Notes under the pieces: model-generated
Seen by the model: only the letters and a program-made list of their open reading frames with translations
Told to the model about the DNA's origin: nothing
Databases searched by the model: none
Source of the DNA: an uncultured Clostridia bacterium
GTDB lineage: Bacteria > Bacillota > Clostridia > UMGS1883
NCBI GenBank assembly: GCA_947630975.1
Contig: CANRJP010000009.1
Coordinates: 1 to 44,262 of the forward strand
Length of the DNA: 44,262 nt
Direction: 5' to 3'
Program-made: the position numbers and the translations under genes
Shown here: in pieces, positions 1 to 44,262 of the stretch
Layout: each line of letters begins with the position of its first letter
Position numbering within the stretch: the first letter of the stretch is position 1

Positions 1-11
1 TCAGGCGTCAC
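1..11 (-). CDS. Start of a divergent gene cut by the window edge
   Basis: A GTG codon on the minus strand (complement of 9-11) is preceded by a good SD, AAGGAGG (complement of 22-28), about 10 nt away, and by a consensus promoter at 39-67. Only three codons lie inside the window, so the product cannot be told. The gene is divergent from the DAHP synthase gene. The promoter, SD and start codon together support it; the reading frame itself is untested. Confidence 0.45.
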
Positions 12-38
12 GTCAAATCCCTCCTTTTTATACAATTA

Positions 39-67
39 ATTTTACCATACCGTGAGAATATTGTCAA
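39..67 (-). promoter_or_regulatory. Promoter of the divergent left-edge gene
   Basis: On the minus strand, TTGACA (complement of 62-67) and TAAAAT (complement of 39-44) are separated by exactly 17 bp. This sigma-A type promoter points towards the left edge. It lies back to back with the DAHP synthase promoter, 8 bp away, so the two may compete or share regulation. Confidence 0.7.
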
Positions 68-75
68 ATTAAATG

Positions 76-104
76 TTGACTTTTTTTTTATTTTGTGTTA
101 TCCT
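76..104 (+). promoter_or_regulatory. Promoter of the DAHP synthase gene
   Basis: TTGACT (76-81) and TATCCT (99-104) with a 17-bp spacer, just upstream of the SD AAGGAG at 114-119. The transcript leader would be short, under 25 nt, leaving no room for a trp-type leader peptide or T-box upstream of the gene. Confidence 0.6.
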
Positions 105-129
105 ATATTCATTAAGGAGTGATTTTTCC

Positions 130-1158
130 GTGAACATGGATTTCTTGAGAAAACTGCCGATACCGGCTGAAATAAAGGAGCAGTTCCCCATAAGCGAGGA
201 GCTTCGCCTGCTGAAGGAAAAGCGGGACGCCGAAATAGCGAGGGTCTTTACCGGCGAGAGCGACAAATTCCTGCTCATAATAGGCCCCTGCTCCGCCGAC
301 CGCGAGGACGCCGTGCTGGATTACACCAACCGCCTTGCCGGACTGCAGGAGAAGGTGAAGGATAAAATTATCATTATCCCCCGCATCTACACCAACAAGC
401 CCCGCACCACCGGTCAGGGCTACAAGGGCATGATACACCAGCCCGATCCCTCCCAGAAGCCCGATATGCTGGAGGGCATCATCGCCGTCCGCAGACTCCA
501 CACCCGGGCCATTCAGGAGACGGGTCTCACCTGCGCCGACGAAATGCTCTATCCCGAAAACCACCGCTACCTCTCCGACCTGCTGTCCTATGTGGCCGTG
601 GGCGCCCGCAGCGTGGAAAATCAGCAGCACCGGCTGACCTCCAGCGGCCTGACCATTCCCGTGGGCATGAAGAATCCCACCGGCGGCGACTTCTCCGTCA
701 TGCTCAACGCCATAGTGGCCGCCCAGAGCTGCCACACCTTCCTTTACCGCGGCTGGGAGTGCTATTCCCACGGCAATCCCCTTTCTCACGCCATCCTTCG
801 GGGCAGCAGCAACAAGCACGGCCAGTCCATACCCAACTACCACTATGAGGACATGGTGCGCCTGAAGGAAATGTACGAAAAGAAAAATCTCCAAAATATG
901 GCTCTTGTTGTGGACGTGAACCACGCCAACTCCGACAAGAAATATCTGGAGCAGATACGCATCAGCAAGGAGATCATGCACAGCCGCCGGTACAATCCGG
1001 AGCTGACGGGCTTCATAAAGGGCCTCATGATAGAGAGCTATATCGAGGACGGCTGCCAGAAGGTGGAGGAGGGCGTTTACGGCCGCTCCATCACCGATCC
1101 CTGCCTTGGCTGGGAGAAGAGCGAGCGCCTTGTGCTTGACATCGCCGACAGCCTGTGA
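130..1158 (+). CDS. 3-deoxy-7-phosphoheptulonate (DAHP) synthase, class I
   Basis: Condenses phosphoenolpyruvate and erythrose 4-phosphate to DAHP, the first step of the shikimate pathway to aromatic amino acids. The cytosolic product is 342 residues, the usual length of the AroF/AroG/AroH family. Family signatures are clear: IIGPCSA near residue 52, PRIYTNKPRTTGQGYKG near residue 80, GARSVENQQHR near 158-168, and VDVNHANS near 260, which replaces the DCSHGNS of enteric enzymes. I chose the GTG at 130 because the SD AAGGAG ends 10 nt upstream; an ATG two codons later (136) is possible. A further in-frame ATG at 73 lies upstream of the promoter's -10 box and is unlikely. The feedback specificity (Phe, Tyr or Trp) cannot be read from the sequence, so no gene letter is given. 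A terminator follows. Confidence 0.95.
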   Translation: MNMDFLRKLPIPAEIKEQFPISEELRLLKEKRDAEIARVFTGESDKFLLIIGPCSADREDAVLDYTNRLAGLQEKVKDKIIIIPRIYTNKPRTTGQGYKGMIHQPDPSQKPDMLEGIIAVRRLHTRAIQETGLTCADEMLYPENHRYLSDLLSYVAVGARSVENQQHRLTSSGLTIPVGMKNPTGGDFSVMLNAIVAAQSCHTFLYRGWECYSHGNPLSHAILRGSSNKHGQSIPNYHYEDMVRLKEMYEKKNLQNMALVVDVNHANSDKKYLEQIRISKEIMHSRRYNPELTGFIKGLMIESYIEDGCQKVEEGVYGRSITDPCLGWEKSERLVLDIADSL

Positions 1159-1200
1159 TACTTTAACGGATTGAGATATTTGCGCTATGATAAGCGTAAA

Positions 1201-1243
1201 GCTAACCGCGCACCTTGAAGAGTGAGCGGTTAGTTTGCTTTTA
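1201..1243 (+). terminator. Terminator after the DAHP synthase gene
   Basis: CTAACCGC (1202-1209) pairs with GCGGTTAG (1225-1232), followed by TTTGCTTTTAT. It separates the aromatic gene from the LRR gene. Confidence 0.7.
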
Positions 1244-1289
1244 TGGCGGATAAAAGATGGTATATATAGAATATGAGGAGGAAATGAAA

Positions 1290-2834
1290 ATGAGAAAAAT
1301 CATAAAACTTGCGGCCCTGCTGGTGTGCATGACAATGGTAATGGCCGTACTGCCCGGCGCGGCGCTGGCGGAAACGGAGGGAGTGACCGCCGACGGATTG
1401 AAGTATCAAGTGTATGACGACCATGTGGAGATCACCGGCTATACCGGCAACGCGGCGGAGCTTGAAATTCCCGGTGAAATTGAGAGTCTGCCTGTTACAG
1501 TTATTGCTGACAGAGCCTTTTATAACTGCATCAGCCTGACAAGTGTGACCATTCCCGACAGCGTTATCGCCATTGGCAATAGTGCCTTTTATAGTTGCGA
1601 CAGCCTGACGGGCGTAACAATCCCCGATGGCGTGACCGTCATTGGCAGAGAGGTCTTTGAAGATTGTCACAAACTTACAAGTATTGATGTCGCACAGAAT
1701 AATCCTTCATATGCTGACGTAGACGGAGTTTTATTCGACAAGACTATGACTAAATTGATTCAATATCCTAATGGCAGCGGCAGAGTAAGCTATGAAATTC
1801 CTGACAGCGTTACCGCCATTGATGACCGGGCCTTTTTTCGTTGCTCCGGCCTGACAAGCGTGACGATCCCCAACAGTGTGACCGCCATTGGCAACGGTGC
1901 CTTTTGGTTATGCTTTAATTTGATGAGCATTGATGTTGCACAGGATAATCCTTCGTATGTTGGCATGGACGGGGTTTTATTCGACAAAACTATGACTAAA
2001 TTGATTCAATATCCCATTGGCAACGGCAGAAAAAGCTATAATATTCCAGATAGTGTCACAGAAATTGGCGAATGTTCATTTTTTGGCTGCAAAAGCCTTT
2101 CCGAAGTGACTATGTCCAACAGTGTTACAATAATTGGCGTGTGGGCGTTCAGCTCCTGCACTGGTCTTGCCAATGTGACCATACCCGGTAATGGCACGGG
2201 AATTTACACAGGTACGTTTTACGGCTGCACTGGTCTCACCAGTGTCACAATAGGCGACGGATTTAAAACGATTGGCACTCAAGCGTTTTACGGTTGCACT
2301 GGCCTCACCAGTGTCACCATTCCCAAAAGCGTCACATATATTGATCATAGCGCATTTTCCGATTGCGACAGCCTCACCGATGTATACTATGCTGGTAGCG
2401 AAGTGGACTGGGCGAATGTTTCTGTTGGCTATTTCAACGACCCGCTCCGTTCCGACAAAGTCCACTTCAACAGCACAGGCCCGGCGCCGGAAATAAAAGT
2501 CACGGTCAACGGCGCACTCATAGATTTTGACGTGCCGCCCACGGCAATAGACGGCACGACCATGCTCCCGGTGCGGTACGCTCTTGAGCCTTTGGGCGCG
2601 GAGTTCGTGTGGGACGGCGAAAACCAGACCGTCACCGTTACCGCCAAGGGCAAGACCATAGTTCTCACTGTCGGCAGCGCAACGGCGCTCGTGGACGGAG
2701 AGGAAAAGACCATGACCCAGCCCGCCATGGCAATCGACGGGCGGACGCTTATCCCCATTCGCTTTGTTTCGGAGGAGCTCGGCTATAATGTGGACTGGGA
2801 CGGCGAAACGAGCACGGTAATTATAACCGGCTGA
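1290..2834 (+). CDS. Secreted BspA-like leucine-rich-repeat protein with stalk domain
   Basis: A 514-residue exported protein. Residues 1 to about 27 are a signal peptide (basic start, hydrophobic core, cut after ALA). Residues ~50-385 hold BspA-type LRR_5 repeats of the form LTSVTIPDSVTAIGNSAFYSC; two repeats carry a longer insert with the words DGVLFDKTMTKLIQYP. The C terminus (~400-514) matches the copper amine oxidase N-terminal-like stalk domain, with paired motifs TMLPVRYALEPLGAEFVWDG and TLIPIRFVSEELGYNVDWDG. Start at 1290 is preferred: AGGAGG (1276-1281) is 8 nt upstream, while the ATG at 1284 is only 2 nt from it. BspA-like proteins are usually surface adhesins; the ligand is unknown. 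The protein at 42749-44053 is a close paralog with the same plan. No LPXTG or SLH anchor is visible. Confidence 0.9.
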   Translation: MRKIIKLAALLVCMTMVMAVLPGAALAETEGVTADGLKYQVYDDHVEITGYTGNAAELEIPGEIESLPVTVIADRAFYNCISLTSVTIPDSVIAIGNSAFYSCDSLTGVTIPDGVTVIGREVFEDCHKLTSIDVAQNNPSYADVDGVLFDKTMTKLIQYPNGSGRVSYEIPDSVTAIDDRAFFRCSGLTSVTIPNSVTAIGNGAFWLCFNLMSIDVAQDNPSYVGMDGVLFDKTMTKLIQYPIGNGRKSYNIPDSVTEIGECSFFGCKSLSEVTMSNSVTIIGVWAFSSCTGLANVTIPGNGTGIYTGTFYGCTGLTSVTIGDGFKTIGTQAFYGCTGLTSVTIPKSVTYIDHSAFSDCDSLTDVYYAGSEVDWANVSVGYFNDPLRSDKVHFNSTGPAPEIKVTVNGALIDFDVPPTAIDGTTMLPVRYALEPLGAEFVWDGENQTVTVTAKGKTIVLTVGSATALVDGEEKTMTQPAMAIDGRTLIPIRFVSEELGYNVDWDGETSTVIITG

Positions 2835-2887
2835 TTGAGATTTTATACTGTTCCCTAATTAAAAACATAAATATGCGAATTTATTAC

Positions 2888-3082
2888 GGTAACAACGACA
2901 GATAAAAAAGGCTTCCCCTCGAGGGGAAGCTGTCGGCGAAGCCGACTGATGAGGTGTAGGACGCGAAGCGTCCGTTTAAAACACACTCGGTAAAACTAAC
3001 GCCGCCTACGGCGGCTACACCTCATCCGGCACTTCGTGCCACCTTCTCCTCAAGGAGAAGGCTTTGTCCTTGTCATTGTTAA
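2888..3082. repeat. Hairpin-rich MITE-like element, family C, full copy
   Basis: About 195 bp between the LRR gene and dtd. The ends form imperfect terminal inverted repeats, GGTAACAACGACAG at the left and TTGTCATTGTTAAC at the right. Inside are nested palindromes: CTTCCCC/GGGGAAG, GTCGGC/GCCGAC, a GAGGTGTA/TACACCTC pair, GACGC/GCGTC, GCCGCC/GGCGGC and CCTTCTCC/GGAGAAGG. No ORF with an SD is present. A truncated copy lies at 34558-34626 and a gutted copy at 36128-36231. The rest of the 2835-3193 gap shows nothing else. Confidence 0.8.
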
Positions 3083-3193
3083 CTTAATGCGGTTCACCGT
3101 CAAACTATGTCTGTCCCCTCAAAGGGGTAGGCTTTATTAGACGCTTTTTTAATTGGGACTAGTATTAACGAATTATTCGAGGAGGAAGCGCGA

Positions 3194-3658
3194 ATGAAAG
3201 CGGTCGTACAGCGGGTTAGCCGGGCTTCGGTGAAGGTTGGCGGCGAGGCGGTCGGATCCGTCGGACGGGGCTTTCTGGTGCTGCTTGGCGTGGAAAGGGG
3301 CGACGGCCGCCGCCACGCTGACTATATGGCGGACAAGCTTGTGAAGCTGCGGATCTTTGAGGACGACGGCGGCAAAATGAACCTGAACATCGGCCAGGTG
3401 GACGGAAGCATGCTGATTATCAGCCAGTTCACTCTCATAACCGACAGACCCGTGGGCAACCGGCCCTACTTCGGCGGAGCCGAGGAGCCCGAAAAGGCCC
3501 GCCCCTTGTACGACTATGTCTGCGAACGGGTGGAGGCGCTCATGAAAAAGCCCGTGGAAAAGGGAGTTTTCGGCGCCCACATGGAAGTTGAGCTGGTGAA
3601 TGATGGGCCGGTGACCATCGTCATTGACAGCAGGGACAGGATAGAGGCGGAGGAGTGA
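3194..3658 (+). CDS. dtd: D-aminoacyl-tRNA deacylase
   Basis: Removes D-amino acids (and glycine from tRNA-Ala) that have been wrongly attached to tRNA, acting in the cytosol as a dimer. The 154-residue length is typical. The two family motifs are present: SQFTLITD near residue 77 (usual SQFTLYAD/SQFTL) and NDGPVTIVIDS near the C terminus, which contains the Gly-cisPro pair that selects D-aminoacyl groups. The start follows GGAGG with about 8 nt spacing. A PF-type insertion is absent, so this is the standard bacterial Dtd1 form. It is on its own, 51 bp upstream of azlC, and may be cotranscribed with it. Confidence 0.95.
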   Translation: MKAVVQRVSRASVKVGGEAVGSVGRGFLVLLGVERGDGRRHADYMADKLVKLRIFEDDGGKMNLNIGQVDGSMLIISQFTLITDRPVGNRPYFGGAEEPEKARPLYDYVCERVEALMKKPVEKGVFGAHMEVELVNDGPVTIVIDSRDRIEAEE

Positions 3659-3709
3659 GCCGCGATACCCGCGCGGACAAAGAACCACAAAGCGGAGGGA
3701 AGAAATAAT

Positions 3710-4414
3710 ATGAACAAAATATCGGCCGCTTTTAAGGCGGCCTTCCCGTTGACGGTGCCGGTGATGCTGGGCTATTTGTTCCTCGGCATAGCCTTCGGCG
3801 TTCTGTTGAGCCAGTCCGGCTATCCGCCGGTCTGGGCCATTGGTATGAGCTGCTTTATCTTCGCGGGCTCCATGCAGTTCGTCTGTGTGGATCTGCTGCT
3901 CTCGCCGTTTTCACTGGCCGGGACGGCCCTCATGACGCTCATGGTTAACGCCCGCCACTCATTTTACGCGATTTCCATGCTGGACAGATACAAGGGCAAG
4001 CCGTCCAAGCCCTATCTCATCTTCGGCTTGACGGACGAGACCTACAGCGTCCTTTGCTCCGCGAAAACGCCGAAGGGCGTGGACGAAAACCTCTTTTATT
4101 TTTTTGTGACCGCGCTGGATCAGCTCTATTGGATAACCGGCTCCGTGATCGGGGCCGTGGCCGGAGGGCTGCTGCCCTTTGACTCCGAGGGCATTGACTT
4201 CGTCATGACGGCTCTGTTCACCGTGATATTTGTGGAGCAGTGGGAGGACGGCGGCGGCAGAATACCGGCGGCCGCCGGTGTGGGGCTGACCCTGCTGTGC
4301 CTGATTATCTTCGGGCGGGAGCGGTTCCTCATACCCGCAATGGTGCTGATACTCATCGTTCTCGCGGTTCTGAAAAAGCCCCTTGAGGAAAAGGAAAGGG
4401 GGAGGGCGGCATGA
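3710..4414 (+). CDS. azlC: AzlC family branched-chain amino acid exporter, large subunit
   Basis: A 234-residue polytopic membrane protein with the AzlC/YgaZ features: the N-terminal FPLTVPVMLGYLFLGIAFG, FIFAGSMQF near residue 52, and NARHSFYAISM near 82, then DETYS near 105 and DQLYWITGS near 140. With the small AzlD partner it forms an exporter of branched-chain amino acids (and analogues such as 4-azaleucine in Bacillus). The start follows GGAGGGAAG at a good distance. The stop overlaps the azlD start by 4 nt (ATGA), so translation is coupled. No Lrp-type regulator gene is next to it. Confidence 0.93.
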   Translation: MNKISAAFKAAFPLTVPVMLGYLFLGIAFGVLLSQSGYPPVWAIGMSCFIFAGSMQFVCVDLLLSPFSLAGTALMTLMVNARHSFYAISMLDRYKGKPSKPYLIFGLTDETYSVLCSAKTPKGVDENLFYFFVTALDQLYWITGSVIGAVAGGLLPFDSEGIDFVMTALFTVIFVEQWEDGGGRIPAAAGVGLTLLCLIIFGRERFLIPAMVLILIVLAVLKKPLEEKERGRAA

Positions 4415-4734
4415 CGACGGCTCAGGCGCTGATAACGCTGGTAACGGTGGCGGTCGTGACTTTGGCTCTGCGGGCCTGGCCCTTCCTGCTCTTTCCGGAA
4501 AACAAAAAGACCCCCGATCTCCTTCAGTATCTGGGGCGGGTGCTGCCCTACGCCATTATGGGTATGCTTGTGGTGTACTGCCTGCGGGACACTGAATTTT
4601 CACAGCTTACCGGCTGGCTGCCGGGACTGGCCTCCGTGGCCTTTGTGGCAGTCGTGCACCGGCTGCGGCACAGCCTTCCTCTCAGCCTGATTGGAGGCAC
4701 GGCGCTTTATATGGTATTGATTAGGGTAATGTGA
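4411..4734 (+). CDS. azlD: AzlD family branched-chain amino acid exporter, small subunit
   Basis: A 107-residue membrane protein with about four hydrophobic segments, the usual size for AzlD/YgaH. The signature RAWPFLLFP appears near residue 22 and LGRVLPYAIMGMLVVYCL near 44-61, as in family members. It overlaps azlC by 4 nt and is thought to be the obligate partner of AzlC. The stop at 4732-4734 is immediately followed, on the other strand, by the end of the broken toxin gene. Confidence 0.9.
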   Translation: MTTAQALITLVTVAVVTLALRAWPFLLFPENKKTPDLLQYLGRVLPYAIMGMLVVYCLRDTEFSQLTGWLPGLASVAFVAVVHRLRHSLPLSLIGGTALYMVLIRVM

Positions 4735-4745
4735 AAAAGGGGTTT

Positions 4746-4998
4746 TCAGTCCCCGTAGTGAGATCTGCATTGATATATTTTTACATGGCCGTTCTCCACT
4801 TTGTAGACCAGTCTGTTAACCTCGTCAATGCGACGGCTCCAATATCCGCTGAGATCGCCCTTCAGCATTTCCGGCTTGCCGATGCCCTCCCATGGATTTC
4901 GGCTTATGTCGCGAAGGATGGAATTTATGCGTTTAAGGGTTTTCCTGTCTTGGCTCTACCAGTACAGATAGTCCTCAAAAGCCTTTTCGGTAAAGGTG
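4746..4998 (-). pseudogene. Broken Txe/YoeB-family toxin gene
   Basis: Read on the minus strand, this stretch encodes an almost complete YoeB-like RNase: FTEKAFEDYLYW near the start, then TLKRINSILRDISRNPWEG, GKPEMLKGDLSGYWSRRI, VNRLVYKV and finally CRSHYGD before TGA (complement of 4746-4748). Those are the family's hallmarks, including the terminal H-Y pair of the active site. Two lesions are visible. A TAG stands where the family has CAG (YWQ becomes YW-stop, near 4957). The 5' end, including any start codon, has been replaced by the 174-bp repeat at 4999-5172, which separates it from its antitoxin gene. The intact toxin would be an antitoxin-bound ribosome-dependent mRNA endonuclease; this copy cannot make it. 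Confidence 0.85.
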
Positions 4999-5172
4999 AA
5001 GGCAATACCGCATAAAGATTGTGCCCGTATTGCGCCGCAGATTTTTTGACGGAATTACGAAAACGACGAAGGAATACTGTCGTATTTCAAGGAGTTTTCG
5101 TAAAAAACGTCGGAAAAGATGCAAGCAAGACGGGTGCAAAGCTCACAAGCGGTTTTTATGCGGTATTGCCTT
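4999..5172. mobile_element. 174-bp MITE-like element, family A, copy 1
   Basis: Bounded by near-perfect inverted ends: AAGGCAATACCGCATAAA at 4999-5016 and TTTATGCGGTATTGCCTT at 5155-5172. No transposase or SD-led ORF is inside. A second copy of exactly 174 bp lies at 27850-28023 in the opposite orientation and is highly similar throughout (shared core around TTTTTTGACGGAATTACG and GACGAAGGAATACTGTCG). Here it has landed between the antitoxin stop and the toxin start. A clear target-site duplication is not visible. Confidence 0.85.
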
Positions 5173-5175
5173 ACA

Positions 5176-5448
5176 TCAGGCATCTTCCATCGCTTCCAAT
5201 TCCTTCATGGTTTTGACTACGGTTTTACCCTGCTTCATTTGTTCGATGCTCTCATTCAGCGCCGCCATATTTGCTTCACTGTAAAATGGGTCGATTGATA
5301 CTTCAAAGGGGATGCGTTTTTCCCGTGTCATCTTTTTGGCGAGCATTATGATGGCCGTGGTCATTGACAGGCCCAAGTCGCTGCATACGCTGTCGAAGTC
5401 TTTCTTTAGCGCTTCGTCCATTCTTACGCTGACGGTGGTTTGTGACAT
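5176..5448 (-). CDS. RelB/DinJ-family antitoxin (orphaned)
   Basis: A 90-residue protein starting MSQTTVSVRMDEALKKDFD, with DLGLSMTTAIIMLAKK near residue 30-45 and IPFEV near 52: the ribbon-helix-helix DNA-binding N terminus typical of RelB/DinJ antitoxins, followed by a charged helical C terminus that would neutralise the toxin. The SD AAAGGAGTG lies just upstream. A strong promoter with an internal palindrome suggests autorepression. The cognate toxin gene downstream is destroyed, so the antitoxin may survive as an autoregulated or anti-addiction remnant. Confidence 0.9.
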   Translation of the reverse strand: MSQTTVSVRMDEALKKDFDSVCSDLGLSMTTAIIMLAKKMTREKRIPFEVSIDPFYSEANMAALNESIEQMKQGKTVVKTMKELEAMEDA

Positions 5449-5471
5449 AACAAAACACTCCTTTCAGATAT

Positions 5472-5500
5472 ATTGTAGCACGTTGTTGCAACATTGTCAA
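5472..5500 (-). promoter_or_regulatory. Antitoxin promoter with palindromic operator
   Basis: On the minus strand, TTGACA (complement of 5495-5500) and TACAAT (complement of 5472-5477) are 17 bp apart. The perfect 10-bp palindrome TGTTGCAACA (5484-5493) lies inside the spacer, where a bound RelB-type dimer would block RNA polymerase. The promoter is evident; the operator role is inferred from the family. Confidence 0.75.
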
Positions 5501-5553
5501 TACAAAAACACGATTTTTAATAGAATGTAGAGCCCAAAAGAATTTTGACACAA

Positions 5554-5597
5554 AAAATCCCGTGATTATGTGAAAAACTCCATAATCACGGGATTTT
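5554..5597 (-). terminator. Terminator downstream of tRNA-Leu(AAG)
   Basis: A perfect 17-bp inverted repeat, AAAATCCCGTGATTATG (5554-5570) against 5581-5597, with a 10-nt loop. On the minus strand it ends in a T run, right after the tRNA. Confidence 0.85.
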
Positions 5598-5602
5598 ACT
5601 TC

Positions 5603-5686
5603 TGGTGCGAGAGACGGGACTTGAACCCGTATGGTCAGACCACACGCACCTTAAACGTGCGCGTATACCAATTCCGCCACTCTCGC
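5603..5686 (-). tRNA. tRNA-Leu, anticodon AAG
   Basis: A complete class II tRNA with encoded CCA (complement of 5603-5605). The acceptor stem GCGAGAG pairs with CTCTCGC; the D arm, long variable arm (TGGTCTGACCA) and T arm (ACGGG-TTCAAGT-CCCGT) are all normal. Aligned to bacterial leucine tRNAs, the anticodon stem is CACGT/GCGTG with loop TTAAGGT, giving anticodon AAG for codon CUU. A competing register (CGCAC/GTGCG) would give a UUA anticodon, which does not correspond to leucine, so AAG is preferred. A34 would normally be deaminated to inosine. Confidence 0.85.
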
Positions 5687-5724
5687 ATATTGTGCGGAAC
5701 CGCCGCATTTCCTGCGACTGTTTA

Positions 5725-5753
5725 ATTATAGCACAGCCATGCCGGTTTGTCAA
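5725..5753 (-). promoter_or_regulatory. Promoter of tRNA-Leu(AAG)
   Basis: Perfect consensus on the minus strand: TTGACA (complement of 5748-5753), 17-bp spacer, TATAAT (complement of 5725-5730), about 40 nt upstream of the mature tRNA. Confidence 0.85.
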
Positions 5754-5859
5754 GACCTTTTTTTAATTTTTTTATAAAATCTGCGCGGCGGCTTACAACG
5801 GACGCGGAACACATCATTGACAAACCCGAGGGCTAAATCAAATATTTTTCAAAAAGCTA

Positions 5860-5888
5860 TGGACATTTTCAAAAAAAAGTGCTACAAT
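5860..5888 (+). promoter_or_regulatory. Promoter of the coiled-coil protein gene
   Basis: TGGACA (5860-5865) and TACAAT (5883-5888) with a 17-bp spacer, 34 nt upstream of the start codon. Confidence 0.7.
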
Positions 5889-5921
5889 ATATATTATCAA
5901 TAAAAAGGAGGATTTTATATT

Positions 5922-6344
5922 ATGGTAGAATTTGACGAACTGATGAAAAAGGCCGGCGAGCGCATGAACGAGGCCCGCGACGCGGTCATGGATCTGGCCG
6001 ACAAGGCCGGCAAAAAGGCCACCGAGCTTTACGACGACGCCAAGACCCGCCTGAAAATCGCCGATATCCAGAAGGATATCAACAAGCTTTACCGCGAGGT
6101 GGGCAAGTCCGCCTACACGGCCAACCGCTCCGGCGAGGATGTTTCCGCCGTGATAAACGAAAAGTGCGACGAGATTCAGCGTTTGTACGGCGAGATGGAG
6201 GAGCTTTCCAAGTCTGTCGCCAAGGCAAAGGAGGAGGCCGTGGAAGAGCCCGCCGACGGGCCTGTGGAGACCGAGGCCGTTGAGTCGGACGAACCCGCCG
6301 AGCCTGCCGAACCCGTGGCTGACGAGGCTCCCGAGGAGGAGTAA
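5922..6344 (+). CDS. Small charged coiled-coil protein, function unknown
   Basis: A 140-residue soluble protein with no signal peptide or membrane segment. Residues ~1-95 are amphipathic helix rich in A, K, E and D, resembling a coiled coil (LMKKAGERMNEARDAVMDLA at the start). The last ~40 residues are almost only E, A, P, D and V, a low-complexity acidic tail. The SD AAAAGGAGG precedes the ATG at 5922 and a good promoter is present, so it is a real gene. I recognise no enzyme motif. Similar small proteins are common in clostridia, sometimes with a zinc ribbon, which is absent here. Confidence 0.8.
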   Translation: MVEFDELMKKAGERMNEARDAVMDLADKAGKKATELYDDAKTRLKIADIQKDINKLYREVGKSAYTANRSGEDVSAVINEKCDEIQRLYGEMEELSKSVAKAKEEAVEEPADGPVETEAVESDEPAEPAEPVADEAPEEE

Positions 6345-6423
6345 ATTTTAAATTAGGAATTAGGAATGAGGAATACCGGCGGCACAGCCTTTCCCCGTAG
6401 GGTGCGACGACCCCGGCGCACCG
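6345..6423. repeat. Dispersed repeat family D, partial unit
   Basis: Starts immediately after the stop of the coiled-coil gene with the direct-repeat string AATTAGGAATTAGGAATGAGG and runs into a partial unit containing CACAGCCTTTCCCCGTAGGG. The same string, or its complement, also marks 21407-21435, 25710-25730, 35988-36020 and 44103-44140. Confidence 0.7.
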
Positions 6424-6985
6424 AATACTGGCGGCACAGCCTTTCCCCGTAGGGGCGACCATCGGTCGTCCGCCATCAAACATTTACGGCGGCAGCGATA
6501 AACGAACTGTCAATCAAAATTTCCTGTGCAGTCTTACGGTAAAAACGACAAACGGTGTAACTGTCACATTATATTCCTAATTCCTAACTCCTCATTCCTA
6601 ATTAAATAAAATACCGTCGGCACAGCCTCTCCCCGTAGGGGCGACCATCGGACGTCCGCCATCAAACGTTTACAGCGGCAACGATGAACGGATTATCAAT
6701 CAAAATTCCCTGTGCCGTCTTACGGTAAAAACGACAAACGGTGTAACTGTCACATTATATTCCTAATTCCTAACTCCTCGTTCCTAATTAAATAAAATAC
6801 CGTCGACGCGGCCTCTCCCCGTAGGGGCGACCATCGGTCGTCCGCCATCAAACGTTTACGGCGGCGGTGATAAACGAATTTTCAACCAAAACTTCCTGCG
6901 CCGTCTTACGGTAAAAACGACAAACGGTGTAACTGTCACATTAATATTCCTAATTCCTAACTCCTCATTCCTCATTAAATTTATC
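6424..6985. repeat. Three tandem 186-bp repeats, family D
   Basis: The words CCCCGTAGGGGCGACCATCG recur at 6445, 6631 and 6817, a period of exactly 186 bp. Each unit contains the CCCCGTAGGGG palindrome, CGTCCGCCATCAAAC, TCTTACGGTAAAAACGACAAACG, then ATTCCTAATTCCTAACTCCT. The units differ at scattered bases, so the array is not a recent exact duplication. No ORF with an SD is visible. The remaining gap to the next promoter is A/T rich with no other feature. Confidence 0.85.
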
Positions 6986-7072
6986 TTGTGGGTAATTTTT
7001 AATAAATCTGTCACAAATATTTTGTACAACCTGACGAAAATAAAAAAAATCTACAAGAATTGAAAAAAACAC

Positions 7073-7100
7073 TTGCAAAATTTTAAAGTTATGGTATACT
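7073..7100 (+). promoter_or_regulatory. Promoter of the dockerin/cohesin operon
   Basis: TTGCAA (7073-7078) and TATACT (7095-7100) with a 16-bp spacer. Transcription should begin near 7106-7108, at the base of the stem-loop that follows. Confidence 0.7.
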
Positions 7101-7104
7101 TATA

Positions 7105-7189
7105 GTATGTAATGGTTGAGTGGAAAATCTGCGCCTTTGAGGGGCGGCGCGGGGTTTCCGCTTGACGAACATCGCAAAAAATTACATAT
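7105..7189 (+). ncRNA. Structured 5'-terminal mRNA leader
   Basis: Three helices are nested: an outer 9-bp helix (7105-7113 with 7181-7189, core ATGTAAT/ATTACAT), a middle 9-bp helix (GAGTGGAAA 7118-7126 with TTTCCGCTT 7155-7163, including two G-U pairs), and an inner GCGCC/GGCGC helix (7131-7135 with 7146-7150). The structure begins at about the predicted first nucleotide and ends before the exposed SD AAAGGAG near 7200. It does not match a riboswitch class I know. It could stabilise the 5' end of the mRNA or act as a sensor; there is no terminator-like T run. Confidence 0.6.
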
Positions 7190-7213
7190 CTTTCTATGAA
7201 AGGAGTTTTTTAA

Positions 7214-8047
7214 ATGAAAAATTTGTTCGGCAAAGTCCTTGTCGGAGCGGCCGGTCTGGTTATGGCTTTCGGTCTCAACGCTTTTGCGGCCAACACCATA
7301 GTATTAGACACCCCCAAAGCCGATAAGGAAACCGGTAAGGTCACCATTTCCGGCACCATTACCGGCGATGCCGCGGAGTCGACGATCCTTGTAGTACCCG
7401 GAGATGTTAAGACCCTTGTGGAGCTTAAGGACACCCAGATCAAGTACATTGATCAGGAAACAGCCGCCTCCGGCGCGTTCTCTTATGAATTTGTTCTTGA
7501 GGTTGGCACCACGTACAATGTTTACTGCGGCGGTACCGATATCGTTTCCCCCCAACAAGACGTTATCGACCTCACCAATGCCGCCGGTACCTTCAAGATC
7601 ATCGGTAAGGTAACTCTTTCCGCTGAAGGCGCCGACGTGACCAAGGTAACCGCTACCGCTACCGCCGGTACCGAGAAAAAGGAAGCCACTGCCGACGCGA
7701 AGGGTGAATATGCCATCGAGGTTGCCCCCGGCACCTATGAGGTTGTAGTTGGCCGTGCCGGTTATCTGTACAGAACCTTCAAGGACGTACAGGTTGTCGA
7801 TAAGGACTATCCTCTCGCCGACACCGCTCTGCTTGCCGGTGATATCTTGGCAAGTGAAGGTGAAACTGCCGCTATAGTTGACCTTAACGACCTTCAGCCT
7901 CTCCTTTACGCTTACAATGTTAAAGATGGTGAAGAAGGATTTGATGCTGCAGTCGATCTCAATGATGACAAGATAATCGACCTTAACGATCTTCAGGCAT
8001 TGCTTTACAACTATAATTCTGACGCAAATGTCTACAATGCTAATTAA
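7214..8047 (+). CDS. Secreted protein with dockerin-like C terminus
   Basis: A 277-residue exported protein. Residues 1-25 are a signal peptide ending AFA. Residues ~30-125 form an unassigned beta-rich region; ~130-210 resembles a carboxypeptidase-regulatory-like beta domain (ADAKGEYAIEVAPGTYEVVV, then GYLYRTFKDVQV). Residues ~214-270 look like a type I dockerin: DLNDLQPLLYAYN and then DLNDDKIIDLNDLQALLYNYN, two calcium-loop/helix repeats. The second loop has the D-x-N-D-x-x-x-D ligands; the first is degenerate. The SD AAAGGAG is upstream of the ATG at 7214. Dockerins bind cohesins, and a cohesin-like protein is encoded 49 bp downstream, which suggests the two associate outside the cell. Confidence 0.82.
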   Translation: MKNLFGKVLVGAAGLVMAFGLNAFAANTIVLDTPKADKETGKVTISGTITGDAAESTILVVPGDVKTLVELKDTQIKYIDQETAASGAFSYEFVLEVGTTYNVYCGGTDIVSPQQDVIDLTNAAGTFKIIGKVTLSAEGADVTKVTATATAGTEKKEATADAKGEYAIEVAPGTYEVVVGRAGYLYRTFKDVQVVDKDYPLADTALLAGDILASEGETAAIVDLNDLQPLLYAYNVKDGEEGFDAAVDLNDDKIIDLNDLQALLYNYNSDANVYNAN

Positions 8048-8096
8048 TTGGTAATTTTGTGAAATAATATTCAAACTGAAAGCGAGGTAAATTGTT

Positions 8097-10193
8097 ATGA
8101 AAAAGTTTGTTTCTGCGCTTCTCGCTGTTACAATGCTTTTGACTTTTTGCGGAGTTGCCGCTTTTGCCGCAGATACGACAGTAATTACTCTGGGACTTGC
8201 GAAAACCCCCTCTATTGATGGCGTAGTTTCTGATCCGGCCAACATTCATGTTGGTGACGTATTTGAAGTTGCCGTTAAATTTACAAATATACAGGGTGAG
8301 TCATTCACTTCTGCTCAGGTAATTGTAAATTGGGATCCCGCTAAGGTTCAGCCTTTGGATTCTACAGGCGTCGATGCGACAACTAAGAAAAAGGTTGTTA
8401 ACCCCAATATCGCTATTCTTCCTGAAGAGGATGAAGATGGCGAGGATTTGTTCGACTGGTTTGCCAATACTGTAATTGATACAGAGAAGGGTGAACTTAA
8501 TCTCACAACTACTATTAGCCCAAGCAATAAGGTAGCTAAGATAGGCTATCCTCTTAACGGTGTAAAAGAATTTGATTTCTTTACCCTGAGATTCAAGGCT
8601 CTTGGAGAGGGCAGTACCGGTATAGCCATAAACAAGCAGATTTTGTATCTTGGTACTTCTAAAGCGGAGCTCACAGTTGAGCCTGTTGAGTTTACAATTA
8701 AGGGTAGCGAGCCCGGCCCCGTTCTTGATAAGATAACCGCTATTGAGGCTCCCGTTGTTCCCGCCGAGGTTACCGTAGACGATGAAGTTAAGCTTCCCGC
8801 TACGGCAAAGGCTACCGTTGAAGGCAAGACAGAGGCCGTAGAGCTTCCCATCACTTGGACTCCCGCTTCCGTAGATACCTCCAAGGCCGGCGAGGTTGCC
8901 ATTAAGGGCGTTGTTGACACTACCGGCTATGAGGTAGACGCTAACGTAAAGACCGAGTACGAGTTCAAAATAACCGTTAAGGAGAAGGAACCCGTTCCTC
9001 CCGCGGTTAAGACCATAACCAAGATCGAGGCTCCCGTTATTGACCTTGAGGTTGAAGAGGACACTACGGTTGAGCTTCCCTCCGAGGTAGATGCTACCGT
9101 TGAGGGTGAGACCCAGCCCTTAAAGCTTGCTCTTACCTGGCAGCCCGATATGGTAGACACCACCGCGCCCGGTGAGACCACCATTAAGGCCACCGCTGCC
9201 ATCCCCGAAGGCTACGAGGTAGCCGAGGGCGTAGCTGTAGAGTTCGAGTTCACCGTAACCGTTATCCCGAAGGAACCCGTTCCTCCCACAGTTAAGACCA
9301 TAACCGAAATTAAGGCTCCCGTTGTTGAAAGCCCCGTTCACGTAGGCGACACCGTTACACTTCCCGCCACGGTAGATGCTACCGTTGACGGCGAGACCGA
9401 GCCTTTGGCTCTCGCTCTTACCTGGAGCCCCGCCGAGGTTGACACCTCCAGAACCGGCAGAAAGACCGTTAGAGCCACCGCTGAAATTCCCGAGGGTTAT
9501 GAGTTGGCCAGGGGCGTAAGCAATACCTTCTCAATCACTGTCGTTGTTGAAACGGCTCCCGTAGGACCCGATGTGCCCGAAAAGGAAGTTATCGAAAAGG
9601 TACCGTACGTTGAAGTACCCGCGGCCGAAGAGCTTCCCGCTACCGTTGAGGTAACTCTTGCCAGCGGTGAGACCGTTACTGTAGGAGTAACCTGGTCCGC
9701 ACCCGATGAGACCGGTAAGGTAATCGGTACCATCGTTCCCGAGGACGCCGAGAAGTATGAGCTTGGCGAGGGCGTTGAGATCAACGCTTACGTTGTTCCT
9801 CCTGTAAACGCTCCTGTTAGCTTCGGCGACGTTGTAGTTGAGCGTCAGCCTGACGGTTCCATCAATGTATTGGGTAAGCTGGTTTACAATCCCGACTATG
9901 ACAAGGATCAGTTTGAACTTGGCGCCGATAATGAGAAGCTTTGGATAGCATACACCGTAATGAACGGCAACGCTGTTGTTGTTAAGGGCGTATTCAAGGG
10001 TCTTGTTCCTATCAATGTCGGCACCATCGTCAACGCTCCCGCTGATGATCCCGCAATAATTGAGGTCAACGGCGCTGTAGGCGGCGATACAATCAAGCTT
10101 TCCCTCGTACGCGATGTTGATTGGGATGAGGTACTCAGCGGCGATAACGTAGGTATCCCCGTTTCTCAGGGTTATACCGCTGTTGCCGAGTGA
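8097..10193 (+). CDS. Secreted protein with cohesin-like domain and four Ig-like repeats
   Basis: A 698-residue exported protein. Signal peptide 1-24 (ends AFA). Residues ~45-200 resemble a cohesin: VGDVFEVAVKFTNIQG, then a strand pair around AQVIVNWDPAKVQPLD and FDFFTLRFKALGEGSTGI, with an acidic insert (EEDEDGEDLFD). Four repeats of about 95 residues follow, beginning near 210, 304, 399 and 495. They share KTITKIEAPV, LPATVDATV and LALTWSPAEVDTS, as in bacterial Big_4-type Ig-like domains; the fourth is shorter and divergent. Residues ~570-698 are an unassigned beta-rich domain. There is no LPXTG, SLH or membrane anchor, so wall attachment is unexplained. It is 49 bp downstream of the dockerin-like gene and almost certainly cotranscribed. 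Confidence 0.82.
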   Translation: MKKFVSALLAVTMLLTFCGVAAFAADTTVITLGLAKTPSIDGVVSDPANIHVGDVFEVAVKFTNIQGESFTSAQVIVNWDPAKVQPLDSTGVDATTKKKVVNPNIAILPEEDEDGEDLFDWFANTVIDTEKGELNLTTTISPSNKVAKIGYPLNGVKEFDFFTLRFKALGEGSTGIAINKQILYLGTSKAELTVEPVEFTIKGSEPGPVLDKITAIEAPVVPAEVTVDDEVKLPATAKATVEGKTEAVELPITWTPASVDTSKAGEVAIKGVVDTTGYEVDANVKTEYEFKITVKEKEPVPPAVKTITKIEAPVIDLEVEEDTTVELPSEVDATVEGETQPLKLALTWQPDMVDTTAPGETTIKATAAIPEGYEVAEGVAVEFEFTVTVIPKEPVPPTVKTITEIKAPVVESPVHVGDTVTLPATVDATVDGETEPLALALTWSPAEVDTSRTGRKTVRATAEIPEGYELARGVSNTFSITVVVETAPVGPDVPEKEVIEKVPYVEVPAAEELPATVEVTLASGETVTVGVTWSAPDETGKVIGTIVPEDAEKYELGEGVEINAYVVPPVNAPVSFGDVVVERQPDGSINVLGKLVYNPDYDKDQFELGADNEKLWIAYTVMNGNAVVVKGVFKGLVPINVGTIVNAPADDPAIIEVNGAVGGDTIKLSLVRDVDWDEVLSGDNVGIPVSQGYTAVAE

Positions 10194-10233
10194 TCGCAAA
10201 GCAATAATTGAACATATTAGTGTTTAGCTAATC

Positions 10234-10272
10234 AAATACGGACGGTTGGAAACTCCTTCCGTCCGTATTTTG
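10234..10272 (+). terminator. Terminator of the dockerin/cohesin operon
   Basis: AAATACGGACGG (10234-10245) pairs perfectly with CCGTCCGTATTT (10259-10270), followed by TTGAATAG. It has a 12-bp stem and a weak T tract. Confidence 0.75.
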
Positions 10273-10293
10273 AATAGTACACGGCCCCGGAGA

Positions 10294-10463
10294 GTAAACG
10301 CTGATTAAATACAGTGCGGCGATTGGCGAGACATAATTTTCACGAGGCAAGGAAAAAAGCGCAGAAATACTTGATGTATTTCGAGCATTTTTGACGCCGT
10401 ATCGGGGAAATTTGGCCGTCAAGCGTCGTACTGAGCCGCAGGCGCTATTTATTCAGTGTTTAC
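10294..10463. mobile_element. 170-bp MITE-like element, family B
   Basis: Bounded by inverted ends: GTAAACGCTGATTAAATA at the left and TATTTATTCAGTGTTTAC at the right (two mismatches). It has no coding capacity. It fills most of the gap between the cohesin operon and the ABC transporter genes and ends 39 nt before the first transporter start, so the transporter promoter lies either inside it or upstream of it; I see no clear promoter. A 28-bp remnant with the same ends occurs at 36171-36198. Confidence 0.8.
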
Positions 10464-10502
10464 GAAAGGGGCAAAAAAAAACAAAGAAAGAGGTAGATCA
10501 AA

Positions 10503-11513
10503 ATGAAGAAGTTCAAAAAGCTTCTGGTTTCGGCTCTGGCTCTCAGCCTTACCGTTACCGCCATGGCCGGCTGCCAGAAGAAGGAAGCCGAAGTTGAGCC
10601 CCAGCAGCCCCAGGCTCCCGAGGAAAAAGTCGTTTACAACATTGGCCTTGTACAGCTCGTACAGCACGAGGCTCTCGACGCCGCCACCAACGGCTTCCGC
10701 GACGCCCTCACCGAAAAGCTGGGCGAAGACGGCGTAAGCTTCAATTTCCAGAACGCCGCCGGCGACCCCAACACCTGCACAACAATCGTTAATCAGTTTG
10801 TTTCGTCCGATGTTGACCTGATTTTCGCCAACGCTACCCCCGCCCTTCAGGCCGCGGTAAGCGCCACCGACCAAATCCCCATCGTCGGCACCTCCATCAC
10901 CAGCTACGAGGTAGCTCTTGAGGAGCCTGACTGGGCCAACCGCGTGACCGGCAAGAACGTTACCGGTACCGCCGACCTGGCTCCCCTTGCCGAGCAGGCC
11001 GCCATGTTCAAGGAACTCCTGCCCGACGCCAAGACCATAGGTCTGCTCTATTGCTCCGGCGAGGCCAACTCCCAGTATCAGGTGGACGTAGTGGCCGATG
11101 AGCTCACCAAGCTGGGCTACACTCCTGTTAAGTACGCTTTCGCTGACTCCAACGACGTTGCCGCCGTTACCACCAGCGCCTGCGCCGCCAGCGACGCCCT
11201 CTACATCCCCACCGACAACACCGTTGCATCCAACGCCGAGATCGTCAACAACATCGCCATCCCCGCCAATATCCCCGTTATCGCCGGTGAGGAAGGCATC
11301 TGCAAGGGCTGCGGCATCGCTACCCTGTCCATTTCCTACTATGACATCGGCCACGTTGCCGGCGACATGGCTTACGACATTCTCGTAAACGGCGCCGACC
11401 CCTCCACCATGGAGATCGGCTACGCTGACAGCCTTACCAAGGAGTACGTTCCCTCCCGTATGGAGCAGTTCGGTATCACTCCTCCCGAGGGCTATGTAGC
11501 CATCGAGGAATAA
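10503..11513 (+). CDS. ABC transporter substrate-binding lipoprotein (ABC_sub_bind / TrpX type)
   Basis: A 336-residue lipoprotein: signal peptide followed by the lipobox AMAGC, the Cys being near residue 23. The mature part has the ABC_sub_bind fold features: YNIGLVQLVQHEALDAATNGFRDAL near residue 45, NQFVSSDVDLIFANATPALQA near 98, PIVGTSITSYEV near 127, and IPVIAGEEG near 258. Members of this family with the same three-gene order are known as tryptophan importers (TrpXYZ) in streptococci; the substrate here is unproven. It should capture the substrate at the outer face and deliver it to the permease encoded next. The SD is AAAGAGG, about 10 nt from the ATG at 10503. Confidence 0.9.
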   Translation: MKKFKKLLVSALALSLTVTAMAGCQKKEAEVEPQQPQAPEEKVVYNIGLVQLVQHEALDAATNGFRDALTEKLGEDGVSFNFQNAAGDPNTCTTIVNQFVSSDVDLIFANATPALQAAVSATDQIPIVGTSITSYEVALEEPDWANRVTGKNVTGTADLAPLAEQAAMFKELLPDAKTIGLLYCSGEANSQYQVDVVADELTKLGYTPVKYAFADSNDVAAVTTSACAASDALYIPTDNTVASNAEIVNNIAIPANIPVIAGEEGICKGCGIATLSISYYDIGHVAGDMAYDILVNGADPSTMEIGYADSLTKEYVPSRMEQFGITPPEGYVAIEE

Positions 11514-11552
11514 TCCCGAGTTACGGCTTTTCAGTAATTTTATAAGAAGCAA

Positions 11553-11584
11553 TGGGGCTGCGAGGGTAGACCTCGTGGCCCCAC
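11553..11584 (+). promoter_or_regulatory. Intra-operon hairpin between binding protein and permease genes
   Basis: CGAGG/CCTCG (11561-11565 with 11571-11575) stacked on GGGGC/GCCCC (11554-11558 with 11578-11582). The T tract is displaced (GTGGTTTT). This could act as a partial terminator or an RNA-processing stop that leaves more binding-protein mRNA than permease mRNA, as is common in importer operons; that role is inferred. Confidence 0.55.
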
Positions 11585-11626
11585 TGTGGTTTTATCGATC
11601 GATTCACCATTAAAGGGGAAATTATT

Positions 11627-12532
11627 ATGCTGACATTTATCAGTTCGTTGCCGGGCCCCATAGCCCAGGGCATAATCTGGGGCATAATGGCGATGGGCGT
11701 TTACATTACATTCCGTATACTGGACATCGCCGACCTGACCGTGGACGGTACCATGGGCACCGGCGGCGTTACCCTTGTAGTGCTGGTTGCCGGCGGCATG
11801 AACGTGGGCCTCGCCATGCTGATTGCCTTTTTGGCGGGCTGCGCCGCGGGCCTCGTGACCGGACTTTTCCACACCAAGTTCGGCATACCCGCCATTTTGG
11901 CCGGTATTTTGACCCAGCTCATACTCTATTCGGTAAATCTGCGCATCACCGGCCAGCGCTCCAACGTGCCCCTGTCGGTGGACAGATATAACCTTATTTT
12001 GTCCCTGCGCAACCTGGGCCGGGCCATTCTGGTGGGGGCAATCTTTGCCGCCGCCATAATTGCGGTAATGTACTGGTTCTTCGGCACCGAGCTGGGCCAC
12101 TCCCTGCGGGCCACCGGCTGCAATATGAATATGGCTCGGGCCAACGGCATCAACACCGACACCAACAAGATAATCGGTCTTGTGCTGTCCAACGGCCTTG
12201 TGGCCCTGTCCGGCGCTCTGCTGGCTCAGTATCAGGGTTTCGCCGACATCAACATGGGGCGCGGCGCGATCGTTATCGGCCTCGCCGCCGTAATCATCGG
12301 CGAGGTGCTGTTGGGTAAGGTGTTTAAAAACTTCGCCCTTAAGCTGCTGGCCGCGGTTTTCGGCGGAATAATCTATTATATCGTTATAACGCTGGTTCTT
12401 CAGATGGGCCTCAACGCCAACGACCTGAAGATGCTTTCCGCTCTGGTGGTAGCCGTGTTCCTGGGCATACCCTATTGGCAGAAAAAGCTTCGGGAGCGCA
12501 AGTCGAACAGGGAGGTGAAGGCAGATGCTTAA
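11627..12532 (+). CDS. ABC transporter permease (LivH/BPD_transp_2-like, TrpY type)
   Basis: A 301-residue integral membrane protein with about eight or nine hydrophobic segments. It starts MLTFISSLPGPIAQGIIWGIMAMG, with the conserved TFRILDIADLTVDG near residue 26, as in permeases paired with ABC_sub_bind proteins. The stretch GHSLRATGCNMNMARANGI near residue 155 is the cytoplasmic loop that contacts the ATPase. The SD AAAGGGG precedes the ATG. It overlaps the ATPase gene by 8 nt and should form the channel homodimer of the importer. Confidence 0.9.
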   Translation: MLTFISSLPGPIAQGIIWGIMAMGVYITFRILDIADLTVDGTMGTGGVTLVVLVAGGMNVGLAMLIAFLAGCAAGLVTGLFHTKFGIPAILAGILTQLILYSVNLRITGQRSNVPLSVDRYNLILSLRNLGRAILVGAIFAAAIIAVMYWFFGTELGHSLRATGCNMNMARANGINTDTNKIIGLVLSNGLVALSGALLAQYQGFADINMGRGAIVIGLAAVIIGEVLLGKVFKNFALKLLAAVFGGIIYYIVITLVLQMGLNANDLKMLSALVVAVFLGIPYWQKKLRERKSNREVKADA

Positions 12533-13322
12533 GGTCACCAACGTCTATAAGACCTTCAACAAGGGCACCGTCAACGAGAAGAAGGCCCTCAACGGCATAA
12601 ATCTGGAGCTTAAGTCCGGCGACTTTGTCACCATAATCGGCGGCAACGGCGCGGGCAAATCCACCCTTCTCAACAGCATTTGCGGAGTGTTCCCGGTGGA
12701 CTCCGGCAGCATCGTTATCGACGGCGAAGATGTGACCCGGCTGCCGGAGCACAAGCGTGCCAAGTATCTGGGCCGTGTGTTCCAGGACCCCATGATGGGC
12801 ACCGCCGCCGATATGTGGATAGAGGAAAATATGTCCCTTGCTCTCCGCCGCGGCAAGGCGCGGGGCCTCAAATGGGCCATAACCAACAAGGAGCGCACCC
12901 AGTACCGCGTTATGCTGTCCCAGCTTGGACTGGGGCTTGAAAACCGGCTCTCCAGCAAGGTGGGTCTGCTCTCCGGCGGCCAGCGTCAGGCTCTGACCCT
13001 GCTCATGGCCGTTATGCAGCAGCCCAAGCTGCTGCTGCTGGACGAGCACACCGCCGCCCTTGACCCCAAGACCGCCGAGACGGTGCTGAACCTCTCCGAA
13101 AAGTTCATCAACGAGAGCAAGCTCACCGCCATGATGATAACCCACAACATGAGGGACGCCATACACCACGGCAACCGCCTCATAATGATGGACAACGGCC
13201 GCATAATTTACGACGTCAGCGGCGAGGAAAAGAAAAACCTCACCGTGGACGACCTGCTCAAGAAGTTTGCCGATCTTAGCGGCAGCGCCCTTGACAACGA
13301 CCGTATGCTTTTATCCAAGTAG
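12525..13322 (+). CDS. ABC transporter ATP-binding protein (TrpZ type)
   Basis: A 265-residue ABC ATPase. Walker A GGNGAGKST near residue 42, Q-loop VFQDPMMG near 86, signature LSGGQRQAL near 148, Walker B LLLLDEHTAALDP near 170, and H-loop ITHN near 204. It powers uptake through the permease encoded immediately upstream (8-nt overlap). The SD GGAGGTGA lies inside the permease gene. A bidirectional terminator follows the stop. Confidence 0.93.
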   Translation: MLKVTNVYKTFNKGTVNEKKALNGINLELKSGDFVTIIGGNGAGKSTLLNSICGVFPVDSGSIVIDGEDVTRLPEHKRAKYLGRVFQDPMMGTAADMWIEENMSLALRRGKARGLKWAITNKERTQYRVMLSQLGLGLENRLSSKVGLLSGGQRQALTLLMAVMQQPKLLLLDEHTAALDPKTAETVLNLSEKFINESKLTAMMITHNMRDAIHHGNRLIMMDNGRIIYDVSGEEKKNLTVDDLLKKFADLSGSALDNDRMLLSK

Positions 13323-13337
13323 GATTGCGGTAAAAAT

Positions 13338-13384
13338 AAGACCCATGAGAACGGGCGCCCGCCCGTCGGCTCATGGGTCTTTAT
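13338..13384. terminator. Bidirectional terminator between ABC genes and GCL-like gene
   Basis: AAGACCCATGAG (13338-13349) pairs with CTCATGGGTCTT (13370-13382), with A/T tracts on both sides. It serves the convergent ABC operon (plus) and the ligase gene (minus). Confidence 0.85.
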
Positions 13385-13387
13385 TTG

Positions 13388-14587
13388 TTATTCCGTTTTC
13401 AGCAGCTTTTCCTCGCCCTTGCCGCGCTTTGCCAGCGCGTCGCGGGCAAGATTCGTCATATCGTCCCTGAACCGTTCCAGCTCGGGAAGCGGCGCTATAA
13501 GCTCAAGGTCGCGGCCCTCGCAAACGATGTTCCGCAGCTCGGTGTTGGAGGCCGTAATGCCGTTACGGCGGAAAAATTCGTCGGTCAGCTTTTTCGCTCC
13601 GTCGCGGGCGCAGAGAACGCCCAGATTGAAGGCCGACGGCCCAAAGGCCCGGTCGAAGGGCTGGGCACAGTCGCCCCGCACCTCGAGAGTGCCCCGGCAG
13701 GTCAGCTCCACCGACTTGAAGGACAGATAGCAGTCGATGTCCTCGGGGCGGGCGCCGTGGGCGGGATTTTCAAAGTACTCCTTTATGCTCACCGGCGGGA
13801 ATATCTCGTATTTTCCGTCCCTGATGCGGTTAAACAGCCCCTTTTGCAGGAAGTAGTCCGCGAGGCTCTCCACGTCCTCAAACTCCCCGTCCACCTTGCC
13901 CGTGATATTGGGACAGAGGCCGAAAGCGGAGCTTTCCCACAGATGGTCGCGGAACAGCCGCCAGCCCCGGCCCTCCCAGTCGGGAGAGTTGGCGAAGAGC
14001 ATAGCCCGAAGGAAGTCCAGCCGGGCAAAGAGGGTGTAGGCGGCGGGCAGGTCGGTAAGCGCCACGTCCAGATGTGTCTGGACGGAGGACAGAAAGGCGG
14101 GAAAATCGGGATTTTCGCCGCCGGTGCGGAGGTATGCCTGTACCATGTTATAGGTGGCGAAGGGCACGTGGAACACGCTCAGACCGGGCATATTGGGGTT
14201 TGTGCCCCGGCCCCGAAGCTCAATACCTCCGGCCCGAAAATACTCCTGTACCGGCCCCAGATACTCCCGAAACCGGGCTTCAAGGTCGGTCAGGCTGTCG
14301 CTGTGGTTGAGGGAAAACTCAAAATTGTTGTATGAGTTGTCGAAGCTGAGACAGTCACCGGCCCCGTTTTCAATAAACAGTGGTTCGCCGCCCACGCCCC
14401 GCAGAGCCACCCGCCAGCCCCGAGCCAGAAAATGCTCCGTTATCCCGGCGGCATAGGCGGGGTCAATGTCGCCGCCGCCGATTTTTACCAACGGGAACTC
14501 CAGCTCCGCGCCTATCCGTCCGGCGGTGGTTTTTCCCTCAAAGGGGCGGAAAAATTTGTCGTAAACTATATCGTAAGCTCTATCCAT
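13388..14587 (-). CDS. Glutamate-cysteine ligase-like protein (GCS2 family)
   Basis: A 399-residue cytosolic protein of the carboxylate-amine/glutamate-cysteine ligase fold. Near the N terminus, GAELEFPLV carries the E-x-E pair that binds metal-ATP. LRGRGTNPN near residue 125, VQTHLDVAL near 170, MLFANSPDWEGRG near 191 and TLEVRGDCAQPF near 300 are the remaining landmarks; the FANSP motif is typical of bacterial and plant-type GCLs. It would join glutamate and cysteine to give gamma-glutamylcysteine. No glutathione synthetase gene or domain is present here, so the final thiol is unknown and another gamma-glutamyl acceptor cannot be excluded. A possible promoter, TTGACG-16-TATTAG, lies just upstream of the ATG. 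Confidence 0.82.
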   Translation of the reverse strand: MDRAYDIVYDKFFRPFEGKTTAGRIGAELEFPLVKIGGGDIDPAYAAGITEHFLARGWRVALRGVGGEPLFIENGAGDCLSFDNSYNNFEFSLNHSDSLTDLEARFREYLGPVQEYFRAGGIELRGRGTNPNMPGLSVFHVPFATYNMVQAYLRTGGENPDFPAFLSSVQTHLDVALTDLPAAYTLFARLDFLRAMLFANSPDWEGRGWRLFRDHLWESSAFGLCPNITGKVDGEFEDVESLADYFLQKGLFNRIRDGKYEIFPPVSIKEYFENPAHGARPEDIDCYLSFKSVELTCRGTLEVRGDCAQPFDRAFGPSAFNLGVLCARDGAKKLTDEFFRRNGITASNTELRNIVCEGRDLELIAPLPELERFRDDMTNLARDALAKRGKGEEKLLKTE

Positions 14588-14943
14588 AAATATCGCCTTT
14601 CATACTAATATATGGATTTATCCCACCGTCAACTGACTGCTGACAAGTCATGTTAAACAGGGGGAAAGCTCGAAAGGGTTCTCCCTTTCGATAGAAAATA
14701 TAAAATTCCGTGGCACGTACACGGAATTTTATACCTTAATCGGGGTAGAAAAATCAATTTATTGATTTTTCGTAAGCGAAAGCGCCCGCCAGCGTGACGC
14801 TGGACCCGTATTTATGCAGTGCTCCATTATTAAGCAGCATTGGAACGAGCCGTAAGGCCAACGATGAAACGGAACGTTTCCGGAAGGGGCGACCGATGGG
14901 GAAACCGTTCGGGTTTCCCCATCGAAAACGCAGTTTTAATATT
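14588..14943. other. Hairpin-rich intergenic stretch
   Basis: No convincing gene. On the minus strand, behind the small ORF, it holds several inverted repeats: CGATGGGGAAACC (14894-14906) with its complement at 14912-14924, AAAATCAATAAATTGATTTT near 14751-14770, and a terminator at 14699-14735. A 69-codon minus-strand frame at 14754-14963 overlaps these palindromes, lacks an SD and overlaps the end of the small ORF. Confidence 0.6.
14699..14735 (-). terminator. Terminator behind the lyase operon
   Basis: TATAAAATTCCGTG (from about 14699) pairs with CACGGAATTTTATA (ending 14733), a 14-bp stem flanked by T-rich sequence. It is the last clear stop for transcripts coming from the lyase and small ORF on the minus strand. 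Confidence 0.7.
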
Positions 14944-15099
14944 TTACCAAACGGCCTCGTCATTTCCGGCGGGATCGGTAACGGTCTGTTCGTTGTCTAT
15001 CCCGGGAAATTCAGCGCTGGCGGTTATGTCGTCCATTACGGTTTTGGCCGGAGTCAGGTCAACCGCCGTAATTTCGGGTGAAATAAATTTCTTCATCAT
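14944..15099 (-). CDS. Small 51-residue protein encoded behind the lyase
   Basis: Starts 12 nt after the lyase stop with a very strong SD, AGGAGGA (complement of 15104-15110), and ATG ATG (complement of 15094-15099), and ends at TAA (complement of 14944-14946). The peptide begins MMKKFISPEITAVDL, is acidic afterwards and ends EAVW. It has no signal peptide, transmembrane segment or cysteine. Short peptides with a KK-[FY]-x-x-PEI opening are frequent in gut clostridia but unassigned. The SD, spacing and operon position argue for a real gene; its role is unknown. Codon use is like the neighbours. Confidence 0.6.
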   Translation of the reverse strand: MMKKFISPEITAVDLTPAKTVMDDITASAEFPGIDNEQTVTDPAGNDEAVW

Positions 15100-15111
15100 A
15101 CATTCCTCCTA

Positions 15112-18100
15112 TCAAAGCTCGGGAACATAGTCGTAATCCGCCGACACGTCGCCGGCCTCGGACTCGTCGATTTCTGTTTCCACAAACTCTACGTTGACGG
15201 ACTCAAGATCCAGAATATCGGCATAGGCGCCGGTTGCGGCCTCGGTGCTGAGTCCCAGCTTGGCGTATTCGGCCTTAAGATTTCCGTCCGCGTCAAACAG
15301 CTTGGCGTAAGCTTCGGCGAAGCCGGGGAAGGTAACGGCTGTGCCCTCCTTGACGTTCTTGGCGATATACGCTAAAACGTCGTTCGCGGCGGCCAGACGG
15401 GAAGGCGTGATGGACGTTCCCTCGCCGTTCACTATGCTGTCGGCCAGCACATTGAACAGGCTGTCAACCGAAGTCTCGCCGTATATCTTCTTGCCATCAA
15501 TCTCAACATAGGGCCTTGCGGCGTAGAGACGGGCCGAGTTGCCGAGTTTGATGTCCTTTATGGTCAGGCGGAACACGTCGCTGGAAAGCTGCTCAAATTC
15601 GGCGTTAACGTTGGTCTTTTGAATGGTATAGCTGCCGTTTTCGTCCTTTTCGTAAGCGCCGTACTTGAAGCCCGCTTTGGTAATATCCTTAACCCGCTCG
15701 GCGTCGATGTTGATTGTAGTGGTAAAAGCTATACCCAGAGCGGCGGAGCCGTCCTCGTTGGTGAGGACGCGGAGCTCGGTGGCGGTGTCGAGCATGGCAA
15801 GCTCGGCTATCTCATCGGCGGTCATGGCGTAGTCGTAAATCTTGAACTCGTCGATAAGGCCGTTGTAGAACTCGCCGCCGGTGCCCCAGTTGGCCTTGCC
15901 TATCTGGAGTACGGATCTGGTGCCCAGCACGTCGGACAGGGAGTAGGCGCTGTCCAGAGTGCCCTTGAGCTGACCGTCAACATAAAGCTCGGTCTTATCT
16001 TTACTGTAAACAACGGTGACGAGCTTCCAGTCGGTGCCGATTTTATCTACCCTGATGTTGCCGGGACGGGCGCCGCTGTTGTTGTAGCGCTCAACGGTCA
16101 GTCCGCCGTTGTCCAGTATGCCAATGTAGTGCTCAAAGTTATTTGTCTGGGTAGACGCGCTGCTGGCGGCGAAGAAGGGCCACCAGTTGGCGGAAGTATT
16201 GTTGACCTTGTTATAGAAGGTGACGGTTATCTCCTCAACGTTTGTCAGGAGCGGGCTTCCGTCCTCGGCAGCCGTGGCGGTGAGCCAGTTGGAGCCTGTG
16301 CCGTCAAGGGACAGAGCCTTGCCGTACTTGCCGTCGGTGAGGACGTTGTCACCGTGGGACTCGGTCTTGCCAAGTCCGCCCTCGAAGCCGGTCTCCGCGT
16401 CGTCGAAGCTCAGGTCGAGGATTATGCCGTCGTAGGCCTCGGCGTCGTAAACGATGCTTACAACGGTGTCCTCGGCCACGGTGCCGGTGAGATTTTCTGT
16501 CGCGGCTTCATTGTAGGTGTAAAGGTTCTTGTTGCCCCGGAAGCTTTCGATTACATAAGAGCTTGCGTCGTACCCGTCGCCAACTCTGGCCTCGAAGGTT
16601 TCGGCGGTGCGAATCTCATTGCCCTCCGCGTCAACATACTTGACGGTGACGGTGGCGGTCTTGATTTCGCAGTCAACAATCTCACGAAGCGAAAAATCGT
16701 CAAGGTAGAGAGATGTGCATTGGTTCATCGAGTATGCTATTGTCGCGTAAATTTCCGCCGCGTTGACAACGTCCTTATTGGAAGTGTCAAGCAGATACTC
16801 GTATGTCAGCCATTTGCCAGCCTCACGAGCCGGGGTTCTGTTAACTCCTCCTGTATTCCATGACGACCAGCCGCCGGCGGCGGGCTTGTGGTTTTCTGTG
16901 CCGTAACCGGCCGATACTGTGGCGGCGTGCATATGTCCGCTGTTGGAATCGGCCACAGCCTCTGTCCAGTATTCGCTGTAAGTGAGTACATACTTTTTGT
17001 TGGGGGCAAGCTTAAAGTATGTCTGAAGGTTATTGTCATTGTTGCTTCCGGTCCATGAATTCTGCTGACTCTGATTTACGTGCAGCGAATTGTTGCCGTC
17101 TTTTGCATAATCGCTTGACTGTACCCAGTTTGCGCCAAGAGTCTGTGGCTTTTTATTGTACGAAGTCCAACCGTCGGTGCCGGTTTCAAAGCTGCCGTTT
17201 TCAATCATGTTTTCACCAAGCGTGATCTCGGCAAGAGCAACGTTGATAATATTCTCGGCATTTGACGCCTTGACCGTAAGGACGGATCTCTCGGTGTCTA
17301 CGATATAGTTCTGACCGCCAAAGCTGTAGATTAACTTATCCGGCGTATATGTGTAGCTCGAGCCGGGCATTACGAATACGCTTTCATTTTCGGAAACGGG
17401 GTCGCCGTTGTGGGTGAACTGTATCTTTACCTCGGCGGCGGGCACGTATCTGGCGGTGAGCTCGTAGGTATTGCCCTCGGCTATCATTACGCTCAAATCG
17501 GAGCTGGCCTTGTCAAGGTAGTAGGTGCTGCCCTCGTATTCAACGGTATCGGGGGCGGAATATGTGTAGATCTTGCCGTCGGAGAGGCCGGTGGTAACGG
17601 TCTTTGCCTCCTGAAGCTGATTTCCGTCCGCGTCCTCGAAGGTGACGTTTACCTTGGTTTCCTTCGTTTCGCCCTCGGTCTTGGTAGTGGTGAGGACAAA
17701 CGTCGGGCCGGGATAGAGAGTGCCGTCAGCGTCCTTAAATTCCGTATTTGTCACAGAAGCAAACTTCCGGCTTCCGCTTGCACTGAGCATGGCAAGTGTA
17801 AACTTTGCGTTACCGCCTTCCTGCATATATTCCTTAAGATTTTTTGTGAAATCAGCAACAAGCACTTCGCCGTCGTCGTTGACAGATCCGCCGTTGGCTT
17901 CGGTGTGATAGCTGTAGCCGGTGTAGGTTCCGTCGTTGATGGTATGCGTCGGCATTTTATTTGAATCAAGTACGAGATCAGTAAGAGTGTCTCTCGTCCA
18001 GTCGCCATAATCCATGAAATAGAAGTGTAGTGTACCCGCAGTATTTTTATCACTAGAATTTTGCGCTATCATGGTCATGCGGAGTTCCGCCTTTTCAACC

Positions 18101-21100
18101 TTGCTCACATCTACGCCGGTAAGGTCAAAGGCCATATACGCATTTCTATTCTGGTAATCCGAACAGCCTGCCTGAATGTAGCTTCTGTTATTTTTGCCGT
18201 CCTCTTTGTCACGATAACCAACGAATGTGTCCTTATCCGCCGTATACTCTTCTTCAACAACGGTGGTGACGCTGCCCACGCCAACGGCGTAAACATAATC
18301 TCCGTCCGGAGTGAATTCAACGTCCTCGCCGTTGAAGGTTACAGATGTTGCGTTCGGGGCGTAGAGCTTGACTGCCTGAGCCTCGTCTTTAGTGGCGGTG
18401 AGGTTTTCACCGGTTATGGCTACGGTTTCGCCGTTTACGGTCACGCCGATCGAGGTTATAGGCTGCTTGGAGTCTATAATGACCTGATCGCCCTTTGTAA
18501 GTCTTTGTCCGTTCACAAGGCCGTATACGGTATCGCCCGCGAAGGCGGCCTTGGCGTCGGTGGTGTAACCGCCGAAGGCGCCGTCGGCGTTATCGGTGTT
18601 CTTTACGTAAAAGTTGAGGTTGTCGCCGCCCGTAACGGTCACGGCGGAGCTGTCAAGCCCCTCGGTATCGTTTAATGTGAGGTTCGCGGCTTCTTCACCG
18701 GCCCTGCGGGGCACGATAAGGGTGCTGAACTTAACGTCCGCGCCGGTCTTTTTAAAGGAGGCGTACTTGCTGGAGGCCACAAGGCCGTAGTCGGCGCTGA
18801 AATAGCCGTCCCTTACCTCGGTTTCGGCGTCGGCGTTGTAAAGGTCGACGTTGGCACCGTCCGCGAAGTTGGTGGAAACGCTGTGACTGTCCGCGTCCGC
18901 CTCGGCGCCGCTGGAGGGCATAAAGTGCCAGTTCTGACGGTAAACCTGACTGTCCTTATTGCCGTCCACATAGTCGGCCACAAAGGTGAGGCCGTCCATA
19001 CCCTTAAGGAACAGCACGTTGCGGGTGTGCTTGGTGTCGGGATAGCCGTGCTGTGTGCTTGCGGCAAAGGTGAACAGATCGTTGCTTGCGTAGGTGCTTA
19101 TCTTTTCGGCGGACTGCGCATGGGCAGCCATGCTCACTCCCTCGGCCTCGACGGTGTTGTGGGCGCTGGCATAGCGCAGCTCGGTATAAATTGAGTTGTT
19201 GGGGTTGGAGTAGCCGTAGCGTCCGCTGTCCACAAGCAGGGGCTTGCCGTAGGCGTACATAAGCACCTGATTGGAGTCGGGGTGATAGTGGCCGTCGTTG
19301 GGGTTGTTCACAAAGGAAACATAGGTAGTTTCCTTGGGATCCCAGCTTGTGCGCATATATACGGAGTTGGCGTCGTCGTAGAGTACGGACTTGGCGTTCT
19401 CTACCTCGGCGTTGGAGGGATCGTCCGCTCCCTTTACATAGGCGTTGAGCACGGGGTCGTTAAGATAGTCGGCTATCATCTTGAACTCCGGCATCTTATC
19501 CCGGTAGTTGGAATCGCCCACGTTGGAGTCCCAGCCGTCGGGGAAGAAGCTCTGGGCCGCGTTGCGGGCGGCGTAGGTGAGCTTGGTCTTGAAGTCGGCG
19601 CTCATGGGGTTGCCGGACTTTTCGGCGGCTATGGCGCAGTCGGTAAAGAGCTTAACGCACCACTCCGCGTAGGAGGGGCCGGCCTCGGTGAAGCTCATAT
19701 CTTTGTTGTAGAGCAGATTAAGGGTGTATTCGACGTTGTACTCTACCTTGTCACGGAATTTGTCGTGATCCTTAAGCTCGGGCAGGAACTCAACGGCCTT
19801 GAAGAAGCCGGCGTTGGCGACTATTCTCCAGTTGCTCCACCAGGGTTGATCGCTGGTTATATCCAGACCGTTCAGGTAGTTGCAGTCGCCCCACATGAAG
19901 GAGAGTATGTTCACGAACTCGTCCAGCTTATTGTCGAACACGTTTGTGCCCAAAAGGGCGTCGACAATGTCCACCCAGCGGTTCAGGCGTTCGCCTGTCT
20001 CAAGGGTGCGGTTATAGCCGTAACTCATCTGAGTGGCGAAGGCGTCCATCAGGTCGACCAGCTTGGGGCCGAATTCCGCGCCGGGGTACTGTTCGTGATA
20101 GGGGTGAGTCTCGTTATACTTCTGCTCATCCTTGAGGTAGGACAGATACTCGTAGGCCATGGGCTTGCCGTACCAGAAGCGGGCGGTAACATTGTGATAC
20201 TCGGCGTCGGCGTTGGCGTCGGTGGCGCCTTTAGCGCCCCAGGTGGGATCAACGGCATTTTCATAGGAAAAGATATTTCCCTTTATGGCGTTCCATGTCT
20301 GCGTGTTTTCGTCCCAGGTGGTGTCGCCGATGTTGATCACCAGCACGTCCTTGGGGCCGGTGGTGCAGTCGGAAGCCAGCGCGGCGTTGACAACCAGCTT
20401 GGCGGAGGTTATGTTTTCACCGGCCATATCCGCCAGCGGGAAGTTCATATAGGCCCGGCGGGTATTGGCGCCGACTGGGTCGGAACCGGAGCCGTCCTCC
20501 TTGACATCAAGCTGCTGGGCGTCGCCGTACTTGGTGTCCTTATTTTGAGAGCTTATGTAGGTGTCGTTGTCGGCGACGACGGTTTCACTTCCGCCGCCAA
20601 ACGTGACCTCAAGTCTGGGAGCGACGGCGTCGCCGGCCTCCTTGGACTTGACATAAACGGGGTACTGCTGCTTGTCGCCGGCCATGAGCATAAAGCTGAC
20701 GGCCCCGTTGGCCAGCTCCTGCTTTACGCGGTCGGTGACGTCGATCTCATAATCTGTAAAGTCGGTGTTCTCTACGGTAAATTCCGCCTGCCACATATCG
20801 AACTCATAAGGTCCGGTGAGGATGTTCCTCATGGGCAGCACGGCCATGCCGTAGTTTTCGTCGGCCTCGGTAACGCCGCTGCCGGTGAATTTGTTGTCCT
20901 CGTGGCGCTGCTTAAAGTATTTGAGCAGCTCTTCCTTGGCCACTTGGTAGTCTCTCTTGTCCACGGCGTTCTTTACTGCGGAAAGCTCGGGGTTGTTGGC
21001 GTAGTCCAGCTTGGCGAAGAAGTCGCTGTCAGCCGTGTATGCGGCGCTCGCCCCCATGGGGAAGGCGGCCAGAACGGTGAACACCATCGCCAGAGCCAAA

Positions 21101-21129
21101 ACTAAGGCCATTACTCTTGACATTTCCAT
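15112..21129 (-). CDS. Giant secreted heparinase II/III-type polysaccharide lyase
   Basis: A 2005-residue exported protein; signal peptide 1-29 (ends ASA). Residues ~35-170 are unassigned. About 180-300 is a DNRLRE/CBM96-like domain (DNDTYISS, RRAYMNFPL). About 310-560 is an all-alpha toroid with WWSNWRIVANAGFF near 428 and EAGPSYAEW near 485; ~590-860 is a heparinase II/III C-terminal beta domain with GHYHPDSNQVLMYAYGKPLL near 612 and SAHNTVEAEG near 655. A second CBM96-like domain (~960-1110, DKDTFVGYRD) follows, then MucBP-like modules (~1155-1300 and ~1490-1565), a carbohydrate-binding jelly-roll (~1305-1485, ENGSFETGTDGW), a LamG-like domain (~1567-1775) and a C-terminal region unlike known anchors. 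It should cleave uronic-acid-containing polysaccharides by beta-elimination; substrate unknown. The SD AGGAGG fits the ATG at 21129. Confidence 0.88.
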   Translation of the reverse strand: MEMSRVMALVLALAMVFTVLAAFPMGASAAYTADSDFFAKLDYANNPELSAVKNAVDKRDYQVAKEELLKYFKQRHEDNKFTGSGVTEADENYGMAVLPMRNILTGPYEFDMWQAEFTVENTDFTDYEIDVTDRVKQELANGAVSFMLMAGDKQQYPVYVKSKEAGDAVAPRLEVTFGGGSETVVADNDTYISSQNKDTKYGDAQQLDVKEDGSGSDPVGANTRRAYMNFPLADMAGENITSAKLVVNAALASDCTTGPKDVLVINIGDTTWDENTQTWNAIKGNIFSYENAVDPTWGAKGATDANADAEYHNVTARFWYGKPMAYEYLSYLKDEQKYNETHPYHEQYPGAEFGPKLVDLMDAFATQMSYGYNRTLETGERLNRWVDIVDALLGTNVFDNKLDEFVNILSFMWGDCNYLNGLDITSDQPWWSNWRIVANAGFFKAVEFLPELKDHDKFRDKVEYNVEYTLNLLYNKDMSFTEAGPSYAEWCVKLFTDCAIAAEKSGNPMSADFKTKLTYAARNAAQSFFPDGWDSNVGDSNYRDKMPEFKMIADYLNDPVLNAYVKGADDPSNAEVENAKSVLYDDANSVYMRTSWDPKETTYVSFVNNPNDGHYHPDSNQVLMYAYGKPLLVDSGRYGYSNPNNSIYTELRYASAHNTVEAEGVSMAAHAQSAEKISTYASNDLFTFAASTQHGYPDTKHTRNVLFLKGMDGLTFVADYVDGNKDSQVYRQNWHFMPSSGAEADADSHSVSTNFADGANVDLYNADAETEVRDGYFSADYGLVASSKYASFKKTGADVKFSTLIVPRRAGEEAANLTLNDTEGLDSSAVTVTGGDNLNFYVKNTDNADGAFGGYTTDAKAAFAGDTVYGLVNGQRLTKGDQVIIDSKQPITSIGVTVNGETVAITGENLTATKDEAQAVKLYAPNATSVTFNGEDVEFTPDGDYVYAVGVGSVTTVVEEEYTADKDTFVGYRDKEDGKNNRSYIQAGCSDYQNRNAYMAFDLTGVDVSKVEKAELRMTMIAQNSSDKNTAGTLHFYFMDYGDWTRDTLTDLVLDSNKMPTHTINDGTYTGYSYHTEANGGSVNDDGEVLVADFTKNLKEYMQEGGNAKFTLAMLSASGSRKFASVTNTEFKDADGTLYPGPTFVLTTTKTEGETKETKVNVTFEDADGNQLQEAKTVTTGLSDGKIYTYSAPDTVEYEGSTYYLDKASSDLSVMIAEGNTYELTARYVPAAEVKIQFTHNGDPVSENESVFVMPGSSYTYTPDKLIYSFGGQNYIVDTERSVLTVKASNAENIINVALAEITLGENMIENGSFETGTDGWTSYNKKPQTLGANWVQSSDYAKDGNNSLHVNQSQQNSWTGSNNDNNLQTYFKLAPNKKYVLTYSEYWTEAVADSNSGHMHAATVSAGYGTENHKPAAGGWSSWNTGGVNRTPAREAGKWLTYEYLLDTSNKDVVNAAEIYATIAYSMNQCTSLYLDDFSLREIVDCEIKTATVTVKYVDAEGNEIRTAETFEARVGDGYDASSYVIESFRGNKNLYTYNEAATENLTGTVAEDTVVSIVYDAEAYDGIILDLSFDDAETGFEGGLGKTESHGDNVLTDGKYGKALSLDGTGSNWLTATAAEDGSPLLTNVEEITVTFYNKVNNTSANWWPFFAASSASTQTNNFEHYIGILDNGGLTVERYNNSGARPGNIRVDKIGTDWKLVTVVYSKDKTELYVDGQLKGTLDSAYSLSDVLGTRSVLQIGKANWGTGGEFYNGLIDEFKIYDYAMTADEIAELAMLDTATELRVLTNEDGSAALGIAFTTTINIDAERVKDITKAGFKYGAYEKDENGSYTIQKTNVNAEFEQLSSDVFRLTIKDIKLGNSARLYAARPYVEIDGKKIYGETSVDSLFNVLADSIVNGEGTSITPSRLAAANDVLAYIAKNVKEGTAVTFPGFAEAYAKLFDADGNLKAEYAKLGLSTEAATGAYADILDLESVNVEFVETEIDESEAGDVSADYDYVPEL

Positions 21130-21168
21130 TTTTCTTTCCTCCTGTTTAGTGGATTTATTGAAATTTAA

Positions 21169-21174
21169 ATTATA
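21169..21174 (-). promoter_or_regulatory. Likely -10 box of the lyase gene
   Basis: TATAAT on the minus strand, about 40 nt upstream of the start codon. No good -35 hexamer is seen (CGCAAA at the right distance), so the promoter may need an activator. Confidence 0.4.
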
Positions 21175-21214
21175 CGCTTATGTTTTGCGCCTTTGCGGCG
21201 CGCGGTCACGCCCT

Positions 21215-21439
21215 ACGGTTGAGTTTTTCGTGTTTACCGTAAGACGGTACAGAAAAATTTGATATATAATTTCGTTCGTCGTTGTCGCCGTAAACGTTTG
21301 ATTGCGGGCGACCAATGGTCGCCCCTACGGGGAAAGGCTACATCGCCGCTATTCGGCGCGCCGAGGTCGTCGCGCCCTACCGGGTATTTTGTCATTGCCG
21401 CCGTCAGTATTCCTAATTCCTCATTCCTAATTTTTCACT
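21215..21439. repeat. Dispersed repeat family D, inverted copy
   Basis: In reverse orientation this matches the units at 6424-6985: CCGTAAGACGGTACAG, GTAAACGTTTGATTGCGGGCG, GGTCGCCCCTACGGGG, then TATTCCTAATTCCTCATTCC. It occupies the gap between the lyase promoter and the end of the nucleotidyltransferase gene. Confidence 0.75.
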
Positions 21440-22186
21440 TCACTCCGGCTTATAGGTATAGATTTCCTGCACCTTCTTATAGCTTTCAAGGTCGCCGATG
21501 TCGTACCGTTTGCCGGGCATGATATAGGCGTAGACCGGAGTGTGCTCACAGAGGTAGCACACAAAGCTGCCGGGGGCGTCGGTGCCGCAGCCTTCGGCAA
21601 TGCCCTTTGCCACGTAGGGGAGATCCTCCCGCCGGTAGTAGTAGAAGGGGCCGACGCACCAGTTGCTCTTGGGCTCTTTGGGCTTCTCCTCCATGGAAAC
21701 TATCCTCATGTTCTCGTCGGGGACCATCACCCCGCAGCGGCGGAGCTCTTCAAGGCTCTCCTCGTAGTTGACCATTACGGCGGAGGAGTTGCGCTCCTCG
21801 GCGAACCTCACAAACTCCTTAAAGGAGAAGTCGATAAGGTTGTCGCCGGCGATTATCAGCACGTCCTCGTCGATGCTCATGCTTTCAATGGCAAACTGTA
21901 TGTCCTTCACCGCCCCGAGACGGGTCTCGTTGGAGGTGCTGCCGTCGTCAAGGACGGTCACCGGCTTCTTTACGGCGGTGTTGTTTTTCGTCCAGTTGAC
22001 GAAATGCTCATAATATCTGTGATTGGATACAATAATATGTCCGTCTATGTTGTCGAGCTTATCTATATCACGCAGAAGGTGATCCAATATGCTCATCCCG
22101 TTGACCTCCAGCAGAGGCTTGGGAAAATTTTCCGTCAGCGGGTAAAGCCGAGTGGCGTAACCCGCCGCGAGAACGATACACTTCAT
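21440..22186 (-). CDS. Sugar/choline-phosphate-type nucleotidyltransferase
   Basis: A 248-residue cytosolic NTP_transferase. The nucleotide-binding signature is complete: LAAGYATRLYPLT near residue 5-17 and PKPLLEVNG near 22, with IIAGDNLIDF near 106 supplying the metal-binding Asp; EEKPKEP near 151 and VGPFYYYRR near 163 follow. This is the glucose-1-phosphate thymidylyltransferase/CTP-transferase fold that activates a sugar phosphate or choline phosphate for surface polymers; the exact substrate cannot be told. It is 21 bp behind GlyRS, with the SD GGAGAGGA, and is probably cotranscribed with it. Confidence 0.87.
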   Translation of the reverse strand: MKCIVLAAGYATRLYPLTENFPKPLLEVNGMSILDHLLRDIDKLDNIDGHIIVSNHRYYEHFVNWTKNNTAVKKPVTVLDDGSTSNETRLGAVKDIQFAIESMSIDEDVLIIAGDNLIDFSFKEFVRFAEERNSSAVMVNYEESLEELRRCGVMVPDENMRIVSMEEKPKEPKSNWCVGPFYYYRREDLPYVAKGIAEGCGTDAPGSFVCYLCEHTPVYAYIMPGKRYDIGDLESYKKVQEIYTYKPE

Positions 22187-22207
22187 GTCCTCTCCTCATT
22201 TCTTATG

Positions 22208-23599
22208 TTAAAACTCGAGCAGCTTTTCCATGTAGGCGTCAAGCTCGTCTGTCTTTATACGCTTCTGTTCCATGGTGTCACGGTCGCGGACGGTGACGCA
22301 GCCGTCCGCGAGAGTATCGAAGTCCACCGTGATGCACACGGGGGTGCCTATCTCGTCCTGACGGCGGTAGCGCTTGCCTATGGAGCCGGCCTCGTCATAG
22401 TCACAGGGATACTTCTTGATGAGCTTTTGGAACAGCTCCGTCGCCGGTTCGGACAGCTTCTTGCTAAGGGGCAGGACAGCCGCCTTAACGGGGGCGAGAG
22501 CGGGGTGCAGACGGAGCACAACCCGGGTGTCCTTTTCGTCGATGACTTCCTCGTCGTAGGCGTCGCAGAGGAAAGCCAGAGCCACGCGGTCGGCGCCCAG
22601 AGACGGCTCGATTACGTAAGGCACATAGCGCTCGTTGGTGACGGGATCGATGTACTCCATGGACTCGCCGCTGTGGTTCTGGTGCTGGGTCAGGTCGTAG
22701 TCGGTGCGGTCGGCTATGCCCCAAAGCTCGCCCCAGCCGAAGGGGAACATGAACTCGATGTCCGTGGTGCCCTTGGAGTAGAAGGACAGCTCCTCGGGGC
22801 TGTGGTCGCGGAGGCGCATATTCTCCTCCTTCATGCTCAGCGACAGCAGGAAGTCGCGGCAGTAGCCCCGCCAGAACTCGAACCACTCCATGTCGGTGCC
22901 GGGCTTGCAGAAGAATTCCAGCTCCATCTGCTCAAACTCACGGATGCGGAAAATGAAGTTGCCGGGAGTTATCTCGTTGCGGAAGCTCTTGCCCACCTGT
23001 CCCACGCCGAAGGGTATCTTTTTCCGGGTGGTGCGGGCGATGTTTTTGAAGTTTACGAAAATGCCCTGCGCCGTTTCGGGACGGAGATAAAGCTCGTTCT
23101 TCGCGTCCTCGGTCACGCCCTGAAAGGTCTTGAACATCAGGTTGAACTTACGAATATCGGTGAAGTTGTGGCTGCCGCACTGGGGACAGGGAATGTTGTT
23201 TTCTTTGATATAGTCCAGCATTTTTTGATTGTCCCAGCCGTCGACGACGATATTTTCGCCCTTTTCATGGCAGAAATCCTCTATCAGCTTGTCGGCCCGA
23301 TGGCGGGTCTTGCAGTCCTTGCAGTCCATCAGCGGGTCGCTGAAGCCGCCCACGTGGCCGCTGGCCACCCACACCTCGGGGTTCATGAGGATGGCGCTGT
23401 CAAGGCCCACGTTGTAGGGGCTTTCCTGGACGAATTTCTTCCACCAGGCACGCTTCACATTATTTTTGAACTCGACGCCCAAGGGGCCGTAGTCCCAACT
23501 GTTGGACAGGCCGCCGTATATCTCGCTGCCGGGGTAAACATAGCCCCGGCCCTTGCACAGGGCGACGATTTTATCCATGGTCTTATCTTCATTTCTCAT
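22208..23599 (-). CDS. glyQS: Glycine--tRNA ligase, single-chain (alpha2) type
   Basis: Charges tRNA-Gly in the cytosol. The 463 residues and layout match the class II dimeric GlyRS found in many Firmicutes and eukaryotes rather than the alpha2-beta2 form. Seen: [21 protein letters not shown] near residue 19, an insert with CKDCK and CPQCG pairs that could bind zinc (~93 and ~140), motif 2 around [19 protein letters not shown] near 203, motif 3 with [11 protein letters not shown] near 340, and an anticodon-binding domain at the C terminus (~370-463). The ATG at 23599 has AAAGGAT upstream. No T-box fits in the ~35-nt leader. Confidence 0.96.
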
Positions 23600-23638
23600 T
23601 GGCTACAAATCCTTTCGTGTACAATTATACTTATTTTA

Positions 23639-23667
23639 ATTTTACACTAAAAAAAGAAATTTGTAAA
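23639..23667 (-). promoter_or_regulatory. Promoter of glyQS
   Basis: On the minus strand, TTTACA (complement of 23662-23667), 17-bp spacer, TAAAAT (complement of 23639-23644). The short leader excludes a glycine T-box or riboswitch. Confidence 0.7.
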
Positions 23668-23697
23668 GTACTTATTAATATTTTTTTAATATTTTTC

Positions 23698-23726
23698 TTG
23701 ACAAATCTTTTTACCACTTCTATAAT
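23698..23726 (+). promoter_or_regulatory. Promoter of the GH26-like gene
   Basis: Perfect TTGACA (23698-23703) and TATAAT (23721-23726) with a 17-bp spacer, divergent from the glyQS promoter. Confidence 0.85.
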
Positions 23727-23780
23727 ATAATTATAGGGATGGGAAATATCCAAATAATTATGCAAGGAGGAACACAACAC

Positions 23781-25604
23781 ATGAAGAAAATCATCCCCAT
23801 TATGGCGGCGATAATCACGGTCTTTGCCGCCCACTCGGCATTTGCGATCAATGTCAGCGTCAACGGCGTGAAAGTTAATTTCACCGCCGACGACGGCTAT
23901 CCCTTTGCCGAGAACGGCCATACCCTCGTACCCCTCCGCGCCGCCTGCGAGGCCTTCGGCGCCCAGGTGAGCTGGGACGCGGCCAACAATCAGGCCGTCA
24001 TAGTCAAGGACGGCGTTACCGTTACCGCTCCCCTCGGTGACAACCACGTTTACCGCAACGGCGAGGCCATCACCAACGAGGTCGCGACACAGGCGAAGGA
24101 CGGCCGTACCTATCTGCCCATTCGGGTGGTAATGGAGGCTTTCGACGCTCAGGTGGGCTGGGACGGCGCCAGTGAGACCGTCACCGTAAACGATCCCGAC
24201 GCCGTTTATATTCAGGGTCTGGACAAAAAAGTCGCGGGCAAAAACGAGATCAACAGGGCTCTGGCCCTGATCGATATGGGCCGGGCGTGCATGAAATCCG
24301 GAGAGTTCCATAACGCGGCCCTCTGCTACAAGCACAGCTCCGACTTCTGGTGGAGCAGCGATACCGAGGCCGCCCGCTACTATCTTGATCTTTCGGACAG
24401 CGCCGACGCCGACATCCGGCTCTTCCTCAAGACCGACGATCCCGCATATGACAGATCCACATATTACGGCGCCCCCTTTGAACCCAAGGACGCCGTGCTT
24501 CTGGGCACTACTTACAATTCCGACACCGATGCTCTCTCGGACTTCAAACACAATCTTATTCTCCAGTATTTTGACTACGGTGTGGAATTTTCCTCTCAGG
24601 ACAGTTGGTTCTTCAAGCCCCTCCGTCAGAACAATACCGTTCTCGAAGTGGCATGGCAGCCCAAAGATGGTCTTGACATGGTCAACGACGCCGACTATGT
24701 CATCCGTCAGGCCCAGTATCTCCAGAACTGCGGCGTTAAGATCCTTCTCCGTTTCGCCAACGAGATGAACGACGAGACCAGCTCCTGGTATACCCCGGAT
24801 TATAACAAGTACATCGAAAAGTACCGTTTCGTTGCCAACATTTTCCGTCAGTACGCTCCCGATGTAGCCCTGGTATGGGCGCCCAACTTCTATCCTCCCG
24901 ACACGGTAGACCTCTACTATCCCGGCGACGACGTTGTTGACTACGTGGGCCTCAGTGTTTATCAGGAATACGTGCCCACCAAGGATCCCTTTGATCCCGA
25001 GGGCCCCGGAGTTGAGCGCGGCCGCTGGCCCGACGTTTTCAAGCGGGTATATGACACTTACAGTTGGAAAAAGCCCATAATCATGGCCGAGGGCGGATGC
25101 AGCTATGTCAGCCCCTTCACCGGTCAGGACGTGTCCGACTTCGCCGTAACGCAGATGGGCCTGTTCTACACTTATCTGCCCATACTTTACCCCAACGTAA
25201 AGATGGCGGTGCTCTTCAACACCGTTGACTGGGGCGGAAGAATGTTCTTCCTTAAAGAGAGACCCGCGCTGGCCGAGGCTTATAAGAATGGCATCCACAG
25301 CTCCGGCCGGTATATAGGCGACATTTCCCAGACTCCCGCTCCGGAGTATTACTATGAGCTCCACAACAACTTCTCCGTGCCCGCCGGGCCTGTCGAGCTG
25401 TGCAGCTATATCACCTCTCCGGCGGTCGTTTACGACTATGTGACCTATACGATTAATGGCGTGGATTACAACTCTTACGGAATGCCCTACACGGTTCCCT
25501 TCGATTTCAGCGCTTACTCCGGCCAGACCCTTGAGGTTCGGGTTCGGGCCTTCGCAAATAACCAGTGCTGCGCCGACGAGACCACAAAGGTACAGGTGCG
25601 GTAA
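23781..25604 (+). CDS. Secreted GH26-like glycoside hydrolase with N-terminal stalk domain
   Basis: A 607-residue exported protein. Signal peptide 1-21 (ends AFA). Residues ~22-135 are a copper amine oxidase N-like stalk domain (TLVPLRAACEAFGAQVSWD and TYLPIRVVMEAFDAQVGWDG). After a helical linker, residues ~225-500 follow a GH26 TIM barrel: FANEMND near 324-330 holds the likely acid/base Glu, LVWAPNFYP near 362, YYPGDDVVDYVGLSVYQ near 380, and IIMAEGGCS near 434 holds the likely nucleophile Glu. The usual H of HEMNG is N here. A C-terminal Ig-like beta segment follows. GH26 enzymes mostly cut beta-mannans. Start at 23781 is chosen for the SD GGAGG 10 nt upstream; the frame is open further upstream. 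Confidence 0.85.
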   Translation: MKKIIPIMAAIITVFAAHSAFAINVSVNGVKVNFTADDGYPFAENGHTLVPLRAACEAFGAQVSWDAANNQAVIVKDGVTVTAPLGDNHVYRNGEAITNEVATQAKDGRTYLPIRVVMEAFDAQVGWDGASETVTVNDPDAVYIQGLDKKVAGKNEINRALALIDMGRACMKSGEFHNAALCYKHSSDFWWSSDTEAARYYLDLSDSADADIRLFLKTDDPAYDRSTYYGAPFEPKDAVLLGTTYNSDTDALSDFKHNLILQYFDYGVEFSSQDSWFFKPLRQNNTVLEVAWQPKDGLDMVNDADYVIRQAQYLQNCGVKILLRFANEMNDETSSWYTPDYNKYIEKYRFVANIFRQYAPDVALVWAPNFYPPDTVDLYYPGDDVVDYVGLSVYQEYVPTKDPFDPEGPGVERGRWPDVFKRVYDTYSWKKPIIMAEGGCSYVSPFTGQDVSDFAVTQMGLFYTYLPILYPNVKMAVLFNTVDWGGRMFFLKERPALAEAYKNGIHSSGRYIGDISQTPAPEYYYELHNNFSVPAGPVELCSYITSPAVVYDYVTYTINGVDYNSYGMPYTVPFDFSAYSGQTLEVRVRAFANNQCCADETTKVQVR

Positions 25605-25630
25605 TAATTTAAGGTAATAATATAAAAAAT

Positions 25631-25676
25631 GAGCGTGTCCCGACGTGTGATTTTCCACGGAGACACGCTCTCTTTT
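25631..25676 (+). terminator. Terminator of the GH26-like gene
   Basis: GAGCGTGTC (25631-25639) pairs with GACACGCTC (25662-25670), followed by TCTTTTT. Confidence 0.85.
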
Positions 25677-25703
25677 TATGGATTATACTAAAGCCGTAAC
25701 TGC

Positions 25704-25730
25704 CCCGTCAGTATTCCTCATTCCTAATTA
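25704..25730. repeat. Family D repeat fragment
   Basis: TCAGTATTCCTCATTCCTAATTATTC lies between the GH26 terminator and the end of apbE; it is only the terminal string of the family. Confidence 0.5.
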
Positions 25731-26714
25731 TTCAAAAAATTCTATCTCCTTATCGCTGTAGATGAGGCTCCGGAGTCCGGACGTGGCGGTAATTTTTCCG
25801 TCCGTTTCTATAAATACCGCCTCAAAATTCCCGCTTTCGCGCCACAGCTCCAGCGCCCGATCCCTGCCCATGACGAAAAGCGCCGTGGACAGTCCGTCGG
25901 CCAAGGCTCCGTCGCGGCATACCACCGTCACCGATCGGAGGCCGCTGTCCGCCGGCCGGCCCGTGGAGGGATCGATGATGTGGTGGTAGATTTTTCCGTC
26001 CCGCTCAAAATAACGCTGATAATCTCCCGATGTGACTGCGGCGGCGTCGGTCAGTGACAGCACGGCGGCGTAGCCCTCCCCGTCGGGATCCTGTATTGCC
26101 ACCCGCCAGGGGGTCCCGTCGGGGCGGGAACCCAGAGCCTGAACGTTGCCGCCCAGCGAAACCAAACCCGATGTGACCCCATTTTCACGGAAAATGTCTA
26201 TTATTTTTGCCGAGGCCCAGCCCTTGGCTATGCCCCCGGGGTCGAGCTGTGTTCCCTCACCGAGGGTGACGGCGTTCCCCTCGACGGTCACCTTTCCGCC
26301 CACCTTCTCCATCGCGGCGGCCAGCTCGCTCTCATCGGGCACTCGATAATCCTGACCGTAAAAGCCCCAGAGGTCCATTACCGGAGCCACGGTCATGTCA
26401 AAGGCCCCGCCGGTGAGGGCGCAAATCTCCGCGCCCTTGCGCAGCAGTCCGGCGGTGTCGTCCGACACCTCGCCGCCGCCGTTTTGGTTCAGCGCGAAAA
26501 TCTCGCCGTCCCCGTTCCGACGGTCAAAAAGGCCGTCCAGCCGGTATGTCTCGGCCTTGGCGGCCTCGAGAGCCGCCTCGCCCTTTTCCCCATAGGCGGT
26601 GAGCTCCATAACGGTGTCCATGGCGAAAACCGTGGCGCCGTGCTCCTCGGTCTGTCCGCAGGAACACAGCGGCAGCAGGGCGAGTATCAAAATCAAAGTC
26701 AGAGTTCGTTTCAT
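25728..26714 (-). CDS. apbE: FAD:protein FMN transferase (ApbE family lipoprotein)
   Basis: Attaches FMN covalently to threonine in target flavoproteins (for example RnfG/NqrC-type FMN-binding domains), outside the membrane. 328 residues; signal peptide with lipobox LCSC, the Cys near residue 19. Family motifs: FAMDTVMEL near 30, GGAFDMTVAPVMDLWGF near 102, LDPGGIAKGWA near 157, SLGGNVQALGSRPDGTPWRV near 187, and HHIIDPSTGRPA near 242, followed by ADGLSTALFVMG. It is 3 bp behind the Gx-transporter gene. No FMN-binding target or Rnf gene is in the window. Confidence 0.93.
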   Translation of the reverse strand: MKRTLTLILILALLPLCSCGQTEEHGATVFAMDTVMELTAYGEKGEAALEAAKAETYRLDGLFDRRNGDGEIFALNQNGGGEVSDDTAGLLRKGAEICALTGGAFDMTVAPVMDLWGFYGQDYRVPDESELAAAMEKVGGKVTVEGNAVTLGEGTQLDPGGIAKGWASAKIIDIFRENGVTSGLVSLGGNVQALGSRPDGTPWRVAIQDPDGEGYAAVLSLTDAAAVTSGDYQRYFERDGKIYHHIIDPSTGRPADSGLRSVTVVCRDGALADGLSTALFVMGRDRALELWRESGNFEAVFIETDGKITATSGLRSLIYSDKEIEFFE

Positions 26715-26717
26715 GCT

Positions 26718-27206
26718 TCACTTCCTCAGTCTCGATGTCAAAGCCTGGGCCGCAAGACCGGTAAATGCTCCGGTCAGCACGGCGGAAATAATCAGCACCG
26801 GCAGATAGGCGGCGACCGCCGGAGCGCCGGTGAGGGCCATTGCCGCCAATATTTGGCCGATATTATGGGCTATGGCTCCCAACACGCTCACCACCCACAG
26901 CCGTTCCCGTCCCAAGGGCTTGAGGCAAAGAGCCATAACGATGAAACAGAGCAGTCCGCCGCTCATGCTGTAAATAAAGCTCACGGCCTGTCCGGTAAAG
27001 ACGCTGCCGAGGATAATCCTGAGAATCAGCAGTGTCAGCGCCTCTTTCCGTCCGAGCCAGACAAGAGCCGCCAGGGTCACCACATTTGCCAGTCCCAGCT
27101 TTACTCCGGCTATGGGCACAGGGGGAGGGATTTGGGCCTCTATCACGAAAACGGTCAGGGCGATTGCCAGCAGCAGGGCCATAAACGTCAGCTTTTTTAC
27201 CTTCAC
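26718..27206 (-). CDS. Gx transporter family membrane protein
   Basis: A 162-residue membrane protein with about five hydrophobic segments, matching the family once named heptaprenyl diphosphate synthase component I. Landmarks are IPPPVPIAGVKLGLANVVTLAALVW near residues 25-50, LRIILGSVFTG near 72, and SFIYSMSGG near 85. In Firmicutes it commonly sits between NusG_II and ApbE genes, as here, and is thought to be an ECF-type substrate-binding component; the substrate is unknown. The gene ends 3 bp before apbE and starts 4 bp after the NusG_II stop. Confidence 0.88.
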   Translation of the reverse strand: MKVKKLTFMALLLAIALTVFVIEAQIPPPVPIAGVKLGLANVVTLAALVWLGRKEALTLLILRIILGSVFTGQAVSFIYSMSGGLLCFIVMALCLKPLGRERLWVVSVLGAIAHNIGQILAAMALTGAPAVAAYLPVLIISAVLTGAFTGLAAQALTSRLRK

Positions 27207-27210
27207 GCCT

Positions 27211-27573
27211 TCACCTCCCCGTCACGGCGTCCACGCCGCCGCGCCCGCCCCGCACCTCGACGGTGAGCCGGTGGGGCAGACAGACGATGGGCACGCCGTC
27301 CCTTATGTAGCCCCGGCGGACGCAGAGCCTGTCGGGACAGCTTGCGTCGGTGACGGCCACCCGCCCGCCCTTGACGCTTATGTGGTTGAACTCCCCGTTT
27401 TCAAGGGGGATGTCGGTCTCGCAGTCCTCGGAGAGGTCGAGGGTGCGGACGGCCTTACCGTCCACGGCTACCACGGCGGTACGTCCGCCGCTTTTGTTCA
27501 TGAAGAAAAGGGCGGCGGCGCAGATAAGGCAGAGAACGGCGAAAATCGTTATCCAGAGCAGGTGCTTTTTCAC
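27211..27573 (-). CDS. NusG domain II-containing membrane-anchored protein
   Basis: A 120-residue protein with one N-terminal membrane segment (residues ~6-25) and an outside beta domain of the NusG_II family: NHISVKGGRVAVTDASCPDRLCVRRGYI near 63-90, with IVCLPHRLTVEV near 95. The Cys residues (DASCPDRLC and VCLP) are conserved in the family. It begins with GTG at 27573, with AAAGGTGAT upstream. It is the first gene of a three-gene minus-strand set with the Gx transporter and apbE, often associated with flavin-linked membrane redox systems. Confidence 0.88.
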   Translation of the reverse strand: MKKHLLWITIFAVLCLICAAALFFMNKSGGRTAVVAVDGKAVRTLDLSEDCETDIPLENGEFNHISVKGGRVAVTDASCPDRLCVRRGYIRDGVPIVCLPHRLTVEVRGGRGGVDAVTGR

Positions 27574-27609
27574 GTTATCACCTTTTTTTGAAATTTTTTA
27601 AAATAATGG

Positions 27610-27638
27610 TTGCAAAATTAAAAATGATGTGCTATAAT
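27610..27638 (+). promoter_or_regulatory. Promoter of tRNA-Ala
   Basis: TTGCAA (27610-27615), 17-bp spacer, TATAAT (27633-27638); the tRNA starts 11 nt later. Confidence 0.75.
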
Positions 27639-27648
27639 AACAAAGTAC

Positions 27649-27724
27649 GGGCTTGTAGCTCAGCTGGGAGAGCGTTCGGTTCGCATCCGAGAGGTCGAGG
27701 GTTCGAATCCCTTCAAGTCCACCA
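27649..27724 (+). tRNA. tRNA-Ala, anticodon CGC
   Basis: A complete cloverleaf with encoded CCA. The anticodon stem TTCGG/CCGAG encloses loop TTCGCAT, giving CGC for codon GCG. The acceptor stem GGGCTTG/CAAGTCC contains the G3-U70 pair that identifies alanine tRNAs. The D arm and T arm (GAGGG-TTCGAAT-CCCTT) are normal. Confidence 0.95.
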
Positions 27725-27742
27725 CCGGCGTTTTGCCGGACG

Positions 27743-27774
27743 TCACGCCCCATGCTTCGGGGCGTGATTTTTTG
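27743..27774 (+). terminator. Terminator of tRNA-Ala
   Basis: TCACGCCCC (27743-27751) pairs with GGGGCGTGA (27759-27767), then TTTTTTG. Confidence 0.85.
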
Positions 27775-27813
27775 CGGCAAAAATAACAGCCGAAAAAATT
27801 TTTTTCAAAAATA

Positions 27814-27844
27814 TGTGACCGTTTCGGGGCCGCCCGTGTCTATA
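27814..27844 (+). promoter_or_regulatory. Candidate ECF-type promoter of the sigma operon
   Basis: TGTGACCG (27814-27821) and GTGTCTATA (27836-27844) resemble the GTGACC / GTCTAT boxes of autoregulated ECF promoters, spaced 17 bp between TGACC and GTCTAT. It does not fit sigma-A consensus. It lies directly upstream of the family A repeat, which now separates it from the sigma gene. Confidence 0.5.
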
Positions 27845-27849
27845 CTATT

Positions 27850-28023
27850 AAGGCAATACCGCACAAAGACCGCAAGTGAGCTTTGTACCCGTCTTGCTTG
27901 CATCTTTTCCGACGTTTCTTACGAAAACTCCTTGAAATACGACAGTATTCCTTCGTCGTTTTCGTAATTCCGTCAAAAAATCTGCGGCGCAATACGGGCA
28001 TAATCTTTGTGCGGTATAGCCTT
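27850..28023. mobile_element. 174-bp MITE-like element, family A, copy 2
   Basis: Same length and ends as 4999-5172, in reverse orientation: AAGGCAATACCGCACAAAGA at the left and TCTTTGTGCGGTATAGCCTT at the right (one mismatch). It ends 34 nt before the sigma-factor start, so the sigma mRNA, if made from the upstream promoter, carries the whole element as a foldable leader. Confidence 0.85.
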
Positions 28024-28056
28024 AAATGAAGAAAGTTTTTGTACGGAGGTGGGCCC

Positions 28057-28590
28057 ATGACCGACGCGCAGCTATTGGAAAAACTGAAAAAACGGAGCCG
28101 CAGCTCTCTTGAAACGGCGATACGCCGCTTTAACGCCTATGTCTGCACGGTAATCTTCAACACGGGCGGCAATTCCCTTACCCGCGAGGACATGGAGGAG
28201 CTGGCGGACGACGTTTTTCTGGCGCTTTGGAACAACGCCGGCAATATCAACGAGTCGCTTAAAGCTTATATAGGCGCCACGGCTCGGAACATGACTATTG
28301 GAAAACTGAGGAGTCTGAAGCCCGAGGAAGAGCTGCCGGAGGACTGCGCCGCCGCCTACGGTGACCCCGAGGACGCGGCGGTGAAAAACGAGCTGTCCCG
28401 TATGCTGTATGATGAAATAATAAATCTGGGACGGCCGGACAGCGAAATATTCCTCCGCTATTATTACAACGGTCAGAAGCTGAGGGAGATAGCGGCGGAG
28501 CTGGGCCTCAGCGTATCCAACGTGAAAATGAAGCTCATGAGGGGCCGAAGCCGGCTCAAAGACGCGTTTTCCGGAAAGGAGGTGCTCTGA
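28057..28590 (+). CDS. ECF-like RNA polymerase sigma factor
   Basis: 177 residues with sigma70 region 2 (~20-85: MEELADDVFLALWNN, then SLKAYIGATARNM, the -10 binding helix) and region 4 (~120-175: FLRYYYNGQKLREIAAELGLSVSNVKMKLMRGRSRLK split over a helix-turn-helix), and no regions 1 or 3. It would redirect RNA polymerase to a small regulon, probably including its own operon. The SD GGAGGTG fits the ATG at 28057; an upstream in-frame ATG at 28039 is at the SD itself. The stop overlaps the next gene's ATG (TGATG), as in sigma/anti-sigma pairs. Confidence 0.92.
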   Translation: MTDAQLLEKLKKRSRSSLETAIRRFNAYVCTVIFNTGGNSLTREDMEELADDVFLALWNNAGNINESLKAYIGATARNMTIGKLRSLKPEEELPEDCAAAYGDPEDAAVKNELSRMLYDEIINLGRPDSEIFLRYYYNGQKLREIAAELGLSVSNVKMKLMRGRSRLKDAFSGKEVL

Positions 28591-29903
28591 TGAACAAGCG
28601 TATGAGAGAACTCCTGAAAAACCTTGACATCCCGGAAAGCGCCATGTTTGAGCGGGACGCGGACAGCGCCGTAAAAAGCGTGAACGAAAAGCTCAACCAA
28701 AGCCCGCCGGAGCTTGCCCTTTTCAAGGCCCAGCGCATGGCGAGGCGAGTGGCCGTGATCTGCGCCGTTATACTGGCCCTTGCCCTGACGGCGCTGGCGG
28801 TCGGCAGCAGCGTAAACGTGGATCTGCTGAAGCTGTACTTCCTGGGCGACAGCGGCTATATGGAGCGGTACGTTGACCGGCCGGAGCTGTCACTCACCGA
28901 CGGACGGTACAGGTTCACGGTGGATCAGGCCCTTGTGACACAGACCCAGGCAATGGCGGTGTTCACCGTTGAGGCCCTGACCGAAGAAACGGAAGAAGAA
29001 TTGAAAAATCTCAGCCTGTCGCTGGCCTTTGACTTCAAGTTCGCCGATTTGAGCGACTATGCCCAGGGCGGCAGCGGCAGTATGTCGGAGCTTTGGCATC
29101 TGCGCACCGAAACCAGCCGCACATGGACGGTGACGGCGGATATAGACAATCCCGGCCTCAAGCCCATGAAGATGATATTTTATCCCCTGCGTGGCAAGCG
29201 CACCGTGATTGTCGAGGCCAAGGGCGACATCGAAAGCTTTGAATTTGACCTCGCGGGCCAACCCCTCGGCGACGGGCATATCGTACTGACCCCCACGGGC
29301 GTGACCCTTGACAGGTGGATGCCCGCCCACACCGACAAATACCTCGAAAATTCGGAGACCTTCTTCCGCATGAAGGACGGAGAGATAAAGAGCTTCAACC
29401 AGCTCTTTGCCAACCGCAACCGCTCCAGCCAGACTCTGAACTCCACCGTCCCCGTCCTGTACCAACTGAGGGCCATACCCCGGGAAATTCTGGATCTTAG
29501 CCAAATCGAGAGCGTAATTGTGGCGGGTCTGGAATACAGGCTCCGCGACCCCGAAGCTCCGACCGAGGCCGAGATACCGGAGCGTCTGCGGCCCTTCCCG
29601 GTCAAAGCCGACGGCGACTATCTGGAGATAGAGGACATCTTTGAGCATCTGGGCGCGGACATGGAGCGGCGGGGCAATAAGCTGACCGTCCGTTACAACG
29701 GTATCGAAGCCGTGATTACCGCCGGAGCGGCGGAGGTGGAGCTCAACGGCATTCCGGTAAACCTGCCCCTGCCGGCCAAGCTTGACGGTGACGGCAAGAT
29801 GCAGGTGTGCTGGGACTTCACCTATTCCTGCATAGAAATGTACATTTCCGCCGACAGCTTCGACGTGCCGCAGGACGAAATGACTTTTACGATGTATCCG
29901 TAA
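28590..29903 (+). CDS. Putative membrane anti-sigma factor with stalk-like C terminus
   Basis: A 437-residue single-pass protein: cytoplasmic N terminus (~1-50), membrane segment near 53-72 (VAVICAVILALALTALAVG) and a long outer part. Translational coupling to the sigma gene (TGATG) and this topology suggest an anti-sigma factor that holds the sigma factor at the membrane until an external signal arrives; no zinc-binding HxxxCxxC motif is present. The outer C terminus (~330-437: YLEIEDIFEHLGADMERRGN, then the VELNGIPVNLPLPAKLDGDG stretch) looks like a diverged copper amine oxidase N-like stalk domain, shared with the LRR and GH26 proteins. Ligand unknown. Confidence 0.75.
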   Translation: MNKRMRELLKNLDIPESAMFERDADSAVKSVNEKLNQSPPELALFKAQRMARRVAVICAVILALALTALAVGSSVNVDLLKLYFLGDSGYMERYVDRPELSLTDGRYRFTVDQALVTQTQAMAVFTVEALTEETEEELKNLSLSLAFDFKFADLSDYAQGGSGSMSELWHLRTETSRTWTVTADIDNPGLKPMKMIFYPLRGKRTVIVEAKGDIESFEFDLAGQPLGDGHIVLTPTGVTLDRWMPAHTDKYLENSETFFRMKDGEIKSFNQLFANRNRSSQTLNSTVPVLYQLRAIPREILDLSQIESVIVAGLEYRLRDPEAPTEAEIPERLRPFPVKADGDYLEIEDIFEHLGADMERRGNKLTVRYNGIEAVITAGAAEVELNGIPVNLPLPAKLDGDGKMQVCWDFTYSCIEMYISADSFDVPQDEMTFTMYP

Positions 29904-29909
29904 GTAAGT

Positions 29910-29954
29910 AAATCCCCCTTTGCACTTTATTATAGTACAAAGGGGGATTTTTGT
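29910..29954. terminator. Terminator of the sigma operon, also facing carB
   Basis: AAATCCCCCTTTG (29910-29922) pairs with CAAAGGGGGATTT (29938-29950), followed by TTGTC; A/T-rich on both sides, so it can serve the convergent carB end too. Confidence 0.88.
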
Positions 29955-29995
29955 CAATCAGAATATAAATTAGTCAGGGGAAATTTATTTTTTCG

Positions 29996-32900
29996 TTATA
30001 TCGTCGAGATGTCCACAATGCCCAGCTCTCCCTCGTCCTTCTGCTTTATGGCGGTAAGGAGGGCGCGGGCGGTGTCGAGGCTTGTCATGCAGGGTACGCT
30101 GCGCTCCACGCTGGTGCGGCGTATCTTGAAGCCGTCGCGGTTGTGCTGGCGGCCTCGGGTGGGAGTGTTGACTACAAGGTCTACTCCGCCGCCGCCGATG
30201 AAGTCCAGAATATCCGGGGAGCCCTCGGCGATCTTGTTGACCCTCCTGGCCCAGACGCCGTTGTCCCGCAGATACTGGCAGGTGCCGCCGGTGGCGTAGA
30301 TGCCGAAGCCGTACTCGGCGAAGTCCTTCGCCAACTGGCAGACCTCCTCCTTGTCGGTGTCGCGGACGGTTATGAGCATATTTCCCCGCTCGGGGATTAC
30401 AAAGCCGCTGGCGATGAAGGACTTGTAAAGAGCCTCGTGGAAGGTGGGCGCTATGCCCAGCACCTCGCCGGTGGACTTCATCTCCGGCCCGAGGGCGGTG
30501 TCCACGTCGTGGAGCTTTTCAAAGCTGAACACGGGCATCTTCACAGCTACATAGTCGGCCTCGGGGTGAAGGTCCACTCCGTAGCCCAGATCCCGCAGCC
30601 GTTCGCCCAGCATACACCTGATGGCAAGGGCCACGATGGGCACGTTGGTGACTTTGCTGATATAGGGCACGGTGCGGCTGCTGCGGGGGTTTACCTCTAT
30701 TACGTAAACGCCGTCGGCGGCCACTATGAACTGAATGTTTATCAGGCCCACAACGTGGAGCTCGGTAGCCAGACTCTTGGTGAAGCGGATTATGGTCTCC
30801 TTTTCTTCCTTCGTCAGGGTCTGGGCGGGATAAACGCTGATGCTGTCGCCGCTGTGAATTCCGGCCCGCTCGAGGTGCTCCATTATGCCGGGAATGAGAA
30901 TGTCTGTTCCGTCGCAGACGGCGTCCACCTCGACCTCCTTGCCGTGGACGTACTTGTCCACAAGTATGGGGTGCTCCTGCACGCTGCGGTTGATTATCTC
31001 CATATAAACGGTGATGTCCTTGTCGTTGTAGGCGATCTCCATGCCCTGACCGCCCAGCACGTAGCTGGGTCGTACAAGAACGGGATAGCCTATCTCGTTG
31101 GCGGCGGCGATGGCCTCCTCGCAGGTGAAGATGGTTCGGCCCTGGGGGCGGCGTATCTTGCATATCTCGAGAACCTCGTCGAACAGCTCCCTGTCCTCGG
31201 CGCGGTCCACGTCCCGGGCGTCGGTGCCCAGTATGCGGACGCCCATGTCGTTCAGCGCCTGGGTGAGCTTGATGGCGGTCTGGCCGCCGAACTGAACGAT
31301 GGCGCCGTAGGGCTGCTCCACGTCCACAATGTTCTCCACGTCCTCGGGAGTGAGAGGCTCGAAGTAGAGCTTGTCCGAAATATCGAAGTCGGTGGAAACC
31401 GTTTCCGGATTGTTGTTGACGATTATGGTCTCATAGCCCAGCTTGCTCAAGGCCCAGACCGCGTGGACGGAGCAGTAGTCGAACTCGATACCCTGTCCTA
31501 TCCTGATGGGGCCGCTGCCCAGCACAAGGATTTTCTTCCGGTCGGAGGAAGGGTCGGCCTCGGTCTCGCTGCCGTAGCAGGAGTAGTAGTAGGGGGTCAC
31601 GGCCTCGAATTCGGCGGCGCAGGTGTCCACCATCTTGTAGGCGGGCAGTATGTTCCACTTAAGGCGCAGGGCCTTTATCTCCCGGTCGGTTTTGCCCACT
31701 ATCTGGCCGATTACCTTGTCGTAGAAGCCGTATATTTTGGCCTTTTCCAACAGCTCGGGGGTCAGCTCCCCGCCGCGGAGGGCCTCCTCCAGCTTCATGA
31801 TGTTGTCTATCTTGCCCAGGAACCACTTGTCTATCTTAGTTATTTCGTTTATCTCATCGACGGAAATACCCTTCTTGAGAGCCTGCGCCACGGCAAAGAG
31901 GCGCATATCGTCCACCTTTTTCAGCTCCTCCCGGAGGCGGTCGGCGTCCATGGGCTGATAGTAGGGCAGGTCAAGGCTGTAAATGTTCAGCTCGAGGGAG
32001 CGGACGGCCTTCATGAGAGCGCCCTCAAAGGAGGGGCTTATGCTCATGACCTCGCCGGTGGCCTTCATCTGGGTGCCCAGCTTGCGCTCGGCGGTGACGA
32101 ACTTGTCGAAGGGCCACTTGGGGATTTTAGCGACTATATAATCCAGCGCCGGCTCGAAGCAGGCGAAGGTCTTGCCGGTGACGGCGTTCTTTATCTCGTC
32201 CAGATGGTAGCCCAGAGCGATCTTGGCGGCCACCTTGGCTATGGGGTAGCCCGTGGCCTTTGATGCCAGAGCGGAGGAGCGGCTCACACGGGGATTTACC
32301 TCGATTACCGCGTATTCAAAGGAGTTGGGCTCCAGCGCGAACTGTACGTTGCAGCCGCCCTCCACCTTTAATTTATCTATAATTCTGATGGCCGCCGTGC
32401 GCAGCATCTGGTATTCCTTGTCGGCGAGGGTCTGGGCGGGAGCCACGACTATGCTGTCGCCGGTGTGTACGCCCACGGGGTCAAGGTTCTCCATGGAGCA
32501 GACGGTTATGCAGCTTCCGGCTCCGTCGCGGATAACCTCGAACTCGATTTCCTTCCAGCCGGCGATGCACTTCTCGATGAGCACCTGTCCCACACGGGAG
32601 AGCCGCAGTCCGTGGGGAGCTATCTGTGCCAGCTCCTCCTCGGTCTCGGCTATGCCGCCGCCGGTGCCGCCCAGAGTGTAGGCGGGCCGCACGATAACGG
32701 GGAAGCCTATCTCTTTCGCGAAGGCCAGAGCGTCGGCGTAGGTCTCCACCACCTTGCTGGCGATGCAGGGCTGGTCTATGCTGAGCATGGCGTCCTTGAA
32801 ACTCTGACGGTCCTCGGCCATCTTGATTGTTTCGCTGCTGGTGCCCAGCAGCTTGACGTTGTGCTCCTTGAGGAAGCCCGCCTCCGCCAGCTCCATGGCG

Positions 32901-33193
32901 AGGTTAAGACCCGTCTGTCCGCCCAGGGTTGGGAGTATGGAGTCGGGCTTTTCGGCCAGAATGACCTTTTCCACGGTTTCGGTAGTCAGGGGCTCTATAT
33001 ACACCTTGTCCGCTATGTCCTTGTCGGTCATGATGGTGGCGGGGTTGGAGTTGATGAGCACTACCTCGACGCCGTCGTCCTTCAGGCTGCGGCAGGCCTG
33101 AGTGCCGGCGTAGTCGAACTCCGCCGCCTGACCGATGATGATGGGGCCGCTGCCGATAACAAGTACTTTCTTTATGTCGGGGCTCTTAGGCAT
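29996..33193 (-). CDS. carB: Carbamoyl-phosphate synthase large subunit
   Basis: Makes carbamoyl phosphate from bicarbonate, ammonia and two ATP, for pyrimidine and arginine synthesis. The 1065 residues show both ATP-grasp halves: the first starts [21 protein letters not shown], the second near residue 548 with [21 protein letters not shown]. The C-terminal MGS-like regulatory domain (from ~942: [44 protein letters not shown]) would bind allosteric effectors. It overlaps carA by 8 nt and is translationally coupled. All landmarks are intact. Confidence 0.97.
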
Positions 33194-34259
33194 TTTTCTT
33201 TCCTCCCATCATTTCAATAAACTCGTCGAAGAGGTACTCCGTGTCCTGGGGGCCGGGGCAGGCCTCGGGGTGAAACTGGACGGTGAAGATGTTCTTCCCC
33301 TTGTACCGCAGGCCCTCCACGGTGCCGTCGTTCACGTTCACATGGCTTATCTCGGCCACGCTTTCGTCAATTTTGCTCACCACATAGCCGTGGTTCTGGC
33401 TGGTGATGTACACCCGCCCAAGGGCCAGATCCTTGACGGGGTGGTTGGCGCCCCGATGGCCGTACTTCAGCTTTTCGGTGGAGGCTCCCGTTGCCAGCGC
33501 CATGAGCTGATGCCCCAGACAGATGCCGAAGATGGGCACGTCCGAGCCGTAGAGCTTTTTGACGTTGGCTATGACCTCGCCGCAGTCGGTGGGGTCGCCG
33601 GGGCCGTTGCTTATCATTATGCCGTTGGGCTTGGCGGCCAAAATTTCCTCGGCGGGGGTCAGGGCGGGATATACCGTCACGTCAAGACCTCTGCGGTGGA
33701 GGGAGCCGGCGATGTTGTCCTTTGCGCCCACGTCCAGCAGGGCTACCCTGTAACCGCCGCCCGCCAGATGCAGAGGCTCGGGACGGGTCACGGTCTTGAC
33801 CGCGTCGGCGATTTTGTAGCCGCGGAGCTTTTCCAGAATTTCTTCTTTATTGTAATCAGGATTTGTTGTAAGATAGCCGGGCATGGTGCCGTTTTCTCTT
33901 ATCTTTTTGGTAATGGCCCGGGTGTCGATGCCGCTGATGCCGGGTATATCGTATTTTTTCAGAAGCTCGTCCAGCGTGGCCTCACAGCGGAAGTTAGATG
34001 CGAGGGTGGTATACTCCCGGACGATGAAGCAGCTCACCCAGATGCGGCGGCTCTCCATATCGTCGAAGTTCACGCCGTAATTCCCCTCTATGGGATAGGT
34101 CATGATGACGCCCTGTCCGTAGTAGGAGGGGTCGGTGAGAACCTCGGTGTAGCCGGTCATGGAGGTGTTGAACACCACCTCGCAGAGGGCGTCCCGCCGG
34201 GCGCCGAAGGAGCTGCCGGTGTAAACGCTGCCGTCGGCCAGAATCAGATATGCCTTCAT
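33186..34259 (-). CDS. carA: Carbamoyl-phosphate synthase small subunit (glutaminase)
   Basis: Hydrolyses glutamine and channels ammonia to CarB. 357 residues: N-terminal domain ([36 protein letters not shown]) and C-terminal class I glutamine amidotransferase with nucleophile Cys in FGICLGHQ near residue 245 and the His/Glu pair in [19 protein letters not shown] near 328. The ATG at 34259 has AAAGGACGGGAG upstream. With carB it forms a two-gene operon separated from other pyr or arg genes; no PyrR-type leader is seen. Confidence 0.97.
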
Positions 34260-34316
34260 GTTGTCTCCCGTCCTTTCGTATCAGTATAACTCAGTATAAC
34301 AGCTTAAATCTTCAGT

Positions 34317-34345
34317 ATTATATCACAAAAGCTCGGATTATGCAA
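34317..34345 (-). promoter_or_regulatory. Promoter of carAB
   Basis: Minus strand TTGCAT (complement of 34340-34345), 17-bp spacer, TATAAT (complement of 34317-34322). The leader of ~55 nt contains the direct repeat TTATACTGAG/TTATACTGAT, which could be an operator; no terminator-antiterminator pair is visible. Confidence 0.7.
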
Positions 34346-34396
34346 GTGGTTTTGAAAAAATATCTCTCACTTAAAAATTTTTTTACAAATAATGTC

Positions 34397-34425
34397 TTGA
34401 CCTTTTCTTCGATTTGTGCTATACT
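34397..34425 (+). promoter_or_regulatory. Promoter of the M23 peptidase gene
   Basis: TTGACC (34397-34402), 17-bp spacer, TATACT (34420-34425). The leader to the start codon at 34660 is ~230 nt and includes a family C repeat fragment. Confidence 0.7.
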
Positions 34426-34557
34426 TTGTAAAGTTTACAAAACTATTAAAAAAGTTTTACATATTTGTTCTAAGACGGGTTATACTTAAATATATTTTAG
34501 TAAGGCGTTGGGGCAGGGCGGCGCGGGTACAGCTGTATTTAGCTGTCGCGCGACTAA

Positions 34558-34626
34558 GGCTTCCCCTTGAGGGGAAGCTGTCGGCGAAGCCGACTGATGA
34601 GGTGTAGCCGCTTTGCGGCGTTATTG
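34558..34626. repeat. Family C element, truncated copy in a 5' leader
   Basis: AAGGCTTCCCCTTGAGGGGAAGC, then GTCGGCGAAGCCGACTGATGAGG match the left half of the element at 2888-3082; the right half is missing. It can fold into two hairpins inside the M23 leader. It is also the reason the open frame extends upstream of the true start. Confidence 0.75.
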
Positions 34627-34659
34627 CTAAATCTAACGGATTTGAAAGGTCTGAGATCA

Positions 34660-35976
34660 ATGGAAATTGAAAATACCAACAGTTGTATAGTGTCCGGCCC
34701 TGCGCCGGAAACGGTGCAGGCCAAAAAGCCGGAAAAAACGGAAACAAAAGGAGGCCGCGCAAAAAAATTGCGGCTCCCGCCGCTGCCCTCCCTACGCTCG
34801 GTGTTCAGGTTTAAAAAAGGCCTGTGGAAGCCGGTCGGGGCAAAAAAATTCCTGACGGCGGCGGCCGGAGCGGCGGTGTTCGCCTCGGGGCTTTGCGCCC
34901 TCGGCGCCTTCTGTACCGTGGGAGTGGACTATTACAGCGGCGGCAGGCTGCTGTGTACGGTGGCGGCGGCGGACGACAGCGCGGCCATCATCGGCGCCGC
35001 CGCCAGAAAGGCCGTCCGGCTCGGCGTTGAGGAGCCGGACATCCAAGTCAGCCCCAAGCTGGCTCTGAAAAAGGATCTGGTGGACGGCGACGAGGCCATA
35101 GATAAAATACTGTCGGCCTCGCCGGAGCTTTGCCGGGCCTGCGTGGTCTGCGTGGACGGAGAGGAGCTGTTCGCCGCCGCCGACATGGCCGCCGTGGAAA
35201 CGGTGCTGGACGAGTACATCGGCAAATACGGCAAAAATGAGGATGCCAGGCTTTCCGCAAATGTGGAGGTAAAGGACTCCATTATCCGACGGGACGAGAT
35301 AACCCCCGACGAAAAGCTGCTGTCCGCCCTGGAGGCCGACGACGCCCTTACGGTCATCAGCGCCGTGGACGAGGTGCGCTATTCTACCATTGCCTATGAG
35401 ACCGTGGAGGAGAAGGACGACAGCCTTTACGTGGGCGATCGGGAGGTGATCACCGCCGGAGTTGACGGTCGGGCGGCCACCACCATGGAGAGCGTTTACA
35501 GCGACGGGGAGCTGCTGTCCGCCTCCATAATCGGCACCGAGACCGTGGCCGAGCCGGTGAACGAGGTCGTGCGCGTGGGCACCAAGCCCCGGAACGCCCT
35601 TGTGGACGGCCTCAGCTATCCTCTGCCCGTGCAGTGCCGTGTCACCAGCGGCGTCGGGCCCCGCTGGGGCCGCCAGCATCGGGGCGTTGATCTGGCGGTA
35701 GACTCCGGCACCAACGTAACGGCCGCCGCCGCCGGCACGGTCATAACGGCGAAATATAATTCCAGCTACGGCAACTACGTGCAGATAGACCACGGCTACG
35801 GCATAGTCACCACCTATGCCCATCTCAGCGCCATCGGTGTGGAGGTGGGCCAGAGCGTGGAGCGCGGCGCCTTTCTGGGTTACAGCGGCAGTACGGGCAA
35901 CTCCACCGGCCCTCATCTGCACTTTGAGCTGATAGACAACGGCACATATCTTGACCCCCTCGAGCATTTGGTATGA
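34660..35976 (+). CDS. M23-family (LytM-like) peptidase with G5-like domain
   Basis: A cell-envelope endopeptidase, expected to cut peptide cross-links in peptidoglycan. 438 residues from the ATG at 34660, chosen because AAAGG lies 10 nt upstream and the preceding frame comes from a repeat. Membrane segment near 64-88 (FLTAAAGAAVFASGL), a largely beta spacer, a G5-like domain near 241-309 (YETVEEKDDSLYVGDREVI, then GTETVAEPVNEVVRVGT), and the M23 domain at ~328-438 with zinc ligands in HRGVD near 340 and HLHFE near 421, plus GYGIVTTYAHLS. G5 plus M23 is a common pairing in clostridial wall enzymes, some sporulation-linked; the role here is unproven. Confidence 0.9.
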   Translation: MEIENTNSCIVSGPAPETVQAKKPEKTETKGGRAKKLRLPPLPSLRSVFRFKKGLWKPVGAKKFLTAAAGAAVFASGLCALGAFCTVGVDYYSGGRLLCTVAAADDSAAIIGAAARKAVRLGVEEPDIQVSPKLALKKDLVDGDEAIDKILSASPELCRACVVCVDGEELFAAADMAAVETVLDEYIGKYGKNEDARLSANVEVKDSIIRRDEITPDEKLLSALEADDALTVISAVDEVRYSTIAYETVEEKDDSLYVGDREVITAGVDGRAATTMESVYSDGELLSASIIGTETVAEPVNEVVRVGTKPRNALVDGLSYPLPVQCRVTSGVGPRWGRQHRGVDLAVDSGTNVTAAAAGTVITAKYNSSYGNYVQIDHGYGIVTTYAHLSAIGVEVGQSVERGAFLGYSGSTGNSTGPHLHFELIDNGTYLDPLEHLV

Positions 35977-35987
35977 GCGGTGTTTTG

Positions 35988-36110
35988 TTAATTAGGAATT
36001 AGGAATGAGGAATTAGGAATATTACGGAGCATTTACGACGTTTGCTTGTGTGTACCGATGAATTAAAAATGACAAAATACCGGTAGGGCGCGACGAGGAG
36101 ACGTGTCTCT
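35988..36110. repeat. Dispersed repeat family D, degenerate copy
   Basis: Begins 12 nt after the M23 stop with TTAATTAGGAATTAGGAATG, then GAATATTACGG, and includes ATGACAAAATACCGGTAGGGCGCGACG, matching the inverted copy near 21361-21420. Confidence 0.65.
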
Positions 36111-36127
36111 CGGCAAACCGCTGTGTT

Positions 36128-36231
36128 GGTTAAGGTAAATATGACAAGTTATATCAAGGCTTCCCCTCGAGTAAACAATGCTTTTAATCAGTGTTTACTC
36201 AAGGAGAAGGCTTTTTCTTTGTCATTGTTAA
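36128..36231. repeat. Family C element gutted by a family B remnant
   Basis: The outer parts are family C ends (GGTTAAGG then ATGACAAG at the left; AAGGAGAAGGCTTTTTCTTTG and TCATTGTTAA at the right). The centre is replaced by a 28-bp palindromic piece at 36171-36198, GTAAACAATGC to CAGTGTTTAC, whose ends equal those of the family B element at 10294. Confidence 0.7.
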
Positions 36232-36270
36232 TAACGTAAAGTGTTACAGCGGCACACCGCAAAAGAAAAT

Positions 36271-36298
36271 CGGAACAAGCGATGCAACGCTTGCTCCG
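36271..36298 (-). terminator. Terminator of tRNA-Leu(UAG)
   Basis: CGGAACAAGCG (36271-36281) pairs with CGCTTGCTCCG (36288-36298; one G-T). On the minus strand it ends ATTTTCTTTT. Confidence 0.75.
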
Positions 36299-36301
36299 AC
36301 G

Positions 36302-36385
36302 TGGTGCGGATGACAGGACTTGAACCTGCACGTCAAAGACACAAGAACCTAAATCTTGCATGTCTGCCAATTCCATCACATCCGC
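36302..36385 (-). tRNA. tRNA-Leu, anticodon UAG
   Basis: A class II tRNA with encoded CCA. Acceptor GCGGATG/CATCCGC, anticodon stem CAAGA/TCTTG with loop TTTAGGT giving UAG for CUN codons, long variable arm (TGTCTTTGACGTG), T arm with TTCAAGT. Confidence 0.93.
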
Positions 36386-36394
36386 GTTTATATC

Positions 36395-36423
36395 ATTATA
36401 CCACCGTTAAGGCGTTTTGTCAA
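36395..36423 (-). promoter_or_regulatory. Promoter of tRNA-Leu(UAG)
   Basis: Minus strand perfect TTGACA (complement of 36418-36423) and TATAAT (complement of 36395-36400), 17-bp spacer. Confidence 0.85.
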
Positions 36424-36571
36424 GCAAAAAAACCGTTCCGCGGCGCGGCGTCGGCCGAGAAGAGTTTCTCAATTTTATTTGAAAAAATGTATAATACCGC
36501 CGTGAGTTTAGTTTCAGTTTAGAATTGGAGCCTATAATATCCTTATTAAAAATATACGGCGGGTGATAGTT

Positions 36572-37171
36572 GTGACGTCATCGTACGATTTTTACGAATT
36601 GAGCCTGATGACCGTCTTTGCCTCGTTTATCGGCTTTTTGCTGGAAAACTGCTGGCTGGCGGTAACGAAGGGATATGTGGATAACAGAAATATGAATTTG
36701 CCGTTTCTGCTGGGGTACGGGCTTGTTATCGTTTTCTTTTACATTTTTGTCGGGACTCCCGACTCGATGAAGATAACGAAATGGCTCGGACTGTCTTTGA
36801 GCGAAAAGGACAGCTTTATACTGTATTTCCTGCTGTCGGCCGTGTTGGTGAGCGTGGGAGAACTGATGCTTGGGACATTTGTGGAGCATAAATTCGGATT
36901 TGAATACTGGAATTACACACGTATCCCGATGCACATAATGAAATATACCTCCGTGCCCACGTCGTTATGCTTCGGCATGGCCATAACGCTGTTTATGAAG
37001 TACGGCTTCGACGCCGTTATGTCATGCTTCCGCAGACTGCCCGTCATGTGTGTCAAGGTGGCCGGAACGGTGCTTATGGTGCTTTTGGTGGCGGACTTTA
37101 TTATGTCCTTTTCCACCATGTACCGCAGCCACAGCCTTTATATCAAGTGGGTCAAATGGCTGAAAAGATGA
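36572..37171 (+). CDS. CmpB-like putative ABC-transporter type IV membrane protein
   Basis: About 199 residues with five or six membrane segments. The opening FIGFLLENCWLAVTKGYVDN and LPFLLGYGL resemble the GWLLE...NRGFL..G pattern of the ABC_trans_CmpB family, and VSVGELMLGTFVEHKFGFEY followed by WNYTRIP matches its second conserved block (E-x8-LE...W-x-Y). Function is unknown despite the family name. There is no ATG at the start; GTG at 36572 after GGCGGGTGAT is likely, and GTG at 36563 is an alternative. A TATAAT at 36490-36495 may be its -10 box. Confidence 0.72.
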   Translation: MTSSYDFYELSLMTVFASFIGFLLENCWLAVTKGYVDNRNMNLPFLLGYGLVIVFFYIFVGTPDSMKITKWLGLSLSEKDSFILYFLLSAVLVSVGELMLGTFVEHKFGFEYWNYTRIPMHIMKYTSVPTSLCFGMAITLFMKYGFDAVMSCFRRLPVMCVKVAGTVLMVLLVADFIMSFSTMYRSHSLYIKWVKWLKR

Positions 37172-37185
37172 AAACAGTGTGATTT

Positions 37186-37232
37186 ATAAAGCGGCGCCGC
37201 TCCCCCGTCTGTCGGGGCTTGCGGCGCCGCCT
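37186..37232. terminator. Strong GC hairpin between convergent genes
   Basis: GCGGCGCCGC near 37190-37199 pairs with GCGGCGCCGC near 37212-37221, with an inner CCCCCGTCTGTCGGGG helix. T tracts are weak, but it lies between the CmpB-like gene and the convergent kinase end. Confidence 0.65.
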
Positions 37233-37238
37233 GTCTGT

Positions 37239-38303
37239 TTACTGTTTCTTGGGCAGCTTTACGGTAAACGAGGTTATCCCGTCCCGGCAATCCACCGTGA
37301 CCTCGCCCTTGTGCAGCTCGGTTATCTTCTTCACAAGGGCCAGACCCGTACCGTTGCCCTCGGAGCCGTGAGATTCGTCGGCCTGATAGAATTTGTTGAA
37401 GATCCTGCCCCGCTGCTCGGGCGGAATTTCGGGGCCGTGATTGCTCACCGTCACGCGGTAACAGTCTGCATGGTCGGCGATGTCCACCGCCACACTGCCG
37501 CCGTCGGGCGAAAATTTTACGGCGTTGTCGATGAGGTTTATCCAAACGTGCTTGAGCATATCTTTGTTCCCGCTTATCATGCACTCGTCAAAGTTCAGGT
37601 CGAATTCGATGCCCCGCTTTGCCCACCTTCCCTCGAGAGCAAGTATGCTCGAGCGGAGCTGCTCGGACAGATTGAAATTTGTAATGTCGGTGAGTATGGT
37701 CTGGTTTTCGTATTTTGTCAAATTCAGGACGTTGGTGGCCATTTCCGCCAGGCGCACCGATTCCTCCTCGATAATATCGATATATTCCTTCCTCTGCTCC
37801 TCGGTCAGGTCGCCGCGCTTGAGCAGCTTCGCAAAGCCGGCGATCGACACGATGGGCGTTTTGAACTCGTGAGAAAAATTGTTGATGAAATCGCCGCGGA
37901 GCATTTCGGTATTTTCCAGCTCCTCGGCCATTTTGTTGAAGCTTTCGGTCACCTCGGCCACGGTGGGATGGTTCCCCAGAGGGGCGTCGAAGCTGAGACG
38001 GGCCTTAAAGTCCCCGGCGGCGAGCCGGTTCATCTGGTTTACGATTTTGTTGATGGGCCTGACGGGGATAACTCCGGCGAAGGCCGAAACTATCGCGCCG
38101 AAAATCAGGCTTATCACCGCCATATATATTATGGTGCCGTAGGGGGACAGAGCGGAGTCGTCCAGAATGCGGAAGGTTCCTGTTCTCACTATCACATAGC
38201 CCACCACGCTGGAAATTATCACCGACGCGGACAGAAATACAAATATAACTCCCGCCGTCAGCAGCGTAAGGGCAAGCCTGTGCTTGCGCTGTTCCTTTTT
38301 CAT
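37239..38303 (-). CDS. Sensor histidine kinase (HisKA/HATPase)
   Basis: 354 residues: membrane segment near 12-32, a very short outer loop, a second segment near 60-80, then a HAMP-like linker (PINKIVNQMNRLAAGDFKARL), a HisKA domain with the phospho-acceptor His in NNFSHEFKTP near 144, and an ATPase domain with N box WINLIDNAVKFSP near 257 and G boxes around GSEGNGTGLALVKK near 318. The tiny sensor loop suggests it senses within the membrane or through a partner. It overlaps the response regulator gene by 4 nt (ATGA), so the two act as a pair. Confidence 0.94.
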   Translation of the reverse strand: MKKEQRKHRLALTLLTAGVIFVFLSASVIISSVVGYVIVRTGTFRILDDSALSPYGTIIYMAVISLIFGAIVSAFAGVIPVRPINKIVNQMNRLAAGDFKARLSFDAPLGNHPTVAEVTESFNKMAEELENTEMLRGDFINNFSHEFKTPIVSIAGFAKLLKRGDLTEEQRKEYIDIIEEESVRLAEMATNVLNLTKYENQTILTDITNFNLSEQLRSSILALEGRWAKRGIEFDLNFDECMISGNKDMLKHVWINLIDNAVKFSPDGGSVAVDIADHADCYRVTVSNHGPEIPPEQRGRIFNKFYQADESHGSEGNGTGLALVKKITELHKGEVTVDCRDGITSFTVKLPKKQ

Positions 38304-38974
38304 ACTTTTTTCACCGCCCTGTACCCCAGTCCGCGCACGGACTCGATTTCAAACTCGTCCCAGCCCTCGAAGCGCTTGCGGAGTCTGCCCACATGGACGG
38401 TGACCGTCTCCCAGCCGGTGTCGGTGTCGGAGCCCCATATCTCGTCCATAAGCTGTATTCGTGTGAAGATCTGCCCCGGATAGGACAGCAGCTTGTACAG
38501 CAGCAAAAATTCCTTTTGCGGCAGCACCTGGGACGTCCCGTTCCTTGTGACGGAAAAGGAGTCATAGTCCAGAGTGACGTCCCCCACGCGGATTTTTTTC
38601 TCGCTGACTATCTGGGCGCGGCGGAGCAGAGCCTTTATCCTGAGCAGCATCTCCTCCTCGTCGATGGGCTTTGTGATATAGTCGTCCGTTCCGACCAGAA
38701 AGCCCTTTCGCTTGTCCGACGGGAGCTGCTTTGCGGACACCATGAGAATGGGCAGATTGTTGTCTGACTCCCGAAGGATCTTTGTGAACTCATAGCCGTC
38801 CATTTTGGGCATCATAATGTCCAGTACCACAAGATCTATGTGCTCCCTATCCATAAGCTCCAGCGCCTCCTCGCCGTTGGCGGCGGTGAACACCGTGTAA
38901 TTTTCGGTCTTGAGAACGGCCTCGAGGAGCATACGGGTGTGCTTGTCGTCGTCGGCCACAAGAATACGGAACAT
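38300..38974 (-). CDS. OmpR/PhoB-family response regulator
   Basis: 224 residues: receiver domain with acidic pair DDD near 8-10, phospho-acceptor Asp in LVVLDIMMPKMDG near 52, and Lys in YITKPID near 101; C-terminal winged helix (~125-224) with DEIWG and TVTVHVGRLRKRF and VRGLGYR. Activated by the kinase encoded behind it with a 4-nt overlap. The SD GAGAGGTAAGG and a consensus promoter lie upstream. Targets are unknown. Confidence 0.95.
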   Translation of the reverse strand: MFRILVADDDKHTRMLLEAVLKTENYTVFTAANGEEALELMDREHIDLVVLDIMMPKMDGYEFTKILRESDNNLPILMVSAKQLPSDKRKGFLVGTDDYITKPIDEEEMLLRIKALLRRAQIVSEKKIRVGDVTLDYDSFSVTRNGTSQVLPQKEFLLLYKLLSYPGQIFTRIQLMDEIWGSDTDTGWETVTVHVGRLRKRFEGWDEFEIESVRGLGYRAVKKV

Positions 38975-39035
38975 ACAGCCTTACCTCTCTTTATAAGTTA
39001 AATCGGCGTTCGGTCGCCGCGCACGCCTTATTTTT

Positions 39036-39064
39036 ATTTTATTGCATCACGGCGAAAATGTCAA
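39036..39064 (-). promoter_or_regulatory. Promoter of the OmpR-type two-component operon
   Basis: Minus strand TTGACA (complement of 39059-39064), 17-bp spacer, TAAAAT (complement of 39036-39041). Confidence 0.75.
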
Positions 39065-39119
39065 GCGGATTTGGACGGCCCGCTTAATTTTATACAAAAT
39101 AAAAATGCGGGCTTGAAAT

Positions 39120-39149
39120 TTGACAAAAAATATAGTATAATGGTATAGA
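39120..39149 (+). promoter_or_regulatory. Promoter of the LytTR regulator gene
   Basis: TTGACA (39120-39125), 18-bp spacer, TATAGA (39144-39149). It is divergent from the OmpR operon promoter, with 55 bp between the -35 boxes. Confidence 0.65.
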
Positions 39150-39176
39150 ATGATAATATTGGAGAAGGTGACGGAT

Positions 39177-39902
39177 ATGTACAGCTTCGCGCTTTGCGAC
39201 GACGACGCTGAATTTCAGCCGGAATTTAAAAAGAGCCTGGCCGCTCTGCTGGACGGCAAAGCGGTCAGGTGTAAATACGAGCTCACCTGCTTTGACAGCG
39301 CCTCCGGACTTATGGAGGCCATAGACAGGGGAGATAAGTACGATCTCATCTTTCTCGACGTGATGCTGGGTGACGGCAACGGCGTGGATCTGGCAAGAAA
39401 GCTTCGGGAAAAGCATTACGGCGGGGACATAGTCTTTATTTCCGCCTGCCGGGATTTTGCCTTTGACAGCTTCGACGTGCGCCCCCTGCACTATCTCCAG
39501 AAGGCTCCCGGCTATGACAGGCTGGAGGCGGCCATCGACCGCTTTTTGGAAAAGAACGGCGGCTCCACCCTTTACCTCACCACGCCCAAGGGCACGGTTG
39601 CCCTTGATTTGGACAGCATAGCCTATTTCGAGGTCTATGGGCACGAGCTTATCATGCACCGGGCCGACGGTTCAAAGACCCGCCACCGGGGTACCCTGAA
39701 GAATATGGAGGAGATGCTGCCGCCCATGACCTTTGCCCGCACACAGCGGAGCTATCTGGTAAATCTCAGCTATGTAAAGGAGATAAACCGCCGGGAGGTC
39801 AGCCTCACCACAGGCGGCTCCGTGCCCATCGGCAGGGGAATGTACGACGGTGTTAAGCTGAAATTTCTGGACTATATGGCGAAAAAGAAAGCGTTTATAT
39901 GA
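39177..39902 (+). CDS. LytTR-family response regulator
   Basis: 241 residues: receiver domain (ALCDDDAEF at the start, phospho-acceptor Asp in LIFLDVMLGDGNG near 60, Lys in YLQKAPG near 107), then a LytTR DNA-binding domain (~135-235: SIAYFEVYGHELIMH, FARTQRSYLVNLSYV). AgrA/ComE-like regulators of this kind answer to GHKL kinases. The ATG at 39177 follows GGAGAAGGTG. Its likely partner kinase is convergent, 24 bp beyond the stop, instead of in the same operon. Confidence 0.92.
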   Translation: MYSFALCDDDAEFQPEFKKSLAALLDGKAVRCKYELTCFDSASGLMEAIDRGDKYDLIFLDVMLGDGNGVDLARKLREKHYGGDIVFISACRDFAFDSFDVRPLHYLQKAPGYDRLEAAIDRFLEKNGGSTLYLTTPKGTVALDLDSIAYFEVYGHELIMHRADGSKTRHRGTLKNMEEMLPPMTFARTQRSYLVNLSYVKEINRREVSLTTGGSVPIGRGMYDGVKLKFLDYMAKKKAFI

Positions 39903-39925
39903 CGGAGCCGGACGGCGGTTCGCCG

Positions 39926-40074
39926 TCACGCCCTCATATAGCCGGTGACGGCAAAGACCGAGGGCTTGCGCTCCACCTTCACGATGCCGCCGTACTTTTC
40001 GGCCACGCGGCTCATGTTTTTCATTCCGTAACCGCCCTCGCCGCCGGCTTCCCCGCCCGGCCAACTGTTTTTTC
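39926..40074 (-). pseudogene. Out-of-frame C-terminal end of the GHKL kinase
   Basis: In another frame from the kinase above, this reads GEGGYGMKNMSRVAEKYGG, then VKVERKPSVFAVTGYMRA and TGA (complement of 39926-39928). That is the missing G box and the last strand of a GHKL ATPase domain. It joins the main frame if the A6 run (complement of 40068-40073) had one base more or two fewer, giving CEN(S/W)PGGEAGGEGGYG. Confidence 0.75.
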
Positions 40075-41793
40075 ACAGCCCAGGAAGAGGGTGCTTCCGT
40101 CAAGGCTGAGACTGACGTTGATAAATCTGTCCGCGCCGGAGTCCATACGTTCGCAGGCGTTTACGGCGTTTTCCAGCATATTGGTGAGGAATACGCACAG
40201 ATCGTTGTCCGGAAGGTTCAGCTTTTCCGGTATGTCGATCCTGCATTTTACCTTTACGCCCTCCCGCGCGGCCCTGTCCAGATAGAAACCGGCAATGATA
40301 TTCACCATCATGTTCCGGCTGTATTTGGCGGTGGGCAGACTGTCCAGCATGTCCTCCACCGAGGCTATGTAATCCTCGGCCCCTCCGGCGTTGCCGTTCT
40401 TGAGCATACCCTGAATAGCCAGCATATGGTGCCGCATTTCGTGGCGGGCGGCGTTCGTGGCGATTTCCGCCTCCTCCATACGGCGGTAGCCCTCCATGGC
40501 CCGGCGGTTTTGCTCCTCAAGGACGCGCATGGTCTCTCTGGTGCGCACGGTGCGCTTGATAAATTCCAATATCACCGCGGCCGTTGCCGTGACCGCGCAC
40601 ACTGATGAAATAAATATCACCAGCGGATAAAAATAGCCGTGAAGGGGGCTGACGAAAAGCTGTTCAAGATACATTCGCACGTCCAAGTCCCATTCGGAGC
40701 TGTACAGTATTATGTGTGTGACGGCGGCGATAACCGCGATGAAGATATAAACTATGTCGGCCTTTTTGGGCCGCCTTTCTTTTTTCAGCTTCATTTCGGC
40801 CGCTATCATCGCCAGAGCCAGCAGGTACAGAACCAGTATCACCGGAGCGGTGGCCTGTCCGTAAAACGGGCCGTAAAGCTGTCTGAAGCGTATCAGCTTT
40901 ATGCTGTCGCCCGCGAACCACACCGCCGTCGCCCCCGCCAGCACCCAACGCCGCCACGATGTGAGGCTGAACGCCGCGAACATGAGCAGCGGCGCGATGT
41001 ACAGCTCACAGATAAAGTCCAGCGCGTAAAGCTTTTCGTAAAGCAGACTGTATGTGCCGGCGATAGATGAAAATACCAGCTTAAGAAAGAGCATAATGTA
41101 AAACAGAGTCAGCATCAGCACCTTTTTGTCGGCCTTGCCGTTGGATATGTCCAGAATGTAGACCAAAGCCGTCAAAAAGGCCAGTATGGCGCTTATTGTG
41201 GCGAGAGATACGGGGTACACGTTCACCACCGAGGTGACGGAAAAGTTGGTGTCGACGTTGCAAAGATAGGGAAATACCGGCACTATGTTTTCGGTCTCCG
41301 ACGGGAAGTAAGTCACCACCGTCAGCCTGCGGCCGAGATAGTCCTCCGGCAGGTTCATCTCGTAGGTGCCCGCTTTGGCGGGTTTCATGCTCTCCTGCTC
41401 CGCAAAGCCGCCCGCGTCTCTGGGTGCGCCCTCGAAGCTGGTGAAGAACATCTCTCCGTCCAGCAGAATATCCACTCCGCAGACGGCGTCATAGAGATAG
41501 ACGCCTATTTGGGCGTATTCCATCTCCTCGCCGAGGATCCTCGAAGCCCTGACGGCCCGGGCCGTCTCTCCGGGAAAGCTCACCGTAAAATCGTCGACGT
41601 CGACGGGCTCGGCGGGTCTGGCCGACGCGCCGGAAATCAGCTCGTATTCCCAGTCCCCCGTGGGGCCGGGATCCATGGTAATGTCTACGATATTTGTCCG
41701 TCCCCAAAATGAAAATACCGCGAGTACAAATATTACGACGGCAAGGGCGGCTGCCCCGCCGAAGATATACTGCCTTTTCTGTTCAAAGCTCAC
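40021..41793 (-). CDS. GHKL sensor histidine kinase, frameshifted near the C terminus
   Basis: 590 residues in the open frame. N-terminal membrane segment near 10-28, an outer domain (~30-185) and seven membrane segments (~190-400), a 7TMR-DISM-like arrangement. A dimerisation helix with the His box AARHEMRHHMLAIQGML near 455 and the N box LCVFLTNMLENAVNACER near 535 follow, as in AgrC-type kinases. After FLGCEKTVG the frame runs into 11 residues unlike the family and a stop; the G box lies in another frame (39926-40074). It starts with GTG at 41793 after GGGAGGCGA. Without the frame restored, ATP binding should fail. It probably pairs with the convergent LytTR regulator. Confidence 0.88.
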   Translation of the reverse strand: MSFEQKRQYIFGGAAALAVVIFVLAVFSFWGRTNIVDITMDPGPTGDWEYELISGASARPAEPVDVDDFTVSFPGETARAVRASRILGEEMEYAQIGVYLYDAVCGVDILLDGEMFFTSFEGAPRDAGGFAEQESMKPAKAGTYEMNLPEDYLGRRLTVVTYFPSETENIVPVFPYLCNVDTNFSVTSVVNVYPVSLATISAILAFLTALVYILDISNGKADKKVLMLTLFYIMLFLKLVFSSIAGTYSLLYEKLYALDFICELYIAPLLMFAAFSLTSWRRWVLAGATAVWFAGDSIKLIRFRQLYGPFYGQATAPVILVLYLLALAMIAAEMKLKKERRPKKADIVYIFIAVIAAVTHIILYSSEWDLDVRMYLEQLFVSPLHGYFYPLVIFISSVCAVTATAAVILEFIKRTVRTRETMRVLEEQNRRAMEGYRRMEEAEIATNAARHEMRHHMLAIQGMLKNGNAGGAEDYIASVEDMLDSLPTAKYSRNMMVNIIAGFYLDRAAREGVKVKCRIDIPEKLNLPDNDLCVFLTNMLENAVNACERMDSGADRFINVSLSLDGSTLFLGCEKTVGRAGKPAARAVTE

Positions 41794-41826
41794 ATTCTCG
41801 CCTCCCGTTCCGTGCCTGTTTATTCA

Positions 41827-41855
41827 ATTATATCATATTTTTTTGACATAATCAA
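41827..41855 (-). promoter_or_regulatory. Promoter of the GHKL kinase gene
   Basis: Minus strand TTGATT (complement of 41850-41855), 17-bp spacer, TATAAT (complement of 41827-41832). Confidence 0.65.
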
Positions 41856-41872
41856 TATCTGTCCATGCCGTC

Positions 41873-42532
41873 TTACGAGTTTTTTGAAACGAAAAGTCCC
41901 GCCGTGAGCTTTTTCTGCATCCACGCCGCTATGGGCCCGCAGAAAAACGCCACCGCAACGGTGACTATGCCCACCGAACCGCCAAGGGCGAAGCCCGCCG
42001 CCATAAAGGCCAAATCCCAGAGCATTCTGACGGTGCGGAAGGAGAGCCTTTTTACCCGGTGCGAAATGATGAAGGGCAGGGCGTCGTAGGGCGAGGAGCC
42101 CAGTCCCGAGCACATATAAGCCGCCGCCCCGAAGAGCAGCCCCGCCAGCCCCGGCAGCAGCAGGGCATAACGCACGGCCGCCGCTTCAAAGAAGCCCGTC
42201 GGCAGCATCAGCCGCCACAGCCAGGTGAAAAAGTCCGATATGTAGCCCAAAAAACACATATTCCCCACGGTGCCGAAGCCTATGTAGCTCATGTCGAGGC
42301 CCACGACAAAGGCGAAGGTCACAAGGTGGCACAGCAACTGGCAGGTGCCGAAGCTGAAGGGGATAAAATTTGCCACGCCGAGGGTCAGGCAGGAGCAGGG
42401 ATCCACTCCCAGATTTATGGCGCGGAGTATGGAAAGGCCGAAGCCCTGAATTATCACTCCGACTGTCATTACCAGAAGCCGGCGGGGGAAGGGCGCCGGC
42501 CGGCCGAAGCAGGCCGGTTGTTTTTTTGTCAT
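41873..42532 (-). CDS. YczE/YitT-like membrane protein
   Basis: 219 residues with five or six membrane segments. RLLVMTVGVIIQGFGLSILR near the N terminus, INLGVDPCSCLTLGVA near 40, and GLGSSPYDALPFII near 143 match the YczE/YyaS/YitT family, which repeats a G-x-(D/S)P-x-(D/S) motif in its two halves. The function is unknown; some relatives affect peptide-antibiotic production or transport. GGGAGTG precedes the ATG at 42532 and a consensus promoter is present. It is 80 bp upstream of, and codirectional with, the kinase gene, but each has its own promoter. Confidence 0.85.
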   Translation of the reverse strand: MTKKQPACFGRPAPFPRRLLVMTVGVIIQGFGLSILRAINLGVDPCSCLTLGVANFIPFSFGTCQLLCHLVTFAFVVGLDMSYIGFGTVGNMCFLGYISDFFTWLWRLMLPTGFFEAAAVRYALLLPGLAGLLFGAAAYMCSGLGSSPYDALPFIISHRVKRLSFRTVRMLWDLAFMAAGFALGGSVGIVTVAVAFFCGPIAAWMQKKLTAGLFVSKNS

Positions 42533-42559
42533 ACGATCACTCCCAAATGACTTTACATT

Positions 42560-42588
42560 ATTATAGCACTGTGCCGCGCGAATTTCAA
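42560..42588 (-). promoter_or_regulatory. Promoter of the YczE-like gene
   Basis: Minus strand TTGAAA (complement of 42583-42588), 17-bp spacer, TATAAT (complement of 42560-42565). Confidence 0.75.
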
Positions 42589-42612
42589 GTGCCTAAAAAA
42601 TTGAAAAAATAC

Positions 42613-42641
42613 TTTACAAAAAATAAATTGTGTGATATACT
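42613..42641 (+). promoter_or_regulatory. Promoter of the second LRR gene
   Basis: TTTACA (42613-42618), 17-bp spacer, TATACT (42636-42641), divergent from the YczE promoter. Confidence 0.75.
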
Positions 42642-42748
42642 GAATTTGCGACATAATTTGGATATAAAGGGAGACCTTGTTTTTTGCGTGGGCGAATTTT
42701 GCGCTCATGGCTTGTTTTGGGTGAATAAAATATAAGGAGGACGAACAG

Positions 42749-44053
42749 ATGAACAAAATCAAAAAGTGTCTCGCCGTGCTGGTGTGCACGGCAATGGCTT
42801 TGGCAGTTATGCCGGGCGTAGCGTTGGCGGCGGATGGAACGACCGCCGATGGACTTGAATACAATGTGTACGATGATTATGTGGAAATAGACCGCTATAC
42901 CGGCGATGCTGCGGACCTTATTATTCCCGGCGAGATTGATGGCCTGCCTGTCACGTCAATCGACTTTAATGCTTTTTCAGGCTGCACCAACCTTACAAAT
43001 GTAACTATTCCAAACAGCGTTACAAATATTGGCGAAGATGCGTTTTATGGCACCGCATTGTATAACGATAGTGCCAATTGGGAAAACGGCGTATTATATA
43101 TAGGCGATAATTTAATTGAAGCGAATGATGGAATATCCGGCGATTATGCCATAAGGCCGGGAACGCGTATAATCGCTGATTATGCATTTAATTATTGTGT
43201 CGATCTCACCAGTGTGACAATCCCTGACAGCGTTACCTCCATTGGAGGTTTTGCATTTGACTACTGCCTCGGCTTGACGGATATTTATGTCGCACAGGAT
43301 AATCCCTCATATGTTGACATAGACGGCGTTTTGTTTGACAAAGCAAGGACTGAATTGATCCAATGTCCATCCGGAAACAGAAAAACAAGCTACGAAATAC
43401 CCGACGGCGTTACTGCCATTGACTACTGGGCCTTTTCGCATTGCAACAACCTGACGAGCGTGACAATCCCCAATAGCGTTACTTCCCTTGGCATTTATGC
43501 TTTTTCAAATTGCAATAGCCTGACGAGCGTGACAATAGGCGATAGTGTCATCAACATTGGTGGTTGGACCTTTTGGAACTGCGACAGCCTCACCGACGTA
43601 TATTATGCCGGTAGTGCGGAGGAGTGGGCGAATATTGATATTAGCAACGGTAACGACCCGCTTCTCAACGCTAATATACACTTCAACAGCGCCGATTCCG
43701 CCACTCATGAAATAAAGGTCACGGTCAACGGCAGCAAAATAGATTTTGACGTGCCGCCCACGGCTATCGACGGCACTACCATGCTGCCGGTGCGTTACGC
43801 CCTTGAACCTCTCGGCGCGGAGTTCGTGTGGAACGGCGAAAATCAGACCGTCACCATAACCGCCGAGGGCAAGACCATAGTCCTCACCATTGGCAGCGCC
43901 GCGGCCCTCGTTGACGGAGTTGAAAAGACCATGGCCCAGCCCGCAATGGCGATCGACGGCCGGACGCTTATTCCCATACGCTTTGTTTCGGAGGAACTTG
44001 GCTACGACGTTCAGTGGGACGGCGATGCATACACGGTAATTATAAACGGCTGA
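42749..44053 (+). CDS. Secreted BspA-like leucine-rich-repeat protein with stalk domain (second copy)
   Basis: 434 residues. Signal peptide 1-26 (ends ALA), LRR_5 repeats at ~55-300 (LTSVTIPDSVTSIGGFAFDYC), one DGVLFDKARTELIQCP insert like those in the protein at 1290, and a C-terminal stalk domain from ~320 (TMLPVRYALEPLGAEFVWNG and TLIPIRFVSEELGYDVQWDG). It has fewer LRR units than its paralog; the stalk domains are nearly identical. The SD AAGGAGG fits the ATG. It would be surface-exposed, perhaps an adhesin; no sortase or SLH anchor is seen. Confidence 0.9.
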   Translation: MNKIKKCLAVLVCTAMALAVMPGVALAADGTTADGLEYNVYDDYVEIDRYTGDAADLIIPGEIDGLPVTSIDFNAFSGCTNLTNVTIPNSVTNIGEDAFYGTALYNDSANWENGVLYIGDNLIEANDGISGDYAIRPGTRIIADYAFNYCVDLTSVTIPDSVTSIGGFAFDYCLGLTDIYVAQDNPSYVDIDGVLFDKARTELIQCPSGNRKTSYEIPDGVTAIDYWAFSHCNNLTSVTIPNSVTSLGIYAFSNCNSLTSVTIGDSVINIGGWTFWNCDSLTDVYYAGSAEEWANIDISNGNDPLLNANIHFNSADSATHEIKVTVNGSKIDFDVPPTAIDGTTMLPVRYALEPLGAEFVWNGENQTVTITAEGKTIVLTIGSAAALVDGVEKTMAQPAMAIDGRTLIPIRFVSEELGYDVQWDGDAYTVIING

Positions 44054-44060
44054 CAGCCGC

Positions 44061-44102
44061 ACAGCAAAAGCTCCGGAGAGCGTTCTCCGGAGCTTTTGCT
44101 GT
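44061..44102 (+). terminator. Terminator of the second LRR gene
   Basis: ACAGCAAAAGCTCCGGAGA pairs with TCTCCGGAGCTTTTGCTGT around a 3-4 nt loop, an unusually long perfect stem. Confidence 0.85.
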
Positions 44103-44175
44103 GTAATTAGGAATTAGGAGTGAGGAATGAGGAATATTATGCGGCAATGACAGGCGACTAACCCCGCACGGCGGT
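44103..44175. repeat. Dispersed repeat family D, fragment
   Basis: TAATTAGGAATTAGGAGTGAG then GAATGAGGAATATTATGCGGC, again right behind a gene and its terminator. From 44176 to the window end I see nothing but a small ATGCGC/GCGCAT palindrome near 44214-44230. Confidence 0.6.
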
Positions 44176-44262
44176 GCGCCAAGCATCAGAAAATCCGATA
44201 TTTTTTGTATATTTATGCGCTTTATGCGCATGAACGGATTAAGTTTTTTATGAAAAATATCC

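Follow-up and report, generated by a model that had tools for sequence, protein, structure and literature searches.

A candidate two-gene operon for an enzyme-free type II cohesin/X-dockerin pair in an uncultured Clostridia bacterium

Two adjacent genes of an uncultured Clostridia bacterium probably form an operon for a dedicated, enzyme-free pair of cell-surface proteins, one with a type II X-dockerin and the other with a type II cohesin, and we give this reading a probability of roughly three in four. The window, which is the whole stretch of DNA that was analysed, is 44,262 nucleotides long. The type II cohesin-dockerin joint is the plug and socket through which cellulose-digesting machines are attached to cell walls. 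The pair described here occurs by itself, in one copy per genome and without enzymes, and it therefore probably builds something else on the cell surface. We regard the locus as a non-cellulosomal form of the type II cohesin/X-dockerin attachment module, for which we infer the binding, the anchoring and the purpose.

Gene arrangement and domain composition

Both open reading frames were read from the sequence exactly where the preliminary description, made from the nucleotides alone, had placed them. The features of the locus are as follows.

7073..7100, + strand: possible sigma-A promoter, TTGCAA-16-TATACT with TG before the second hexamer (position only)
7105..7213, + strand: structured 5' leader of gene 1 (-37.2 kcal/mol, z -4.0)
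7214..8047, + strand: gene 1, secreted X-dockerin protein of 277 aa (sequence, Pfam, PDB matches, model)
7214..7288, + strand: signal peptide of gene 1, aa 1-25, MKNLFGKVLVGAAGLVMAFGLNAFA (read directly from the sequence)
7289..7585, + strand: FN3/Ig-like N-terminal domain, gene 1 aa 26-124, about 99 residues (FN3 domains at Z 9-10.9)
7586..7822, + strand: X-module, carboxypeptidase-regulatory-like, gene 1 aa 125-203 (PF13620 E 9.8e-9, match aa 129-198; 5aq0 Z 11.2 and XDoc structures)
7826..8023, + strand: type II dockerin, gene 1 aa 205-270 (PDB sequence matches, profiles, fold, alignment)
7841..7891, + strand: dockerin loop 1, degenerate and lengthened, D210-D226 (alignment A6)
7955..7990, + strand: dockerin loop 2, canonical DLNDDKIIDLND, D248-D259 (alignment A6)
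8097..10193, + strand: gene 2, secreted type II cohesin protein of 698 aa (sequence, Pfam, PDB matches, model)
8097..8168, + strand: signal peptide of gene 2, aa 1-24 (read directly from the sequence)
8169..8708, + strand: type II cohesin domain, gene 2 aa 25-204 (Pfam, PDB matches, profiles, fold)
8733..9800, + strand: four Big_4 Ig-like repeats of gene 2, the stalk (PF07532 E 2.4e-20, 4 stretches)
9804..10190, + strand: C-terminal domain of gene 2, about 128 residues (profile search of genus genomes)
10227..10277, + strand: strong hairpin ending in TTTTG, probable operon terminator (-28 kcal/mol, z -5.9, reached by 0 of 200 shuffles)

Promoter patterns of the sigma-A class were not above chance in the pattern scan (6 found, 4.4 expected), and the leader of gene 1 matched no Rfam family. 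The genes are 49 bp apart and folding revealed no hairpin between them. Together with the hairpin 3' of gene 2, which was absent from the pattern-scan list and became clear only on folding, this indicates that the two genes are probably carried on one transcript.

The C-terminus of protein 1 consists of two F-hand repeats, the first with a degenerate loop and the second with a canonical loop. Pfam matched no dockerin family in protein 1; with Pfam and NCBIfam as the sole basis the dockerin would have stayed unrecognised, and profiles and models were required. Comparison of the single sequence with all PDB sequences gave 4wi0_B (E 1e-9) and 4u3s_B (E 3e-9), the type II X-dockerin of Acetivibrio cellulolyticus ScaA, as the best matches, and profile A1, made from relatives, ranked the XDocII chains first. 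AlphaFold2 models of proteins 1 and 2 were built from 14 and 15 natural relatives, respectively. Every one of the eight type II X-dockerin structures listed for the model of protein 1 (mean pLDDT 89.3) scored Z 15.9-18.5, in seven cases over 140-145 residues, while the next unrelated row was at 11.2. In this predicted model the X-module lies directly N-terminal to the dockerin, with the fold of the solved XDoc dyads. PDB matches, profiles and fold thus all place the dockerin-like pair of repeats noticed in the preliminary description among the type II X-dockerins. By its predicted fold the module of gene 1 is filed in this class, with the two-site calcium feature present in one loop only. The X-module (aa ~125-203) and the FN3-like domain were absent from that description. 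Model comparison identified the first 99 residues of protein 1 as fibronectin-III/Ig-like. The same FN3-like domain also matches stretches of larger ORFs of 427-1941 aa in related genera (L098, L099, L091, L105, L107 and L100; f1 genomes G013, G011, G018 and G016), and it is therefore a shared domain and not specific to the pair.

In protein 2, the Pfam cohesin family PF00963 scored 22.9 bits on the whole protein (E 1.1e-4) against a curated cut-off of 24.1, and the same cohesin reached 26.3 bits, over the cut-off, in a six-frame search of its own genome. The closest PDB sequences to protein 2 as a single sequence were the ScaB cohesins of A. cellulolyticus (3l8q, E 1.5e-5). Profile A2, made from relatives, placed all type II cohesin chains first (E 7e-21 to 5e-7), and other types (5lxv, 4dh2, 5nrm, 3ul4) followed at E 1.5e-5 or worse. 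The top 17 entries matching the model of protein 2 (mean pLDDT 83.4) were all type II cohesins, at Z 14.7-15.5 over 146-159 residues with rmsd 2.4-3.2; type I cohesins ranked below at Z 14.1 or less, the gap to the best of them being small. A cohesin-like domain followed by four Ig-like repeats, as first described for gene 2, is therefore a type II cohesin by profile and fold, followed by Big_4 repeats. The preliminary description had also allowed for the lack of a profile match or of the predicted fold; a profile match and the fold were found for both domains. The predicted models show that each of the two proteins folds like one half of the complex that attaches cellulosomes to cells.

Searches of Pfam and NCBIfam found no catalytic domain, SLH domain or CBM in protein 1 or protein 2, in agreement with the initial view of an adjacent pair without enzymes. 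Reading of the sequences revealed neither an LPXTG motif nor a C-terminal transmembrane segment in either protein. A profile of the C-terminal domain of protein 2 matched in six genomes of the genus, in each of them once and only in protein 2. A domain confined to one protein is no common sorting signal, and its role as a general sorting domain was rejected on this ground.

Calcium loops and the expected mode of binding

Dockerin loop 1 has 17 residues instead of 12 and lacks Asp-5 and Gly-6. Alignment A6 showed that this loss extends throughout the genus and that the length of loop 1 varies within it; in other genera of family f1 loop 1 has 12 residues. Calcium ligands are expected at positions 1, 3, 5, 9 and 12 of both F-hand loops, and the set is complete in loop 2 only. 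Because Asp-5 and Gly-6 are missing genus-wide, calcium binding at loop 1 may be altered, and to judge from the alignment this loop may bind calcium weakly or not at all. Loop 1 of the ScaA X-dockerin contains an "unusual four residue insertion", and crystals of this X-dockerin with its cohesin were nevertheless obtained in both 180-degree orientations, by means of two single-site variants; the repeat residues Leu134/Leu167 and Glu135/Glu168 are central to its binding (PMC5141474).

The two repeats of one protein are identical at 72% of 15 positions, compared with 37% when repeats of different proteins are paired at random (the observed value was reached in 0 of 100,000 shuffles), the repeats being picked by hand from alignments of related and hence not independent sequences. 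There are 16 different recognition dyads among 17 proteins, and in 12 of the 17 the dyad is identical in both repeats; shuffling gave a mean of 0.8 and a maximum of 6, and none of 100,000 shuffles reached 12. The dockerin thus keeps its two faces alike, which is what dual binding would require, and the specificity drifts between species. This comparison of sequences suggests a dual-binding, species-specific pair. The degeneracy of the first loop noted at the outset is a property of the whole genus, while the changed binding mode that it might have meant is not supported, given the precedent of ScaA (PMC5141474) and the symmetry of the repeats, whose recognition helices are nearly identical.

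It is very improbable that the dockerin and the cohesin no longer bind each other, with a first loop that leaves the dockerin unfolded and a similarity of fold that reflects ancestry only. The absence of Asp-5/Gly-6 and the variable length of loop 1 in the genus would fit such a loss. However, PMC5141474 reports a four-residue insertion in the same loop of ScaA that is compatible with binding, both recognition helices are conserved in concert, and most of the dockerin is modelled with confidence (pLDDT 93-95 in blocks that follow loop 1, 72-78 in those around this loop).

Conservation of the pair and other cohesins of the genome

One dockerin matching profile A6 and one full-length cohesin matching profile A2 were found in all eight genomes of the genus, all of which are draft assemblies (2.95 Mb for that of the window). 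In the seven genomes with unbroken loci the two genes are adjacent, on the same strand and in the same order, 35-62 bp apart; in the eighth (G004) two contig ends divide the dockerin gene, whose last part lies 5' of the cohesin gene. This single full-length match of each kind per genome, with the dockerin gene of G004 cut by the contig end, gives a good foundation to the term "private pair" used in the preliminary description. Weak A2 matches are numerous in the genus, and most of them were set aside because they are signal peptides matching model positions 1-40. A profile search of genome contigs with the genus-only alignment returned four MAGs. The named relatives within the genus are MAGs of uncultured Clostridia whose isolate names contain "Lapin", which we read as rabbit gut.

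The pair is also present in other genera of family f1 (G008, G009 twice, G011, G013 and G016), in family f3 of the same taxonomic order (G023, G025) and elsewhere in the class (G034, G141). With a chance of about 1/2300 per genome, for an assumed gene number, such adjacency, repeated in one genus after another, is no accident. An X-dockerin ORF is likewise followed by a type II cohesin ORF in genomes of family f51, and the proteins are much larger. In G315 they have 1853 aa and 2313 aa and, from length and sequence, are presumably CipA and OlpB of Clostridium thermocellum. This scaffoldin/anchor arrangement in G315 and other f51 genomes would be compatible with the locus being a vestige of a lost cellulosome, left with little or no function after a CipA-OlpB-like locus lost its enzymes, type I cohesins and CBM. 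We consider this unlikely, as the pair is kept with intact frames in all genomes of the genus and in other f1 genera, the symmetry of the dockerin repeats is actively maintained, the FN3-like domain is conserved, and relatives have functional-looking versions with SLH domains.

These SLH versions bear on the anchoring side. Pfam found three SLH domains at the end of the cohesin partner in G034, which has two such cohesin genes, and in G023; the partner in G025 ends in SLH-like sequence by reading. Gene 2 has none, whereas 51 SLH matches fall in other proteins of the genome of the window. The early remark that the pair has no wall anchor is thus correct for this genus and fails for these relatives, and in the genus SLH domains on the cohesin partner were either lost or never present. 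By analogy with the SLH-bearing relatives, protein 2 would face the envelope.

At least five other proteins of the genome of the window carry cohesins, several of them as cohesin-dockerin-cohesin cassettes. Contigs C16, C28, C38 and C155 (L067, L071, L068 and L069) encode large surface proteins that end in such cassettes and carry Listeria-Bacteroides repeats, BspA-type LRRs and Big_2 domains; in the protein of C170 (L070) a cohesin but no dockerin was recognised. Chains that combine a cohesin with a dockerin could polymerise or cross-link. These proteins raise the alternative that the gene 1 dockerin has its main partners among the other cohesins of its own genome and is an adaptor in a larger cohesin/dockerin network. 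The dockerin of the cassette protein that was compared with solved structures, C16, however matched type I dockerins, profile searches of the genome gave neither another A6-type dockerin above E 0.85 nor another full-length A2 cohesin, and the adjoining gene supplies a cohesin of the matching class. An adaptor role is accordingly improbable. The type I-like nature of C16 and the lack of a second dockerin or full cohesin of the window's class favour, by sequence, a private pair, with some cross-binding to other cohesins possible.

PF00404 finds five dockerin ORFs in the genome. Pfam detected no glycoside hydrolase on those of C16, C28 and C155 (that of C38, cut at the contig end, was left out), and the fifth, on C11, carries an M60-like peptidase. 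Pfam also revealed no multi-cohesin scaffoldin with a CBM: gene 2 carries a single cohesin, and none of the other cohesin ORFs that were scanned has more than two cohesins or a CBM. The C11 protein (L072:7283-12607) has 1774 aa, with the M60-like peptidase and a dockerin near the N-terminus. Directly after its gene, L072 12623-13735 encodes a secreted protein of 370 aa without a Pfam match, and ORFs of similar size (369-377 aa) in G001, G002 and G003 show a weak match to the first half of the type II cohesin profile.

Relation to known systems and proposed assembly

For both halves of the pair, the closest solved relatives are in the ScaA/ScaB complex of A. cellulolyticus (4u3s, 4wi0), in which the ScaA XDoc and the ScaB cohesin are two chains of one solved structure (PMC5141474). 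As in ScaA, protein 1 combines an X-module with a dockerin of near-identical repeats and an insertion in the first calcium loop. ScaA is a scaffoldin that holds enzymes through many type I cohesins, whereas here the X-dockerin is borne by one FN3-like domain only. In the CipA-OlpB locus of C. thermocellum the gene with the type II dockerin directly precedes that of an anchoring scaffoldin, and gene order, secretion and the module classes on each side are alike. Unlike CipA-OlpB, the present locus has no CBM3, type I cohesins or enzymes, its partner has one cohesin instead of several, and SLH domains are absent from the partner in this genus. CipB of C. thermocellum (Cthe_1806), a protein that is not an enzyme and has no known function, resembles protein 1 in its type II X-dockerin; it differs in its 2177 aa with repeat regions, and the available part of PMC5141474 describes no neighbouring cohesin gene.

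Cohesins outside cellulosomes are also represented by that of Archaeoglobus fulgidus (2xdh) and those of C. perfringens glycoside hydrolases (2vo8, 2jh2). They are structurally farther from the cohesin of protein 2 (Z 12.1-12.8 compared with 15.5 for type II), and the C. perfringens modules sit on enzymes, unlike the present pair. In the wider literature, cohesins as well as dockerins are already known from noncellulosomal settings. Work on the type II cohesin/X-dockerin joint has, to our knowledge, dealt almost only with its role in attaching cellulosomes. The widespread occurrence of an enzyme-free, one-to-one version among gut Clostridia suggests that general surface assembly is one use of the joint and may be its origin. 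Surveys that ask for a dockerin-bearing enzyme and a multi-cohesin protein would miss such pairs, as would Pfam's dockerin model. One recent genome survey (PMC11557425) counted only genomes with at least one dockerin-glycoside hydrolase and a protein that has two or more cohesins, so an enzyme-free locus with a single cohesin lies outside its scope. No account of a type II pair that is adjacent and enzyme-free came up in a search of the open-access literature, with most subscription journals outside it.

In the assembly that we propose, both proteins would be secreted, as their signal peptides indicate. By comparison with the known complexes, the cohesin of protein 2 would clamp the X-dockerin of protein 1 in the dual-binding mode, with calcium probably bound at least in loop 2 of the dockerin. 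Protein 2 would be the surface-side partner, with a Big_4 stalk and a C-terminal domain facing the envelope or another structure, and protein 1 would be a small plug displaying one FN3-like domain. Since the plug displays only this domain, the assembly may present a surface ligand-binding or matrix domain and not enzymes. The FN3-like domain might act on a ligand, on a partner protein or by self-association.

A bolder proposal, which we advance tentatively, is that the pair works by itself as a species-specific molecular fastener of a surface or matrix layer, either derived from or ancestral to the cellulosome anchoring module. The recognition residues diverge between species yet are locked in both repeats, so each species might have its own orthogonal plug and socket. 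If specificity does differ from species to species, the family offers orthogonal cohesin-dockerin pairs ready for use.

The surroundings of the pair include several further genes. At 23631-25658 (- strand) an ORF of 675 aa has no match in Pfam or NCBIfam. Directly 3' of the pair, positions 10503-13322 hold a likely ABC transporter operon (by reading, a substrate-binding lipoprotein, a permease and an ATPase), which is also directly downstream of the pair in several members of the genus (L050, L051, L054, L055 and L057). At 15112-21129 (- strand) a protein of 2005 aa combines heparinase II/III-like, CBM96 (DNRLRE), laminin-G-like and MucBP domains; it lacks a dockerin and is a large surface protein, active on glycans, encoded close to the pair.

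Follow-up and report, generated by a model that had tools for sequence, protein, structure and literature searches.

We found that the 51-residue ORF at positions 14,944 to 15,099 is a real, conserved coding gene, and that its product belongs to a large unnamed family of peptides whose genes gut clostridia put behind many secreted proteins. In our judgement it is fairly likely that the product is a RiPP precursor, a ribosomally synthesised peptide that enzymes then modify, and that it acts in the manner of the linear polyphosphorylated peptides (LPPs) described from Bacillota (Popov et al., 2026; PMC13381572), with one precursor for each secreted protein. Our claim is one of working like an LPP precursor and not one of membership in that class: no kinase or protease was seen in the examined stretches of this genome, and NTP_transf_5 genes are missing from two genus genomes that have the peptides.

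The peptide gene and its pairing with secreted proteins

The window (the whole stretch of DNA analysed, 44,262 nucleotides) contains the following features, all on the reverse strand.

14893..14925, reverse strand: 14-bp hairpin just 3' of the peptide stop, a possible transcript end (-31.5 kcal/mol, z -4.36)
14944..15099, reverse strand: peptide gene, 51 codons, from the ORF read, its relatives and frame conservation
14947..15033, reverse strand: core-like part, residues 23-51, with a serine at residue 27 of 51 and a conserved D and final W
15034..15099, reverse strand: leader-like part, residues 1-22 (F5, P8, I10, L15, V21-M22), its boundary drawn from conservation and its leader role putative
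15100..15111, reverse strand: 12-nt spacer TAGGAGGAATGT with the Shine-Dalgarno sequence AGGAGGA, between the TGA of the 2005-aa ORF and the peptide ATG
15112..21129, reverse strand: secreted protein of 2005 aa, of the heparinase II/III type, in which CBM96, MucBP and LamG-like domains were matched
15115..15222, reverse strand: C-terminal tag of the 2005-aa protein, one of 18 in the genome, from profile and sequence searches
15223..15804, reverse strand: C-terminal module before the tag, predicted to be folded at moderate confidence, with generic Ig/FnIII-like matches

The peptide gene opens with ATG ATG, and most relatives begin at the position of the second of these codons (15096); the peptide ends in EAVW. 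The first-pass annotation had described a strong AGGAGGA, the double start, a 12-nt gap after a 6-kb gene and the EAVW end, and every one of these details holds. As the hairpin lies directly 3' of the peptide stop, it may mark the end of a single transcript for the lyase and the peptide. It lacks a T-run and was not scored as a terminator. No promoter-like site was found within 14600-15300.

Frame conservation in relatives had been put forward as the check on this gene. Among ten members of the window's peptide subfamily we found no frame-breaking indels, and dN was about 0.1-0.55 of dS in 43 of 45 pairs, those with computable dS; dS was saturated in the other two. Additionally, a mini-ORF opening with [F/Y/W]xxP stood no more than 40 nt downstream of 18 of the 162 distinct genes of at least 150 aa in the examined stretches of the window's genome (C2 and C69, which have identical ends, were entered once), compared with 8 of 3240 in shuffled downstream DNA. 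These 18 cases are 17 tagged genes and one spurious ORF in L228. The peptide of the window had no match in Pfam or NCBIfam at E<=10, which fits the earlier remark that it belonged to no family that could be named, and an NCBIfam search with 50 genus relatives of the peptide gave no convincing match (best E 0.021).

When used as a query, the peptide returned four relatives in its own genome, each directly behind a large ORF, and these ORFs end in similar C-terminal sequences. A search with this common end gave 18 large ORFs, and a peptide follows each of them at a distance of 12-19 nt with a Shine-Dalgarno sequence. A peptide profile and a tag profile both scored strongly 18 times, on one and the same set of contigs, and each had a single further match at chance level (E 0.57 and 0.3, respectively); tags and peptides are paired one to one, 18 to 18. 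The consensus of the peptides is MKKxFxxPxI....L.....[IV]M...D...W. The 2005-aa protein has a visible signal sequence, and, judged by eye, 17 of the 18 tagged ORFs have a signal-like N-terminus; the 18th, C83, starts at a contig end, and C21, one of the 17, lacks its true start for the same reason. The Pfam content of the tagged ORFs is mixed: heparinase, BNR_4, LamG, Big_4, CBM_4_9, PI-PLC-X, an Ig-like domain, or none. Seven different tagged proteins (C33, C152, C25a, C25b, C129, C44 and C57) share a near-identical signal sequence, MRIKK-LSLAVVLAMVLTVVPMFG..., and C21 keeps the remainder of it, so both ends are common to these tagged proteins.

The C-terminal tag and the distribution of the pairs

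The tag reads approximately LSLDSVNIEFVETLIEExEAxGADAxxDFIPEL and forms the extreme C-terminus of the protein. It is acidic and its final residue is L, I or V in 83 of 85 cases. C-terminal sorting signals such as LPXTG and PEP-CTERM are likewise short tags common to many otherwise unlike secreted proteins of one genome. The genus tag resembles them in this respect, but it differs in being acidic and in being accompanied by a dedicated peptide gene. Reading the protein ends directly, we saw no LPXTG, transmembrane segment or basic tail. The tag of the 18 large proteins is a candidate sorting or processing signal.

Similar peptides had been said to recur in gut clostridia, and we found them across genomes of the genus, the class and family f12. 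All seven other genus genomes drawn contain them (7, 7, 12, 1, 9, 11 and 24 copies), and weak peptide matches occurred in 2 of 52 genomes outside the genus. The genus peptides outside the window's genome number 71; two lie at contig ends and were left out, which leaves 69 assessable. With a tag profile built from the window's genome alone, a tagged ORF stood upstream of 50 of these 69: 49 of 50 peptides of G001, G002, G003 and G007, and only 1 of 19 assessable peptides of G004, G005 and G006. When that profile was run against whole genomes, G005 and G006 gave no tag match at E<=0.1. The protein ends of G004, G005 and G006 have diverged (for example, LEEIEFVFE...DFVEEI), and with an all-genus end profile, which was built from the same sequences and is not independent of them, 65 of 69 peptides had a tagged ORF 12-23 nt before them. 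The exceptions are L187, L198 and L205, which lie behind untagged ORFs (that of L205 with a tag remnant, E 0.006), and L209, a peptide with no ORF upstream. Within the genus peptides, a Trp is invariant in 50 of 50 aligned sequences and an Asp is present in 47 of 50. One tagged ORF without a peptide behind it was seen, in G002 (L096/L312 2480-2567, contig C5), and the ORF that follows it presumably resembles LemA. The named records that carry the tag are clostridia assembled from rabbit-gut metagenomes.

Across the class, 23 of 391 genomes were matched by a profile of 50 genus peptides, 6 from the genus and 17 outside it, the latter including G100 of family f12 with 8 copies. Matches between the genus and other lineages were weak (best E 4e-5). 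In 18 outside-genus loci, an ORF preceded 16 peptides, at distances of -4 to 47 nt; with a longer flank, 15 of 20 loci were paired as scored by a script, and 10 of 11 complete upstream frames were signal-like at the start as judged by eye. A profile of 14 f12 peptides, which were drawn out of six of the f12 genomes then searched, was positive in 33 of 61 f12 genomes, with a maximum of 27 copies. The f12 leader reads [FY]xxPx....F..EN[IV][IV]TxS, and the C-terminal Trp that is invariant in the genus is missing from the f12 peptides. The genus tag is absent from the f12 proteins, many of which have another common C-terminal end. Thus, the tag is a genus trait, whereas the pairing with a peptide is a wider one.

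The tag and the peptide behave differently when genomes are compared. For the last 8 residues of the tag, non-orthologous pairs were 1.29 BLOSUM units per residue more similar within than between genomes, a difference reached in 0 of 1000 label shuffles (84 rows, with one duplicate dropped and two untagged ends kept). The peptide leader showed no species signature (-0.08; 906 of 1000 shuffles), and the last 18 residues of the peptide showed a small within-species effect across all genomes (0.16; 3 of 1000) that faded in a five-genome subset (75 of 1000). In each species these last residues change in concert, and in the window's genome they do so in 18 large proteins, so we suggest that each species probably has a single factor that reads the tag; the individual peptide is unlikely to be that reader. 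Gene conversion may be the source of the homogenised tag, though the leader, only 12-23 nt away, has no species signature.

What the peptide itself tracks more closely is a different part of the protein. One peptide subfamily is found behind three N-terminal architectures (heparinase-type, BNR_4-type and a third kind) that have their C-terminal parts in common, which rules out the idea that the peptide is tied to the catalytic domain. Over 81 pairs, peptide similarity correlated with similarity of the C-terminal module at r 0.62 (0.57 with the tag held fixed) and with that of the tag at 0.47 (0.38 with the module held fixed). Judged by these comparisons, the peptide goes with the C-terminal module, not with the lyase domain. 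The link to the lyase that was first proposed is too narrow, as a 72% identical peptide lies behind a BNR_4 protein of the same genome and relatives lie behind a third architecture; these proteins have the C-terminal module and the tag in common.

This tracking could also be explained if the peptide were a dedicated partner or chaperone, which would bind, unmodified, to the C-terminal module of the preceding protein during its synthesis or export, while its constant N-terminus docked on a shared factor in the cytosol, possibly the RRE protein described below. The one-to-one pairing, with translational coupling likely, and the lack of a signal sequence in the peptide would suit such a role. However, joint duplication could produce the module tracking as well, and the kinase, protease and exporter genes that lie beside such peptides in other genera would be left unexplained. 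Moreover, two read-through fusion structure models (the window and L094; 13 sequences each) contained no docked complex of peptide and module: the module folded at moderate confidence, and the tag and the peptide were almost entirely below pLDDT 50. Fold matches for the module were to generic beta-domains only, none at E<=0.001. We consider a partner or chaperone unlikely. The absence of docking in these models is also weak evidence against the ‘secretion helper’ among the three roles (secretion helper, signal or peptide precursor) offered by the first-pass annotation; the helper is unsupported and the peptide precursor fares best.

RRE genes, their neighbours and the comparison with LPPs

According to the LPP paper, discrete RREs bind a [Y/W]xxPx[L/V/I/F/A] leader motif, phosphorylation of core Ser3 is kinase-dependent, and removal of the leader by an SpI-like protease is RRE-dependent; in lasso peptides, by the same account, a [Y/W]xxP leader motif is bound by a discrete RRE (PMC13381572). 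We found a discrete PqqD/RRE gene, scoring over the PqqD cut-off, in 8 of 8 genus genomes, and in all 8 it lies directly before ispG (L249, L251, L253, L254, L256, L257, L258 and L260). For a RiPP factor, ispG is an unexpected neighbour. The genus RREs are 39-42% identical to the cluster RREs of f12 and G039, and that of the window's genome matches NCBIfam lasso PqqD models below their cut-offs. The leader of the peptides resembles the RRE-bound motif: all 50 aligned genus sequences have its P and [I/V/L], but all 50 also have F, and not Y or W, at its first position; in other genera that residue is F or Y. PqqD matches over the cut-off also occurred in 3 of 14 control genomes.

In family f12 the RRE and the peptide occur together. 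Among 61 genomes, 29 had both, 21 neither, 4 the peptide only and 7 the RRE only (Fisher p 1e-6; p 0.002 without genus g55), values that are uncorrected for relatedness and use an RRE threshold of E<=1e-10 chosen after the list was seen. When all matches over the Pfam cut-off were counted, the corresponding numbers were 31, 18, 2 and 10 (p 1e-6; p 0.01 without g55). By genus, 10 of 17 f12 genera had both and 5 had neither.

The neighbourhoods of these genes resemble LPP clusters. Within 1.5 kb of 20 of the 24 best-scoring f12 RRE loci there is an HprK-like (12), an S26/signal-peptidase-like (10) or an MsbA-like ABC (1) gene, the HprK-like and S26-like labels being based on motifs and on NCBIfam matches below curated cut-offs (for S26-like genes TIGR02228, best E 5e-6). 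Of 20 peptide loci from outside the genus, 6 have an HprK-like gene after the peptide. The order of large or secreted ORF, peptide and HprK-like kinase was seen in six other genera, in five of the six also with an RRE and a signal-peptidase-like protease, and in three with an MsbA-like exporter. In G113 the order is large ORF, peptide, 146-aa ORF, HprK-like, RRE, S26-like, two NTP-transferase-like and MsbA-like ABC genes; in G023, from the window's own order, it is secreted protein, peptide, 139-aa ORF, HprK-like, RRE, S26-like and ABC genes. G039 and G235 have peptide, HprK-like, RRE and S26-like genes, G292 has the HprK-like gene 3' of the peptide and the RRE, S26-like and ABC genes 5' of it, and G153, a short contig, has the HprK-like gene only. 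The peptide lies inside the biosynthetic cluster in G113, G023, G039, G235 and G292, and the genes around it correspond to the core set of LPPs. MsbA-like genes also adjoin the RRE in G234 and G425.

Within the window's genus, HprK-like genes were found in G004, G005 and G006 and an S26-like gene in G005 only. In G005 (L246 747-3069, contig C2) an RRE fused to an HprK-like kinase lies near the S26-like gene and a 129-aa ORF opening MKMYEKPIVL, a compact LPP-like cluster. Neither a kinase nor a protease was seen in the examined stretches of the window's genome, where the 18 precursors are scattered and none is at the RRE. NTP_transf_5 (PF14907) was present in 6 of 8 genus genomes; as neither G001 (7 peptides) nor G007 (24 peptides) has it, we rejected it as an obligate partner. 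The window's genome has seven such genes (L301-L307), several in polysaccharide-type loci and none beside a tagged pair.

Set against the LPP paper (PMC13381572), our peptides share with LPPs short precursors, a conserved N-terminal xxPx[hydrophobic] motif, a variable C-terminus and a discrete RRE; in related genera the peptide also has as neighbours genes for an HprK-like kinase and an SpI-like protease as well as NTP-transferase-like and MsbA-like genes. They differ in having F for Y/W at the first motif position in the window's genus. Furthermore, LPP clusters contain one to three precursors, whereas a genus genome has up to 24, scattered, each behind a large tagged ORF, with the RRE before ispG. 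The words ‘secreted’ and ‘surface protein’ do not occur in the text of that paper (PMC13381572), and we found no description of such peptide-protein pairs in the open-licence PubMed Central literature. The dispersed pairing and the species-homogenised tag both look new.

The RRE might instead serve some other modifying enzyme, such as a radical-SAM enzyme with the invariant Trp near the C-terminus as its target, which would make the peptide a RiPP precursor of another class. The RRE before ispG and the RRE-like leader would fit this equally, and the invariant Trp and near-invariant Asp of the genus peptides, a feature that the f12 peptides lack, would be accounted for. However, no such enzyme was seen beside the RRE or the peptides in the examined stretches, and we hold this to be quite unlikely. 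For lasso peptides, the likeness is in the discrete RRE (B1) and the [Y/W]xxP-type leader; none of 14 genomes had a match to the B2 leader peptidase (PF13471) at E<=0.01, and we set this class aside. That the ORF is a chance or decaying frame without function, as its shortness and its lack of Pfam or NCBIfam matches might suggest, is refuted by the conserved frame, the Shine-Dalgarno sequence and the position, and its probability is negligible.

A proposed model for a modified peptide at the cell surface

We return to the reading that the peptide works like an LPP precursor. We propose that its F-x2-P-x-[I/V] leader (F5-P8-I10) would be bound by the discrete RRE encoded before ispG. By analogy with LPPs the modification is probably phosphorylation, and a kinase would, by that analogy only, phosphorylate an early-core serine soon after V21-M22. 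Serine is found within core residues 1-8 in 79 of 86 distinct peptides, compared with 44.8 expected, and within core residues 1-3 in 33, compared with 20.2 expected. A protease would then cut near the [I/V]-M site and the core would be exported after cleavage, and the modified peptide would presumably be used at the cell surface. Because the peptide gene begins 12 nt after the stop of the secreted protein, each protein would be produced along with a modified peptide of its own.

The tag is probably read by a separate factor that is common within a species. More tentatively, we suggest a paired surface system as one possibility: the tag would be read by a shared, species-specific factor, and each protein would be co-made with its own exported, modified peptide, which would act as a ligand, linker or coat.

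If this surface system is real, ordinary secreted proteins would have RiPPs as their dedicated accessories, as many as 27 in a genome, and RiPPs would not be products of isolated clusters. If the LPP-like reading is true, the RiPP class described in 2026, known from compact clusters, would come to include dispersed genes in gut clostridia. Modified peptides would be linked to surface proteins and to enzymes that act outside the cell, and a purpose would be found for small genes that are passed over in annotation.

Two further observations concern the loci with biosynthetic genes. In G235 (L388 8772-9114, contig C5), two near-identical tandem peptide genes lie behind a 2907-codon ORF and are followed by the HprK-like and RRE genes. 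Finally, genes for SLH-domain proteins adjoin RRE or HprK-like genes in G006 (L252 6923-8473), G292 (L391 7909-9513) and G153 (L392 2173-3759), neighbours that hint at a tie between these peptides and the cell surface.
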